From: Gemmatimonadota bacterium
GTDB taxonomy: Bacteria > Gemmatimonadota > Gemmatimonadetes > Longimicrobiales > Gaopeijiaceae
NCBI GenBank assembly: GCA_012267435.1
Contig: JAAXGM010000013.1
Location: forward strand, 1 to 64,000
Direction of reading: 5' to 3'
Length of the DNA: 64,000 nt
Below the pieces are notes generated by a model that ran no database searches, was not told where the DNA came from, and saw only the letters and a program-made list of their open reading frames with translations. Of the stretch, positions 1-64,000 are shown in pieces; positions within the stretch are counted from its first letter, which is position 1, and each line of letters starts with the position of its first letter. A program made the translations under genes and the position numbers.

Positions 1-564
1 AGAAGGGGGTGGCGGAGTAGGGGGTCAGGTTTCCCCAGCGGGGGATCCGGAGGAGGATGCTATTCGAAGGTTGTCCGCCACATCAGGGGCGAAATGGCGA
101 ACAAGCCGCTCGCCCGCGCCGTGGGAGTAGAAATCCCCGATTCCGCCGGATCTGGCTTGGCGGATACTGAGGGAGAAGGGGGGGATGAGGAGGGGGGCCG
201 GAGCGATTGCGCTGGACACCTTCGTGATCGCGGTGCGGACGCCTGATCTGGAGATCCTGATATGATCTGCCGAAACCTCCGATGGCACCCACGGAATCGG
301 TGGCCGGCATCGTTGAAATACGCAAGGTGCACGGCACCGCGGGTCTGCTCAACCGGTTGCCGAGGAGCGAAGGACCCGCGCGCCAACCACCGGGAGGAGG
401 ACCCACATGGTCTTGGCCGAGCCGGGATAGATTGCCCCCCGCCCTCCGCTCAGCTCATACGCGTCACGCCGCCCGTTTCATGCCGGGCCAACGATAAACG
501 GCTTCGCGCACGCACATCATCACGACACTCGATCCCACATCACCAAGACACGCGATTAGAGAGT

Positions 565-3500
565 ATGGCCAGTCAGCCCGAAATCAGTTCCCAGTATACG
601 GCATCCCAAGAGATTGATCGACTCCTTGACTCAGAACAACGGCCCAGAGATAGACTTGGCAATCTGTGTCGGGCGATGCTTGCGCACCAGGGCGCTGATG
701 TCAGTAACATCAGCAATTCCGACGCCGTATCGCACGTTCTTTCCTCTCGTTCCTCTGGTCGTGACCAGCGCTTCTTCGCCGCCGTCTTCCTGCGCCTTTT
801 GTCCGTTCTCCCCAACGAAATCCACGATCTTGACATCGGGAAACATGTAGGTGTCACCAAACTGCTGGCCAAGCTCCCTCAGGTCTCAAAGGCGCTTAGC
901 GTCGACAGGAATTCCCAAGGGTATGAGCGCCTTCGCGCCTTGGAGATGGCCGCTGACAGGGCAGATCAATATCTCCGTGAAGCGCTAACGGTTCCCACCT
1001 CCCTCGCAGCTTTTGACCAGGTTTATCACCGCGTCATGCGCCTTTACCGGAACCCCTTGGTTCGCGCTATCAGCGGACCGTTTCTACCCGATTTCTTGTC
1101 GAAGTCTGCTGTAAGTGCCATTCTCACCACTGTCCAGAAATACGTTGCCGCCCCACCGCGTGATACAATGGCCACATACACCGATGCCGAGGCAACCCTC
1201 GAAGCTGTATTGGCCGAATGCATCCGTTACGATACACGCTTCGTGACACATTTTTACCAACCGTTTTTCCGAGCACTTCTGCACCGCCTGACGACCGATT
1301 ACAAGTCTAATCCCGCCAATTTGCCAGGCTGCCTATCCTTAACGAGCCTCGGTAAAAGATATCCATTCTCCGTCTCCGACGCCCAGTTGCGAGTCGCTTT
1401 CGCCGTCGAGAATCAGGGTCAAGGCATCGCATTCGACGTCGAGTTGACGCTTGATCCAGATCATTACTTGTCATTCGCCTCCCCGTCCCAGTTTTTCGAG
1501 CAAGTTCTTCCAGGAGAGCGCTTCGCGCCCATCGAGTTTCCTGCGATTGTTGACAGAGCAACCGATCAGCCCGTACTTGTTGTCTATAAGCTCACGTGGA
1601 GAAACGGTAATGGGTCCGCGAGAACTATCGAAGATTTTCTCGAACTTCCAACTCAACCAAGCGACATACCTTGGGATGAACTAACATATACCGATCCCTA
1701 TAGTCTCGAACCAGTACGCACCGCCGACGATCTCATCGGACGATCCGAGCATACGAGACGATTGATTTCAAAACTACGAGCCCAAAGCGTCGGATCGTTT
1801 TGCATCTCTGGACAGCGACGAGTAGGGAAAACTTCCGTCGTATTCACGTTGGCCCATCTTCCGGTCCTCAAGGACATTACAATACTTTATCTAGAAACCG
1901 GAATGTTTATCGACCCCGACGCCCAAGAGACCATTAACCGCCTTGGCAACAAGATCTGTAGGATCCTCCTTGAACGGCGGCCGATGCTTGCCGGATTGAC
2001 CACGCCCAACTTCACCGGCGCTCTCGCGCCACTCGATGGCTTTCTCTCGACCGCATTCGTCCGCGACCCGGACCTGCGTCTGGTCGTCGTCCTTGACGAA
2101 TTCGACGCTCTTCCCCCCGAACTTTATCGACGGAATAAGATCAGTCATGCCTTCTTTCTGACTCTTCGATCCCTGAGCGCCCAGCAACCGCTCGGATTTA
2201 TCTTGGTCGGGGGCGAAAGGATGGCCGAAATACTGAGTACACAGGGCGAAGTTCTCAACAAGTTTCGTCGTCTTCAAATTGACTATCTAGACAGCCACTC
2301 TCACTGGGCCGATTTTGTGGCGTTAGTTCGTCGTCCCGTAGAGGCTTGGGCTCAGATCAACGATGACGCTATCACGAAACTCTATGAAGTGACCGCCGGC
2401 AATCCCTTTTTTACAAAGTTTGTCTGTGCGGAATTAGTCGAAGACATGAAACGGCGGCAGGACGCAGATGTAACGGCCGTCGAGATGGATCGTGCAATCA
2501 AGACAGCCGTCAACGAAGCCAGCATCAATAACTTTCAACATTTCTGGGATGATGGTGTAGTGGCGAGCACCGATGAGAGAATTGATCAAGAGCGAGCATT
2601 GCGACGGCGAGTCTTGGTTGCACTCGGTGAAGTCCTTCGATCTAACCGTTCTAGTACTACAGAAAACATCGCGGAGAAGGCCTCTCGATTCGGCCTTTCT
2701 GAAACTGAAGTTCAGCGAATGCTTGGCGAATTCGAGAAAAGAATGGTCTTGGTTCAAGCAGACGGGCAGTATTCCTGTAAAGTGGGGCTCTTCGAGCGGT
2801 GGCTGGTCGACCAGGGCGTGAGTGAACTGGATCTATCGTTAGTGGAGGAGGAACACTTGCGGAGAATAAAGGAGGCTGAAGAGCGTAAGCGCATAAAGAT
2901 CGGAGAGATCAGTACTCTCGTGAATAGATGGGAAAACTATCGTGGAAGGCAAATCACCGACGGCGACTTGAAATCGTGGCTAGATCAATTTGCCAACATC
3001 GACGAACAAAGAATGATGTTTGAATTGCTCAAAAAGCTTCGGTTTTATTCTGGCGGTCTGATTCGAGAGAAATTGAGAAACGGTCACGGATTCGTTCGTC
3101 GTGAACTCGCTGGACGTGGTGTGGTTCGTCGTGCAGCTGGGGAGGGTGCAAGGAAAGTCACTGACAATATTTTGATTAGCTACTACGGCGGAGAGGAGAG
3201 ACGAGGACCGACCTACGCCAAGATCTATGCCGATGAGAATAAGATTTATCGTTCCCGCATCGCCGCCCCGGAGCGCCTTACCGAGAGGCTGGCAGAGTTG
3301 ATAGACGTTGCAGGTATTGTATTTGTCGACGACTTCATTGGCACAGGCCGAACGGCGGTGAGAACGCTGAAAGACTCCTTGTCGCCGATGGCAGAACTCC
3401 TCAAGCAACGTGAGGTCGATGTATTTCTGATTTCGGTTTCCGGTTTTGCGCGGGCAGCGAGGAAAATCAAGCGCGCGCTTTCCAGTGTGATTCACAGTTT

Positions 3501-3765
3501 TGAAGTGTCGATCGCAGATCCACTGGACGACACCGACAAGTGTTTTGCCGATAAATCGGCGATTCTGCCGGATCCGGCAAAGCGAGCGCGAGCCAAGGAA
3601 ATCGCAGAGAAGTATGGCAAGAGAATCGTCAAGAGGAGTCCCTTGGGTTTTGGCAACTGTCAAGCGCTTATTGTATTTGAAAACACGTGTCCAAACAACA
3701 GCTTGCCGATACTTTGGGGCCTGGGAGCGGACAACAGCTGGCGGCCCTTGTTCTCTAGGCCGTAA
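565..3765 (+). CDS. STAND/AAA-type ATPase with C-terminal phosphoribosyltransferase-like (PRTase-CE-type) domain; putative defence/conflict protein
   Basis: ORF 262..3765; in-frame ATG at 565 begins MASQPEISSQ. Walker A SGQRRVGKTS (~1807), Walker B LVVVLDEFD, winged-helix-like region after the ATPase, PRPP-loop-like GIVFVDDFIGTGRTA (~3313-3360), C-terminal PLGFGNCQALIVFENTCPNNSLPILW. Visibly more AT-rich than neighbours. Confidence 0.8.
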   Translation: MASQPEISSQYTASQEIDRLLDSEQRPRDRLGNLCRAMLAHQGADVSNISNSDAVSHVLSSRSSGRDQRFFAAVFLRLLSVLPNEIHDLDIGKHVGVTKLLAKLPQVSKALSVDRNSQGYERLRALEMAADRADQYLREALTVPTSLAAFDQVYHRVMRLYRNPLVRAISGPFLPDFLSKSAVSAILTTVQKYVAAPPRDTMATYTDAEATLEAVLAECIRYDTRFVTHFYQPFFRALLHRLTTDYKSNPANLPGCLSLTSLGKRYPFSVSDAQLRVAFAVENQGQGIAFDVELTLDPDHYLSFASPSQFFEQVLPGERFAPIEFPAIVDRATDQPVLVVYKLTWRNGNGSARTIEDFLELPTQPSDIPWDELTYTDPYSLEPVRTADDLIGRSEHTRRLISKLRAQSVGSFCISGQRRVGKTSVVFTLAHLPVLKDITILYLETGMFIDPDAQETINRLGNKICRILLERRPMLAGLTTPNFTGALAPLDGFLSTAFVRDPDLRLVVVLDEFDALPPELYRRNKISHAFFLTLRSLSAQQPLGFILVGGERMAEILSTQGEVLNKFRRLQIDYLDSHSHWADFVALVRRPVEAWAQINDDAITKLYEVTAGNPFFTKFVCAELVEDMKRRQDADVTAVEMDRAIKTAVNEASINNFQHFWDDGVVASTDERIDQERALRRRVLVALGEVLRSNRSSTTENIAEKASRFGLSETEVQRMLGEFEKRMVLVQADGQYSCKVGLFERWLVDQGVSELDLSLVEEEHLRRIKEAEERKRIKIGEISTLVNRWENYRGRQITDGDLKSWLDQFANIDEQRMMFELLKKLRFYSGGLIREKLRNGHGFVRRELAGRGVVRRAAGEGARKVTDNILISYYGGEERRGPTYAKIYADENKIYRSRIAAPERLTERLAELIDVAGIVFVDDFIGTGRTAVRTLKDSLSPMAELLKQREVDVFLISVSGFARAARKIKRALSSVIHSFEVSIADPLDDTDKCFADKSAILPDPAKRARAKEIAEKYGKRIVKRSPLGFGNCQALIVFENTCPNNSLPILWGLGADNSWRPLFSRP

Positions 3766-4390
3766 CAGGCCGGAGAGAGGAGGGGAACTTCGGTGCCGTC
3801 GAGCAAGGAAGTTTTGTTGCAACTGTGGTCACGGACAACCTCTGGCCCCCACTGTTTTGCCGATGACTCCACTTGTCGTGACGACCTCAGCTGTACGGAC
3901 AATATAGAGATCCACTTCGGATCGGACATGTGCTCGATCATTTCGTCGGCGCTTGCGCGGGGGCAAAGGGTCCGCTGCGAGAAACTGCGGGTACAAAGCC
4001 GCGACGACGACTCAGCACTCGCTCAGGGTCACCTCGCGAATCCAGCGTTAGAGGCCGTCGGCGTCCATCGTGTTGAAGCCCGTCCATCCTGGTCACCAGT
4101 TGTATTGCATCCAGCTCCACAAGGCCAGCCGACCGCGTGCGCACGGAACGCGTGAAGCGACCGATCTGTTCCGCAATCTCAAGGGTGCCACTCCCCTTAC
4201 CATCCTAGAGCACATCCAGGATCGTTCGGTCCTTTGGGTCGACCCTCTGCGGCCGAACCTGTTCCGTGCGCAGAGTGTGCCGCAACCGAACCCCGATCTC
4301 CTCCCAAACCGGCGCGGGTAACCCGTTGTCCCGGCATTCCGCGATCATCCTTTGCGCTCCACTTCCCCACTGGAACGAACGACTCGGAAG

Positions 4391-4741
4391 CTAGTCGGAA
4401 GTCCAGCGCACCGCCGTCCCGTTGTTCCGAGCCGTCACCAAGCCGACCGAATCCACCGCCGCCACGCCGGGCTGATCCACGGACCACGCGACGGGGACCG
4501 TCAGGGCTTGCCCGTATTGGTCGGTCACGCGGGCCGTCAGGCGGAGCGTGTCCCCGACGGCAGAGAGGGTCGCCGTCAACGGGCCGACGGTGACGGCCAC
4601 CGGACGCGGGTTGGCCTCCCATTGGCCGGGAGGCGGCAGGGGATCGGGTTCGACGGCGACGTTTCCGGCGTCGCATCCCGCCGCCAGCGCAAGCAGCAGG
4701 TACCAGACGGGGAACTTCCGTCGTCTCGCCCCGACGTTCAC
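4391..4741 (-). pseudogene. Truncated secreted Big_2 (Ig-like) protein fragment
   Basis: Signal/lipobox-like start (LLLALAAGCDAG) then one Big_2-like domain (LSAVGDTLRLTARVTDQYGQ...VDSVGLVTARNNGTAV), ending abruptly; resembles the Big_2 part of 20222..24541. Confidence 0.6.
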
Positions 4742-4884
4742 GGTCTACCGCCGATCACCCGGGTCTCGACAAGTGTCTTCCGGTTGATTGCCATGTCGTG
4801 TCCCTTTCCTGATGGGCGGTACCCTGAAGGTGGGTGGGAGTCGACGATCCCAACAAATCCGTTGCCAACGGATCCGTTGTGGAT

Positions 4885-4935
4885 GCCCCTGCGCCGCGCT
4901 AATCGAATGCGGGACCGACGAGGAGTTCATCGTTC
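4885..4935 (+). pseudogene. Remnant of the C-terminal tail of an Rpn/DUF4351-like protein
   Basis: Reads ALIECGTDEEFIVRG, matching ALLECGTGEEFIERVR at 7808..7860; no surrounding intact ORF. Confidence 0.5.
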
Positions 4936-5215
4936 GGGGGCAACGTCGGGCTCGCCAGCAGATTCGCCCAGCACCCTCCAGTAGCCGCCCTTGTCGGGAC
5001 CTACTCGCTCGATCTTCCCGGCCGCGCGCAACTTGTCCAGCCGATACCGGACGATGGATCGCGTGGTGCCGAGCGTGGCGGCGATTTCGCGTCGGCCGCA
5101 GCTTCTCGACGGTCAGCGCAGGCGGCAGCCGGCCGGAGTTCATGACTTCCAGGCGATCCGCGAAGAGCATGACCTGAACGCGCCAGATGGAACCGGTGAG
5201 GAACTGCTGCGTCAC
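4899..5215 (-). pseudogene. Fragment of an HATPase_c_4 / RecG-like regulator C-terminus
   Basis: 5215 frame reads GSIWRVQVMLFADRLEVMNSGRLPPALTVEKLRP; a second frame continues REIAATLGTTRSIVRYRLDKLRAAGKIERVGPDKGGYWRVLG. N-terminus missing and frame disrupted. Confidence 0.55.
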
Positions 5216-6363
5216 CCATCCCCCCTACCTCCCCACCCCTCAATCTCCCGCCGAACTCTCGCCACCTGATCGGCAAGCTCGTCTCTCGACGGCAGATACA
5301 GCTGGTACTTCGACGCGTAGATGTTGGCGTCCTCGGGGAGCGTCAGCTCAACCACGGCGTCGTTTGTCCGGTCGCAGAGCAGGATCCCGACGGTCGGCAG
5401 CTCGTCATCGGTCTTCACGTAGCGGTCGAAGTAGTTCACGTTACATCTGCATCTGGCCGAGATCCTGATGGGTCAGCTTCCCGGTCTTGAGGTCGATCAG
5501 CACGTAGCAGCGCAGCAGGCGGTTGTAGAATACGAGATCGACGAAGAAGTGACTGTCATCGAAGCTGAAGCGCTTCTGGCGCGCCTCGAACAGGAAGCCC
5601 TTGCCAAGCTCCAGCAGGAACTGTTGGAGCCGGTCGATGATGGCGATCTCCAGGTCGCTCTCGGAATACGCAGGCGTCTCCTCCAGACCGAGGAACTCCA
5701 GCACCACCGGATCCTTGATCAGGTCCGACGCCTTTTCGACCACCTGTCCCTCGCGGGCGAGGCGGCGAACCTCGTGCTTGTCGCGACTGAGCGCGAGCCG
5801 CTCGTACAGGGAGCTGTCCAGCTGCCGTTTGAGTTCGCGGACGCTCCAGCCGTTGTCCGCGGCCTCGATCTCGTAGAAACGGCGGGCTTCGGGGTCGGTT
5901 ACCGACAGCAGGGTGACGTAGTGGGACCAGCCGAGCGGGAACCGCTGCAGAAGGAGGACGGGCACTGAAGCCCCAGACTCCTCGCCATGCGAAACGGGCA
6001 ATTCGGAAAACAGTGTCTGCCGAATCTTCTCGGTGACGGAAACGGAAAACGCCGTCCGCCGCTTCTCGAACTCCGGCACGACCTCCTTGAACTCCACGTA
6101 GAAACGCCGGAACTGCCTCAGGTATCGCACGGAGAACCCCCGTCCGATCCTCTCCTGCAGCGCCGCCGAGAGCTTCCTGAGCGCCTGCGCGCCGTACTCG
6201 GCCCGGTCTGCGCCCCTCTGCTCGTACTCCACGATGTACCATCCGAACAGCCAATCCGCACGACCAGCGAGCGATCCACGGCGCGGGCAGCCGAACGCCG
6301 CGTCTCCTCATGCGTGTGCCGACACAACTCGACGAGGCGTTCGAAATCGAATGGCTGGCTCAC
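5212..6363 (-). pseudogene. DUF1016/YhcG-family PDDEXK nuclease, double frameshift
   Basis: Three consecutive frames join as one DUF1016 protein: MSQPFDFERLVELCRHTHEETRRSAARAVDRSLVVR / (N)WLFGWYIVEYEQ...FFVDLVFYNRLLRCYVLIDLKTGKLTHQDLGQMQM / (Y)VNYFDRYVKTDDELPTVGILLC. One base missing near 6253 and one extra near 5441. Confidence 0.8.
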
Positions 6364-6820
6364 GCCGGCAGCCCCATCCGCCTAAGGTGGAACTCGACTC
6401 TGGCGGGATCGCGTGCCATGACCCGCTGCAGATTCTCCGGCCTGGGTTTTCGCTCCACTATCGCGAGCGAGTCACGAGATCCCGCAGGTTGCGGTCCTGC
6501 TCGCCGATCCGGCTGTAAGAGGAGCAGGAGATGCCTGTCGTCCTTTCGATCCAATCCGGACTCCGGCCAGGGGGCTCGCTTGGCGGCAGAGGGGCATCGT
6601 GCGAGGCTGTGAGCCCGGTGCCGCCGGTAAGTATCGGATCGCTGGCTGGGCGAATACATGGCGGAATGAGACGGATTGCTCAGGCCGTCGAAATCAGGCT
6701 GTTGCTTTGCCGCGGCGAGGGACCCTGGAGCGGCCCAACTCGGGTGGACGACCTCTTTCAGCGGTCGGAATCAGGACGCTTCCGCCTAGTTTCGTGGAGA
6801 GCAGCCTTCCCCGTCGGCTC

Positions 6821-7150
6821 CACTGCGGTTCCCGGAACGATCCGCAGCGAATGGGGAATGGTCGAAGGCGGGACGATCCGGGCGTGCCATTGGATCAAGC
6901 AAACGGTGAACGTGGGAGGTGGTGGTGGGCAAGTTCGAGCGCAGTCTGGATGAGTTGTTCGACCGGGGAGCGCGGCAGGGCGCCCGGCAGGTTCTGGGCC
7001 AACTGGCGACCCGAAGATTCGGCGAGGAGACGGCCGGACGTTTGGTCCGGCTGCTGGAGGAGCTGTCCGAACCCGAAGACATCGACAGGGTGAGCGAGCG
7101 CTGCTGGATTGCGGCACCGGCGAGGAGTTCATCGAGCGGGTGCGGTCGAC
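6821..7150 (+). pseudogene. Rpn/DUF4351-like C-terminal fragment, copy A
   Basis: Near-duplicate of 7527..7863 (~706-709 bp offset): VPGTIRSEWGMVEGGTIRACHWIK / SLDELFDRGARQGARQVLGQLATRRFGEETAGRLVRLLEELSEPEDIDRVSER, then frameshifted tail CGTGEEFIERVRST. Confidence 0.65.
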
Positions 7151-7217
7151 CTGGGCCAGCCAAGCGCGCCAGCGCGAGCACGAGATCATCTAACCGACGA
7201 CTAGCCGGGAGAAGGCC

Positions 7218-7500
7218 ATGTCTGAGATACCAGAGAGGATTCAGCGCAATCTGGACGAAATGATCCACACGGGGCAGATCCAGGGAATTCACGTGGGAGT
7301 CAGACAGGGGCGGCAGGAGGGGCAGGTAGCTGCTCCTGCGACGACAGATCGCCCGGAAGTTCGGCGACGAGACGGCGCGCCAGTTGTACGAACTTCTTGA
7401 TGACCTGAACAGCCTGGACGACATCGACTGGGTCACCGACGCGCTACTGACATGCGGAACCGGCGAAGAGTTCATCGAGTGGGTGCAATTCCGGGATGCG
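7218..7500 (+). pseudogene. Rpn/DUF4351-like C-terminal fragment, copy B (frameshifted)
   Basis: MSEIPERIQRNLDEMIHTGQIQGIHVG then, in another frame, RQIARKFGDETARQLYELLDDLNSLDDIDWVTDALLTCGTGEEFIEWVQ. Confidence 0.6.
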
Positions 7501-7526
7501 GACGCGCGCGCCCTCCCAGTCGACCC

Positions 7527-7863
7527 CACTGCGGTTCCCGGACCGGTCCGCAGCGAATGGGGAACGGTCAAAGGCAGGACCATCTGGGCATGCTACTGGA
7601 TCAAGGAAAATCCGGAAACGATGGCGGAGCTGGTGGACACGTTTCAGCGCAGTCTGGATGAGTTGTTCGACCGGGGAGCGCGGGAGGGCACCCGGCGGAT
7701 TCTGCGCCGGCTGGTAACCCGCAGATTCGGCGAGGAGACGGCAGGGCGTTTGTCCAGGCTGCTTAAGGAGCTGTCCGACCCTGAAGACATCGGCAAGGTG
7801 AGCGACGCGCTGCTGGAATGCGGCACCGGCGAGGAGTTCATCGAGCGGGTGCGGACGGCCTGA
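7527..7863 (+). pseudogene. Rpn/DUF4351-like C-terminal fragment, copy C (tail still open)
   Basis: Frame 7384..7863: VPGPVRSEWGTVKGRTIWACYWIKENPETMAELVDTFQRSLDELFDRGAREGTRRILRRLVTRRFGEETAGRLSRLLKELSDPEDIGKVSDALLECGTGEEFIERVRTA*. N-terminal catalytic domain absent. Confidence 0.65.
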
Positions 7864-7974
7864 GTCGCTACGAACGCCCGCAGGCAAACAACTCCGCTCC
7901 GCTGTTGTGGCCCGGACCCCTGCGCCTTACCATTGGCAGCTTCCCAGGTCTCCCGAGCACGCGGAGTCGTCGCA

Positions 7975-9144
7975 ATGAGGTCTTTCGTTCTGGCAGCCGC
8001 GTTGTCGGCGCTGGCACTGGCCACGGCAAGTCAGTTCATCGCCGCGCAGTCCATTCAGGCGCGACCCGCCGCTGAAGTGCGCCTGTCGGCCGATCCAGTG
8101 CTGTCTGTCGGGATGCTCGACGGGCCTGACGAATATCTCTTCGGCGAAATCAACGCCGGCTCGCTGCTCGCCGATGGCAGCGTGGTAGTGTCCGACCGGA
8201 TGAACTTCCGCATCCAGCGTTTCGGCGCGGACGGCGAACATCTGTGGAGCCGCGGCCGCGAAGGCGAGGGTCCCGGGGAATTCGAGAACGTCCAGATCGT
8301 CCACGGGTGCGTGAGCGCGGACCGGATCGTCGTCTACGACATCTGGACCCAACGGGTCTCGGTGTTCAACGACGAAGGGGATCTCGTCGACGACTACCGT
8401 CTCCTGTACAACGGACTGCCGATCCGGCGGTTTGGGTGCGCACCGAACGGGCGCCTGGGCTTCACGGGATACAGCGACCAAACCGTCGAGGGTCTCGCGT
8501 CCGAAGAACTCTACCGTGAGTTGATGACGCTTGGCTGGGTGGAGTTGGGCGACACCGCCGCCACCACGGTGCGCCAGCGGATTCCGGGCTCGGAAGCGAG
8601 ATATCTCGGACCCGGGAACGCCATGCCCGGAAGCATCTGGGCGCACAACGTAGCGATTGCTGCGGCCACCGAGGGCATCTGGTTTGGAAGCAGCGAGGAC
8701 TACGAGGTGGAACTGATTGGGTGGACGGGCGAGACGATTCGGCGGATCCGCTGGCAGGGGCCGGATCTGAACGTGACACAGAGGGATGTCGACCGATACC
8801 GTGACGCGCTTGAGGGAAGCTACCGGCGTGGCGGCAATCCCGACTGGCGCGCACGCTTCGAGCGCCGGTGGGCATGGGAAAGCGAGAACGTGCCCGATGT
8901 CTTTCCCGCTTACGACAGGCTCATGATCGGAGACGACGGCGTACTATGGGTGCACGACTACGTTCGCCCGGGAGAGCCAAGTGAGTGGTTCGCCTTCGCT
9001 GCGGATGGTACATGGATCCGTACGCTCGTGCCGCCTCCCCGCACGCTCCTGCTGGACATCGGCCGGGACTGGGCGCTGGTACGAACACTGGATGACGTGG
9101 ATGTCCAGCGGGTCGCGGTGCACGCGTTAGTGGAGAATCGGTAA
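7975..9144 (+). CDS. Secreted 6-bladed beta-propeller protein
   Basis: ATG at 7975 with signal peptide; propeller motif GREGEGPGEF; repeated FGADGEHLW-type blades. Confidence 0.75.
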   Translation: MRSFVLAAALSALALATASQFIAAQSIQARPAAEVRLSADPVLSVGMLDGPDEYLFGEINAGSLLADGSVVVSDRMNFRIQRFGADGEHLWSRGREGEGPGEFENVQIVHGCVSADRIVVYDIWTQRVSVFNDEGDLVDDYRLLYNGLPIRRFGCAPNGRLGFTGYSDQTVEGLASEELYRELMTLGWVELGDTAATTVRQRIPGSEARYLGPGNAMPGSIWAHNVAIAAATEGIWFGSSEDYEVELIGWTGETIRRIRWQGPDLNVTQRDVDRYRDALEGSYRRGGNPDWRARFERRWAWESENVPDVFPAYDRLMIGDDGVLWVHDYVRPGEPSEWFAFAADGTWIRTLVPPPRTLLLDIGRDWALVRTLDDVDVQRVAVHALVENR

Positions 9145-9239
9145 GACACTTCCGAGTCGAACTTCAGAGCCAGGTCGCCGCCTCACCACCTCCGAACGTG
9201 CTACGGCGACCGCGGTGAGTTGGCTGGGCGCGAGAGATT

Positions 9240-9332
9240 CGACGGACAGCGTGTGTTGAATCGTGTGACCGACGCGCGTTGTTCGAGTGCGGCACGGGCA
9301 AGGAGTTCATCCAGCGGGTGCGGACGACCTGA
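9240..9332 (+). pseudogene. Remnant tail, Rpn/DUF4351-like copy D
   Basis: Reads ALFECGTGKEFIQRVRTT*, strongly similar to 7800..7863 at DNA level. Confidence 0.55.
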
Positions 9333-9358
9333 ATCCACTCGCCCCGGGGCTATCGAGC

Positions 9359-9580
9359 CTACCCAACCGCGACCTCGACCTGGGTCACATAGACTTCGCT
9401 GCGCCAGCGTCTTTCGATCTCTTCGGCGGACGCCGTTTCGAGGAAGAGCGTGATCGCTTCCTGGAGATTTGCTCGCGCCTCGGCCACGGAGTCTCCCTGG
9501 CTGGCAACCTCCACCTCCGGGCATAGGGCTACGTATCCGTTGCCTTCACGTTCGATGATCGCCGTCAAGTGCCTTCTCAC
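9359..9580 (-). CDS. HicB-family antitoxin-like protein (no HicA recognised nearby)
   Basis: MRRHLTAIIEREGNGYVALCPEVEVASQGDSVAEARANLQEAITLFLE is a HicB-like N-terminus. Confidence 0.7.
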   Translation of the reverse strand: MRRHLTAIIEREGNGYVALCPEVEVASQGDSVAEARANLQEAITLFLETASAEEIERRWRSEVYVTQVEVAVG

Positions 9581-9763
9581 CTCAAGTCTCCCTTCAAGCT
9601 GTCCCGGCTGTACGAGCTCTCAGCGGGTGAGCGATTCGCACGAAAGGCCAACGGTGGATCGCCTTGGCTGAGAGGTAGGCGCCAATCAGGGTGCGGCAGG
9701 GTCTCCGCGTACGCGCCGGGGCGCATGCGGACGAGTTGCCGGGCTTGGGGGGTTGGTTGGCCG

Positions 9764-10249
9764 CTACGCCCGCACGCGAGCGAACAACTCCGCTCCGCTG
9801 TCACAATCGACGATCGCATCGAAGACCTCGTCGATCCGATCCGCGTCCGCCAGGTCCTCCAGGATCCGCGACAGGCGCTCGGCGGTCTCCGCTCCGAATT
9901 TCCTGGTCGCGAGACGCCGCACTAGATGCGCCCGCTCCCTGATGCGGCCCGCCTCCAGCCCCTGCTCAAGGCCCGCCTCCAGACCTTGCCGCACCCCGTC
10001 GCGGTGGACCTGATCCCTCAACTCCTTCGCTCTCTCGTACATATCCTCGTCCTCCGTGAACGACATCATTTCCGCCAGGTCCGCTTCGGAAATCTGCCAC
10101 GCCTCCGCAGCGCCCGCTACGCCGGCCCTCGTCACTGAGCGGATGCAGACGGCTTGAGCTTGTCCCCCAAACCGGATTCCGACATCTTCACTCGCCATGA
10201 TCCACGCAACCGACATCCGATCCGCCCGCGCCCGCGGGGCGACCTGCAC
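9764..10249 (-). pseudogene. Rpn/DUF4351-like C-terminal part, copy E (opposite strand)
   Basis: DQVHRDGVRQGLEAGLEQGLEAGRIRERAHLVRRLATRKFGAETAERLSRILEDLADADRIDEVFDAIVDCDSGAELFARVRA*; N-terminal part looks non-coding. Confidence 0.55.
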
Positions 10250-10328
10250 CTGTAGCTGCTCGTGTCCATGCTCCGCCTGGATCCGGGTGTGTTGATGCGC
10301 TGAGTCCCGAGCTCAAGCCGCTTCCGAG

Positions 10329-10360
10329 CCGCCCCGGTCAGCCGATCCGGGCGGTTTTTT
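10329..10360 (+). terminator. Intrinsic-terminator-like hairpin in the leader of 10409 CDS
   Basis: CCGCCCCGG-N9-CCGGGCGG-TTTTTT, 48 nt before the ATG at 10409. Confidence 0.55.
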
Positions 10361-10408
10361 CGTGCTCCGATCCGCCGTTCGACCCTGCCCAAACCTCAGA
10401 GAAAAGCC

Positions 10409-11395
10409 ATGATCAGCCCTGTGCTACCGACAATAAATGTCCTCTACGAGAATCCTGTCTGGACTCCGCCCCTCCGGGAGGCCCTCGAGAGGGAAGGCTT
10501 CCGGGTCCGCTTCGTGCACGTGAACGAGGGGATCGTCGACCCGGCGACGTCTCCTCCCGAGGGCATCTGGATGAACCGCATCAGCCCGTCCTCGCACACC
10601 CGGGGTCACGTCCACACGGTGGAGCTGGCTCGCCAGCTCCTGTACTGGCTGGAGTCCCGCGGCCGTCGAGTGATCAACGGGCTGCGCGCCTTCGAGCTGG
10701 AGATGAGCAAGCTTCGCCAGGACCTCGTCCTGCGGCGGCACGGGATCAGGACGCCGCGCACGGTGCTGGCCGTCGGGAGGGAGCATCTGCGCGCAGCGGC
10801 CGCAACCTTCGATGGCCCGTTCATCACGAAGCACGACCAGGGGGGCAAGGGCTTGGGCATCCGGCTTTTCCGCGACCCCGGGAAGCTCGAAGAGCATCTT
10901 GACGACGGGAGCTTCGACGCCGGACCCGGCGCAAGGGTGATCCTCCAGCGCTACATCCCCGCACCCGAACCGTTCATCACCAGGGTGGAGATCGTTGGCG
11001 GCCGCTTCGTGTTCGCGATGCGGAGCTCCACCGCCGGGGGGTTCGAACTCTGCCCCTCGGACGCGTGCAATCCGACGCCTCCGAACCGGGAGAGCCTCTG
11101 GGCGGGTGCGAGCGGCACGGGCGCGGCCGGCCTCTTCAGCCCGTCGCCGATCACGGGCGGCGACCCGTTGGTCCGGAAGTACATCCGGCTCTGCATCGAG
11201 GAAGGGATAGAGATCGCCGGGATCGAATTCGTGGAGGACGCGCGCGGCAACCGTTATACATATGACATCAACGGCACGACCAACTACAATCAGGCCTTCG
11301 GCGCCCGGATCGGCGTCGACGGCATGCGCGCGTTGGCCCGGTATGTACGCAGGGCGGTAATGCCGAGTCGCCAGCCGCGGCGCATCGCGTGTTGA
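10409..11395 (+). CDS. RimK-like ATP-grasp protein
   Basis: ATP-grasp-type core GPFITKHDQGGKGLGIRLF, RYIPAPEPFITRVEIVGGRF, GIEFVEDARGNRYTYDINGTTNYN. Confidence 0.7.
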   Translation: MISPVLPTINVLYENPVWTPPLREALEREGFRVRFVHVNEGIVDPATSPPEGIWMNRISPSSHTRGHVHTVELARQLLYWLESRGRRVINGLRAFELEMSKLRQDLVLRRHGIRTPRTVLAVGREHLRAAAATFDGPFITKHDQGGKGLGIRLFRDPGKLEEHLDDGSFDAGPGARVILQRYIPAPEPFITRVEIVGGRFVFAMRSSTAGGFELCPSDACNPTPPNRESLWAGASGTGAAGLFSPSPITGGDPLVRKYIRLCIEEGIEIAGIEFVEDARGNRYTYDINGTTNYNQAFGARIGVDGMRALARYVRRAVMPSRQPRRIAC

Positions 11396-11482
11396 GCGGG
11401 GATGCCGCCGAAGCGCAGCGAGACCGATCGATCCCTCGCGACACCGGGACAACCATCGCGGCAGCGCCGCCGGAGACGAACG

Positions 11483-12718
11483 ATGCTTGGGAAGACGACG
11501 GATGAGGGGACGAGGTGTGCGACGGCCGTCGCAATGGCCACGCTGTCCATCACGACACTCGCAGAGCTCGCCCACCCACTCGCCGCGCAGGAGGTAATCG
11601 AACTGCCGGCGGAAGACCGGCCCCTCGACGCCGACTTCGAGGACATCTACCGGGTGGGCTCGCTGGATGGGGATGGCTGGGACACCTTCGGCCGCGTCGC
11701 GGGGGTCGGGTTCGACGGTGCCGGCAACCTCTACATCCTCGACACGGAGGCGGTGCGGATTAGTGTCGTCGACCTGCAAGCCAACCTGGTTCGGCAGTTC
11801 ATTCGAGAAGGACAAGGCCCCGGAGAGTTTGGAAGCGACACCGCGCCAGTGCTCGAGTTCGCCGTCATGGGGGACGGGCGGGTGATCGTCTACGACCTGG
11901 GACAAATGGGATTCACCCTCTTTGATGCCGACGGCCAATTCGAACGCATGGCCCGGTTTCCAGGTGCGCAGATGAGCCCTGCGATGATTGGCGGCATTCA
12001 GGCCTTCCCGGGCATGGATCGAGTCCTCGCGACATCCGAGGTCCGCTACCTGAGAATGACCGCGCCCGGTCCGGACGACGAGCCGTCGGAATCCTCGTTC
12101 CGGCATGTCCTGAGCTATGATCTGAGTGGCGACGAGGTCCGCATCGACTCGGTTGCCGCGGGGTGGCGGCCTCCTGGTGATGCGGAGGGATTCAGGCCGG
12201 TGCTCAGGGCGGGCGTGCTGCCCAGCGGAGCGTTCGTGTACACCGACTCTTCCACGTATGCGATCAAGTCTGCCGTGCCGGGCGGCCTCGTGACTCGGGT
12301 CCTGACCCGTCCGTTCCAGCCCCGCCCCGTGACGGGCCGCATCAGGGCCGACGAGATCGAGCGGCGCCTGGAAGCACTCGCGCCCGTTCGCGGCGGCAAC
12401 TCGTTTCAACAGCAAATGAGAGAAATGCGCCGTGGCCAGATCGAGGCGATGGAGTTCTTCGACGAGATCCCCGTCGTGGTTGACCTGACCACGAGTTGGG
12501 AAGGCACGATCTGGGTCCTTCACCGGGGTGGCGGGGGCGCGGAGGGCAACCGGATCGACCTCATTTCGTCGGACGGACGCTACCTGGGCACCTTCCCGCC
12601 CGGCTCCACCGCGATGCCTTCCGCCTTCGGCCCGGACGGCCTCGTCGCCTTCGTGGAGACGGACGACCTGGACGTGCCCTATGTGGCCGTGAGGCGGCTG
12701 CCGGAGGGGATGCGCTGA
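11483..12718 (+). CDS. Secreted 6-bladed beta-propeller protein
   Basis: In ORF 11402..12718; likely start 11483; motif REGQGPGEFGSD. Confidence 0.7.
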   Translation: MLGKTTDEGTRCATAVAMATLSITTLAELAHPLAAQEVIELPAEDRPLDADFEDIYRVGSLDGDGWDTFGRVAGVGFDGAGNLYILDTEAVRISVVDLQANLVRQFIREGQGPGEFGSDTAPVLEFAVMGDGRVIVYDLGQMGFTLFDADGQFERMARFPGAQMSPAMIGGIQAFPGMDRVLATSEVRYLRMTAPGPDDEPSESSFRHVLSYDLSGDEVRIDSVAAGWRPPGDAEGFRPVLRAGVLPSGAFVYTDSSTYAIKSAVPGGLVTRVLTRPFQPRPVTGRIRADEIERRLEALAPVRGGNSFQQQMREMRRGQIEAMEFFDEIPVVVDLTTSWEGTIWVLHRGGGGAEGNRIDLISSDGRYLGTFPPGSTAMPSAFGPDGLVAFVETDDLDVPYVAVRRLPEGMR

Positions 12719-13041
12719 TTCAACTGGCGCGAAACCCTGGCGGGCAGGATCCGATTCGTTCGAATGGGCGGGTTCTCACTGCCCGAGGCAGGGTCCGGAG
12801 GCGGCGAGCGGCTATGGCTGCGGGGCGGATTTCCGCGTGCGTTCCTGGCGGACTCGCCTGCCGGCGCGCTCGGAAGTGTCCCATCACGGGCGGGCCGGCG
12901 GCGATCAGGCGCCAGAGCGACCACCGCGCGGGTTGAGCCGGGATCCAACTCACGCGCGCGGCTTCAGCCTGCGAGCACAGGGTCGGACGACGGCTGGCGT
13001 AGATCGGATCGGGACGGGGTGGGCGTTCGCGATGATCGCCC

Positions 13042-13437
13042 TCAAGCTCCGCGCAGCACTCTGATGTCGGGGCACTCCAGAAGCGACCCGTCCGCCGTGA
13101 CCAGGGTGAGTCCGTGCACTACGGCGGTGGCCGCGATGAAACGGTCCGCCGGATCATCGTGACCAAGCCGGATGGTGCGACTCCCCAGCGCGATGTCGAA
13201 TGTCACCGGGAACTCACGCAGGGGTCGGACGTTGAGGGCGCTACGGATCCAGCTCCACGGATCGGGGCGGAGCAGCACACGTCCCTTCTCGGCCAGCACC
13301 AGCGCCTCCCAGACGCTGACGGGGGACAGCGCGAGGGTGTTCGCAGTGTCGGTCAGTTCGCGACGCGCCCGGTCGGAGAGCCGGTGGGGATCCAGCAGGC
13401 TCCAGAGCCAGATGTGGGTATCGAGGAGCAGATTCAC
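13042..13437 (-). CDS. PIN-domain toxin (VapC/FitB-like)
   Basis: GTG at 13437 gives VNLLLDTHIWLWSLLDPHRLS...HDDPADRFIAATAVVHGLTLVTAD. Confidence 0.85.
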   Translation of the reverse strand: MNLLLDTHIWLWSLLDPHRLSDRARRELTDTANTLALSPVSVWEALVLAEKGRVLLRPDPWSWIRSALNVRPLREFPVTFDIALGSRTIRLGHDDPADRFIAATAVVHGLTLVTADGSLLECPDIRVLRGA

Positions 13438-13847
13438 GGCTTCTCGATGTCGTTCAGCTCGCCGATCTCCGGGCGCAGCGCGGCCCAGTCGTAGGGCTCG
13501 GTGGCCGGGTCCACGATGTCGCCGACGATCTCGCCGATGTCGCTCATGGCCCCCATCCACTCTCCGCTGCCGGCCTCGACCCCGGGACCCGCGCCGGGGA
13601 CTGGCCCGGCCGCCTCGGCCTCGATGGTCCGGCCGTCGCGCGTGGTGGTCGAAACGGTCGAATCAGCCCGGTATCGGGCAGCCATCCGGGCCCGCTCGCG
13701 CACCATGCCGAGCGCGGACCTCGGGGTCGCGGAGCGCTCGAGCAGATAGCGCAATTCACCCTCGAGCGAGCGATGATTGGCCCTGGCTCGTGCCTTGAGC
13801 GCGGCGATCACATCGTCGTCCACGTTGCGAATGGTGACTACGCCCAT
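13434..13847 (-). CDS. FitA/VapB-like ribbon-helix-helix antitoxin
   Basis: MGVVTIRNVDDDVIAALKARARANHRSLEGELRYLLERS; stop overlaps the PIN toxin start. Confidence 0.8.
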   Translation of the reverse strand: MGVVTIRNVDDDVIAALKARARANHRSLEGELRYLLERSATPRSALGMVRERARMAARYRADSTVSTTTRDGRTIEAEAAGPVPGAGPGVEAGSGEWMGAMSDIGEIVGDIVDPATEPYDWAALRPEIGELNDIEKP

Positions 13848-14306
13848 GCGTCCTCCGGGTGCGTCGGCGATGTTGCCGGCGCCGTCAGCTTGGCGGTGAC
13901 AGCGTAATGTAGTGTATTTGCCTTCATAAGGCCATCATCACGACGATGAGGAGCCGGAGCTCGACTCCAGCGTCATGGAGGATCTCGTCGACCTGTTCGA
14001 GCGCGCCGTCGCGTACGGGGCGAACCCATCGACTTCAGACGACCCGACCGCTCCCTTCGAAGCGAACACGTGGGGCGGCGAGGCCGTCCTGCTCGACGCG
14101 CTCCACCCGGCGCTCGGCGGAGAGATGCCCCGTCTTCTTCTCGGTGGACACGGCTTGGGAGATCCGCACCCTGTTCGTCTTCCGAAGCGAGACGCTCGTT
14201 CAATCACTACGGGAGCATTCCGCACGGCTGGCGATTCCGGAAGGTGAAGGGTTGAAGGACACGCCGGCAGGCCACGCACCCCTCTTGTTGGTTTGCGCGG
14301 AATGAG

Positions 14307-14324
14307 GTAGCATTACGGTGCTAC
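14307..14324. promoter_or_regulatory. Operator-like palindrome before AbrB-Doc module
   Basis: GTAGCA-TTACGG-TGCTAC, just upstream of AGGAGGAGG Shine-Dalgarno. Confidence 0.5.
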
Positions 14325-14338
14325 TAGGAGGAGGTTCA

Positions 14339-14566
14339 TTGGTTCGAAGTGTGAAGCTGCGGCAAATGGGCGGATCGGTCGGGGCGACGCTGCCGAAGGA
14401 CATGGCGGAGCGTCTCCGCCTCTCGGCCGGCGACGAAGTGTTCGCCGTCGAGACGGCGAACGGGATCCTGCTGAGTCCCTATGACGCTGACGTTGAGGAG
14501 GGACTGGCCATCGCCGCCGAGGCTCAGAAACGGTACCGGAGAGCCCTTAGAGAACTCGCGAAGTGA
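14339..14566 (+). CDS. AbrB/MazE-type antitoxin
   Basis: LVRSVKLRQMGGSVGATLPKDMAERLRLSAGDEVFAVETANGILLSPYD; TTG start 14339 after strong SD (ORF track starts 14318). Confidence 0.8.
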   Translation: MVRSVKLRQMGGSVGATLPKDMAERLRLSAGDEVFAVETANGILLSPYDADVEEGLAIAAEAQKRYRRALRELAK

Positions 14567-14967
14567 CGCCGCCGGAACCACGCTGGGTTCCCCGCCTCGT
14601 GATCGAAGCCGTCCACCTCGACCAGCTCCGCGAACACGGGGGCCTGCTCGGCGTCCGGGACGAGAACGCCCTCGAATCGGCGCTGGCCAGAGCGAGGCAG
14701 AGATGGGTGTATGAGCCTGAATCGGATCTCCCTCGGCTCGTGGCCGATTATGTCTGGGGTATCTGTACCAACCATCCGTTCCGCGATGGAAACAAGCGGA
14801 TCTCGTTCCTGGCCGCAGTGGTCTTCCTGGGCCTCAATGGATTCGACCTCGTCGCAGAGGACAGTGAGGTCGTCGAGATGATGTTGGCCGTTGCGTCCGG
14901 GAAGCTGGACGAGGAAGCGATTGCGGGCTGGATCCGTTCGCGGACCCGGCCTCGAGCGGGTATCTGA
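14563..14967 (+). CDS. doc: Doc-type Fic toxin (death-on-curing)
   Basis: Fic/Doc motif HPFRDGNKRISFLAAVVFLGLNG; overlaps the antitoxin stop. Confidence 0.85.
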   Translation: MTPPEPRWVPRLVIEAVHLDQLREHGGLLGVRDENALESALARARQRWVYEPESDLPRLVADYVWGICTNHPFRDGNKRISFLAAVVFLGLNGFDLVAEDSEVVEMMLAVASGKLDEEAIAGWIRSRTRPRAGI

Positions 14968-14998
14968 TGGAGGCGATCCGACGAACGCGGGGAACCCC

Positions 14999-16339
14999 AT
15001 GAACACCAGTCGACGCGGCTTTCTTCGCCGGTCGGCGGGCGCGCTGGCTCTGGCTCCGGTGGTTCCCGTAGGGCGGCTCGCCCTCCTCGGCGGGAGGGAT
15101 GGCGCGGGCACTGAACCCACGACCCGCCCGGCGGCCGACGCGACCTTTCGGCCGGCCGGCCAGACGGCGCCCCAGGAGGCCTGGGTAGCCCGCGCCCGCG
15201 CCCAGATCCCCGCCTCGACCGGCAGGCTCTACTTCCAGACGGGCGGGATCGGCCCCTCCCCCGAAGCGGTCATCGACCACGTCCGGGAACGCCTCGCCTT
15301 TCAGAACGAAAGCCCTGCCGAGCCCCGCATTGCGACCGACATGGCCCGCATCGAACCCGGCCTGCGGGCGCGGTTGGGGCGGGTATTCGGTGCCGGGGCG
15401 GACGAGGTCGCGCTCACCCACAGCACCTCGGAGGGAATCTCGATCGCCGCCTGGAGTCAGAACTGGAAGGAGGGCGACGAGGTCGTGATCTCCAACGTGG
15501 AGCATCCCGCGAACGTCATTCCGTGGTACGTCCTGCGGGACCGATTCGGGATCGTGATCCGCGAGATCGACCTCGGCACGGGAACGGGGCTTCTCGACGA
15601 GGTCCGCGGCCAGCTCTCGGACCGCACGCGCATGGTGAGCATCAGCCACGTGTCCCGGAACAACGGGCGGACGCTGCGCACCGGCGAATCCGCCGAGCTG
15701 GGCGCGCTTCTCCGCTCCCGCGGCGTGCGCTACCACCTGGACGGCGCGCAGGGCCCCGGCTGCGTCCCCACCGACTTCCACGCCCTCGGCTGCGACTGCT
15801 ATTCCACCTGCGGCCACAAGTGGCTGCTGGGACCCAAGGGGACGGGTGCGCTCTTCGTCCGCCGGGAAGCGCTCGACGACGTGCGGCTCAGCTGGGCCGG
15901 CTCCCACAGCCACGCGACCATGGACTACGAGGGCGCGTACACCCTGCTCCCGAGCGCCGCCCGCTACGAATTCGGCACACGCGCCCTGGCGGACTTCGCC
16001 GGCTTCGCGCGTGCCGTGGAGTGGATGGAGGACGTCGGCCTAGCGCGGGTCGAGGAGCGGATCCAGTCCCTGGTCGACCACGCGATCGAGGCGGTCGACG
16101 GCACGGACGGGCTGGACGTGTCGTCGCCGCGCACGCGGCCGGACCGGTCGGGCGTGTTCGTCCTCGAACTGCCCGCGGGGTGCGACGCCACGGAGCTCTA
16201 CACCGATCTGCGTGAAGGCGACGGCGTTCTCGCCTCGCCGGTCCGGCAGCCGCGCGATTTCCGTCTTTCGATCCACTTCTTCAACACCCGCGACGAGATC
16301 GACGCGGCGGTTGCGGCGATTGGGGCGCGGTGCGGGTGA
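14999..16339 (+). CDS. Tat-exported class V aminotransferase (PLP) protein
   Basis: MNTSRRGFLRRSAGALALAP Tat signal; STCGHKWLLGPKGTGALFVRRE PLP-lysine region. Confidence 0.85.
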   Translation: MNTSRRGFLRRSAGALALAPVVPVGRLALLGGRDGAGTEPTTRPAADATFRPAGQTAPQEAWVARARAQIPASTGRLYFQTGGIGPSPEAVIDHVRERLAFQNESPAEPRIATDMARIEPGLRARLGRVFGAGADEVALTHSTSEGISIAAWSQNWKEGDEVVISNVEHPANVIPWYVLRDRFGIVIREIDLGTGTGLLDEVRGQLSDRTRMVSISHVSRNNGRTLRTGESAELGALLRSRGVRYHLDGAQGPGCVPTDFHALGCDCYSTCGHKWLLGPKGTGALFVRREALDDVRLSWAGSHSHATMDYEGAYTLLPSAARYEFGTRALADFAGFARAVEWMEDVGLARVEERIQSLVDHAIEAVDGTDGLDVSSPRTRPDRSGVFVLELPAGCDATELYTDLREGDGVLASPVRQPRDFRLSIHFFNTRDEIDAAVAAIGARCG

Positions 16340-16386
16340 GGTTTCCGTGGCTATGATATGCGCGTCCGAACCGGAAGGAGATAAAG

Positions 16387-17583
16387 TTGCCGGCGCCCCG
16401 TAGGATCCCCACATATGCGTGGACGTTTCTGGCTCTGCTGGCGGGCTTGGCGGCAGGCGGTCTCCTGCCCGGGCGGCTTGCGCCGGTGGCCGATGCGACC
16501 GCCACGCTCATCGCCTGGGTTGTCGCCATCGTCCCGCTCCTGATCCTAGCCGCCCTGAGCCCGGCCATCGCCACCCTGGTGCGGCGCGGGCTGGCCGGGC
16601 GCTTCGCCGGCGCGGTGGTTCTCTGGTACGTGTTCACGTCGACCGTGGCGGGGCTCATCGCCCTGGTCACCTCCGCGGTCATCTTCCGCATCCCGCCGAC
16701 CACGGGCGGCCGGGGCGTGTGGACCGAAGTCGCCACGATGCTCGAGAGCCTCGAGGCGGGCGGCGCCTCCCTGCCGCTCCTAGCGATCCTCGCGGACGTC
16801 CTGCTCGGGCTCCTCGGCGCCCGCCACGACCCGACGTACCGGGTGCTCAAGCGCGTCGCCGACGCCATCGAGGGCGCGGGAAGCGGGCTCGCCTACGTGA
16901 TGCTGCCGCTCATACTCGCCTTCGGCATCACCCTGGGCGTGCGCTTCGGCGCGAGGCTGGGGCTCTCCCACTACCTCACCATGACCGCCTACACGGGCGT
17001 GCTCGTGCTCGTCTGGTGGGCGTTCTACACGTTCGTGCTCGTGCGCAGGATCGGGGGCCGGCCCGTGGGACCCGTCCTGAGCGGCTACTACCTGCCCACC
17101 GCCGTGTTCGCCGCAGGCACGTGCTCGTCGCTGGCGACGCTCCCCGTCAACCTCGCCAACGCCAAGCGGGTCGGCGTCCGCGACGAGGTGGCCGACTTCG
17201 TGCTGCCGTTCGGCGCGGTCGTGAACCTCGACGCCAGCGCGCTGGCCTACCTCGCGTACGGGCCCTTCGTCGTGAACCACGTCTTCGGTCTGGAGCTCAG
17301 TTGGATGATGATGCTGGCCGCGTGGCCCGCGGTCGTGCTCTTCACGATCGCCGCCCCGGGGCTGCCCGCCGGGATGGGCACGGCGCTCTGGAGCGCCACC
17401 CTCTTCGCGAGCATCCTGGGGATCGAGGGCCCGGCGCAGGGCGAGTTCATCGCGAGCTGGATCGCCCTCTCCGGAGGCATCCCCGACATGCTGCGCACCG
17501 CGACCAACTGTACCGGGGACGGCTACGCCGCGATCATCTTCGATGGCCGGTTCGACGAGTTCTTCGGGAGGAGACGTGGCTGA
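16387..17583 (+). CDS. Dicarboxylate/amino acid:cation symporter (DAACS-like)
   Basis: Multi-TM protein; CSSLATLPVNLANAKRVGVRDEVADFVLPFGAVVNLDASAL; TNCTGDGYAA. Confidence 0.8.
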   Translation: MPAPRRIPTYAWTFLALLAGLAAGGLLPGRLAPVADATATLIAWVVAIVPLLILAALSPAIATLVRRGLAGRFAGAVVLWYVFTSTVAGLIALVTSAVIFRIPPTTGGRGVWTEVATMLESLEAGGASLPLLAILADVLLGLLGARHDPTYRVLKRVADAIEGAGSGLAYVMLPLILAFGITLGVRFGARLGLSHYLTMTAYTGVLVLVWWAFYTFVLVRRIGGRPVGPVLSGYYLPTAVFAAGTCSSLATLPVNLANAKRVGVRDEVADFVLPFGAVVNLDASALAYLAYGPFVVNHVFGLELSWMMMLAAWPAVVLFTIAAPGLPAGMGTALWSATLFASILGIEGPAQGEFIASWIALSGGIPDMLRTATNCTGDGYAAIIFDGRFDEFFGRRRG

Positions 17584-17621
17584 GACAGGCGCGACCGCGC
17601 GGGGCACTGGAGGAGACGGGA

Positions 17622-18599
17622 ATGTCTGAGACGGGCGTGGACCTGTCCCCCGGCGCGCGGCGGCTCGTGCGCGTGAACGGACGCGTCCGGCCGGGCGAGG
17701 CGGTGCTGGTGGTGAGCGACCCGACCATGCAGCGCTACGCGGATGCCGTCGCCGGGGCCGCACGCGAGGCCGGAGCGACCGTGACGGTCAGGGTCATTCG
17801 GGTGCGGGACCAGGACGGGCAGGAGCCGCCTCCTCCGGTCGCGCGCGCCATGACCGAGGCGGCCGTGATCTTCTCGCCGGTGCGTGTCTCGATCACGCAC
17901 ACGCGCGCGATGCGGGCGGCGCTCGAGGCGGGGGCGCGGGTGTGCATGATGACCGCGTACACCGACGCGATCATGACCGGCCCCGCCCTGCTCGAGACCG
18001 ACTTCGAGGCGCAGGCCGACGTCTGCCGCCGCCTGGGCGCGGCGTTCACGGAGGGCCGGTCGGTGCGCCTCACCTCCCCGCGCGGCACCGATCTCCGCTT
18101 CGGCATCGAGGACCGCGTCGCCAACGTGCTGACCAACATCCCGGATCCCGGGCAGTTGGCCCCCGTCCCGGACATCGAGGTCAACGTGGTGCCGGTCACG
18201 GGTTCCGCCGAGGGCACGATCATCGCCGACGCGTCGGTGCCCTATCTCGGCATCGGCATCCTGGAAGAACCCATCATGTGCGCGGTGCGCGCGGGATACA
18301 TCGTGGAGATGACCGGGGGCGCGCAGGCCGACGTCCTGCGCGAGCATCTGGAGTCGTTCGGCGACCGGAACTGCTTCAACGTCGCGGAGCTGGGCGTCGG
18401 CCTGAACCCGAACGCGCGCCTCACCGGCGAGATGCTCGAGGACGAGGGCGTGATGGGCACGATCCACGTCGGCATCGGCACCAGCCACACCCTCGGAGGG
18501 GAGATCGTCGCCCCCACGCACTACGACCTGCTCATGTGGGAGCCGACCATAGCCGTCGACGGCCGCATCGTGCAGCGGGACAGGGAGGTGCTGGTGTAA
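17622..18599 (+). CDS. M29-like aminopeptidase (leucyl aminopeptidase-like)
   Basis: ATG at 17622 in ORF 16419..18599; AELGVGLNPNARLTGEMLEDEGVMGTIHVGIG and GTSHTLGGEIVAPTHYDLLM. Confidence 0.75.
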   Translation: MSETGVDLSPGARRLVRVNGRVRPGEAVLVVSDPTMQRYADAVAGAAREAGATVTVRVIRVRDQDGQEPPPPVARAMTEAAVIFSPVRVSITHTRAMRAALEAGARVCMMTAYTDAIMTGPALLETDFEAQADVCRRLGAAFTEGRSVRLTSPRGTDLRFGIEDRVANVLTNIPDPGQLAPVPDIEVNVVPVTGSAEGTIIADASVPYLGIGILEEPIMCAVRAGYIVEMTGGAQADVLREHLESFGDRNCFNVAELGVGLNPNARLTGEMLEDEGVMGTIHVGIGTSHTLGGEIVAPTHYDLLMWEPTIAVDGRIVQRDREVLV

Positions 18600-18766
18600 G
18601 GCGGTCGCAGGCGATGGGAACGCCCGGGATCGGTCTCCGCTGGAGAGGGTCGCCGACAGGTTGGAAAACCGGTTGCCCGTTAGGAGTTAGGTCGGTCGCC
18701 GGGAGCACCGTGGTCCCATCCGGCCAACGCCTCCCGGCCCGCATGAGGAACGACCCGACATTCGCC

Positions 18767-20167
18767 TCATCCTCCCAGATCCACCACTTGGATGTTGCGC
18801 CAACGCACCTTGATCCCGCCGCCATCGTGGATCTGGAGCGCGATCGAGCCCTCGGCTTCGCCGATCTTCTCGTCCTCGAAATCCACCATGCGCGTCCCGT
18901 TGAGCCAGGTCGTGACCCGGTCGCCCACCGACCGGACCCGCAGCGTGTTCCAGTCGCCCATCTCCAGCGCGGCGTCGAGCGCCGCATCGGGCCGCCCCAG
19001 CCATCCGCGCCCATAGGACTCGTAGATCCCGCCGGTGGAGAGTCCCGGCGGCGCCACCTCCGCCTGCCAGCCGCTCACGACCGTGCCCTCGACGCTGGAC
19101 CGGAAGAAGACACCGCTGTTGCCGTCCGCCTCCTGCTTGAAATCGACGGTCAGGTCGAAGTCTCCGAAGATCTGCTCCGTCGCCAGATAACCGTATTCGG
19201 CGTCAAGGCCGCTCTCACACACCAGTTCCCCGTTCTCGACATACCAGCGCTCGGTTCCGTGCACCCGCCAACCGTCGAGATCCTCGCCGTTGAAGAGCGA
19301 AACCGGCCCCAGCGGCAGGATCCTGATGTTCCGGTAGAAGACGTTGCGCCCGTGGTCCTGGAGCCCGATGGGGCCGGACGCCGCGCGCCCGTAGCGCGGA
19401 TGGGGCGCGAACTTGCTGGCGGCAACCAGCGCCTCCCACTCCCGCGAGCCCAGGTCGTACTCCACCGTCTTGACGCCGTTCAGCCAGTGCTCCACGTGGT
19501 CGTTCGCGATGCGGATGCGGCCCTCGTTCCACTCGCCGGGTCCGTGCAGGGTCTTCTGGCCCGCGGCGTGCAGGTCGTAGTTGTCGCCGGTGAGGTGGGT
19601 GCGCATGTCCATCGTGCCCATCTCGATGTACGCGGTGTCGTCGAGCACCTGGTACTCGGGCGCGTTGAACCAGATCTCGGCTCCCTCCTCCTCGATCACG
19701 CGGTAGAGGACGCCGCTGTTGGCCACCTCGGAGAGCATGAACTCGAACCTGAGGTCGAAGTCCGAGAAGGAGTCGGTGGTGACGATGTCGCCGCCCACGG
19801 GGACATCCGGATCCACGGCGGTCGCGCCGACGACCAGCATGCCGTCGATCACCGCCCATCCGGTGTCGGGGAAGGACTCGCGGTTGTAGCCGCGCCATCC
19901 CTCCGTGGTCTCGCCGTCGAAGAGGAGGCGCCAGCCGGCGGCGCGCTCGGCTTCGGTGAGGGTGTTGGGCGGTGCGGCCCGCCGCTCGCCAGGGGCGTCC
20001 ACGTCGGAGTCGGGGGCGGTCTGCCGCGGGGCGTCGGCGGCATCCGCGCACGCTGCGCACAGCGCCACCGCGAGAAGTCCGTTTACTCGCGACGCCACTC
20101 TTCCTCCGATCACCACGCCACGCCTCATCGTTTTACGCATTTTACGCATTTTGTGTATTTTCATCAT
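18767..20167 (-). CDS. Secreted double DUF1080 (3-keto-disaccharide hydrolase-type) protein
   Basis: Two LFDGET.EGW / LFNGEDLDGW concanavalin-like domains after a signal peptide. Confidence 0.85.
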   Translation of the reverse strand: MMKIHKMRKMRKTMRRGVVIGGRVASRVNGLLAVALCAACADAADAPRQTAPDSDVDAPGERRAAPPNTLTEAERAAGWRLLFDGETTEGWRGYNRESFPDTGWAVIDGMLVVGATAVDPDVPVGGDIVTTDSFSDFDLRFEFMLSEVANSGVLYRVIEEEGAEIWFNAPEYQVLDDTAYIEMGTMDMRTHLTGDNYDLHAAGQKTLHGPGEWNEGRIRIANDHVEHWLNGVKTVEYDLGSREWEALVAASKFAPHPRYGRAASGPIGLQDHGRNVFYRNIRILPLGPVSLFNGEDLDGWRVHGTERWYVENGELVCESGLDAEYGYLATEQIFGDFDLTVDFKQEADGNSGVFFRSSVEGTVVSGWQAEVAPPGLSTGGIYESYGRGWLGRPDAALDAALEMGDWNTLRVRSVGDRVTTWLNGTRMVDFEDEKIGEAEGSIALQIHDGGGIKVRWRNIQVVDLGG

Positions 20168-20221
20168 GTGAGTCCGCCTTGGCCCACCGGAGCCGGAGTG
20201 CGCCGGGCATGCCCCGCTGTC

Positions 20222-23200
20222 CTAAGGCACCGGATCCGGCAATCCATAGCTGACCAGCACGCGCTCGCGAGGCACGGGCCCGGAACGCGCGTCCGCCGCC
20301 ACCGGCGCGCCGGCCGCTTCGGCGGCCTCGCCCCGCAGGATGGATCGGATCCGCCCGGTCGCCCGGTCCAGGACGATGGCCACCGGCGACGCGCGCGTTT
20401 CCCGCTCGAGCGCCGTGGCGCCCTCCGGTCCGGAAAGCACGATGCGCTCCAGCGAGGCGACGCGATCCTCGGCGAACGGCAGGAGGAAGAGGAAGCTGCC
20501 GCCGCCCTCCGACACCACCTCCATGTCGAAGTCCAGCGCGAACGCGCTGCCGCCGTCCCCTTCAATGCCCTCGACGCGGTACGGGCCCGGGCGCGACGGC
20601 AGCTGTGCCGGGGCGTCGAGCGCGAACGCGGGGTCAAGGTGCAGCTCACCCTCCGCGCTCACGTGGCCCCACAGCAGCAGCCGGCTGCCCCGGGGTTCGT
20701 CCCGGGCGGCCAGGGCGCGTGAGCTCGTCTCCGTCCGAAGCCGGTACTCGAGCGCCTTCCTGAAGTTGTAGTCGCTGATCCATTGCGGATGGCAGTAGGA
20801 CATCAGGTCGTGCGTCGAGGAGTCCACCAGCTCCTCGGATCGGACGTCGTAGCCGAGGACGCCGATACTGCCGTCCGGATAGGGGTAGTCCGGATCGATC
20901 TGCCATGGATTCCCGCAGGGCGAGTGCGTGAGGCTCATGCCGTGACCCAGCTCGTGCGCGAAGACCTCGGCGTCGGGGACGCCGAGGGCGACCCGGCCCT
21001 CCACCAGGGCGATCCCTCGGATGCCTTCGTCTCCGTCGCGGTTCACCACCCCATACCAGTATCCGCTGCCGCCCTCGGTCTTCCGGACCAGTTCGATGTC
21101 CTCGAGGATGACGATCCATTCGGTGCCCCTCGAGGCATCCGGAGCCGAAGCGATGGTGAGCGGCTCGCGAACGGTCAGATCGAGTTCGCCGACCGGCAGC
21201 ACCGCCCGCATGAATTCCACCGGGGGATCGTCGGCGTCCCGGACCCACTCCAGCACATCGGCGTCCTCGCTGGATCCGGTAACCAGGGGCACGATCGTGA
21301 GCTCCAGGGGCGGCATCTCGCGCACGTCGAGGGGAAGCCGCACTTCATCCAGCGTCGCTCTGGGTATGGTGCTGTCGGGGTCGATCCGCACGGTCATCTC
21401 GACTCCGGGACGCAGGGCAGCCGCCGGAATCGCCGCCCGGTACCATTGGTCCAGCCGTCCCGGAAGGTTCTCGGCAAGGCCGCGGGACGACCCGAGCGCC
21501 ATCTCGGCCGCGTGGGCCTCCCGGCCATCCACGACGAACGCGGCACGAGCACTCGGCTTGAAGTCGTTGGCCCGGTCCGCGGTGGCCAGAACCCGCACAA
21601 GCCCGGGGCGCCCGGCGATGAGCGGAACCGCGCCTCCGACGCCCTGGGTGGCCTGCGACAGGTGCGCCTCCGCAACCGACACCGAGAAGATCCCGTCGCA
21701 GGTCGGCCCGGAGCGGGCCTTCACCGACTCGAGCCAGGTCTGGAACCATGCCACCTCGGGGGCGCAGACGCCGCTCTCGCTCCAGTTGAAGTCCGAAAGC
21801 GAGCGCAGGCGGGTCAGGATGCCGGGGAGTGCTCCTCCCAGTTCGTTGTTGGACAGGTCCAGGCGCTCCAGCCCGCCGAGCAGCGCGAGATCGCGCGGGA
21901 CCGGTCCTGAAAACGCGTTGCCCGAAAGGTCGAGGACTTCGAGTTCCGTCAGGTTCCCGAGGTCCGGGGGCAGATGGCGCGTGAGCGTGTTGCCCGCCAG
22001 GTCCAGATGCTTCAGGTCCAGGAAATCGCCCACCGCGGGGGGGAGCGTGCCCGCAAGACCGTTGTCGGGAAGCTCCAGCGCAGTGAGCAGACTGTCCTCC
22101 ACGGTCACGCCGAACCACGAAGCCACGGGTGCATCCCTCAGCCAGTTCGTGTTGTCGGTCCAGCCCGCACCGCCGGTCGCCTCGAAGAACGCGGTGAAGA
22201 TTTCGCGCGGCGGGAGGGTGCAGCCGGGGCCTCCCTGGTGGTTGAGGATGCTTTCCAGCCAGGACTGGAATACACGATCGCGCGGGGCGCACAGGCCGGT
22301 GGCCTGCCAATTGAAGTCGTCCAACGGGGCCCGCATGAGTTCGCGGGGAAGCGCCCCGGTGAGACCGGCGTTCCTGAACACCGAGAGGAACTCCAGGTTC
22401 GGCAGATTCCCGAGGTGGGGCGGAAGCGCGCCGGTCAACAGGTTGTTGCCCACCGCCAGGGATTCCAGGTTCGTCAGGCGGCCGAGTCGCGGCGGGATCA
22501 GGCCGAAGAGCCGGTTGGTCCCGAGACTCAGCCTGACCAGCCCGGTCATCCGGGTGACGCTCGTCGGTATGGGCCCGGTCAGAAAGTAGTTGCTGGCCAG
22601 ATCGAGGAATTCGAGGTCGGCCAGCTCATCCAGCCACGCGGGGATTCCTCCTTCGAACTGGTTGCCGGACAGATCCAGGTGGCGCAGCTGGCGGAGCTGT
22701 CGGAGTACCGAAGGAATCGGGCCGTCGAGCGAGTTGCAGGTCAGCGACAGGTATTCGAGCTGCGAGAGCCTGGCGAATGCCGACGGGACCGTGCCCGTGA
22801 ACTTATGCCCCCTGAGATCCAGCTCCTTGAGGTTGATCAGGTTCCCGAGTTGCGGCGGGAGCCGTCCCGAGAGCACATACCGCGGGCGCGGGGGCGTGAG
22901 CGTGAGATCGTAGCTCACCGCGAGGTTCAGGCTCTCGAGTCGGATCAGGTTGCCCAGCTCGGGCGGGAGCGTGCCCGTGAGCCGGTTTCGCGAGAGTGAC
23001 AGCGTCTTCAGATTCGCGAGCTTTCCCAGTTCGGGCGGGATTGTCCCGGACAGCTCGTGCAGATCGAGGGAGAGCGTCTCGAGGTTGGCCAGCTCGCCGA
23101 GTTCGGGCGGAATGGGCCCCGCCAACCGGTTGCCACCGTTCCGCAGGCCGGAGCTGAGCGGCGCGCCCACCGGGACGTCGGTCGCGAGGTCGGCTCCGTG

Positions 23201-24541
23201 TACCCGGCCCGCGCCGGAGTGCCTCACCCACGAGAGCCAATGGAGGCTTTCGCCTTCGCCCGCGGAGCCGGACCAGCCGATGTCTCTTCCGTTCCGCGCA
23301 CTTGACTCGGGAGGACTGGACGGCCGGTAGCACCAGGTCCGGGGGCTCGACGCGGCGTCGAGCCGGAGCTCCCTGAGCGCATCGAGCCGGCCGAGTTCGG
23401 GCGGGATACGCCCTTCCAGATTGTTGGCGACCAGGTTGAGCCCGACGACCCGTCCCTCAACGTCGGTATCGACCCCGTGCCACTCCTCCAGCGGCGCGTC
23501 GCCGAGCCAGTTGCGGTTGTTCCTCCAGAAGCGGCCTTCCGTCGCATCGTACACGGCTTCCAGGATCGCGCGGTCCTTGGCGGCGCCCGCGAGCAGACTC
23601 ACCGTCACCGCCGCGCTCCCCGAGACCGCTGCGGTCGTGGCCGTCACCACTCCGGTCCCTTCGCGTACCGCGGTCACCAGGCCCGAGGCGCTCACGCGCG
23701 CCGCCCCGCGGTCGTTCGACCACTCGAATTCGGTGTCGGACACCTCCACCCCGTTCGCGTCCAGCGCTCTGGCGTCGAGCTGGGCCGTGGTGCCGATGGA
23801 GAAGAGCGTCACCCAGCCGGGCAACACCCGAACTTCCGCCACGGCCTGTTCCACGTTCACCGTCGCGCCGCCCGACACCGTCCCGGTCGTGGCCGTCACC
23901 ACCGCGCTCCCGTTCCTCACCGCCGTCACCAAGCCGTCCTTGTCCACCGCAGCCACCGAGTCGTCGCTCGACCACTCGAACACGTACGTCCCCGGCACCG
24001 CGCGACCTTGCGAGTCGAGCGCCTCGGCCCTCAGCCGCACCGTGTCCGCGATCGCCACCAGCGTCGCCGAGTCGGGCGACACCCGCACCTGCGACACCGT
24101 CTGCTCGACGGTCACGGTCGCGACCCCCGTCGCCGCGCCGCTCGCGGCCGTCACCACCGCGCTCCCGTTCCCCACCGCCGTCACCAGGCCAAAACCGTCC
24201 ACCCGCACCACCGACGCGTCGGTGGACGTGTACCCGATCGGGACCCCGGTCATCGCCTCACCGTTCTGATTGCGCACCGTGGCGGCGAGTCGAATCGTGT
24301 CGCCCAGCGCGGCGAGCGTCACCGACGAGGGTTCCAGGGCGACGGTCGTGGCGACCAGCCCGGGCGAGGGAGGGGGAGCCAGTACCGCGGGCGCTTCGTC
24401 TCCGCAGTTGACGACCAGGCACAGGACGGCTGCCAAGGAGAGGATACTCGAGCGGCGGCGGTTCGCGGCCAGGGCCGTCCCCTTCACCGATTCGAGCCTG
24501 GACCGACGGCCCGCGGCGCGGGTCGCCGGAGCGACGCCCAT
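20222..24541 (-). CDS. Lipoprotein with three Big_2 domains, plant-type LRRs and a C-terminal HExxHxxxxxH metalloprotease
   Basis: ATG at 24541 (TGATG overlap with upstream gene); lipobox AVLCLVVNCGDE; LRRs GxIPPELGxLxNLxxLxLxxN; HELGHGMSLTHSPCGNP and Met-turn-like DLMSYCHP. Confidence 0.85.
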   Translation of the reverse strand: MGVAPATRAAGRRSRLESVKGTALAANRRRSSILSLAAVLCLVVNCGDEAPAVLAPPPSPGLVATTVALEPSSVTLAALGDTIRLAATVRNQNGEAMTGVPIGYTSTDASVVRVDGFGLVTAVGNGSAVVTAASGAATGVATVTVEQTVSQVRVSPDSATLVAIADTVRLRAEALDSQGRAVPGTYVFEWSSDDSVAAVDKDGLVTAVRNGSAVVTATTGTVSGGATVNVEQAVAEVRVLPGWVTLFSIGTTAQLDARALDANGVEVSDTEFEWSNDRGAARVSASGLVTAVREGTGVVTATTAAVSGSAAVTVSLLAGAAKDRAILEAVYDATEGRFWRNNRNWLGDAPLEEWHGVDTDVEGRVVGLNLVANNLEGRIPPELGRLDALRELRLDAASSPRTWCYRPSSPPESSARNGRDIGWSGSAGEGESLHWLSWVRHSGAGRVHGADLATDVPVGAPLSSGLRNGGNRLAGPIPPELGELANLETLSLDLHELSGTIPPELGKLANLKTLSLSRNRLTGTLPPELGNLIRLESLNLAVSYDLTLTPPRPRYVLSGRLPPQLGNLINLKELDLRGHKFTGTVPSAFARLSQLEYLSLTCNSLDGPIPSVLRQLRQLRHLDLSGNQFEGGIPAWLDELADLEFLDLASNYFLTGPIPTSVTRMTGLVRLSLGTNRLFGLIPPRLGRLTNLESLAVGNNLLTGALPPHLGNLPNLEFLSVFRNAGLTGALPRELMRAPLDDFNWQATGLCAPRDRVFQSWLESILNHQGGPGCTLPPREIFTAFFEATGGAGWTDNTNWLRDAPVASWFGVTVEDSLLTALELPDNGLAGTLPPAVGDFLDLKHLDLAGNTLTRHLPPDLGNLTELEVLDLSGNAFSGPVPRDLALLGGLERLDLSNNELGGALPGILTRLRSLSDFNWSESGVCAPEVAWFQTWLESVKARSGPTCDGIFSVSVAEAHLSQATQGVGGAVPLIAGRPGLVRVLATADRANDFKPSARAAFVVDGREAHAAEMALGSSRGLAENLPGRLDQWYRAAIPAAALRPGVEMTVRIDPDSTIPRATLDEVRLPLDVREMPPLELTIVPLVTGSSEDADVLEWVRDADDPPVEFMRAVLPVGELDLTVREPLTIASAPDASRGTEWIVILEDIELVRKTEGGSGYWYGVVNRDGDEGIRGIALVEGRVALGVPDAEVFAHELGHGMSLTHSPCGNPWQIDPDYPYPDGSIGVLGYDVRSEELVDSSTHDLMSYCHPQWISDYNFRKALEYRLRTETSSRALAARDEPRGSRLLLWGHVSAEGELHLDPAFALDAPAQLPSRPGPYRVEGIEGDGGSAFALDFDMEVVSEGGGSFLFLLPFAEDRVASLERIVLSGPEGATALERETRASPVAIVLDRATGRIRSILRGEAAEAAGAPVAADARSGPVPRERVLVSYGLPDPVP
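23580..24340 (-). repeat. Three tandem Big_2-domain coding repeats (~255-260 bp period)
   Basis: Repeated blocks such as ggccgtcaccaccgcgctcccgttccccaccgccgtcaccagg near 24150, 23895 and 23640. Confidence 0.75.
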
Positions 24542-25980
24542 CAGATGAGCCTCATCGCGTCGGGATCCCAGCGCACGATCCGGTCCTCGAAATAGCTGAG
24601 GTTGCAGGCCAGCGCCGGAGCCGCGGCGCGCAGGCCGAAGACCGCATCCTCGATGACCGGCGGGCCCCCGCGGATCGCCTGGAAGAAGTTGAAGAAGTGA
24701 TCGACGTGCGCGCCCCGGTAGCCGCGCTCGACCTCGTAGCGGGCCTCCGCGGGCGGAAGCATGCGCGCGCGCGCGGGGAGACCGCCCTCGTCGGCGGCCG
24801 CTTCGGCCATCTTCTCCTGCGAGAAGGCGTCCATGGGGTCGACCGCGACGTTCTTGCGCAGCACCACCTCGGTCCAGGTCACGTCCATGGCGCCCTCGCT
24901 TCCCACCAGCCGCAGGAAGGTGCTGCCCGAGGTGCCATCCACGAAGTTGACGCGCAGCGAGAGATTGAACCCCGGATGCGCGTCCGTCTCGGGATAGTCG
25001 AAGACGCCGAGGAGGACGTCCGGCACCTCCCGCCCGTCCTTCCAGTGGCGCAGGCCGCCCGCGGCCTGGATGCGCGTGGGTCCGCGCGAACCGACCACGA
25101 AATGAAGGCTCGAGAAGAGATGGACGAAGAGGTCGCCGGCCACACCCGTGCCATAGTCGCGATAGTTGCGCCAGCGGAAGACCCGCAGGGGGTCGTATGG
25201 ACGTTCGGGGGCCGGACCCAGGAAGCGCTCCCAGTCGACGCTCTCCTCCGAGGCTTCGGGCGGGATCGGGTACTGCCATGCCCCGATGGGATCGTTTCGC
25301 GCCCAGAAGCCCTCCGCGTAGTTGAGCTGCCCGATGGCGCCCTGCTCGTACAGCTCCTTCGCCTTCTCGTTGCCGAGCGAACTCATCCCCTGGCTGCCCA
25401 CCTGGAATACGCGTCCCGATTCCTCCTGGGCACGGATCAGATCGTGGCCTTCGGCAATGTCGTGCACCATCGGCTTCTCGCAGTAGACCGCCTTCCCCGC
25501 CCTGAGCGCGTCAATCGAGATCGGCTGATGCCAGTGATCCGGCGTGCCCACGATGACCGCGTCGATGTCGTCGCGGGCGAGGATTTCCCGGTAGTCGCGG
25601 GTGGTGGGGATGTCGCCGTGGCGCTCGCGGGCGGCGTCGAGGCGGCCGTCGAAGATGTCGCACGCGGCCACGAGTTCGACGCCGGGGATGCGCAGCGCGG
25701 TGTCCGCGTCGGCCATGCCCATCCCACCCGCGCCGATGACGGCCAGGCCGACGCGGTCGGATGGTGCGACCCGGCCGGAGCGGGCATCGCCCGCGGACGT
25801 GGGCCCGTACCGCCGGGACATCGGGTGAACGGTGCGCGCTTCCTCCGCTGCCAGCAGGGTCGGCAGGCCCGCGGCCACCACCGATCCGGCCGCGACCGAC
25901 TTCACGAAGTTCCGGCGGCTGCGGTCGGAGGATTCGGGTCTCGATTGGGGCCCGGGCCTCGATTTTCCTGTTTCGATCAT
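24541..25980 (-). CDS. Tat-exported Gfo/Idh/MocA-family oxidoreductase
   Basis: SRRNFVKSVAAGSVVAAGLP Tat signal; VGLAVIGAGGMGMADA Rossmann motif; GKAVYCEKPMVHDI. Confidence 0.9.
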   Translation of the reverse strand: MIETGKSRPGPQSRPESSDRSRRNFVKSVAAGSVVAAGLPTLLAAEEARTVHPMSRRYGPTSAGDARSGRVAPSDRVGLAVIGAGGMGMADADTALRIPGVELVAACDIFDGRLDAARERHGDIPTTRDYREILARDDIDAVIVGTPDHWHQPISIDALRAGKAVYCEKPMVHDIAEGHDLIRAQEESGRVFQVGSQGMSSLGNEKAKELYEQGAIGQLNYAEGFWARNDPIGAWQYPIPPEASEESVDWERFLGPAPERPYDPLRVFRWRNYRDYGTGVAGDLFVHLFSSLHFVVGSRGPTRIQAAGGLRHWKDGREVPDVLLGVFDYPETDAHPGFNLSLRVNFVDGTSGSTFLRLVGSEGAMDVTWTEVVLRKNVAVDPMDAFSQEKMAEAAADEGGLPARARMLPPAEARYEVERGYRGAHVDHFFNFFQAIRGGPPVIEDAVFGLRAAAPALACNLSYFEDRIVRWDPDAMRLI

Positions 25981-26238
25981 GGTGAGAACGCGTGTGGAAG
26001 TCCGTGTGATACCGCTGCTCGCCAACGCTGGCGTCCGACAACCTAATTGCACGCCGATCCGGTCAGCAAAGGTTGGGGCCGTCGTTGGCGTTGCCGGGCC
26101 AATGCGATGCGGGAGCCGCCTCCCTCCGCGCACATGACAGAGCCGGCATCCCGGCCGACTCTGAACATTCCCGCTCGACAATAGTACCTGCCAACGGCTA
26201 TCGAAATCACCTAAAGCCCCTTCAACAGGAGCCGATAC

Positions 26239-27177
26239 GTGAACGAAACAGCAGTCCGGCTGTCGGGCGTCACCAAGTCGTTCGGGGCGCACACCGCGGT
26301 TTCCGACTTCGATCTCGACATCCCTCGAGGCGCCATCCTTGGGTTGCTGGGCCCGAACGGGTCGGGCAAGACGACGACGATCCGCATGATCATGGCCATC
26401 CTCCTGCCGGATGAGGGCTCCGTCGAACTGCTCGGCGGCTCACCCGACATGAAGCGCAGGAGCAGAGTGGGGTATCTCCCCGAGGAACGGGGCGTCTACC
26501 CGAAGATGAAGGTGATCGAACAGCTCGTCTTCCTCGGTGAACTTCGGGGTCTGGCGCGGCGCGATGCCGAGCGGCGGGCGGCAGGGTGGCTGGATCGGCT
26601 GGGTCTCGAGGGCTGGGCGGCCAGGAGAGTGCAGGATCTCTCGAAGGGGATGCAGCAGAAGGTCCAGTTCATCGGGACGATCCTTCACGACCCGGATCTC
26701 CTCATTCTCGACGAGCCCTTCAGCGGGCTTGACCCGATCAACCAGGACGTGCTGGAGTCGATCGTCCGCGAGGAGAGGGCACGCGGCAAGACCATCCTCT
26801 TCTCCACCCACCTCATGGAACAGGCGGAGCGGCTGTGCGACCGCGTCTGCATGATCTCCAGGTCCCGCAAGGTGCTCGACGGCGACCTCAGGGAGCTCAA
26901 GCGGCGGGAGAGAACCGGCGCGATGGCCGTCGAATTCGAAGGCGATCCCGGCTGGCTCACCCGGGCAGGCGTCGTCGATGCCGAGAAAGTGGACGGCGCC
27001 TGGCACATTCCGCCGAGTCGGATCTCCCACCACGAGCTGCTCGGCGCCGCCCTGCGCGAAGGGGTGAACCTGAGCCGCTTCGAGGTGCTTGAGCCCCGCC
27101 TGCACGAAATCTTCGTGCGCCGCGCAGGGGAGGAATCGACCGAACCGGCGATGCGGCCGAAGGGAGGCGCGCGGTGA
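26239..27177 (+). CDS. ABC transporter ATP-binding protein (NatA-like)
   Basis: Walker A LGPNGSGKTTTIRM, signature DLSKGMQQKVQFI, Walker B DLLILDEPFSGLDP. Confidence 0.95.
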   Translation: MNETAVRLSGVTKSFGAHTAVSDFDLDIPRGAILGLLGPNGSGKTTTIRMIMAILLPDEGSVELLGGSPDMKRRSRVGYLPEERGVYPKMKVIEQLVFLGELRGLARRDAERRAAGWLDRLGLEGWAARRVQDLSKGMQQKVQFIGTILHDPDLLILDEPFSGLDPINQDVLESIVREERARGKTILFSTHLMEQAERLCDRVCMISRSRKVLDGDLRELKRRERTGAMAVEFEGDPGWLTRAGVVDAEKVDGAWHIPPSRISHHELLGAALREGVNLSRFEVLEPRLHEIFVRRAGEESTEPAMRPKGGAR

Positions 27178-28433
27178 GGCAGGTCTGGGTGGTGCTGCGG
27201 CGGGAATACCTGGAGCGGGTCAGGACGAAGGGATTCATCATCGGCACGATCGCCCTTCCGCTCTTCATGATCGGGATAATGGGGCTCAACGTCTTTATTG
27301 CGGTACGGGCCGCGGGCTCCGACCGGGAACTGGCCTTGGTGGACTTCACGGGAAGCATCGGCGAGGAAGTGGCCGAGCGGCTCGACGGACTGGGCTACGA
27401 CGTCGAGGTAGTGGGCCGGGAGGCCAGCCTGGAAGAGCTGGATCGTCAGGTCATCGACGACGAACTGGAAGCCTACCTGGTGCTCGACGACCTCACGCTT
27501 TCGGAGGGGGTGTTCGCCTACCATGGCAAGGATTCGCCGGGCAGGACGCGGGTGGCCCTCTTCGAGTCCGCGGTGAACGATGTCGCGCTCGAAAGCTACT
27601 TGGCGACGACCGGTGCCGGGGAAGGCCTGCGGTCGCTCATCGAAGGCGGACGGCTGGAATTCGAGTCGGTGGTCGAAGTGGAAGACCAGGCGGAGGCCGA
27701 GGCGGCCCGGGTGTCGGGGATGGCCTTCGGCTTCGGAGGAGCCTTCTTCCTGTACATGGCCATGCTGCTCTACGGGGCCTTCGTGCTCCGGTCCGTCCTC
27801 GACGAGAAGCGGAACCGGGTGGTGGAGGTGGTGATCTCGTCGGTTACTCCGTGGCGGCTCCTGCTGGGCAAGGTGCTCGGAGTGGGGTCGATGGGGCTGA
27901 CCCAGATGGCGATCTGGGCGACGTGCGCGGGCATCCTGCTCCTCGTCGCTGCGCCGATGATAGCGGCCCGGATCCCGGGCGCGGACCTCGCCCTCTTCGC
28001 GCAGGCCCTGCCGGGGCCGGGCGTTCTGCCGCTCCTCATCGTCTTCTTCCTTCTCGGCTACTTCCTCTATGCGTCCCTGTTCGCCGCGGTCGGGGCCATG
28101 TGCGCCACGGAGGAGGAGGCCGGCCACGCCCAGTTCCCGGTGATCATGCTGCTCATCATCCCGTTGATCCTGCAGTCGGCCACTCTCGGGGGAGGCACGA
28201 TGCCGTGGATGGACTGGGTGGCGCTCTTTCCGTTCTTCAGCCCGATCATGATGTTCCCGCGGGCATTGCAGGGAGCGGTGCCCTGGTGGATGACCGGGCT
28301 GTCGCTCGTCTTCATGGCCGGCGCAGTGGTGGGCACGTCGTGGGTGGCCGGGAGGATCTATCGTGTCGGGATTCTCATGCAGGGGAAGCGGCCCACGCTG
28401 CGCGAGCTGGCGAGGTGGGTGAAGGAGGCCTGA
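27174..28433 (+). CDS. ABC-2 family permease (NatB-like)
   Basis: GTG start overlapping ATPase stop; DEKRNRVVEVVISSVTPWRLLLGKVLGVG typical ABC-2 motif. Confidence 0.9.
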   Translation: MRQVWVVLRREYLERVRTKGFIIGTIALPLFMIGIMGLNVFIAVRAAGSDRELALVDFTGSIGEEVAERLDGLGYDVEVVGREASLEELDRQVIDDELEAYLVLDDLTLSEGVFAYHGKDSPGRTRVALFESAVNDVALESYLATTGAGEGLRSLIEGGRLEFESVVEVEDQAEAEAARVSGMAFGFGGAFFLYMAMLLYGAFVLRSVLDEKRNRVVEVVISSVTPWRLLLGKVLGVGSMGLTQMAIWATCAGILLLVAAPMIAARIPGADLALFAQALPGPGVLPLLIVFFLLGYFLYASLFAAVGAMCATEEEAGHAQFPVIMLLIIPLILQSATLGGGTMPWMDWVALFPFFSPIMMFPRALQGAVPWWMTGLSLVFMAGAVVGTSWVAGRIYRVGILMQGKRPTLRELARWVKEA

Positions 28434-28440
28434 CCGGGGT

Positions 28441-29448
28441 TCACTCGTGCCGCGCGAGCCAGGCGCGCAGGCGCTCGGCCTCTCGGGTGGCGGACGGGTC
28501 GAGTTCCGCCTGGTAGAGCCGGATGCGAACGACGAACAGGTCCATCTCGCCGGGCGGGGCGTCCCGGTCGACGATTCCCTGCACCTTGCCGAGGAAGAAG
28601 CTGCCCCAGTCCGGCCTGCGCCCGTCGACGTCGGTGAAGCCGTACTCCTTCGCCAGCTCCCAGCTCGAGTAGAGCCCGCCGCTCTTCCGGGCAACCTCGG
28701 GGTCGGCGGCGAGCGCCGCGATCGCACGGCCGACGAAGCACGGTGTCTCGGACTCGGCGAAGTACTCGTCCTTCTCGATGGCGTCGCGCCAGTTGCCCTC
28801 GGAGACCCCGAAGTGGTCGAGCACCGCCTCCGAGCGCAGGAAGCCGGGGGTGACCGCAAGCGCCGTCACCGCATGGGCATGGAGGTCGGCGGCCATGGCG
28901 TAGGCGAGCCGGATCACCGCGTTCTTCGCGAGGTCGTAGAAGAGGTTGCCGCGGTAGCCGAAGGTGTCGCCGTCCGTGACCTCGACGATGAGCCCGGCGT
29001 CGCGTTCGACCATCGCCGGCACGCCGTGGCGGCTGGTGATGATGTGCGTGTGGACGGCGCGCTCGAGCAGCTCCAGCCCCTTGGCGGTGGAGAGCTCCCA
29101 GAAGGGTGTTCCCCACTCGGTGAGCGCGTCGCCGCCCCAGATGTCGTTGACCAGGATGTCCAGACGGCCCGCTTCAGCGCGGATGCGCGCGAAGAGCCGC
29201 TCGACTTCCGACTCGATGGTGTGGTCGGCGCGGACGGCGATGCCCCGGCCTCCTTCCGCCGTGACGAGCTCCGCCGTTTCCTCGAGCGTCTCGGGGCGCC
29301 CGGGGGTGGCGGGGCGGCCCTGGATACTGCGGCCCGTGCAGTAGACGGTCGCCCCCGCCGCGCCCAGCATGCGCGCGATGCCGCGGCCGGCGCCGCGCGT
29401 GGCGCCGGCTACGACGGCCACCCGGTCCTGGAGCGGAAGGTCCGGCAA
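28441..29448 (-). CDS. SDR-family oxidoreductase
   Basis: DRVAVVAGATRGAGRGIARMLGAAGATVYCTGRS; likely TTG start 29448 (ORF track extends to 29583). Confidence 0.8.
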   Translation of the reverse strand: MPDLPLQDRVAVVAGATRGAGRGIARMLGAAGATVYCTGRSIQGRPATPGRPETLEETAELVTAEGGRGIAVRADHTIESEVERLFARIRAEAGRLDILVNDIWGGDALTEWGTPFWELSTAKGLELLERAVHTHIITSRHGVPAMVERDAGLIVEVTDGDTFGYRGNLFYDLAKNAVIRLAYAMAADLHAHAVTALAVTPGFLRSEAVLDHFGVSEGNWRDAIEKDEYFAESETPCFVGRAIAALAADPEVARKSGGLYSSWELAKEYGFTDVDGRRPDWGSFFLGKVQGIVDRDAPPGEMDLFVVRIRLYQAELDPSATREAERLRAWLARHE

Positions 29449-29637
29449 TGCTGTCTCCTGCGATGTGGAGGATGAGGAGTTGGTTGTCTTCGCTCGAAGA
29501 TACAGCGACTTGCAGGTACGGCACCCCGCGACCATGGTACGCCGATGCCGACGCAAAGCGAGATGGATCGAAGCGATGGGCACCCCGGGGCAACCCGATG
29601 GAGCCGCGAGAGCACGGCCATGGGCCGCGTAGAAGGA

Positions 29638-30858
29638 ATGAAGCGACTCATCGCCGTAGTGATGGTCTCAGCGGCCGCGTTTGGCTGCAGCGCGGATTCG
29701 CGCGTCGCCCGCGAGTGGGCGGGCACCGTCTACGACAGCGCCGGGGTGACCGTCGTCGCCAACCCCGTAGCCGGCCTGTGGACGGAGGCCTCGGCCTGGA
29801 CGCTCGAGGAGGATCTGCGCATCGGCGTGGTGGACGGCGATCCGATGCGGGAGTTCGGGTTCATCGCGGATCTGGCGGTTGACGACGCCGGTCGGATCTA
29901 CGTGCTCGATTCGATGGCGCGCGAAATCCGGGTCTTCGGCCCCGACGGCCAGTTCGCCAGCGCATTCGGGCAATCGGGAAGCGGGCCGGGCGAGCTGAAC
30001 TCGCCGTCAGCAGTATTGCTCGGCAGGGGAGACACGATCCTGGTACCGGACGTGCCCAACGGACGGGTGCAGCGGTTCCTGACAGCCGGCTCGCCAGCCG
30101 GCCAGTTTCCGCTTCAACTGGCCCGTGGCTTTCCCGTGAGTTGGGCCACTCGCGATGGGCTGCTTCTGGAAGAGCTCAGGCCACATCCCTCGTCAACCAG
30201 CGGCGAAGCACCCCCGGCTCTGGTGCTGCTCCGGGACGGTGGCGGCCTGGTCGTCGACACGCTGCTCGAAATGGAGGAGAGCGGGGCGCTCGAGTATCGC
30301 AACGGCATGGCGCGCATGGTGGCATTCTCGCCCGAGCCGCGTTGGACATTGCTCGAAGATGGTCGCCTGGCCAGCGGGCGTCTTTCGGCCTACCGGCTGG
30401 AGATTCGGGATCGGAATGGCTGCCTGGAACGCGTCGTGACGAAGTCGTTCGAGCGCAGGCCTCTACGCGACTCCGACCGCCGGGCGCTGCGCGAGCGCAT
30501 ACGAGAGTCCTACGGGCGCGGACCTCTGTCCGCCGAAAGGGAACACATGATCCACACCATGGAGTTCGGCACTCACTTTCCGGCGTTTGCCTCGCTGTTC
30601 GGTGGCCCGGACGGAACGCTGTGGGTGCAGCAGGCGCTCCAGGTCTCATCATTTGAGCCGGACGAAATGGCAGGCTTCGGTCTCCACGCCATCGCCGCCC
30701 CGGAGTACGACATCTTAGACCGCGAAGGACGCTACCTGGGCACGATGACACCACCCAGGGGCTTCGATCCGATGATGGCCCGGGGGGAGCATCTCTACGG
30801 CGTGCAGCGCGACGATCTCGAGGTGCAGTACGTCGTGCGGTTGCGGGTCGTGCGGTGA
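29638..30858 (+). CDS. 6-bladed beta-propeller lipoprotein
   Basis: MKRLIAVVMVSAAAFGCSAD lipobox; GQSGSGPGELNSP. Confidence 0.75.
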   Translation: MKRLIAVVMVSAAAFGCSADSRVAREWAGTVYDSAGVTVVANPVAGLWTEASAWTLEEDLRIGVVDGDPMREFGFIADLAVDDAGRIYVLDSMAREIRVFGPDGQFASAFGQSGSGPGELNSPSAVLLGRGDTILVPDVPNGRVQRFLTAGSPAGQFPLQLARGFPVSWATRDGLLLEELRPHPSSTSGEAPPALVLLRDGGGLVVDTLLEMEESGALEYRNGMARMVAFSPEPRWTLLEDGRLASGRLSAYRLEIRDRNGCLERVVTKSFERRPLRDSDRRALRERIRESYGRGPLSAEREHMIHTMEFGTHFPAFASLFGGPDGTLWVQQALQVSSFEPDEMAGFGLHAIAAPEYDILDREGRYLGTMTPPRGFDPMMARGEHLYGVQRDDLEVQYVVRLRVVR

Positions 30859-30911
30859 AGCGCCGCTTGCAACCGTCCGCACGACGAGGCGTGACGACGG
30901 CTTCACCGGGG

Positions 30912-32198
30912 ATGGACATGAGGACCGGTGAGTCTCCCGCGACCCGCCTGGCCGCGATGGCGATCTGCATCATCGTCGCCGGCTGCGACTCCGCGTCTCC
31001 TCCTGTACACACCATATACACCGACTCGGCCGGCATCCCCATCGCCACGGCCGTCGAGCCACTGTGGGGGCCCGATGAGGGCTGGACCGTCGAGTCCGAG
31101 CCTCTTCTCGACATCGGCACGGTCACCGGCGCAGCCGAATACCTGTTCACCGATGTGGTCGCGGCCGTTCGCCTGAGCAATGGCGACATCGTGGTTGCAG
31201 AGCGCGCCGCATCGGAGCTTCGCGGCTATGACGCAGCAGGAAACTTCCGGTGGCGGGCGGGGAGGTCCGGGGAAGGACCAGGTGAGTTCAGGAGTCTCGA
31301 CTTCGTCGGAACCACGGCCGGTGATTCACTGGTGACCTACGACGGAGCTCTGCTGCGGGCCCAGCTCTTCGACCCGCAGGGCCGCCTGGCGCGAAGCTAC
31401 CGGGTGGCGATCACCGAGGGCGAGGGCGCCAACAGGGCGGCGGTGGCCGACAAGGCGGTGGGCGTCGTGGACGGTCTGCTCATCGTTCGCTTCGCCGAGT
31501 ACGGTGACGAGGTTCCCAACGGCGTCGTCCGATGGCCCCTGGAGCGCTTGGCGACGGTCGACCTTGATGACGGCGCCGGGAGGTCGCTGATCGTGCTGCC
31601 GGGGAACGAAGCGTCTGCGCGGGTCCGGGAGGACGGAGGCTGGTCCCTCAGCACTTATGTCTTCGCCAGGGGGCCGGAGTTCGGTGCCGCGGACGGGCGC
31701 CTTGCGGTGATCGACACGGAGGCCTGGTCGGTGCGCCTGCTTTCACCCCGCGATGGCGCGGCCACGGCCGTTTTTCGCCGCGATGTGGCGCCCCGCGAGG
31801 CGACCACCGCCCTCTTCGACCTCCATCTGGACGGCATCGTAGAGATCGCCTTTCCGGATCCGGACCAGGCCGCTGCGGAACGCGTTGCGGGGTTGCGGCG
31901 GATGTGGCGGGGAATGCCGCGGGCGCCGCATCTCCCCGTTCTCCGGTCCGTTCACGTGGATGAGACCGGGCACCTGTGGCTCCAGCCGTACTACGTGGCC
32001 GGCGCCGACCCCCCGCCCTTCGAGATCCTCGCCCCGGACGGCACCTGGCTCGGCAGCGTTTCGCTGCCCCCCGGCCTCCACCGGGCCTTCATCCAGTACC
32101 AGGCGCCCTACATGGAGATCGGCGACGACTACGTTCTCGGCGTCTGGACCGACGAACTGGACGTTCAGTACGTCCGCATGTACCGGATCGATAAATAG
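30912..32198 (+). CDS. 6-bladed beta-propeller lipoprotein
   Basis: MDMRTGESPATRLAAMAICIIVAGCDSA lipobox; GRSGEGPGEFRSL. Confidence 0.75.
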   Translation: MDMRTGESPATRLAAMAICIIVAGCDSASPPVHTIYTDSAGIPIATAVEPLWGPDEGWTVESEPLLDIGTVTGAAEYLFTDVVAAVRLSNGDIVVAERAASELRGYDAAGNFRWRAGRSGEGPGEFRSLDFVGTTAGDSLVTYDGALLRAQLFDPQGRLARSYRVAITEGEGANRAAVADKAVGVVDGLLIVRFAEYGDEVPNGVVRWPLERLATVDLDDGAGRSLIVLPGNEASARVREDGGWSLSTYVFARGPEFGAADGRLAVIDTEAWSVRLLSPRDGAATAVFRRDVAPREATTALFDLHLDGIVEIAFPDPDQAAAERVAGLRRMWRGMPRAPHLPVLRSVHVDETGHLWLQPYYVAGADPPPFEILAPDGTWLGSVSLPPGLHRAFIQYQAPYMEIGDDYVLGVWTDELDVQYVRMYRIDK

Positions 32199-32204
32199 TC
32201 GAGG

Positions 32205-32550
32205 TCAGCCGATCGCGGGGGAGCCCTCCTCGCCCGTCCGGATCCGGTAGCACTCCGCGAGTTCCAGCACGAAGATCACACCGTCGCCGATGTTCCCCGT
32301 GCGCGCTCCCTTGATGATCGCCTGCCTGGTCCGTTCCAGGAAATTGTCGTTCACGGCGATCTCGAAGCGCACCTTCTTGCGGAGCCTCACCTCGAAGTCC
32401 GCTCCCCGGTAGGTCTCCGTGAACCCTCCCTGCTGCCCCGCAGCCGAGGGCGTGGGTCACCGACATCCGTCCCACTTCCACTTCGGCCAGCGCTTCCTTG
32501 ACGCTGTGCAGCCGATCAGGCTGAACGTACGCAATCACGAGTTTCATCAT
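32205..32550 (-). pseudogene. glnK: P-II nitrogen regulatory protein (GlnB/GlnK), single-base frameshift
   Basis: [38 protein letters not shown], then +1 frame [76 protein letters not shown]. Extra base in the C run at 32436..32439 (G run on coding strand). Confidence 0.85.
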
Positions 32551-32575
32551 GCACTCCCGTCTCGGGTGGGTGGTC

Positions 32576-33877
32576 TCAGCGAGCCGTGAAGATGGTGTAA
32601 TCCGGGTAGGCTTCCATGTTGTGCTCCGCGAGGTCCAGACCCCGCCGTTCCTCCTCGGGGCTCACCCGGAGGCCGATGGTACTCCTCAGGACGAGGAAGA
32701 TGAGCGCGGCGGCCGGGAAGGCGATGGCCCCGCACGCCGCCACGCCCACCAACTGGGTCAGGAGGCTGTGATCCGCGCTGAAGATCCCCACGGCGAGCGT
32801 CCCCCAGACGCCGCAGGTCAGGTGCACGGAGATCGCCCCGACGGGATCGTCGAGCTTCGCGCGGTCGAATGTCTCGACGGAGATGACGACGATCACCCCC
32901 GCGACGAGGCCGATGATGACCGCGGCCGTAACGCTCACCACGTCCGCGCCGGCGGTCACCCCCACGAGCCCGGCGAGCGCCCCGTTCAGGACCATCGAGG
33001 CGTCAGGGTGTTTGTGGATCACCCAGGTCGTCGCCATGGCTCCGACGATGCCGGCGGCGGCCGCAATCGAGGTGGTGACGAGCACGTAGGAGACCAGGCC
33101 GGGGTCGGCGCTCAGCACCGAACCTCCGTTGAAGCCGAACCACCCCAGCCAGAGGAGGAACATCCCCATGACGGCGAGCGGGAGGTTGTGGCCGAGGATC
33201 GGGCGGATCTCGCCGTTCACGTATTTCCCCAGCCGGGGACCGAGGAAGATCACGCCCGCGAGCGCGGCCCAGCCGCCCACAGAGTGGACGATCGTCGAAC
33301 CGGCGAAATCGTAGAACCCCAGCCCGTCCAGCCAGCCCCCGCCCCACTTCCACGACCCCACCACGGGATAGACGAACATGACGTAGATCGTCGCGAAGAG
33401 GAGGAACGAACCGAGCTTCACCCGCTCCGCCACGGCGCCCGACACGATCGTTGCCGCCGTGGCCGCGAACATCGCCTGGAAGAGGAAGTCGGTCCAGTAG
33501 GTGTAGCCCGGATTGTACTCGGCCGTCACCCCGGCGGCGTCCGTCCCGATGCCCATCCCGGTGAAGCCGAGGAACCCGCCGAGCGCGAACTCGTCCGGAT
33601 ACATCAGGTTGAACCCCACCAGGGTGTAGGTGAGCAGCCCGATGGCGATGATCCCCATGTTCTTGAAGAGGATGTTGACCGTGTTCTTCGACTGGGTCAG
33701 CCCGGACTCCAGGGTGGCGAACCCCAGGTGCATGACGAAGACGAGGAAGGTCGCCACCATCACCCAGGTGTTGTTGACCGCGAAGAGCGCGTCGGCCGCC
33801 GACGCCGTCTGTGCGGCGGCCCCATCGGGGAAGGCGGCGAGGAGCACGACTGACGCAAGCGTCATGAGGAACCGCAT
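32576..33877 (-). CDS. amtB: Ammonium transporter
   Basis: Full-length Amt/AmtB with signal peptide; TDFLFQAMFAATAATIVSGAVAERVKL; SVGGWAALAGVIFLGPR; HLTCGVWGTLAVGIF. Confidence 0.95.
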   Translation of the reverse strand: MRFLMTLASVVLLAAFPDGAAAQTASAADALFAVNNTWVMVATFLVFVMHLGFATLESGLTQSKNTVNILFKNMGIIAIGLLTYTLVGFNLMYPDEFALGGFLGFTGMGIGTDAAGVTAEYNPGYTYWTDFLFQAMFAATAATIVSGAVAERVKLGSFLLFATIYVMFVYPVVGSWKWGGGWLDGLGFYDFAGSTIVHSVGGWAALAGVIFLGPRLGKYVNGEIRPILGHNLPLAVMGMFLLWLGWFGFNGGSVLSADPGLVSYVLVTTSIAAAAGIVGAMATTWVIHKHPDASMVLNGALAGLVGVTAGADVVSVTAAVIIGLVAGVIVVISVETFDRAKLDDPVGAISVHLTCGVWGTLAVGIFSADHSLLTQLVGVAACGAIAFPAAALIFLVLRSTIGLRVSPEEERRGLDLAEHNMEAYPDYTIFTAR

Positions 33878-33970
33878 GGTTCACCTCCCGGGAGTCGGTC
33901 CAGCGTGGGCGCGGGCGCGCGGATTTGTCCGCGGGCTGCTCGGTCCGCGACCGGTTCGGGGCGGTGCAGG

Positions 33971-33985
33971 GCAAGCGGCGTGCCG
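33971..33985 (-). promoter_or_regulatory. Sigma-54 (-24/-12) promoter upstream of amtB
   Basis: Minus strand CGGCACG-CCGC-TTGC vs consensus TGGCACG-N4-TTGCW; correct GG-N10-GC spacing; ~90 bp upstream of amtB start. Confidence 0.65.
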
Positions 33986-34073
33986 GGGAGGTGCCGGGTG
34001 CGCAACCTGTTGCCGCGTCTGCTCTTGCGGGACAGGACGCCGGTAGATGGCGACGGGGCCGGAGGAGGGTGTG

Positions 34074-34117
34074 CCTACATTTTGGTAGGATCGGGAACGG
34101 AGCTACAGAATTGTAGG
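34074..34117. promoter_or_regulatory. Two related 16-bp palindromes, candidate enhancer sites
   Basis: CCTACATTTTGGTAGG (34074-34089) and GCTACAGAATTGTAGG (34102-34117), 28 bp apart, ~90-130 bp upstream of the sigma-54-like promoter. Confidence 0.55.
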
Positions 34118-34127
34118 TCGCGGGAGA

Positions 34128-35633
34128 TCAGCGTCCGGCGAGGCCGTACTTGGCGACGCGGAGTCCCATCACCCGCTCGGTGATGCCGAGTTGCCGGGCG
34201 GCGGCGGCGCGATTGCCGCGGCTCACCTTGAGGGCGTCGACGATCAGCTCCTTCTCGAGCGCATCCAACTGGACCTTGAGCGGCCCCGAACGCCCGGCGC
34301 CCGGGGTGGCCATCTGGAGGCTGGGCGGGAGGATGCGGGCGTGGATCACGTCGCCGTCGGCCAGAAGCACGGCTCGCTCGATGGCGTTCTCAAGCTCCCG
34401 CACGTTGCCTGGCCAGTGATAGGCCATGAGGAGATCGATGGCGGGGGTGGAGAGGCGGACGATCGCGCGCCCGTGCCGCCGGTTGTACATCTCGACGAAG
34501 TGGTCCGCGAGCAGGATGATGTCGGTCCGGCGGTCGCGCAGCGGCGGCACGTGGATCGGGAAGACGTTCAGCCGATAGTAGAGGTCCGTCCGGAAGCGGC
34601 CGTCCTCGATGTCCGCCTCGAGATCCCGGTTGGTTGCGGCGACGACCCGGACATCGGTCTTGAGCATCCTGTTGCCGCCAACCCGCTCGAACTCGCGTTC
34701 CTGCAGCACGCGAAGAAGGCGGATCTGCACGGACGGGGGAAGATCGCCGATCTCGTCCAAGAAGATCGTCCCGCCCGAAGCGCGCTCGAAGCGGCCCGCC
34801 CGCTGCTGGAGCGCACCCGTGAAGGCGCCGCGCTCATGGCCGAACAGCTCGCTTTCGACGAGCCCCTCGGGGAGCGCCGCGCAGTTGACGCGGACGAAGG
34901 GCCCCTCGGACCGCCGGCTCCCGTAGTGCACGGCCTGGGCGATCAGCTCCTTCCCGGTGCCGCTCTCGCCGCGGATGAGCACGGTGGCATCGCTCCCCGC
35001 AACCTGGCCGATCATCTCGAACACCGGGACCATCTCCCGCGAGTTGCCGACGATGTTGTCGGGCCGGTACCTGTCGGCCAGCTCTCGCCGAAGGCGCCGG
35101 TTCTCGGCAACCAGCGCCTTCTCTTCCTCCGCGAACTGCCGGAGGCGCACCGCGTGGGCGATGAGGGAGGCCAGCACCGAGAGGATCTGGATGTCTTCGT
35201 CGAAGGAGGCCGCCTCGCCGCAGGGGCGTTCGGCGCTCAGTGCTCCGATCGTCTCGTTGCCGTGCCGCACCGGGACGCACACGAAGCCGGTCCCGTCACG
35301 CTCCTCCAGCGGGCGAGCCCGGCTCAGAAAGCGCGGTTCGGTGGCAACGGACGGTATGACGACCGGGACGCCGGTCTCGACCACGCGTCCCGTGATGCCC
35401 TCGCCGAGCCGGTAGCGGGCGCGCTCGCGCTGGTCGTCGGTCAGGCCCACCGCCTCGTGTAGCAGGATTTCGGACGTCTGGCGGTTCAGAACGGTGAGCG
35501 TCGCGCACTCGAGCTCCATGCGCCGCGACAGGGCTCCGAGGATCGGCCGCACCGACGACCCAAGGTCGGCCGTCTCGTCCAGGATGGTGCTGACCTCGCG
35601 GAGGAGCGCGAGCGGGTGTGACGCGGCCGTCAT
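34128..35633 (-). CDS. NifA-like GAF / sigma-54 AAA activator / Fis-HTH regulator
   Basis: ATG at 35633; GAF domain; [35 protein letters not shown] (GAFTGA loop); C-terminal Fis-type HTH. Confidence 0.9.
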
Positions 35634-37099
35634 CGTCCCGGTGGCCCTGCCCGCGGCGCTCCGAGTACGAAGTCGCGCCGGTAGTACGGCGTACCGCGCT
35701 TCACCGTGAGTTCCACCGAACGCAGACTCTCCGGCCCGGCCAGCGGATCCTCCTGGAGAAAGACGATGTCGGCGTGCTTGCCGGGCTCGATCGTGCCGAT
35801 CGAGTCCTCCAGCCCAAGTGCGACCGCGCCGTGATGGCTGGCAGCCTTGAGCACGTCCAGCATCGGCATGCCCACGTCGTCGTGCAGGTGGCGGATTTCG
35901 TCGAAGAGGGCCGGGAAGTCGGAGGTGGGCGGAGTCATGCCGTCGGTTCCAGTTGCTACCATCACGCCCGCTTCCCACGCCCGGCGGGTGAGCGCGATCG
36001 CGTCGGCCGTCTCGCACCCGGCACGCACGCCGCGCCGGCGCCGGTCGATGGGCGGTCGGCGGGGCCCCGGCCCTGCCCGCGCGCTGTCTGCCGCTTCACC
36101 GGGAAGGGGCGCGTTGACCGTGTCGATCGCCGCCATGCGCCTCAGTCCGACCTCGACGACGACCCGGATGGTCGCATCCAGCACCGTGCCGTTTTGCTTC
36201 ATGAGCGTGAACACCGAATCGACCGCCGGGTGGTTCAGGTCGACATCGACGAACCCGGAGCGGCGCCCCTCCTGCCCCTCGCGAAAGACATCGTCCGGGA
36301 TCGCCGCGCTGCCGACGCTGCACACGTGGGACATCGAGCGGACGCCCGTTCCGGCGACCTCGAGCGCACGCGCCGGCCCGACGTGCGTGTGCGACCACAC
36401 CGGGATTCCCTGCCTGCCGGCTTCGGCGGTGATCGCGGCCAGCAGGTCTCCGTCAATCGCCGCATAGGTCTTGATGCCGGTGGCCCACGTGCCTCGCGCC
36501 AGCGCCACGGCCTGCGCCAGATCCGTCTCCTCCGTGACGGCCTGCATCCACGACACCTCACCGGGCGTTTCGCCCGCCGCCGACGAGACCGTGCGCGGAT
36601 CGGTGAAGAACACCGGTCCCGCCATGAGGGCCGAGAAGTACAGGTCGGGCGCGGCGATCTCCTTGACCAGGGAGGCGCGCTGCAGGTCCATGAGCGAGCG
36701 CACGTCGCCCGCCATGTCACGCGCCGTCGTGATCCCCGCGTACAACTGGCGGTTGAGGATGAACTCGGCCCGAGCGCGGTTGGCCATCGTAGCCACGTGG
36801 GTATGCGACTCCACCAGACCGGGGATGGCGAACCACCCGCTCGCGTCGATGACCTCGGCGCCCTCGCGTAGCTCGTCGGTCAGGTCCACAGCCGGGACGA
36901 CTGAGGCGATGCCTTCCCCTTCGACCACGATGGCCACGCCGGTCCTGGCCGGAGCCCCGGTGCCGTCGATCACCGTCGTCCCGTCGAAGATGGTTCTGGC
37001 CGGGGCGGAGTCCTGCCCTCGGGGGCCGGCCTGGGCTTCGAGCGTTGCCGGCGACGCCAGCGCCATGGCGATCAGGATGGGGATGAGACGGCCGGTCAT
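35630..37099 (-). CDS. Secreted amidohydrolase-family protein
   Basis: Signal peptide [54 protein letters not shown]. Confidence 0.8.
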
Positions 37100-38220
37100 T
37101 TCGCACTCCTCTCCGAGACGGCAATGACATCCACTTTCGGCCACGGATCGTTCGCGAACAATGCCATGCGTCCGCCGTGCCAATCGATCAGACCCGCATA
37201 TGGAAAGTCGATCTCGCCAACCGCGCCCGAGGCCGGGTCGATGACATAGCTGTGAATCGCCTTCGGGGCATCCGCATCGACGGCTTCCTGGTCGTACAGA
37301 CTCAATTGCACCAGAAAATGCGAAGCGACCGGCGCCACCGCGTACAGCATGTGCATCTCGCTGCGCCCGGGGGTCAACCCCATGGCCACGGAACCCGATT
37401 CCGCATTCTCGACGATTCCCATCGGCCAGTGGCCCGGCAGCCGGGTAATCCAGCGAAGCGCACCATCCGTTCCATACATGTGGACCTCGTTCAGGCGCGT
37501 CGGCACCCACGCGATGCCACCGATCTCTGGAAGACAGGCGAGCCGCCCCTCCGTTGTCGCGTAGCGGATGAGCGGGTTGTCCCAGCTGTAGGAGATGCCG
37601 AACGACGCAACCACGTCGTCCTGTTCCAGCCGATGAATGAAGCCGGACGCCTCATCGCTTAAGGCAAGCAGGTACAGGCCATCGTCCATGAAGCAAATGT
37701 CCATGGGGAAGAACGGGACGGGGATATCCCGCATCCACGACCACTGTCCGTCCATTCGGGCGAACACATGGATGTTCTGCCGCTCATCGGCCACGTAGAT
37801 GCGATCCTCGGCCAGCGCGAGGGCCCGCGGAAAGGTCAAATCCCCCGGGCCCTGGCCCGGCCTCCCGACCCGGACGTGCGATCGCGCCGGGATGTTCAGC
37901 AAGTGCACCACGTTCAACTGCTCGTCGAGGACGAAGATCTCGTCGCCCCGGACCTTCGCCATCGCGATCCTGCCGATGAGTCCGGCTTCCGGCGTTTCCC
38001 GGGCGCCGAAGGTAGCGATGAGCGAGTCTGGGCCCGTCTCGGGATTCACCCATAACGGGGCATCTCGCACGTCTGAAGCGAGGTTCGGATGAAGCGCGCT
38101 CGCCAGGCTGTCCGGCAGCGGATGTTCGATGCGCGGGGTCTCGAGCGTGCAGGCGGAGGCGGGCCCGCTCATCGCCAGGACCATCAGCAGCCGCGTCTGC
38201 ACCCTCCGGCTAAACCTCAT
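37096..38220 (-). CDS. 6-bladed beta-propeller lipoprotein
   Basis: Signal/lipobox MVLAMSGPASACTL; GRPGQGPGDLTFP; stop overlaps next start. Confidence 0.75.
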   Translation of the reverse strand: MRFSRRVQTRLLMVLAMSGPASACTLETPRIEHPLPDSLASALHPNLASDVRDAPLWVNPETGPDSLIATFGARETPEAGLIGRIAMAKVRGDEIFVLDEQLNVVHLLNIPARSHVRVGRPGQGPGDLTFPRALALAEDRIYVADERQNIHVFARMDGQWSWMRDIPVPFFPMDICFMDDGLYLLALSDEASGFIHRLEQDDVVASFGISYSWDNPLIRYATTEGRLACLPEIGGIAWVPTRLNEVHMYGTDGALRWITRLPGHWPMGIVENAESGSVAMGLTPGRSEMHMLYAVAPVASHFLVQLSLYDQEAVDADAPKAIHSYVIDPASGAVGEIDFPYAGLIDWHGGRMALFANDPWPKVDVIAVSERSAK

Positions 38221-38618
38221 CCCGAGACGCGGGCCTCCGCCGACTCGCGCAATCGCGCGGCCCGGATGAACAGCCGCGCCGACACCAGCCAGAGCACGAC
38301 GAAGAACCCGTTCAGGCCCAGGATCTCGACCACGGAACTGACCGGGGAGTGCTGCTTGCCGATGATCAGGGCGATTCCGGCCACCAGCGCTTGGGCGAGC
38401 GCCGCCGCGATCATCGCGCGCGCCAATCCGCGCGGCCGGAAGCGGGCGATCAGGGCCCCGATCATGCCGACGGCGAGCACGCCCCCGTAGGAGCGGTCGA
38501 AGGGATCGCCCTCGACGCCGATGAGCCCGACCGCACCGATGACCCAGAGCAGGACGAGCCCCGTCGCGAGCGCGGCAACGATGGCGAGTCGGTACGCCGA
38601 CCTGGGTTCGGACTTCAT
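38217..38618 (-). CDS. Small integral membrane protein
   Basis: About four hydrophobic helices; stop overlaps start region of 38220 gene. Confidence 0.6.
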   Translation of the reverse strand: MKSEPRSAYRLAIVAALATGLVLLWVIGAVGLIGVEGDPFDRSYGGVLAVGMIGALIARFRPRGLARAMIAAALAQALVAGIALIIGKQHSPVSSVVEILGLNGFFVVLWLVSARLFIRAARLRESAEARVSG

Positions 38619-38729
38619 GGCTTCCTCCGGCTGGGGCGACCGTCTCGGGCGATCTTTCCGGCGACTCGACAACAGAAGTATTATGCCCGCCGGAGGAAAA
38701 GCGATCCCGGTCGACAAGTGGGGGTGGTC

Positions 38730-39794
38730 ATGGACAGGCGCGATTTCGTGAAATCCTCAGCCGCGGCGCTCGGGGCCCTACCCGTCCTGGCAACACCGCT
38801 TTCCGTGCAAGGCGGACCCTTCCGCGCACGCACGGCCGCTTCCGTGTTGAGCCACGAACGCCCGTCCACGGCGCCCGGACAGGCCGCCGGAACCGCCCTC
38901 ATCCACGATCCGCGCTACCTCGATCACGTGCTCATTCGACCGAACGGCTCCCGCCCGCCGGAGATCCCGGAGCGGCTGGTGCGCATGCGGGCCGAGTTGG
39001 AGGCGCGCGGGCTCACCGAGGCGACCGTGCCCGTCGCGCCCACCGTCGATCCCCTGCTCCGCATTCGTGCCCACCACACCGGCGAACACGTGGACTCGGT
39101 GCGCCAACTGGGTGTTAGCGCAACCGTGGCCGAACTCGCTGTGTCCGGCGCCCTCACCGGCGTGGACGTGGTCGCCGAGGGGCGGGTACGCAACGTCTTC
39201 TGCGCCATCCGGCCTCCCGGGCACCACGCCAACAACACCGGCGCCGAAGAGGGCTTCTGCTACTACAGCAACGCGGCCATCGCGGCGAAGTACGCGCAGG
39301 AGATTCACGGCCACGAGAAGGTCTTGGTCATCGACTGGGACTACCACCACGGAAACGCCACCCAGAACGCCTTCTACGACGATCCCTCGGTGCTCTTCTT
39401 CTCATCCCACGACTGGAACGCGTATCCGGGGACCGGCGATCCTTCGCTCAGCGGCGAGGGAGAGGGCGCGGGTCTGAACATCAACGTGCACCTGGACTGC
39501 GGGTCGAGCGATGCCGACATGCTGCGCTACTGGGATAACGCGCTCTCGCCCGCGGTGGCCGCCTTCGACCCCGATTTCGTGATCTTGTCGGCCGGCTTCG
39601 ACAGCCGCCGCGACGACCTGCTGGGATGCTTCGACCTCACCGACGACGCCTTCCGGCGCATGACGCGGATGGCGATGGACTACGCCGACAGCTGCTGCGA
39701 CGGGCGACTGGTGTCGCTGCTGGAGGGCGGGTACAACCTGGACGGGACGGCGCTCGCCGCGGCGGCGCACGTGGAGACGCTGCTGGAGCACTGA
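38730..39794 (+). CDS. Tat-exported histone-deacetylase-family amidohydrolase
   Basis: MDRRDFVKSSAAALGALPVLATP Tat signal; IRPPGHHANNTGAEEGFCYYSNAAIAAKYA; DWDYHHGNATQ; ILSAGFDSRRDDLLG. Confidence 0.9.
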   Translation: MDRRDFVKSSAAALGALPVLATPLSVQGGPFRARTAASVLSHERPSTAPGQAAGTALIHDPRYLDHVLIRPNGSRPPEIPERLVRMRAELEARGLTEATVPVAPTVDPLLRIRAHHTGEHVDSVRQLGVSATVAELAVSGALTGVDVVAEGRVRNVFCAIRPPGHHANNTGAEEGFCYYSNAAIAAKYAQEIHGHEKVLVIDWDYHHGNATQNAFYDDPSVLFFSSHDWNAYPGTGDPSLSGEGEGAGLNINVHLDCGSSDADMLRYWDNALSPAVAAFDPDFVILSAGFDSRRDDLLGCFDLTDDAFRRMTRMAMDYADSCCDGRLVSLLEGGYNLDGTALAAAAHVETLLEH

Positions 39795-39850
39795 CCCTCC
39801 GGCGCCAAGTCGCGCCCCGTCCGGCGCCCGCGCGGGCTTTGGCGGGCGTC

Positions 39851-41098
39851 CTAGACCATACGCGCCAACACCCCAAGCAGACGGTCCACGTCCTCGCGGT
39901 TGTTGAACATCGCCACGGCAGCGCGCAGGAGCCTGCCTTCCTCCTGGAAGGTGATGGCGATGCCCTCGTCGGCGAGCGCCTTCGCCAGCGCTTCATGTTC
40001 CAGGCCGTGGTAGAAGCTGACGATGGGAGACGGATTGCGGGGAGGGGTGAACAACTGCATCCCCAGCGCTTCCGCTCCGTCGCGCAGTTCGCCAGCCAGC
40101 GCGTGGGTGTGTCCGGCGATGCGATCCAGCCCCACCCCGGCGAGGAAGTCGAGCGCCGCCGCCATGGCGGCCACCGGACCGTTGGCCAGGCTCGCGTACT
40201 CGAACCTGGCGGCGCTGCTCCTCAGGCGGTAACGATGCCCGGGCAGGGTCTCGGCCACCTGCCGATGCCCGTAGCGGTCGGGCGTCATCCACTCCAGGTG
40301 CTCGCGGCGGACGAAGAGGGGCGCGCATCCGAAGTCCGCGTGCAGCCACTTGTAGCCGTTTGCGCCGGCGAAGTCGACGCCCTCCTCCCGCAGGTTCACC
40401 GGGAAGGTGCCCAGCGCCTGGACGGCATCGGCGTAGAGGTAGGCTCCGTGCGCGTGTGCCAGCTCGGCGAGCGCGGGCAGGTCGTGGCGGAAGCCGTTCC
40501 GGTTGGACACCCAGGCCACGCTGACGAGCCGGGTGCGTCCGTCCGTCCGGTGCTCGAAGTCCTCGGTGGTGACCACGCCGTCGCGCGACGGCACCACCCG
40601 CAGCTCGACCCCCATCCGCTGCTCCAGCTGCCGGTGGAGCACATAGGTGGAGACGAAGTGCAGTTCATCGACCACGATGTTGTCGCCCTCGCGCCAATCC
40701 AGCGCGCTCGCGACGATGTTCTCCGCGTCGGTCGTGGAATAGAGGAGGGCGATCTCGTCCTCGTCGGTCCCGAACAACCCGGCGAATCCGGCGACGGCCC
40801 TCTGCCGCGGGGAGGGGCCGGAGGCTCCACCCTGTCTCCGCATCTTGCCGTCCGCGTACGTGTACAGCGCATCGCGCACGGGGATCGGGATGGGCCCGAC
40901 GGAAGCCGTGTTGAGGTACGCGAGTTCCTCGGTCACCGGGAAGCTGGCGCGGACGCCGAGCGGGTCGTCGAGGGAGGGTTTCGCGAGCGCAGGCTCGGAC
41001 CCCTCCGCGATGCGGGCCGCCAGCCCTCCGGCGGGAAGCGCGGCCAGACCGGCGGCCGCGGTGGTTCGGATGAAGTTGCGGCGGTCGAGCGGCGTCAT
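39851..41098 (-). CDS. Exported class V aminotransferase-like PLP protein
   Basis: MTPLDRRNFIRTTAAAGLAALPAGG Tat-type signal; ANGYKWLHADFGCAPLFVRREHL. Confidence 0.85.
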   Translation of the reverse strand: MTPLDRRNFIRTTAAAGLAALPAGGLAARIAEGSEPALAKPSLDDPLGVRASFPVTEELAYLNTASVGPIPIPVRDALYTYADGKMRRQGGASGPSPRQRAVAGFAGLFGTDEDEIALLYSTTDAENIVASALDWREGDNIVVDELHFVSTYVLHRQLEQRMGVELRVVPSRDGVVTTEDFEHRTDGRTRLVSVAWVSNRNGFRHDLPALAELAHAHGAYLYADAVQALGTFPVNLREEGVDFAGANGYKWLHADFGCAPLFVRREHLEWMTPDRYGHRQVAETLPGHRYRLRSSAARFEYASLANGPVAAMAAALDFLAGVGLDRIAGHTHALAGELRDGAEALGMQLFTPPRNPSPIVSFYHGLEHEALAKALADEGIAITFQEEGRLLRAAVAMFNNREDVDRLLGVLARMV

Positions 41099-41217
41099 GC
41101 GGCTCCTCCCCTGAAGCGGTCGCCCGCGTCATTCGGACGATGGCTGACTGCGACCCGCAAATCGGGCGCGGACAGGCTAATCGTATGGTGGGGGAGCAGC
41201 CGAGGCCAGCCGCCAGC

Positions 41218-41664
41218 CTACTTGGTCACGAACATCTTGATGACGCTCGAGCGACCGTTCACCTCCAGTACGAGGAGATAGATCCCGGACGCAACCTGGT
41301 TGCCTTCGAGGTCGCGTCCGTCCCAGTAGGCTTCGTAGTCCCCCGGTGTTTCGTACTCCATGTCGGAAACGGGGAAGCCGTCGCTGCCCGGGTTGTGCAG
41401 GGCGGTGGGGGAGGCGACCAGCTGCTGGAGCACGTTGTAGATGCGAATCGACACGACGACCGGCTCCCCGCCCGAAAACAACTCCTCATCCAGCGAGAAG
41501 GGGATGCGGGTCTCCGGGTTGAACGGATTCGGATAGTTCTGACGCAACTCGAATCCGGGATTCTGCTGGCGTCCCCGATCACCCGCTTCCTGGGCCGAAG
41601 TAGGATCCAGACCAGCGAGCGGGATGAGGAGGAGGCCCGTCAAGACGCGTGGGAAGCGTCTCAT
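41218..41664 (-). CDS. Small secreted protein consisting of a FlgD-Ig/T9SS-type C-terminal domain
   Basis: Signal peptide then FELRQNYPNPFNPETRIPFSL...YEAYWDGRDLEGNQVASGIYLLVLEVNGRSSVIKMFVTK. Confidence 0.75.
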   Translation of the reverse strand: MRRFPRVLTGLLLIPLAGLDPTSAQEAGDRGRQQNPGFELRQNYPNPFNPETRIPFSLDEELFSGGEPVVVSIRIYNVLQQLVASPTALHNPGSDGFPVSDMEYETPGDYEAYWDGRDLEGNQVASGIYLLVLEVNGRSSVIKMFVTK

Positions 41665-41675
41665 ATCAACCCTCC

Positions 41676-41693
41676 GCACAGTTTTTTCTGTGC
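41676..41693 (-). promoter_or_regulatory. Hairpin next to the Shine-Dalgarno of 41218..41664
   Basis: GCACAG-AAAAAA-CTGTGC on the coding strand followed directly by GGAGGG. Confidence 0.4.
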
Positions 41694-41908
41694 AGTAGCT
41701 TAGGAACGATAGCCCTCCCAGGCATCCTGGAAAAATGAGTCTGCACCACCAAGGCATCGTACGAGGGCCCCACCCTCTTTGTCAACATGGAGGGGCGCCA
41801 TCGTGGGCTTGCTGCTTCGATAGGACACCGTTCGAGCTCGAAATGTTCACTCCGATCAGGCCGCGACGCCCGTGCCGACCGCCTCGCGATCACTGGGAGC
41901 GCGGGACC

Positions 41909-43813
<1,905 letters not shown>

Positions 43814-43900
43814 GAGCCCTCCCGCGCGAAGCGAGCCGGTGCCGGGAGGGAGCGTCCGACGAAGCGCCGCACCGTCCGGTTCCAAGCCGGGGCATCGGGT

Positions 43901-44641
43901 TCAGACGACTTCGCCAACGACGCTCTCGAGAAAGGGAAAGGAGGGCAGGGGACGGGACCCCGAAATGTGATGATGCACGTAGTTGCGGAGCACCTTGAGG
44001 TGCTGGGAAACGTGATCGAGCCCCTCCACCGGTTCTCCCAGGAGAAGCGCCCCCAGCTGTGCCCGCGCGCGCGGCCCGATGCGGGGCGCCTCGGAGGCGG
44101 ACCCCGCGCAACGCGGGCAGCGCAGCCCCCCCGCCGCATGGTCCAGGCGGCCCACAGTGTCGTCCAGCTCGTCCCCGCACTCCACGCACACGCCGAGTTC
44201 AGGAGCGTACCCCATCAACGATACCAACGCCCAGGCGCTGGACAGGATGAGGACCGCGATCACCTCCGGGGGAGCCTCGGCCAAGCGTCCCAGCGACGTG
44301 TCGAGTCCGGCGAAAAGGGCTGCGCTCGGCTCCTCGCCGGCATGGTGCAGCACCAGGTCCGCGAGCAGCGACGCGCCCGCGAAACGCCGGACGTCGCCGG
44401 CCAGAGCCCGGTGCGCGTGCATGATCGAGAACTCGCGATAGTTCTGGAGGTCCCGGTTGCTGCGGTAGTGGAGCACGAGGACCCCCGAGGAGAAGATCTC
44501 GGGAGGGGTTCCGCGCCTGCGCACGCCCCGCGCCATCACGCTCACCAAGCCTCGCTCGCGGGTGAAGAAGCGGAGGATCAGGCTGGTTTCGCTGAAGGGG
44601 TGGGCCTTGAGCAGTATGGCGCGCGTCGAGAGGAGCGACAT
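43901..44641 (-). CDS. recO: DNA repair protein RecO
   Basis: [42 protein letters not shown]; zinc-type CxxC motifs. Confidence 0.85.
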
Positions 44642-44644
44642 TCT

Positions 44645-45868
44645 CTACATCCGGGGATCATCGGCGAGCGCAATGCGCTCCAGCAACCGCTCGCGCCTGC
44701 GCCGATACGCCTTGCGGGCCTTGCTCCCCATCCTTCCCTCGCGCGCATGGGCTTCGTCCAGAATGGCCACTTCGCGCAGCAGCCTGCGGCGTTCCCCGGC
44801 GGCGGAAGCCGTCGCCCCCGCAGGTTCGCGGTATACCGCGAAAAGCCCGAGCCAGGCGAGAACGATGGTCAGGATCACCGCCATCCATTCCAGCGGCAGC
44901 TCCGCGGGCTCCTCCGCCAGGAGCAGGCCCACCGCGTCGTCGACGATGTCTTCGGCTGCGTAACGGCGATAGGTCACGCCCTCCTCCACCTCGATCGGCA
45001 GCTGCTGCTGGAGTCCGGTGACGGCGACGGGCGGGGAGGGTTCCAGCACCAACAGCTCCATGGTCTCGGTGCGCCCAGGGAGCGGTGCGACGAACTGGTG
45101 GCCGGGGACCGTGTAGCGGACCGCGTACAGGCGCTCGCCGGGCGGCACCGGAGCCGCGATGTACATGCGTCCATCGGCGAAACGCACCGCGTCCTCCGCG
45201 AGGTCGCTTTCGCCCACTTCGAAGTCCTGCGCGCCGCCCAGCAGCGGATACGACCACACCGGCTCGCCGTTCGCCGGTATCAGGGTCCGGAAGCCGTCGT
45301 TCCGGATCTGGATGAGGTCGACCACGCTCCACCCCGTGCCCACGTCCTGCAGGAACAGGTTGCGCACGGAGACCGTGAAATCCCCGCCGGTCGGCGGGGC
45401 GGGTTCGGTCTCGTACACCCGGATGACGTAGGTGCTGTCGAGCTGGATGACGCTGTTTACGGGGATGCCGAAGTAGAGAATGTCCTCGTGGAGCGTCGAG
45501 GCGAAGAAGACGGTACCCGATTCCGGGTCCGGGACGCGGGGCAGATCGAAGGCGAAGGATCCGTCGTCCGCGACCTCGACGGAGTCGATTTCGCTTCCTC
45601 CTCCGAGCGCCACCTCGTGCAGCGTCACCAGCCCGGATCCGACTCCGGCCTCTCCAAGCACTACCCTGCCCCGGAGCGTCGCGGTCGCCTGCTCGCTGGT
45701 CGCGGCGTCGGTGGCGACCGCCTCCTGCGACGACGGATTCGTCCCCGAAGGCGGGCGTGCATCATGCGTCGACGCGAGCGCCGCGTGGACCGGGACGGCT
45801 CCGATGCCCGGCGCGGAAAGGAACGCGGCCAACAGGAGCGCCCGGGAGTCAGGGCGTAAAGCGACCAA
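44645..45868 (-). CDS. Hypothetical secreted/membrane protein with beta-rich domains
   Basis: Signal peptide, carboxypeptidase-regulatory-like beta region, C-terminal TM and basic tail. Confidence 0.6.
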   Translation of the reverse strand: MVALRPDSRALLLAAFLSAPGIGAVPVHAALASTHDARPPSGTNPSSQEAVATDAATSEQATATLRGRVVLGEAGVGSGLVTLHEVALGGGSEIDSVEVADDGSFAFDLPRVPDPESGTVFFASTLHEDILYFGIPVNSVIQLDSTYVIRVYETEPAPPTGGDFTVSVRNLFLQDVGTGWSVVDLIQIRNDGFRTLIPANGEPVWSYPLLGGAQDFEVGESDLAEDAVRFADGRMYIAAPVPPGERLYAVRYTVPGHQFVAPLPGRTETMELLVLEPSPPVAVTGLQQQLPIEVEEGVTYRRYAAEDIVDDAVGLLLAEEPAELPLEWMAVILTIVLAWLGLFAVYREPAGATASAAGERRRLLREVAILDEAHAREGRMGSKARKAYRRRRERLLERIALADDPRM

Positions 45869-46370
45869 AATCCTCGGGATGCAGCTTGCGCAGGTGTTCC
45901 TTCAGCTCCTCCGCGTCCATTCCCGGCGGAGATTCCTCCCCACCCTCCGCCGCGGCCGCCTCTTCCTCGTCCGCCACTTCGACCGAGGTCTTGTGGAGGA
46001 GATCCTCCTGGGCGAAGATGCGCGCCCGGGTCCGGAGCGCGACCGCGATCGAGTCCGAGGGCCTCGCGTCGATGGAGACGACATCGCCGTCCCGCTGCAC
46101 GATCAGCTCGGCGTAGAAGGTGTTGTCGAGGACGCGCGTGATGAGCACCCGCTTGAGGGTGCCGCCGAGCCCGCCGATTACCGAGACGATGAGGTCGTGG
46201 GTAAGCGGTCGGCTGAACTTCATGCTGGCCAGTTCCATCGCGATCGAGCTGGCCTCGCCCGGACCGATCCAGATCGGAAGCACCCGTTCGCCCTCCACTT
46301 CCCGCAGGATGACCACCGGCGTGTTGGATGAGGGGTCAAGCCCCAGGCTCTGTACCCTGACCTCGACCAA
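45849..46370 (-). CDS. DUF151 bifunctional nuclease-family protein
   Basis: VEVRVQSLGLDPSSNTPVVILREVEGERVLPIWIGPGEASSIAMELASM. Confidence 0.88.
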   Translation of the reverse strand: MVEVRVQSLGLDPSSNTPVVILREVEGERVLPIWIGPGEASSIAMELASMKFSRPLTHDLIVSVIGGLGGTLKRVLITRVLDNTFYAELIVQRDGDVVSIDARPSDSIAVALRTRARIFAQEDLLHKTSVEVADEEEAAAAEGGEESPPGMDAEELKEHLRKLHPEDFGRFTP

Positions 46371-46439
46371 TGGTCCTCCTCGCGGGACGCTACCCCGCCG
46401 GCCGTCCCGGACGACCGCAGCAGTAATGCGCGTTGGCGC

Positions 46440-47882
46440 TCAGTAGCGGTAATGGTCGGGCTTGTACGGGCCGCCGACCGGCACGTCGATGTATTTCGCC
46501 TGCTCGGCGGTGAGCGTAGTCAGCAGCGCTCCGAGTTTGTCCAGATGCAGGCGCGCGACCTTCTCGTCCAGGATCTTTGGAAGGGTATGGACTCGTTTCG
46601 CGTACTCGTCGCGCCTTCGCCAGAGTTCGATCTGCGCCATGCACTGGTTGGTGAAGCTCGTGCTCATGACGAAGCTCGGGTGGCCCGTGGCGCAGCCGAG
46701 GTTGACCAGCCGGCCGCGCGCGAGAAGCACGATGCTCTTGCCGTCCGGCCAGGTGATCCTGTCGACCTGCGGCTTGATCTCGGTCCACTCCAGGCCCGCC
46801 AGCCCGGCCACTTCGATCTCGGAGTCGAAATGGCCGATGTTGCAGACGATGGCCCCGTCCTTCATGCGGTCCATGTGCTCGCGGGTGACTACGGAGACGT
46901 TGCCCGTGGCGGTGACGAAGATGTCGCCGAAGACACAGGCATCGTCCATGGTCACCACCTGGTGGCCCTCCATGGCGGCCTGCAGCGCGTTGATGGGGTC
47001 GATTTCCGTGACGTAGAGGGTGGCGCCGAGCCCGGCGAAGGCCTGCACGCAGCCCTTGCCGACGTCGCCGTAACCCAGCACGACGCACTTCTTGCCCGCC
47101 ACCATGATGTCGGTTGCGCGCTTGATGCCGTCGACCAGCGACTCGCGGCAGCCGTACAGGTTGTCGAACTTGGACTTGGTGACCGAATCGTTGACGTTGA
47201 TGGCGGGGAACAGAAGGGTGCCTTCCTCGGCCATGCGGTAAAGCCGGTGCACGCCGGTGGTGGTCTCCTCGCTTACACCGCGCACATCCGCCGCGAGCGA
47301 CCTCCAGAAGCGCGGATCCTCGTCCAGCACCCTCTCGAGCAGTCGGCCGATCTCCTGCTCTTCGTCGGAGGCTCCGGGCGCGCGCGCAACTCCGGCTTCC
47401 GCCCGCAGCTCGCGTTCGACCCCTTGGTGGACCAGGAGCGTGGCGTCCCCGCCGTCGTCAACGATCAGGTCGGGGCCGCCTTCGGGGTGCGCGAGGGCCA
47501 TCCAGGTGCACCACCAGTACTCCTCCAGCGTCTCTCCCTTCCATGCGAAGACGGGAACGCCGGCATCGGCCATGGCGGCCGCGGCGTGGTCCTGGGTGGA
47601 GAAGATGTTGCAGGATGCCCAGCGCACCTCCGCCCCAAGTTCCACGAGGGTCTCGATGAGCACGGCGGTCTGAATGGTCATGTGCAGGGAGCCCGAGATG
47701 CGGGCGCCCGCGAGGGGCCTCTCGCCGGCGTATTCCTCCCGGAGCGCCATCAGCCCCGGCATCTCCCCGCGGGCGAGCTCGATCTCCTGTCGGCCCCACT
47801 CGGCGAGGCCCAGGTCCTTGACCTTGAAGGGCGGCCGCGAGACGGCCGTCCGGGCCGGTCGGGCTTTGGCAAGCGTAGACAT
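46440..47882 (-). CDS. ahcY: Adenosylhomocysteinase
   Basis: [63 protein letters not shown]-terminal PDHYRY. Start 47882. Confidence 0.95.
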
Positions 47883-47970
47883 TCTTGCTGGGCAGTCTTC
47901 CCGAAGAATCGGAATATGGGGTGGATTGCGCGCGGCACATGGCGTGTCACGCACCCTGGAGCCTGGCGGT

Positions 47971-48029
47971 CGGTGGACGAATCCGCGCGGGCGCCGAGAG
48001 CGCGAGCGGCGCCGGGCCTGAGTCCACCG
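47971..48029 (-). other. Nested inverted repeat (candidate structured RNA) in metK-ahcY intergenic region
   Basis: Outer arms CGGTGGAC (47971-47978)/GTCCACCG (48022-48029); inner arms GGCGCCG (47990-47996)/CGGCGCC (48007-48013). No poly-U. Confidence 0.45.
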
Positions 48030-48097
48030 GCTGCTAGACCCCCGCTTGTGGTTGAAGTTCCGGCCGGATGAGGAAGGGTGGCGCGAAGCCCTCCGGG

Positions 48098-49297
48098 TTA
48101 CATCCCCAGCGCCCGCCTCAGCTCTTCGACCCGATCGGTCCTCTCCCAGCGAAACAGCGCGACCCTGGCGCCGTCCTTCCAACGCGCGCACTCGGGGGTG
48201 CGGCCGAAATGGCCGTGGACGGCGGTGGGAGTGAAGACGGGGCGCCGCAGGCCCAGGCGGTCGATGATGGCCGCGGGACGAAAGTCGAACACCTCTTGAA
48301 CGGCAGCCGCGATGTGTTCGTCGGCCGTGCCGCAGGCGGCCGTGCCGAAAGTATCGACCGCCACCGAGACCGGCCGCGCCCTGCCGATGGCATAGGCCAG
48401 CTGGATCTCGCAGCTGCGCGCGATCCCGGCGGCGACGACGTTTTTGGCCGCCCAGCGCGCGGCGTAGGCGCCGGAGCGGTCGACCTTGGTGGAGTCCTTG
48501 CCGCTGAACGCGCCACCTCCGTGGCGGGCGGCGCCTCCGTAGGTGTCGACGATGATCTTGCGGCCGGTCAGGCCCACGTCCCCATTCGGCCCGCCGATCA
48601 CGAATCGGTCGGAGGGGTTGATGTGACGGATGCACCCCCGCCACTCGAAACCGGACGCGGAAAACACGGGGGCGATGACCTTCTCCGCGATTCCCTCGCG
48701 GATCTCCGCGTCGGTGGCCTCATCGTCGTGCTGCGCGCTGACAACGACGGTGTGCACGCGCACGGGACGATCACCGTCGTACTCCATGGTGACCTGGGTT
48801 TTGCCGTCCGGCCGCAGCCACGACAGCAACCCCGACGTGCGAACGAGGGTGAGGCGGTGGGCGAGCTGATGGGCCAGCAGGATGGGGGCGGGCATCAACT
48901 CTTTGGTCTCGTCGGTGGCGTAGCCGAACATTAGCCCTTGGTCACCCGCGCCGCCGTCGTCCACGGCAGCTCCGATGTCCGGTGATTGCGGGTGGATCCT
49001 CGACTCCACCTGGCAGTTTTTGCCGTCGATGCCGTACTCGTCGCGGGTGTAGCCGGCGGCAAGGATGGTCTCGCGGACGACCCGCGTGTAGTCGAGTTCG
49101 GGGGCCGCCGTCGTGATCTCGCCCGCGACCAGGGCAAAGTCCGTCGAGACCAGGGTTTCGCACGCCACCCGGGCCCGCGGATCCTCCGCCAGGATGTGGT
49201 CGAGGATGGCGTCGGAGATCTGGTCGGCGAGCTTGTCCGGATGTCCTCCGGTGACCGACTCGGAGGTGAAGAGTCTCGTGCTCACCGGCCGGCCCAC
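48098..49297 (-). CDS. metK: S-adenosylmethionine synthase
   Basis: [59 protein letters not shown]. Confidence 0.96.
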
Positions 49298-49584
49298 TGC
49301 TCCACCTGTTGGGTCCGGCCGCGGCGCAGGATCCTGCTCAGGCGATCGGCCACCTGGTCGAGCGCGGTCGGGAAGTCACGCGCCTCGCCACGGGCGACGA
49401 CCGGCTCGTGTCCGTCGAGGGAAAGGATGGCTTCCACGCGGTGAACGTGCCGCTCGATCCGGAACACGACTTCGGCGGAGATCAGGCGCGGGTCGAAACG
49501 GACCAGCTTCCCGATCTTCCGGTTGGCCCGTTCGATCACGTATTCGGGCACGTCGCAACGGCGAGCGACGGTGTTCACTTTCAT
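49282..49584 (-). CDS. hpf: Ribosome hibernation promoting factor-like protein
   Basis: [71 protein letters not shown]. Confidence 0.8.
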
Positions 49585-49672
49585 GTCTCCTCCAACCCCG
49601 GTTCCCGCTGGTTTGATTTCGGCCCCGTCGAAGGTAGAAAGGACGGGGGCACAGGTCTACGGGCCACGCCGG

Positions 49673-50116
49673 TCAGCGGTCATCCACGACCGCGCGCGCC
49701 TTCAGCACCGCGTCCAGGACGCCGTTGACGAAGCGGTCCGAATGCTCGCTTCCGTAGCGCTGCGCCAGGCGGACCCCTTCCTGGATCGCGACCGCGGGCG
49801 GCACACCGTCCAGGAAGAGCATCTCGGTCACCGAGAGGAACAGGATGCAGCGGTCCACCCGGGCGAGCCGCTCGATCCGCCAGTTGTCCAGCGCTTCGCT
49901 GACCGCCGCGCGCACCTCTTTCTCGCGCTTGGCAAAGCCGCGCACCACCCGCGCCAGATGAGCTTGGCAGGTGGGCGCCACCCGCCGGTTGGCCAGCGTG
50001 GTCTCAAGGGCATCGAGGACCGACTCGCCGTCCGTCGCCTCCCAACGATAGAGCACTTGGAGCGCCCATGCACGCGCGCGCGTGCGGTTGCGGCGGCGGC
50101 GCTCGTCGAAGGACAT
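49673..50116 (-). CDS. nusB: Transcription antitermination factor NusB
   Basis: RARAWALQVLYRWEATDGE...AIQEGVRLAQRYGSEHSDRFVNGVLDAV. Confidence 0.9.
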   Translation of the reverse strand: MSFDERRRRNRTRARAWALQVLYRWEATDGESVLDALETTLANRRVAPTCQAHLARVVRGFAKREKEVRAAVSEALDNWRIERLARVDRCILFLSVTEMLFLDGVPPAVAIQEGVRLAQRYGSEHSDRFVNGVLDAVLKARAVVDDR

Positions 50117-50123
50117 GGCCCCT

Positions 50124-50597
50124 TCAGACGAGCCCGTCGAACAGCAGCGCCATCTCGACCGCGGCCGACGCGACCTCTCCACCCTTGTCCATTCCCCTGG
50201 GATCGGCGCGGCGCTCGGCCTGCTCGCGGGTGTCGGTCGTCAGCACGCCGAACACGATGGGGATCGGCGACGAGCGCGCGACCTCGCCCAGCCCGTACGC
50301 AGCCTCGCCCGCAACGTAGTCGAAGTGCGGAGTTTCGCCGCGAATGACGCACCCAAGCGCGATGATGCCGTGATGGGCGGCACGCGTCACCAGGCGCGCC
50401 GCGGTCTGCGGAAGCTCCCAAGCCCCCGGGATCCGGTAGACATCGATGTCCTCCGCCGAGACACCGTGTTCGGCCAGCCGGGCCAAGACCCCGGAGAGCA
50501 GGTTGTCGGTGATCTCCGGGGTGAAGCGGGCCACCGCGACGGCAAACCGCTTTCCCGATCCGTCGAGCGACGCGCTGAAGGCGTTGGAGCCGGTCAT
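50124..50597 (-). CDS. ribH: 6,7-dimethyl-8-ribityllumazine synthase
   Basis: VARFTPEITDNLLSGVL...YRIPGAWELPQTA...ALGCVIRGETPHFDYVAGEAA. Confidence 0.93.
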   Translation of the reverse strand: MTGSNAFSASLDGSGKRFAVAVARFTPEITDNLLSGVLARLAEHGVSAEDIDVYRIPGAWELPQTAARLVTRAAHHGIIALGCVIRGETPHFDYVAGEAAYGLGEVARSSPIPIVFGVLTTDTREQAERRADPRGMDKGGEVASAAVEMALLFDGLV

Positions 50598-50659
50598 CTG
50601 CTGTTCCCGGTGCCGTGGAGCCGCGATCCGAAGTCGTTGCGAACGTGCACGGGCCCCGG

Positions 50660-51859
50660 TCAAATGAGATGACCGAGCTTCGCGCGCTTGGTGTCGAGGT
50701 AGTGCTCGTTGAAGTCCGACGGCTCGATCTCGAGCGGCACCCGCCCGGTCACGCGCAAGCCGTATCCCTCCAGGCCGACGATCTTGCGGGGATTGTTGGT
50801 GAGCAGGCGGATCGAGCTGAGGCCCATGTCGAGAAGGATCTGCGCGCCGATGCCGTAGTCGCGCAGATCGGGCTCGAACCCCAGGGTGCGATTGGCCTCG
50901 ACCGTATCCTGCCCGCCGTCCTGAAGCTGATAGGCCTTCAGCTTGTTATGCAGGCCGATCCCCCTGCCCTCCTGCTTCAGATAGACGATGGCGCCGTGCC
51001 CCTCCTCCTGCACCTGGCGCATCGCGGCGCGCAGCTGCTGGCCGCAGTCGCAGCGGACCGAACCAAAGACGTCCCCGGTCAGGCATTCCGAGTGCATGCG
51101 CACCAGCACGTCCGCCCGCCCGTCGATCTCTCCCTTCACCAGCGCCACATGCTCGCGGTCGTCGAGCGGGCTGCGGAAGCCGATGACGTCGAAGGGGCCG
51201 ACGGCGGTGGGAAGCCGGGCGGTCGCCACCCGCTCGACCAGCCGCTCCTTCGCCAACCGATAGGCGACCAACTCGGCCACCGTGATGAAGAGCAGTTCGT
51301 GCTCCCGGGCAAACTCCTCAAGCTGGGGCCGGCGCGCCATGGAGCCGTCCGGGCTGAGGATCTCGCAGATGACGCCGGCGGGTTCGAATCCGGCGAGGCG
51401 GGCCAGGTCCACGGAGGCCTCCGTCTGCCCCACCCGGCGCAGAACCCCGCCGGGGACGGCGCGCAGCGGAAAGATGTGACCGGGGCGGCGCAGGTCCCCC
51501 GGGCGGCTCGCTGGATCGATCAGCACCTCGATGGTCCGGGCGCGGTCGAAGGCGCTGATGCCGGTGGTGACCCCGTACTTGCGGTGCGCGTCCACCGAAA
51601 CCGTGAAGGCGGTGCCTTGGGGATCGGTGTTGTCCTCGGTCATGGGCGGAAGACCGAGTTCGCCGGCCCGCTCGCGCGTCAGGGCCACGCAGATGAGGCC
51701 GCGCGCATGCTTGGTCATGAAGTTGACGACCTCAGGCGTGGCTGCCGCGGCCGCGCACACCAGATCGCCCTCGTTCTCCCGGTCCTCGTCGTCGGCGACG
51801 ATGACCATCCTGCCGTCGCGAATGTCGCGGATGGCAGCTTCCACGCGGGAGTGCGGCAC
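50660..51859 (-). CDS. ribBA: Bifunctional DHBP synthase / GTP cyclohydrolase II
   Basis: DEDRENEGDLVCAA; HSECLTGDVFGSVRCDCGQQL; QEGRGIGLHNKLKAYQLQD. Confidence 0.96.
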   Translation of the reverse strand: MPHSRVEAAIRDIRDGRMVIVADDEDRENEGDLVCAAAAATPEVVNFMTKHARGLICVALTRERAGELGLPPMTEDNTDPQGTAFTVSVDAHRKYGVTTGISAFDRARTIEVLIDPASRPGDLRRPGHIFPLRAVPGGVLRRVGQTEASVDLARLAGFEPAGVICEILSPDGSMARRPQLEEFAREHELLFITVAELVAYRLAKERLVERVATARLPTAVGPFDVIGFRSPLDDREHVALVKGEIDGRADVLVRMHSECLTGDVFGSVRCDCGQQLRAAMRQVQEEGHGAIVYLKQEGRGIGLHNKLKAYQLQDGGQDTVEANRTLGFEPDLRDYGIGAQILLDMGLSSIRLLTNNPRKIVGLEGYGLRVTGRVPLEIEPSDFNEHYLDTKRAKLGHLI

Positions 51860-51864
51860 GGGGC

Positions 51865-52489
51865 TCAGCCTTGCGGAGAATCCGGGGTGTGAACTGACAG
51901 GAGCTTACCCACGTACTTCCCGATCAGGTCCGCTTCGACGTTGACGGGGGCGCCGGGGGTCAGGGCGGCCAGGTTGGTGTGCTCCCAGGTGAAGGGCACG
52001 ATCGCGATCCGCACCAAGTCGGAGCCGGGCAGCTCGCTGACGGTCAGGCTCACGCCGTTGAGGGTAATGGAACCGTGCGGGATGGTGGCGCGGGTCACTT
52101 CGGGGGGGATGCGGAAGGTGAGGAGGCGGGCGCCGTCCTCGGGAGCGGGGTCGGTCCGGGAGACCAGCGATCCGATCCCGTCGACGTGCCCCTGCACCAG
52201 ATGGCCGCCGAGACGGTCGCCTAGGCGGAGAGCTTGCTCCAGGTTGACGCGCGTACCGGTCCCGTAGGCGCTGGCGATGGTGCGCGCCAGCGTGGCGGGC
52301 ACCACGTCCACGGCGAACGTGGCTGCCTCGAGGGCGGCGACGGTCAGGCACGCCCCGTCGACCGCCACCGACGCGCCGTCGTTGAGGTCGGACGCGATGC
52401 CCGGGGCACGAATGGTCATCCGCCGGCCCTCCGGCCGGGTCGCAACCGCCACGACCGTTCCGACTTCCTCCACCAGCCCGGTGAACATC
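51865..52489 (-). CDS. ribE: Riboflavin synthase
   Basis: MFTGLVEEVGTV; VDGACLTVAAL; GGHLVQGHVDGIG; LNGVSLTV. Confidence 0.93.
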
Positions 52490-53624
52490 AGCCTTCCCGA
52501 TCCAGGACCCAGAGGAGGTCGCGCCCGAACGCGGCCGGCGGCCCGGCGGGTCGCCACCCCTCCCAGGCCGTGTCGTCCAGCCCCGGGAAGGCCGGGACCG
52601 AGCCGGCTCCCAGCGTGAGCGGGGCCAAGAAGATGTAGAGGCGCTGCACGCGTCCCTCGCGCAGGAGCGACGAGGCGAGCACTCCACCCCCTTCGCACAG
52701 GAGAGAGGCGAGTCCCTCCCGGTGGCAGGTGTCCAGCACCGAACCCACGTCGAGGCCGTCCGCCGAGCGAGGCACGGCGTGCACCGTGGCGCCACGCTGT
52801 CGAAGCACCCGTACCCGGTCCCCGGCCGCGTCGGCGCCGGTGAAGATGCGCACCCGCCCCCCGCCGTCGTCCCGCAGGAGTCGGGCTTCCGGGGACATGC
52901 GGGCGCGGGAATCCAACACGATGCGGTCGGGCGCGCGGCGGGGCTCGGGCCGCCCGCGAGCGGTGAGGCGGGGATCGTCGATCTTCATGGTGTTCGCTCC
53001 CACCATGATCGCGTCGAAGCCGGCGCGCAGGTAGTGCACGTGTTCGCGCGCAGGCGGCCCCGTCAGCCCGGTCTGCTCGCCCACCCGCGAAATGCGTCCG
53101 TCCAGGCTGAGCGCGAGCTTGAGCGCGACGTACGGCGCGGCCGTGCGCGCAACGTGGAAGAAGGCGGGGTTGTGCGACGCGGCCCGGGTGTGCGAAAAGG
53201 CGGGGCCGTCGACGCGCAGCCCGGCGGCGCGCAGCACGGCGGCCCCGCCGGCGCCCGCCCCCGGATCCGCGGCGCCGAAAACCACGCGCGCCACCCCGGC
53301 GTCGAGGAGGGCACGCGCGCATGGAGGAGTGCGGCCCGTGTGCGCGCACGGCTCGAGGCTGGTGTAGGCGGTGGCGCCCCGGGCCCTCTCGCCCGCCTCG
53401 GCGAGCGCGTGCACCTCCGCGTGGGGTCCGCCGAGCTCCCGGTGCCATCCCTCCCCCACCACCTCGCCCTCCCGCACCACCACGCACCCGACCATCGGGT
53501 TGGGCGAGACCCGTCCCCAGCCGCGGCGGCCGAGCCCGACGGCTCGCTCGAGGAAGCTTAGATCCTCGTCCGACACCCGTCCGTCCGGCACCGGCTCGAT
53601 CACGCGTGTCCCCCTCTCGGTCAT
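52488..53624 (-). CDS. ribD: Riboflavin deaminase/reductase RibD
   Basis: VSPNPMVGCVVVREGEVVGEGWHRELGGPHAEVHAL; PCAHTGRTPPC; LALSLDGRIS. Confidence 0.93.
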   Translation of the reverse strand: MTERGTRVIEPVPDGRVSDEDLSFLERAVGLGRRGWGRVSPNPMVGCVVVREGEVVGEGWHRELGGPHAEVHALAEAGERARGATAYTSLEPCAHTGRTPPCARALLDAGVARVVFGAADPGAGAGGAAVLRAAGLRVDGPAFSHTRAASHNPAFFHVARTAAPYVALKLALSLDGRISRVGEQTGLTGPPAREHVHYLRAGFDAIMVGANTMKIDDPRLTARGRPEPRRAPDRIVLDSRARMSPEARLLRDDGGGRVRIFTGADAAGDRVRVLRQRGATVHAVPRSADGLDVGSVLDTCHREGLASLLCEGGGVLASSLLREGRVQRLYIFLAPLTLGAGSVPAFPGLDDTAWEGWRPAGPPAAFGRDLLWVLDREG

Positions 53625-53667
53625 GGGACAAGTGCCATTCAGTGTGTATCCGCTTGGAGTGGTGTTC

Positions 53668-56600
53668 CTATGGAGGCGAATCTTTCGCTCCAAAACCATG
53701 CGGGAAACGAAGTCTCCTTTGCGCCGTCAGGCGCTGAAGATCAAACGCCTCCAACACTGCCCTAAGATGGTCGTCGGAACCGGGATTGATCGCCCCATCA
53801 TGCGACAATCTGCTTGCCATGAGTTTGAGCTCGCTCAGCGGGATCTCCTCGAACTTTCGCGGACCGCGCTCGCGAAGTACAGTTGCAGAGCTGCCCTTGG
53901 TGCGCACAATCGAGTTGATTAGGCCGCCGCTCCCGGACTCGTCTTCCTTGGCGATTCTCCCCTGTTGAATGGCACGCTGGAGGGCCCTGTTCATGGCCCG
54001 CTTGAGTTGGCGCCCCATTCGGGCGATGCCGATTCCGCTCAGATAGAGATTGTAGGCTCGCCTCGCGAGCATCGGGCCCTCCACATCTATGATTCGACAA
54101 AGCCCTTCCGCCACGCGGCCCGTCGTGGCATTCCGCGGATCTGGACCAGCCCGTCCTTCGAAGACTACGTAAGACGCGATGCCGCTGGAACCAGGATCGA
54201 ACGCAACGGGGTCATGGATGGCGGGATGCACGCTCTCCTCGCGAAGTGTGGGTGGATCTGGTGTTTCCTGGGGCCCCGCCATGTGCTCCTTGGGCACCGG
54301 AACGGCGTCACTGGAGATAGTGGACTCTGGCGTGACCTCCTCGCGGACATGGGTAGCCGGAGGCGGCACCTCCGGGGACGGTGGCTGGCCCGACACGGGT
54401 TCAGCAGGGCCCGTGTTCTCTCGCAGTTCGTGACCTACAGGCTTCGGTGCCGACGGCCCACCAGCCGATTCATCGACGCCGCTTGGCCAGATGCGGAGAC
54501 GATCGAGTTCCGCCCACACGGGCTCCATGGCCTTGTCGCGATCTCGGTAGAAGTCGCTACCTCGAATCCGGACGAAGTGCCAGCCGGCCCGCTCAAGGTC
54601 GCGCTGACGCGCCATATCCCGCTCGTAGCGATCAGGACCATGCCACCTGTCCCCATCGCATTCCACCGCCAATCGGCCCTTCATGCCCTCGACGACTAGG
54701 TCGATCCTGTAGCGGTGATTCACCGGGTCGCCCACCGACACCTGCGTCCTCACATGAAAGCCACGCGCCGTGATGCGCTCGTAGACATGTCGTTCGAACT
54801 TTGACTCAAACCGCTGCTCCTCCGGATCGGTCGGCTCCCGGCCGGGATCAAGCATGTAGCTGAGAAGGCGATGGCGCATGCACCTGTCGCTGAGCAGGTC
54901 GAGCTCAACCGAGTGGAAGAGCCACAGCTGATCCTGGGCGCGACTGGCCGCGACGTTGAAACGCTGTCGGGCCGCCTCGTTTGCGAGCACACCGATCCTG
55001 TGCTCCCCTGGTGCCGCGACCATGCTCAGGAAGATCACGTGGCGCTCGTCGCCCTGGAAGGCGTAGGCATCACCGCAGATCAGCCGCCGCTCCTCAAGCA
55101 CCTCGGGATCGAGCACCTGGAGCAGCATGCTCTCTATCAGCCTCGCCTGCGCCTTGCCTTGGAGACTGATGACGCCCATCGTCATCCCAGCGTACCGCGG
55201 GTCGCCGATGCACCCGCGGATCTGCGCGACGATCGCTTCTGCTTCTGGCGGATTCACTGCGTGCTGGGCACTTCCTTTGCGGTATCCATCATCCACATGC
55301 CGGCGTTTGATTGGCGGAAGCCGATCAGCGGAGTAGACGCGCAATGGATCGAGTGGCGTACCGCTGGAAGCGTAGCAAAGGTTATTCGAGAACTGGATGA
55401 TTTCAGGCATGCACCGGAAGTGCTCGCGCAACACGATGTTCCGGCCAAATCGAATCTTCGCGTTCCCGTAGACGCTACTCTGTGGGTAGAGCGCAACTTT
55501 GTGTGGCACATTACGCAGAAAGGAATGTTGAAGGGCGGCGACATCCTCATCGGCAACACCCACGCCCGCAGGGCTGATCTGTTGATCGTCACCGACGACG
55601 ATGATCTTCTTGCCAATATAGAACAAGAACAGGCTTTCAATGCCTAGCTGGCTCGCCTCGTCGACTATGACCACATCGTAGAGTCCCGGCGAAGGGTCGA
55701 TCATTTCAGCCACAAGATACCGAGGCATGATCCAGATCGGGATCGCCGCGCGGCAATCACGCATGTACTCGCGCGCCTCTCGCTTCAACCGGGCAATCCT
55801 CGCGGACCTCCCGGTGCCCTTGCCCATCGCGCGCACCGCCTCACGCCAGCCCTTCAGCGCATTGCGTTGGGGCGGTGAGAGACGTTGAAAAAAGTGCCTC
55901 CACGCTCGCTGCGCAGCGGCGTCTCCGACGAGTTGTCTCTTCCTCTTCTCTGCCTCGTGGCGTCTTTGCGATAGCTTTCGCTCGTAGTCGAGATCGGATC
56001 GCCGCCTAAGCCATTCGTCAGCCGAAGCCCAGCGCCACGCCTCCTCCCAACGGGACAGCCGATCATCCCAGACAGGTTCGTCGAGGCTCGCCTCGATTTC
56101 CTTGGCCAGGTCGGGAGCATCCAGCCTGATCGCGGCCTCGATTCGATTGCGTCGCGATTGCGCGTCGCGCGCCTGGTCGATTGCGACCACCTTCGCGTGG
56201 CATTTACTGTAGGCAGCCACGTCACGTCCCGCTATCGCTTCCGCGAGCTCGTTCACAACAGGGTGCGCGTCATGCAGGCCGCGAAGGCGTGACAATGGCT
56301 GGGCGCATAGCTCGACTATCCTTCCTGCTTCGGTCAACGCCTTGTCAATGTCCGCCGCGTCCGCCAGATCCACCCACCGCAACGCCTCTCCGTCCATCCA
56401 GTTGGGCGTGGGGATCGGGGGCGACATCCTGGACAGTTGCCTGAATGCCTCGATGCACGCGTCGCCGTATTCGAGCACCCTCCTTAGAGCCTCAATGTGC
56501 GGTTGAAGTTCGGCTGGGCATAATCGCCGGTCGATCGAGATGTCAGTGACTCCCGCCTCCCGCCACCGGCTCCCAAGATCCGAAAGCGCAAACTCAAGGT

Positions 56601-59058
56601 CGAGGTCGTCGCACACCAAGCGTAGTCTCCGCACATCGTCGGCGGGTCGACCGGCGACAAAAACGTCTTTCCTGAAATAGGTTCGTCCCTTGAGCACCTT
56701 CGGCGTGAACAATCCGAATCGCTTCCACTTGCCGCCGCCCCGGAGATGGTGAGCCACGACCGCCGCATCGGAACGTACCCTTCGCGGGTCGAGTCCCTTC
56801 GGTCGAGTCACGGTTCGATTGCCAAGCCTAGCCAGTAGCTGTTCGATCTTCCCGATGCGCTCCTCCGTCAGGTTGAGTAGCCTGCGCCACCTGGTGTCTC
56901 GACCCGTGACCAAGTCTTTCAGCGCCATGGGCAGCCACGCGTTGTGTTGGCCCTGGAGAGCGAGCTCTTTCCGTCGCGCCTCAAGGCTGTTGAGATCGCG
57001 GGCTAGACTGGCTCGTACCTCGCCCGACAACGCCCGAATCGGCGCGTAGGCCGAGTGCGCGTGGAGCACGTCGTCCACTTGGTCACGGCGCCTCCGTGCC
57101 TCAATCTCATTCGATACGATACGCGCGAAGTCCCCCGGCGCGGTAAGAGCAGCAACCTTCGGGGTCTTGAGCAGCGAATCCTCGACATCCCTGTCCGAGT
57201 ACTGCCTCCGAATCTCCAGCCATTGGGCCGCCTCGGCATTGGAAACCGTCGGACGATTCGGCACATCGCGCCCCAACCGAAACCACCCAAACGTCGCGCG
57301 CTCGTCGGCGACCCTCGCTGCGATTGTTGAAGCCGTACCCTGGTATGCTCCATCGAGCAGGACATGTGACAGAGTTTCGTCTTTCCGCAGGCTTTGGATC
57401 TCCGAGTCGATTCGAGCGATGTTCCTTCGAGCCTTGTCAAGCTCACGATCAATCTGCGCGATCCTGTAGCCATAATCGTAGGGCGAGTAGGACGCTTGTC
57501 GGTTCGTGATCCCCTCGACGGCGGCGTTAACCTCTGCGAAAGCGTCGCCGCCGTGCCCGAGCAGGCTGACGCACAGAGGCTGGATCTCAGGTGGGAGCTT
57601 GCGCTTTAGCACTCGGAGGGCGCGTCCCGTTTCCGCTGTGATTAGTACTCGCTTGCCCTTGGCGAGAAGGTGGCACATGAGGTTGGCGATGGTGTGGCTC
57701 TTCCCCGTGCCGGGTGGGCCTTGAACCAGCACCCCTTGGTTGCTGTCGATCGCGTTGACGATACGTCGCTGCTCGCGGTTGGCCGCCAATGGGAAGTAGA
57801 TCTCCGACGGCGAAGGCGTGCCCCTACTACTTGGCCCGCCATTTCGGCCGGGGTCTTTGGACGGTTGTCGCTGTCCGCGAGAGGTGCGCTTTCCATCTCC
57901 ATTTCCCCACTCGTCATCAGTCAGTTGACCCCATCCGCGAGGCACGTCGGCGGCTTCGTTCTCGAGGTTCTGGATCAGTTTCTCGTAGATGCGGACCATG
58001 CCCGTCTGAGGGCGTCTGCGGAGAATCAGTGCGGGTGCAAAGCTCACGACGGGGTCACTACGAGTCGCCCGCTTGGCTCCGAGTCCATCGGACCACACTG
58101 CGCCAGGGCTTAGAGCTCCTGCCCAAGTCCTGAGCGGAGCATGGATTAGAGACCGATCCCAGATCGCGTCTCCCACCTCGTCAAGCTGCGCTTCGACCGC
58201 GTCATAGTATGATCGATCGGGTCGGAGTTCGGCCTCAAGCATGTCGTCTTCGACTCGGAGGTTGGCCCCTTCGCCGGGAGCCTCCACGCGAATGACACTC
58301 TTCTCTGGATCGAAGGTCAACTCGACTTGGCTGACCACCGCGTGTCGGCGAACCCGAACAGGCCCACCCCTGGTCGGTGCCTGCCAGTCCATCAGGCCAA
58401 TTCCCAGGACGACCTCGACGATCTCGCTCTGCTTCTGCAATTGATGGTACAGCGCGAAGAGACGGGCATAGAGATCCTGGACCTGCCTGCGACGGCGATC
58501 TTCCGTCGCCCACGCCTCCCGCCGCGACAGAAAGGCCCCAATAGCCTCGACGTCCTCCGGGAAGTCCGCGAGCTGCCCCTCGTCGATCGCTTCGGAGAGT
58601 TCCTCCAACTTGATTTCCTTCAACCATACCGCTACGATATCGTGTGGTTTCGGCTCGCGCTCGAATTCCTGCTTGCGGACTTCGAGCCACGGACCTGCCT
58701 CATCGTAGTCGTCGTTCCAAGCGCCACTTCGGCAGCCCGCTGCTTGTGGCATCTCGTCGAACCAGAGCACGGAATCGTATTCGGCGACGTCACGCACGGT
58801 CTTGCTGCGAAGGCCAACGAACTCCTTCAAGTAACGAGCAAGCCGTAGCGAACGACTTTCGACTCCACTACGGTCAGCGTTCAATTCAAGCCATCTCCTT
58901 CGACCATCGTGCCGACGGATTCCTCCATGTGGTTTCCAAATAGCGCGTGCTTTCCACCTGCCTGTTCCGCCCAGCCGCGAACCAAGATAACGTGGATGCG
59001 CGGACGGTGCCCTGTGGACACCAAGAGCCCAAAGCGTGAGCCAGAGCGACTTCTCCAA
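53668..59058 (-). CDS. Large SF1 (Upf1-like) helicase with C-terminal Vsr/MTES_1575-like nuclease; putative defence protein
   Basis: Helicase motifs GPPGTGKSHTIAN, VVIVDEASQ, VVGDDQQISP, REHFRCMPEI, YAFQGDERHVIFLS, NVAASRAQDQLWLF; nuclease DLVVEGMKGRLAVECDGDRWHG(~54625-54690). Native start may be downstream (e.g. TTG 58884). Confidence 0.85.
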   Translation of the reverse strand: MEKSLWLTLWALGVHRAPSAHPRYLGSRLGGTGRWKARAIWKPHGGIRRHDGRRRWLELNADRSGVESRSLRLARYLKEFVGLRSKTVRDVAEYDSVLWFDEMPQAAGCRSGAWNDDYDEAGPWLEVRKQEFEREPKPHDIVAVWLKEIKLEELSEAIDEGQLADFPEDVEAIGAFLSRREAWATEDRRRRQVQDLYARLFALYHQLQKQSEIVEVVLGIGLMDWQAPTRGGPVRVRRHAVVSQVELTFDPEKSVIRVEAPGEGANLRVEDDMLEAELRPDRSYYDAVEAQLDEVGDAIWDRSLIHAPLRTWAGALSPGAVWSDGLGAKRATRSDPVVSFAPALILRRRPQTGMVRIYEKLIQNLENEAADVPRGWGQLTDDEWGNGDGKRTSRGQRQPSKDPGRNGGPSSRGTPSPSEIYFPLAANREQRRIVNAIDSNQGVLVQGPPGTGKSHTIANLMCHLLAKGKRVLITAETGRALRVLKRKLPPEIQPLCVSLLGHGGDAFAEVNAAVEGITNRQASYSPYDYGYRIAQIDRELDKARRNIARIDSEIQSLRKDETLSHVLLDGAYQGTASTIAARVADERATFGWFRLGRDVPNRPTVSNAEAAQWLEIRRQYSDRDVEDSLLKTPKVAALTAPGDFARIVSNEIEARRRRDQVDDVLHAHSAYAPIRALSGEVRASLARDLNSLEARRKELALQGQHNAWLPMALKDLVTGRDTRWRRLLNLTEERIGKIEQLLARLGNRTVTRPKGLDPRRVRSDAAVVAHHLRGGGKWKRFGLFTPKVLKGRTYFRKDVFVAGRPADDVRRLRLVCDDLDLEFALSDLGSRWREAGVTDISIDRRLCPAELQPHIEALRRVLEYGDACIEAFRQLSRMSPPIPTPNWMDGEALRWVDLADAADIDKALTEAGRIVELCAQPLSRLRGLHDAHPVVNELAEAIAGRDVAAYSKCHAKVVAIDQARDAQSRRNRIEAAIRLDAPDLAKEIEASLDEPVWDDRLSRWEEAWRWASADEWLRRRSDLDYERKLSQRRHEAEKRKRQLVGDAAAQRAWRHFFQRLSPPQRNALKGWREAVRAMGKGTGRSARIARLKREAREYMRDCRAAIPIWIMPRYLVAEMIDPSPGLYDVVIVDEASQLGIESLFLFYIGKKIIVVGDDQQISPAGVGVADEDVAALQHSFLRNVPHKVALYPQSSVYGNAKIRFGRNIVLREHFRCMPEIIQFSNNLCYASSGTPLDPLRVYSADRLPPIKRRHVDDGYRKGSAQHAVNPPEAEAIVAQIRGCIGDPRYAGMTMGVISLQGKAQARLIESMLLQVLDPEVLEERRLICGDAYAFQGDERHVIFLSMVAAPGEHRIGVLANEAARQRFNVAASRAQDQLWLFHSVELDLLSDRCMRHRLLSYMLDPGREPTDPEEQRFESKFERHVYERITARGFHVRTQVSVGDPVNHRYRIDLVVEGMKGRLAVECDGDRWHGPDRYERDMARQRDLERAGWHFVRIRGSDFYRDRDKAMEPVWAELDRLRIWPSGVDESAGGPSAPKPVGHELRENTGPAEPVSGQPPSPEVPPPATHVREEVTPESTISSDAVPVPKEHMAGPQETPDPPTLREESVHPAIHDPVAFDPGSSGIASYVVFEGRAGPDPRNATTGRVAEGLCRIIDVEGPMLARRAYNLYLSGIGIARMGRQLKRAMNRALQRAIQQGRIAKEDESGSGGLINSIVRTKGSSATVLRERGPRKFEEIPLSELKLMASRLSHDGAINPGSDDHLRAVLEAFDLQRLTAQRRLRFPHGFGAKDSPP

Positions 59059-59077
59059 GTAGAGATCAAGCCCTCCG

Positions 59078-60034
59078 TTATCGCGTAATCCGCAGGCTTA
59101 GGGAGCCGAACACGCTGCCGGCGCCCGGGTCGAAGGGCTGCACCGAGAGGTCCGGCAAGCCATCGAACCCCGCGGCCCAACCGATCTCGCCCGCCACCAG
59201 AATCACCTGCCAGGTGCGGGAGATGCCGGCGAAGAGGAGCAGACGATCCAGTGCGGGACCGTCGAGCGTTACGCCGCGCGGCCGACGGCCCGATTCCGGG
59301 CCCTCAATGGTGACGGTTCCCGAGTAGCGGTCCCATCCGACGCCGGCAACGATGCCCGCGGCCCGGAACTCCTTGCCGATCAGGGCGCGGACGGAGGTTG
59401 CCGCCGGTTCGAATCGCACGCTGATCGGTGAGTCCCCGGCGCCCAGCAGGACATCTCCGAAGAAGCGTCTCACGGCGGAGACCGAGACACCCGGAACGTC
59501 GAAGGACTCGCGGAGCAGGCCGAGGCGGGCACCGATTCCGGCCGAGTAGGCGTTGTCCCCGAAGCCGTCCGCCTCCGCAAGCCCGATTACGCCAACGGAA
59601 GCGACCAGATCCAGCGACAGGAAGCCCCCGTACCGCAGTGCCCAGCGGAAGCCGTCGAATAGCCCGACCGCTCCCTCGAGCGATGCTTTGGTGACGGTCG
59701 AGCGGAGTTCGGGAAGGTTGATGGCCAAGGCCTCAGCGAGGTCGGGAAGCGGGATTCGAGTACCCGTGAAGCGGGCGCTCAGCGCCATGCGCGGACCCAG
59801 CCCGCGCCGCCATCCCAGGGTACTCGAAGTCCCCGGGATGTCGCTGCCCGCCGATCCGGCCAGGCCGATGCCCGATGCGGCCGCCTGGTATGCCGTGGCC
59901 CCGGCGGCGCACCATATGGCCCCACCGGACGCGTCGCCGCAGCGGTCGGTGAGTTCCGCGACCGCCTGCGCGCGCGCCGGCGACGCGAGAACCGCAAGGA
60001 CGAGCACCAGTACCGGTCCGGCGGCGACCCTCAC
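59078..60034 (-). CDS. Hypothetical outer-membrane beta-barrel-like secreted protein
   Basis: GTG start 60034, signal VLVLVLAVLASPARAQ, alternating beta pattern, terminal aromatic-poor strand SVFGSLSLRITR. Confidence 0.6.
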   Translation of the reverse strand: MRVAAGPVLVLVLAVLASPARAQAVAELTDRCGDASGGAIWCAAGATAYQAAASGIGLAGSAGSDIPGTSSTLGWRRGLGPRMALSARFTGTRIPLPDLAEALAINLPELRSTVTKASLEGAVGLFDGFRWALRYGGFLSLDLVASVGVIGLAEADGFGDNAYSAGIGARLGLLRESFDVPGVSVSAVRRFFGDVLLGAGDSPISVRFEPAATSVRALIGKEFRAAGIVAGVGWDRYSGTVTIEGPESGRRPRGVTLDGPALDRLLLFAGISRTWQVILVAGEIGWAAGFDGLPDLSVQPFDPGAGSVFGSLSLRITR

Positions 60035-61068
60035 CCCAATTCCACCCCCGACCCGGCGACCACCTCCCCCGCGATCCACGCCTCCTCGCCGCGGGCTCGC
60101 AGGCGGGAGACGAGGCCGTCGGCTTCCGTGGGAGCGACCACCAACAGCATGCCCACGCCCATGTTGAAGACGCGGTACATTTCCTCGCGCGCCACGCCGC
60201 CCGCCCGCGCCAGCACGCCGAAAACGGCGGGAGGCCGCCAACTGGCGGTGTCGACGCGCGCGCCCAGCCCCGGCCCCAGCGAACGGGGCAGGTTTCCGGG
60301 GATGCCCCCGCCGGTGACGTGCGCCAACGCGCGAACGGTGCCGCGTTCAAGCTCGGGGCAGAGCGAGCCCAGATAGCTCCGGTGCACCGCCAGCAGGGTG
60401 TCGGCGACCGATTGTCCGGAATCGGGGAACGGGCTGTCGGCGTCGAGCCCCAGGACGTCGAAGACGATGCGGCGGGCCAGCGTGTACCCGTTGGTGTGTA
60501 GGCCGGTGGAGCCCAGCGCGACCAGCGCGTCGCCGGCTCGCGTGCGCGAACCATCGAGCAGCGCGCCCCGTTCGGCGATGCCGACGATGAACCCCGCCAG
60601 GTCGTATTCACCGGGCGCGTAGAAGTCGGGCATCTGCGCCGTCTCGCCTCCCAGCAGCGCGCAGCCGTTGTCGCGGCACGCATGGGCAACCCCGGAGACC
60701 ACCTGACCCACCACTCCGGCGTCCATGTCGCCGGTGGCGAGATAGTCCATGAAGAAAAGTGGCCGCGCGCCCTGCACCAGGATGTCGTTCACGCAGTGGT
60801 TGACCAGATCCGTCCCCACCGTGTCGTGGCGGCCGGAGAGGAACGCCACCTTGAGCTTGGTGCCCACCCCGTCCGCGCTCGAGACCAGCACCGGCGCCTC
60901 CATTCCGCCCGGCACCGCGTACATGCCCCCGAATGAACCCATTCCCGCAAGGGTGTGGCGGTCGTGGGTGCTCGCAACCAGCGACTTGATCGCCTGTTTC
61001 GCCCGATCGGCCGCGTCCAGGTCGACGCCCGCCGCGCGGTAGTCCAGTCCCGGGGAATCGTCAGACAA
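60031..61068 (-). CDS. purM: Phosphoribosylformylglycinamidine cyclo-ligase
   Basis: VSSADGVGTKLKVAF; VNHCVNDILVQGARPLFFMDYLATG; LLGGETAQMPDFY; likely TTG start 61068. Confidence 0.95.
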   Translation of the reverse strand: MSDDSPGLDYRAAGVDLDAADRAKQAIKSLVASTHDRHTLAGMGSFGGMYAVPGGMEAPVLVSSADGVGTKLKVAFLSGRHDTVGTDLVNHCVNDILVQGARPLFFMDYLATGDMDAGVVGQVVSGVAHACRDNGCALLGGETAQMPDFYAPGEYDLAGFIVGIAERGALLDGSRTRAGDALVALGSTGLHTNGYTLARRIVFDVLGLDADSPFPDSGQSVADTLLAVHRSYLGSLCPELERGTVRALAHVTGGGIPGNLPRSLGPGLGARVDTASWRPPAVFGVLARAGGVAREEMYRVFNMGVGMLLVVAPTEADGLVSRLRARGEEAWIAGEVVAGSGVELG

Positions 61069-61991
61069 TGCTCGCTCCTTTCGGCGAGGGTTCGAAACCA
61101 GCTTGCTCGCCGAGGACGCGCGCCCGTTCGGCCACCTCCCCGACATCCAGTTTCCGGAGACGGTCGAGGGCGAAGGACTCGACGGCGAAGGAGCCCATGA
61201 CGGAAGCATGCACGAGCGCCTCGCGCAGCGCATCCATGCTGCTTCGGGGCACCCCGGCCAGATATCCGGCGAACCCCCCGGCGAAGGCGTCGCCCGCTCC
61301 CGTGGGGTCCACCACGCGCGGCACGGGATAGGCCGGGCAGCGGAAGGCGGCATCACCGTCGAAAAGCCGCGCGCCCCGCGCACCCTCCTTTACGATCACG
61401 CGCCGGGGTCCGCGTTCGCGTACCCAGCGCGCGGCCCGCACGGGATCGGCAATTCCGGAAAGCTGATGGATCTCGGTGTCGTTCACCATCAGGACATCGA
61501 TACGCTCGAGAAGCGACATGAGTGCTTCCCGCTCCCGCTCGATCCAGTAGTTCATGGTGTCGCACACCACCAGCTCGGGTCTCTCCACCTGGTCCAGCAC
61601 CTCTCCTTGGAGCATCGGGTGGATGTTGCCCAGCGAGACGATGCGCGCCTTGCGGAAGGACGCGGGGATGGCCGGTCTGAAGTCGGCGAAGACGCCGAGG
61701 GTCGTGAAGGTGGTCTCCCGGGCGCTGAAATCCGCGTTGTAGGTCCCCCCCCAGCGAAAACTTTCCCCGGGCGCGACCCGCAGCCCCGAGAAGTCGACGC
61801 CCCGCTCCCGCAGAAAGTCCAGTTCCGCCAGCGGGAAGTCGTCGCCGACCACCGCCACCACCTGGACCGGCTGGTAGAGGCTCGCCGCCGCCGCGAAGAA
61901 CGCCGCCGACCCTCCCAGCACCTCCTCCGCCCGCTCGAACGGGGTTTCGACCGTGTCGAGCGCCATGCTTCCCACAATCAGGGTCGACATG
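61061..61991 (-). CDS. PfkB-family sugar kinase
   Basis: MSTLIVGSMALDTVETPF; VVDPTGAGDAFAGGFAGYLA. Confidence 0.9.
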
Positions 61992-62001
61992 CCCCGCAGC
62001 T

Positions 62002-63699
62002 TCAGTCCTCGCGCCGTGCCATGCGGGTCGGAGCCTCCACGCCCAGCAGGGTGAGCGCATTGCGCAGCACCACGCGCACGGCCCCGCTGAGGGCGAGACG
62101 CGCCGCCCTCAGCGCCGGGTCCCCGGCCAGCACGGCGAGGTCGGGATTGCGGGTGGGATTGCCGGCGTGGTACCACGAGTTGACCGTGCCGGAGGTGTGC
62201 TCCAGGTACTCGCACACCAAGTGCGGCGCCCGCGCGCGCGCCGCCCGGCGCACCAGATCCGGGAACTCGCCCAGCCGCCCCATCAACTCGCGCTCGCGCG
62301 GATGCTCCAGCAAGGACAGGTCGAGACCCTCCGGGGTGAGCTGGTCCGCCGTCATGGAGTCGGGATCCATCCCCGCCTTGCGGAAGATGCTGCACATGCG
62401 CGCGTGCGCGTACTTGCTCTTGTAGACCGGGTTGCGGTCGGAGTGGTCCAAGGCCGCGTCCAGATCGAAGACCAGGTGCGCCTCCGGCTTGCGCATCAGG
62501 AAGAAGTAGCGCGCGACGTCCACGCCGACGGCTCCGACCAGCTCGCGCAGCGTCGTGTAGCCTCCGGAGCGCTTGGAGAGCTTCACATCCACCCCGCCGC
62601 GCTCCACGGTCACCATCTGGTGGAGGAGGTACTCGGGATATCCCGGCGGCCGGCCGAGCGCCCGCAGCCCGGCGCGCACCCGGTCGACGGTGCCGTGATG
62701 GTCCGAGCCCTGCACGTTGACGACCTCGTGGAAGCCGCGCCGCCACTTGCTCATGTGATAGGCGACGTCGGGCAGGAAGTAGGTGGGGCTGCCGTCGCTC
62801 TTGACCATCACCCTGTCCTTCTGGTCGCCGAAGGCCGTAGTGGCGAGCCAGATGGCGCCGTCGCGGTCGTAGACATGCCCGGTCCCGCGAAGCGCCGCGA
62901 TGGTCGCGTCGACCGCGCCGTCCGTGTAGAGCGAGGATTCGAGGAAGTAGCGGTCGAAGCGCACGCCGAAGTCGGCGAGGTCGCGGTCCTGCTCATCGCG
63001 CAGCGCGCGCACCGCGAAACGCCGGCAGGCGGCGAGCCGTTCCTCGGGCGCGGAATCCAGGAGGTGGTCGCCCTCCGCTTGCGCGAGCCGCTCCGCGATC
63101 TCGGAGACGTACGCCCCGTGGTACCCATCCTCCGGGAAATCCGCATCCACGCCAAAGTGGTGCAGATAGCGGCAGGCGACGCTCTCCCCCAGCCGCTCGA
63201 TCTGGCGCCCGGCGTCGTTGTAGTAGTACTCCCGGTAGGCCGCCCATCCGGTCCAGTGCAGCAGGTTTGCCAGCGTGTCGCCGAGCGCGGCCTGGCGTCC
63301 GTGGCCCAGGTGCAGGGGGCCGGTGGGGTTGGCGGAGACGAACTCCACCATGACGGCTCTTCCCTGCCCGTCCCGGGAGCGCCCATAGAGCTCGCCCCGG
63401 CGGAGAATCTCCACGATGACCGAGGATACCCGCGAGGCCGAAAAGCGGAAGTTCAGGAAGCCCGGGCCGGCGACCTCCACCGAGGAGATCCCGGTGCCGC
63501 TCAGCTCGAGCCGCCCCGCGACCTCTTCCGCGATTGCGCGCGGCGGACGGCGGAGCCGGGAGGCGAGGGTGAGCGCCACCGAGGACGCGATGTCGCCGTG
63601 GTCCGGGTCGCGCGGCCGCTCCAGCGGGACTTCGTGTCCCGTCACCCCCATCCCGGCGAGCGCCCGTTCGAGTATGTCGCGCAGCGCCCGCCGGTTCAT
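62002..63699 (-). CDS. argS: Arginyl-tRNA synthetase
   Basis: EFVSANPTGPLHLGHGRQAALGD; VQGSDHHGTVDRVRAGL; KLSKRSGGYTTLRELV. Confidence 0.96.
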   Translation of the reverse strand: MNRRALRDILERALAGMGVTGHEVPLERPRDPDHGDIASSVALTLASRLRRPPRAIAEEVAGRLELSGTGISSVEVAGPGFLNFRFSASRVSSVIVEILRRGELYGRSRDGQGRAVMVEFVSANPTGPLHLGHGRQAALGDTLANLLHWTGWAAYREYYYNDAGRQIERLGESVACRYLHHFGVDADFPEDGYHGAYVSEIAERLAQAEGDHLLDSAPEERLAACRRFAVRALRDEQDRDLADFGVRFDRYFLESSLYTDGAVDATIAALRGTGHVYDRDGAIWLATTAFGDQKDRVMVKSDGSPTYFLPDVAYHMSKWRRGFHEVVNVQGSDHHGTVDRVRAGLRALGRPPGYPEYLLHQMVTVERGGVDVKLSKRSGGYTTLRELVGAVGVDVARYFFLMRKPEAHLVFDLDAALDHSDRNPVYKSKYAHARMCSIFRKAGMDPDSMTADQLTPEGLDLSLLEHPRERELMGRLGEFPDLVRRAARARAPHLVCEYLEHTSGTVNSWYHAGNPTRNPDLAVLAGDPALRAARLALSGAVRVVLRNALTLLGVEAPTRMARRED

Positions 63700-64000
63700 C
63701 GCTCCGAACCGGCTTTCGTCTGACTGCCCGCGCCGCTCACGGAGGGAGACCCGCCCGAATCGGCTTCCTGGGAAGTCTTGCCCGAATTGGAGGACGATGT
63801 CGCCGCCATCCTTGCTTCGCTCTTCTTCGGGGATTCGGTCGAATCGTCGTCGGACGCCTTCGCACCGGATGCGGCAACAGGCTCTTTCCCCGTGTCGGCC
63901 GCGGCCTTGTCCCTGTACTCCTGGCTGCGGTGGTCGGTGATGTAGAAGCCTTCGCCCTTGAAGATGAAGCCGGCCCCGCCGGAGATCCTGCGCCGGGCCG
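63696..64000 (-). CDS. FmdB-family zinc-ribbon protein, partial (runs off window)
   Basis: Minus frame ...RRRISGGAGFIFKGEGFYITDHRSQEYRDKAAADTGKEP...GSER*; TGA overlaps argS ATG. Confidence 0.75.
   Translation of the reverse strand, partial: ARRRISGGAGFIFKGEGFYITDHRSQEYRDKAAADTGKEPVAASGAKASDDDSTESPKKSEARMAATSSSNSGKTSQEADSGGSPSVSGAGSQTKAGSER

Follow-up and report, generated by a model that had tools for sequence, protein, structure and literature searches.

A STAND NTPase fused to a PRTase-CE domain in one gene of a Gemmatimonadota bacterium: a probable single-protein anti-phage system

Here, we describe a gene of a Gemmatimonadota bacterium (positions 565 to 3765, plus strand) whose 1,066-amino-acid product combines an N-terminal module, a STAND NTPase, a winged helix and a C-terminal PRTase-CE domain. 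The window analysed is the 64-kb start of contig C222 (C222:1-64000) of a 68%-complete assembly, and the gene was delimited by its open frame, its start codon and the limits of homology. Since PRTase-like domains serve as phage-defence effectors in other bacteria, e.g. in retrons, the gene probably encodes a one-protein anti-phage system, and we consider it likely that this single polypeptide works on its own as an ATP-gated abortive-infection system with its effector at the C-terminus. A preliminary description of the DNA had called the system uncharacterised. This holds for the one-gene STAND-PRTase, which is a new arrangement of known defence domains, but not for the effector, which has already been named a conflict effector; PRTase proteins, though distant relatives of this one, have also been validated in phage defence (PMC9122126, PMC13092281).

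The reading frame is open from 262 to 3765, i.e. also upstream of the ATG at 565. We take this ATG as the true start because similarity to an orthologue begins at about 550 and the ATG of the orthologue aligns with 565; a purine-rich AGAGAG lies just 5' of it. The frame from 565 to 3765 on the plus strand and the orthologue-aligned ATG bear out the single gene of about 1,066 codons that had been proposed. With a GC content of 52.5% versus 67.7% in the rest of the window, the gene is indeed AT-richer than its surroundings, as had been noted before. It lies 564 bp from the start of the contig, and its own upstream context therefore ends there. A chimeric contig was ruled out, as a second genome carries the same collinear 1,066-aa protein.

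The effector domain covers residues 803-1065 (2971 to 3759, plus strand) and was assigned by PF24390, by the PADLOC model PRTase_III-A and by a fold model. PF24390 (PRTase-CE) matches with E=3.2e-45 and a score of 155 bits (cut-off 27), over profile positions 2-253 of 253, and PRTase_III-A, which represents the PRTase of type III-A retrons, matches the C-terminus with E=1.2e-33. A PRPP-type loop, IVFVDDFIGTGRT, begins at residue 918 with DDFIGTG at 922-928, and PNNSLPILW occupies residues 1043-1051; the PRPP-loop-like PRTase module of the preliminary description is thereby supported. The strict PROSITE pattern of the PRPP motif (PS00103) has no exact match in the protein. Across eight diverse PRTase-CE proteins, D923, G928, G1028 and P1043 (window numbering) are among the invariant residues, and the C-terminal GFG/PNN motifs are kept as well. 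The loop residues DD..TG are present, and the C-terminal domain is a predicted enzyme that may use PRPP.

A structure model of residues 766-1066, built from six sequences, reached a mean pLDDT of 77.5 and a pTM of 0.78. Its best matches among solved folds are uracil PRTases, and almost every one of the top 23 in the PDB is a uracil or hypoxanthine-guanine PRTase. Probabilities for these matches are mostly >0.9, and TM-scores are low, at about 0.16-0.31 by query length. High probability together with low TM-score points to a PRTase-like core, with either a differing periphery or an imperfect model. The C-terminus thus resembles PRTases most, as would be expected if the PRTase fold proposed earlier is correct, though at low TM-score. 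By sequence, the PDB yielded no relative of the whole protein and only weak PRTase matches for the PRTase domain. NCBIfam DS32_1 (NF053875, 'phosphoribosyltransferase-like anti-phage protein') matched weakly (20.7 bits against a cut-off of 250). The top fold match in a viral library belongs to a siphovirus record and is itself a PRTase-CE protein (TMq 0.59). Next come giant-virus proteins that are uncharacterised: those of pithovirus and mimivirus match the 766-1066 model (window 2860-3762, plus strand) more closely than any solved PRTase, and terrestrivirus and catovirus proteins give weaker fold matches.

The NTPase core spans residues 380-640 (1702 to 2484, plus strand) and was assigned as STAND/AAA_22 from Pfam AAA_22, motifs and a STAND profile match; it is followed by a winged-helix-like arm at residues 641-770 (2485 to 2874, plus strand), which was delimited by profile alignment and model pattern. 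Pfam AAA_22 matches residues 410-557 just above the family cut-off (E=1.2e-6). All hallmarks of a STAND NTPase, i.e. Walker A (GQRRVGKT at residue 416), Walker B (VVVLDE at 507), the G-x-P motif (GNPF at 612) and a downstream winged helix, are present, in agreement with the STAND/AAA NTPase read from the letters before. The winged-helix-like region, likewise proposed there, is supported by an alignment of the NTPase and winged helix with TPR-STAND proteins over 341 columns at a probability of 97.6% from shallow profiles of 2-3 sequences; a helix-helix-beta hairpin pattern appears at 699-738 in the low-confidence full-length model. An ORC-CDC6-like identity of the NTPase was rejected on profile comparison (probability 0.6%, again from shallow profiles of 2-3 sequences), and PF24389, the family of these ATPases, has no match in the protein at E<=10. 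The closest STAND relatives that we found are TPR-STAND-wH proteins of about 900 aa without a PRTase, encoded in a conserved operon in another family of the phylum (L038 5495-8194; L039 5528-8242; L037 6103-8823; L040 4161-6875).

Upstream of the NTPase, the low-confidence model predicts an all-helical module at residues 1-250 (565 to 1314, plus strand), a putative sensor or oligomerisation part, and a strand-rich segment at residues 251-375 (1315 to 1689, plus strand). The full-length structure model has a mean pLDDT of 36.5, which is very low confidence and too poor for a fold search; in it, helices at 13-248 are the only secondary structure of the first part, and strands lie at 275-346. These agree with the helical N-terminus that had been described, whereas the beta-sandwich described next to it is unproven because of the pLDDT of only 36.5. 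Residues 251-375 are the least conserved of the protein, with 54% identity to the orthologue. Among 399 genomes of the phylum, the N-terminal 375 residues occur in two, those of the gene and its orthologue; in the 399 genomes and in plasmids we found no homologues of the module alone, and no plasmid match to it.

The single full-length orthologue that we found is encoded on VXLT01000052.1 of the Gemmatimonadota MAG SB0661_bin_2, which we take to be sponge-derived. It is 65% identical, of the same length (1,066 aa) and collinear without gaps. In DNA and translated comparisons, homology between the two loci spans start to stop codon and nothing beyond. With conservation confined to the gene, a partner gene seems unnecessary, and one was ruled out inasmuch as none is common to the two loci. 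Between the two copies, dN is about 0.26 with dS saturated, and third codon positions differ at 59% of sites versus 19-26% at the other positions; the gene is under purifying selection, with protein-level constraint in all segments.

Is the gene a regular component of these genomes? The preliminary description held that mostly vertical inheritance would speak against a defence role; the occurrence is patchy instead, with a full-length gene in 2 of the 125 genomes of the family, and the full-length protein is absent from all ten congeners searched. Patchy occurrence and low GC content together suggest that the gene was acquired by horizontal transfer. No whole-protein homologues were found in phages or plasmids, where plasmids of Rhizobium match the PRTase part only.

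The surroundings of the orthologue, a single locus, form a defence island. IS sequence, recognised by eye from transposase frames, flanks the orthologue on either side, and nearby lie a GmrSD_N protein, a DrmD/PbeA-type PLD-SNF2 helicase, an RmrA-like HTH/ImmA gene and a PDDEXK_4 fragment. The neighbourhood of homologues, which had been put forward as informative, thus favours the earlier proposal, with this single orthologue as the case. Directly upstream and divergent, a frame at L013 6351-7484 (minus strand) joins IS-derived sequence to a stretch of about 220 aa, for which we obtained no Pfam or PADLOC match. No reverse transcriptase lies near the gene in either genome, the window copy offering 564 bp upstream, and the flanks of the orthologue (7.9 kb upstream, 10 kb downstream) hold neither a reverse transcriptase nor a recognised ORC-CDC6-like gene. 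Rfam gave no match in window 1-12000.

What accompanies PRTase-CE domains elsewhere? Our phylum sample contained five other complete PRTase-CE genes above the cut-off (L032-L036); the sixth match above it is a short partial frame of 129 residues in G048. In L034 and L036, the PRTase-CE adjoins a type III-A retron reverse transcriptase, and L034 (5661-14902, minus strand) encodes a type III-A retron with RT and PRTase-wHTH. A metallo-beta-lactamase domain is fused to the PRTase-CE of L033 (G221:C97:32000-48000; 5677-9047, minus strand; 515 aa), a fusion that overlaps an adjoining UG13a-class reverse transcriptase (PADLOC E=1e-174) and possibly forms a UG-RT/PRTase defence pair with it. In L032 (5745-10200, minus strand) the PRTase-CE has a DNA methylase and an ORC-CDC6-like ATPase as neighbours, and in L035 a divergent ORC-CDC6-like ATPase. 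Thus, in five of five neighbourhoods of the phylum sample, the free-standing PRTase-CE always occurs with recognised or candidate defence genes. The order methylase, PRTase-CE, ORC-CDC6-like ATPase recurs on the Rhizobium plasmid pRlX2 (L045 4672-9400, plus strand); on two such Rhizobium plasmids, the ATPase is broken into two or more frames. In L034, a neighbouring protein of 2,103 aa has 'HTH upstream double PIN' as its sole match.

With type III-A retrons, the gene shares the effector family (PF24390, PADLOC PRTase_III-A), a PRPP-type loop and the C-terminal PNN-LPI-W motif, but it has no RT, no match to an ncRNA family and no wHTH-PRTase_assc domain, and its effector forms one polypeptide with an NTPase. 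A retron was ruled out, as there is no RT or ncRNA match near either copy. The cassette of MTase, PRTase-CE and ORC-CDC6-like ATPase (PF24389/PF24390; L032, pRlX2) also couples a PRTase-CE with a P-loop ATPase, yet as two or three separate genes and with an ATPase of another family, which has no significant profile similarity to the NTPase described here. Avs and the TIR/SIR2/nuclease-STAND-TPR proteins likewise unite a central STAND switch and an effector in one polypeptide (PMC9122126). Proteins of this type carry the effector at the N-terminus and the sensor repeats at the C-terminus (PMC9122126), whereas here the effector is C-terminal and an unassigned module N-terminal; the protein has neither the N-terminal effector nor the C-terminal repeats of Avs, and no Avs model is among its PADLOC matches. 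Finally, the DS-32 PRTase-like protein (NF053875) and DprA-PRTase (PMC9122126) also tie a PRTase-type effector to phage defence, but the DS32_1 similarity is far below the family cut-off and the gene has no DprA.

Previous studies regarded retron PRTases as probable effectors and called their mode of action unknown (PMC9122126), and reported that a DprA-PRTase pair shields E. coli against the phages T7 and lambda (PMC9122126). DefensePredictor work included the validation of systems in E. coli, and the Fig. 4 legend on validated systems mentions a PRTase (PMC13092281). Two III-A retrons have been studied: Bpu1, whose effector is of the type described here, did not protect against the phage panel, which counts against a defence role, and Ppe1 resisted transformation into E. 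coli and was presumed toxic (PMC12548924). A STAND-PRTase fusion was not described in the literature searched, which mostly excluded subscription papers and is thus weak evidence of novelty.

The combination of a STAND NTPase with a PRTase-type effector, as proposed at the outset, is supported by the PRTase-CE domain, by its likeness to retron III-A and by the modelled fold. We infer the sensing, gating, chemistry and toxicity of the protein, as well as its defence role, trigger and substrate, as follows. The helical and strand-rich N-terminal module (residues 1-375) may detect an infection cue or keep the protein inactive. The STAND NTPase and winged helix would then act as an ATP-dependent switch, probably via oligomerisation, and the PRTase-CE would act on PRPP or on a nucleotide or nucleic-acid ribosyl substrate. 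We speculate that this activity halts growth of the infected cell, i.e. leads to abortive infection.

PRTase folds act as sensors in some regulators, such as PurR and PyrR. By this precedent, the PRTase domain could be a non-catalytic sensor of PRPP or nucleotides in a STAND protein that regulates transcription or stress through its winged helix, and the inexact match to PS00103 and the winged helix itself would suit such a regulator. We regard this as unlikely, given that PRTase-CE recurs alongside reverse transcriptases and ATPases of defence, that D923, G928 and the C-terminal GFG/PNN are kept across eight diverse members, and that the gene has no conserved neighbour that it might regulate. 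It is rather improbable, too, that the gene is the remnant of a multi-gene system of the retron or MTase-PRTase-ORC type whose other genes were lost from the contig. The contig does end 564 bp from the gene and PRTase-CE genes elsewhere have partners, but no RT and no recognised ORC-CDC6-like gene lies in the 7.9 kb before or the 10 kb after the orthologue, the two loci have nothing in common beyond the gene, and the fused NTPase could take the place of a separate ATPase. Very improbable, in our view, is a STAND protein of housekeeping or metabolic function that takes no part in conflict: the closest STAND relatives found are indeed TPR-STAND proteins in conserved, apparently non-defence operons, but these carry no PRTase-CE, and the gene is rare, patchy and of foreign composition, with its orthologue in a defence island.

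Beyond a stand-alone abortive-infection system, the protein might, as a doubtful extension, represent a separate immune-receptor class with the reversed order sensor-STAND-effector, in which the N-terminal 375 aa would be an undescribed phage sensor and ATP-driven assembly would activate a PRTase to modify nucleotides or nucleic acid. If true, such a modification would be an immune chemistry so far undescribed. Retron and related PRTase effectors are coupled either to an RT-RNA complex or to a partner protein; with switch and effector in one protein, PRTase chemistry and ATP gating would become testable with a single purified protein. The fusion would also widen the range of sensors that captured the PRTase effector.

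Downstream of the gene, the window holds a DUF1016/YhcG PDDEXK nuclease frame of 263 aa (5441-6232, minus strand) that lacks the end of the domain and is probably decayed. This cut-short frame and a weak DUF4351 match downstream of the gene confirm only in part the decayed mobile and defence neighbours of the preliminary description. A PIN-domain gene (VapC-like toxin) lies at 13042-13560 on the minus strand. Further along, a lower-GC stretch encodes a protein of 1,796 aa (53668-59058, minus strand) with a split AAA_11/AAA_12 helicase and MTES_1575/DUF559-type nuclease domains, which is a probable further defence gene.
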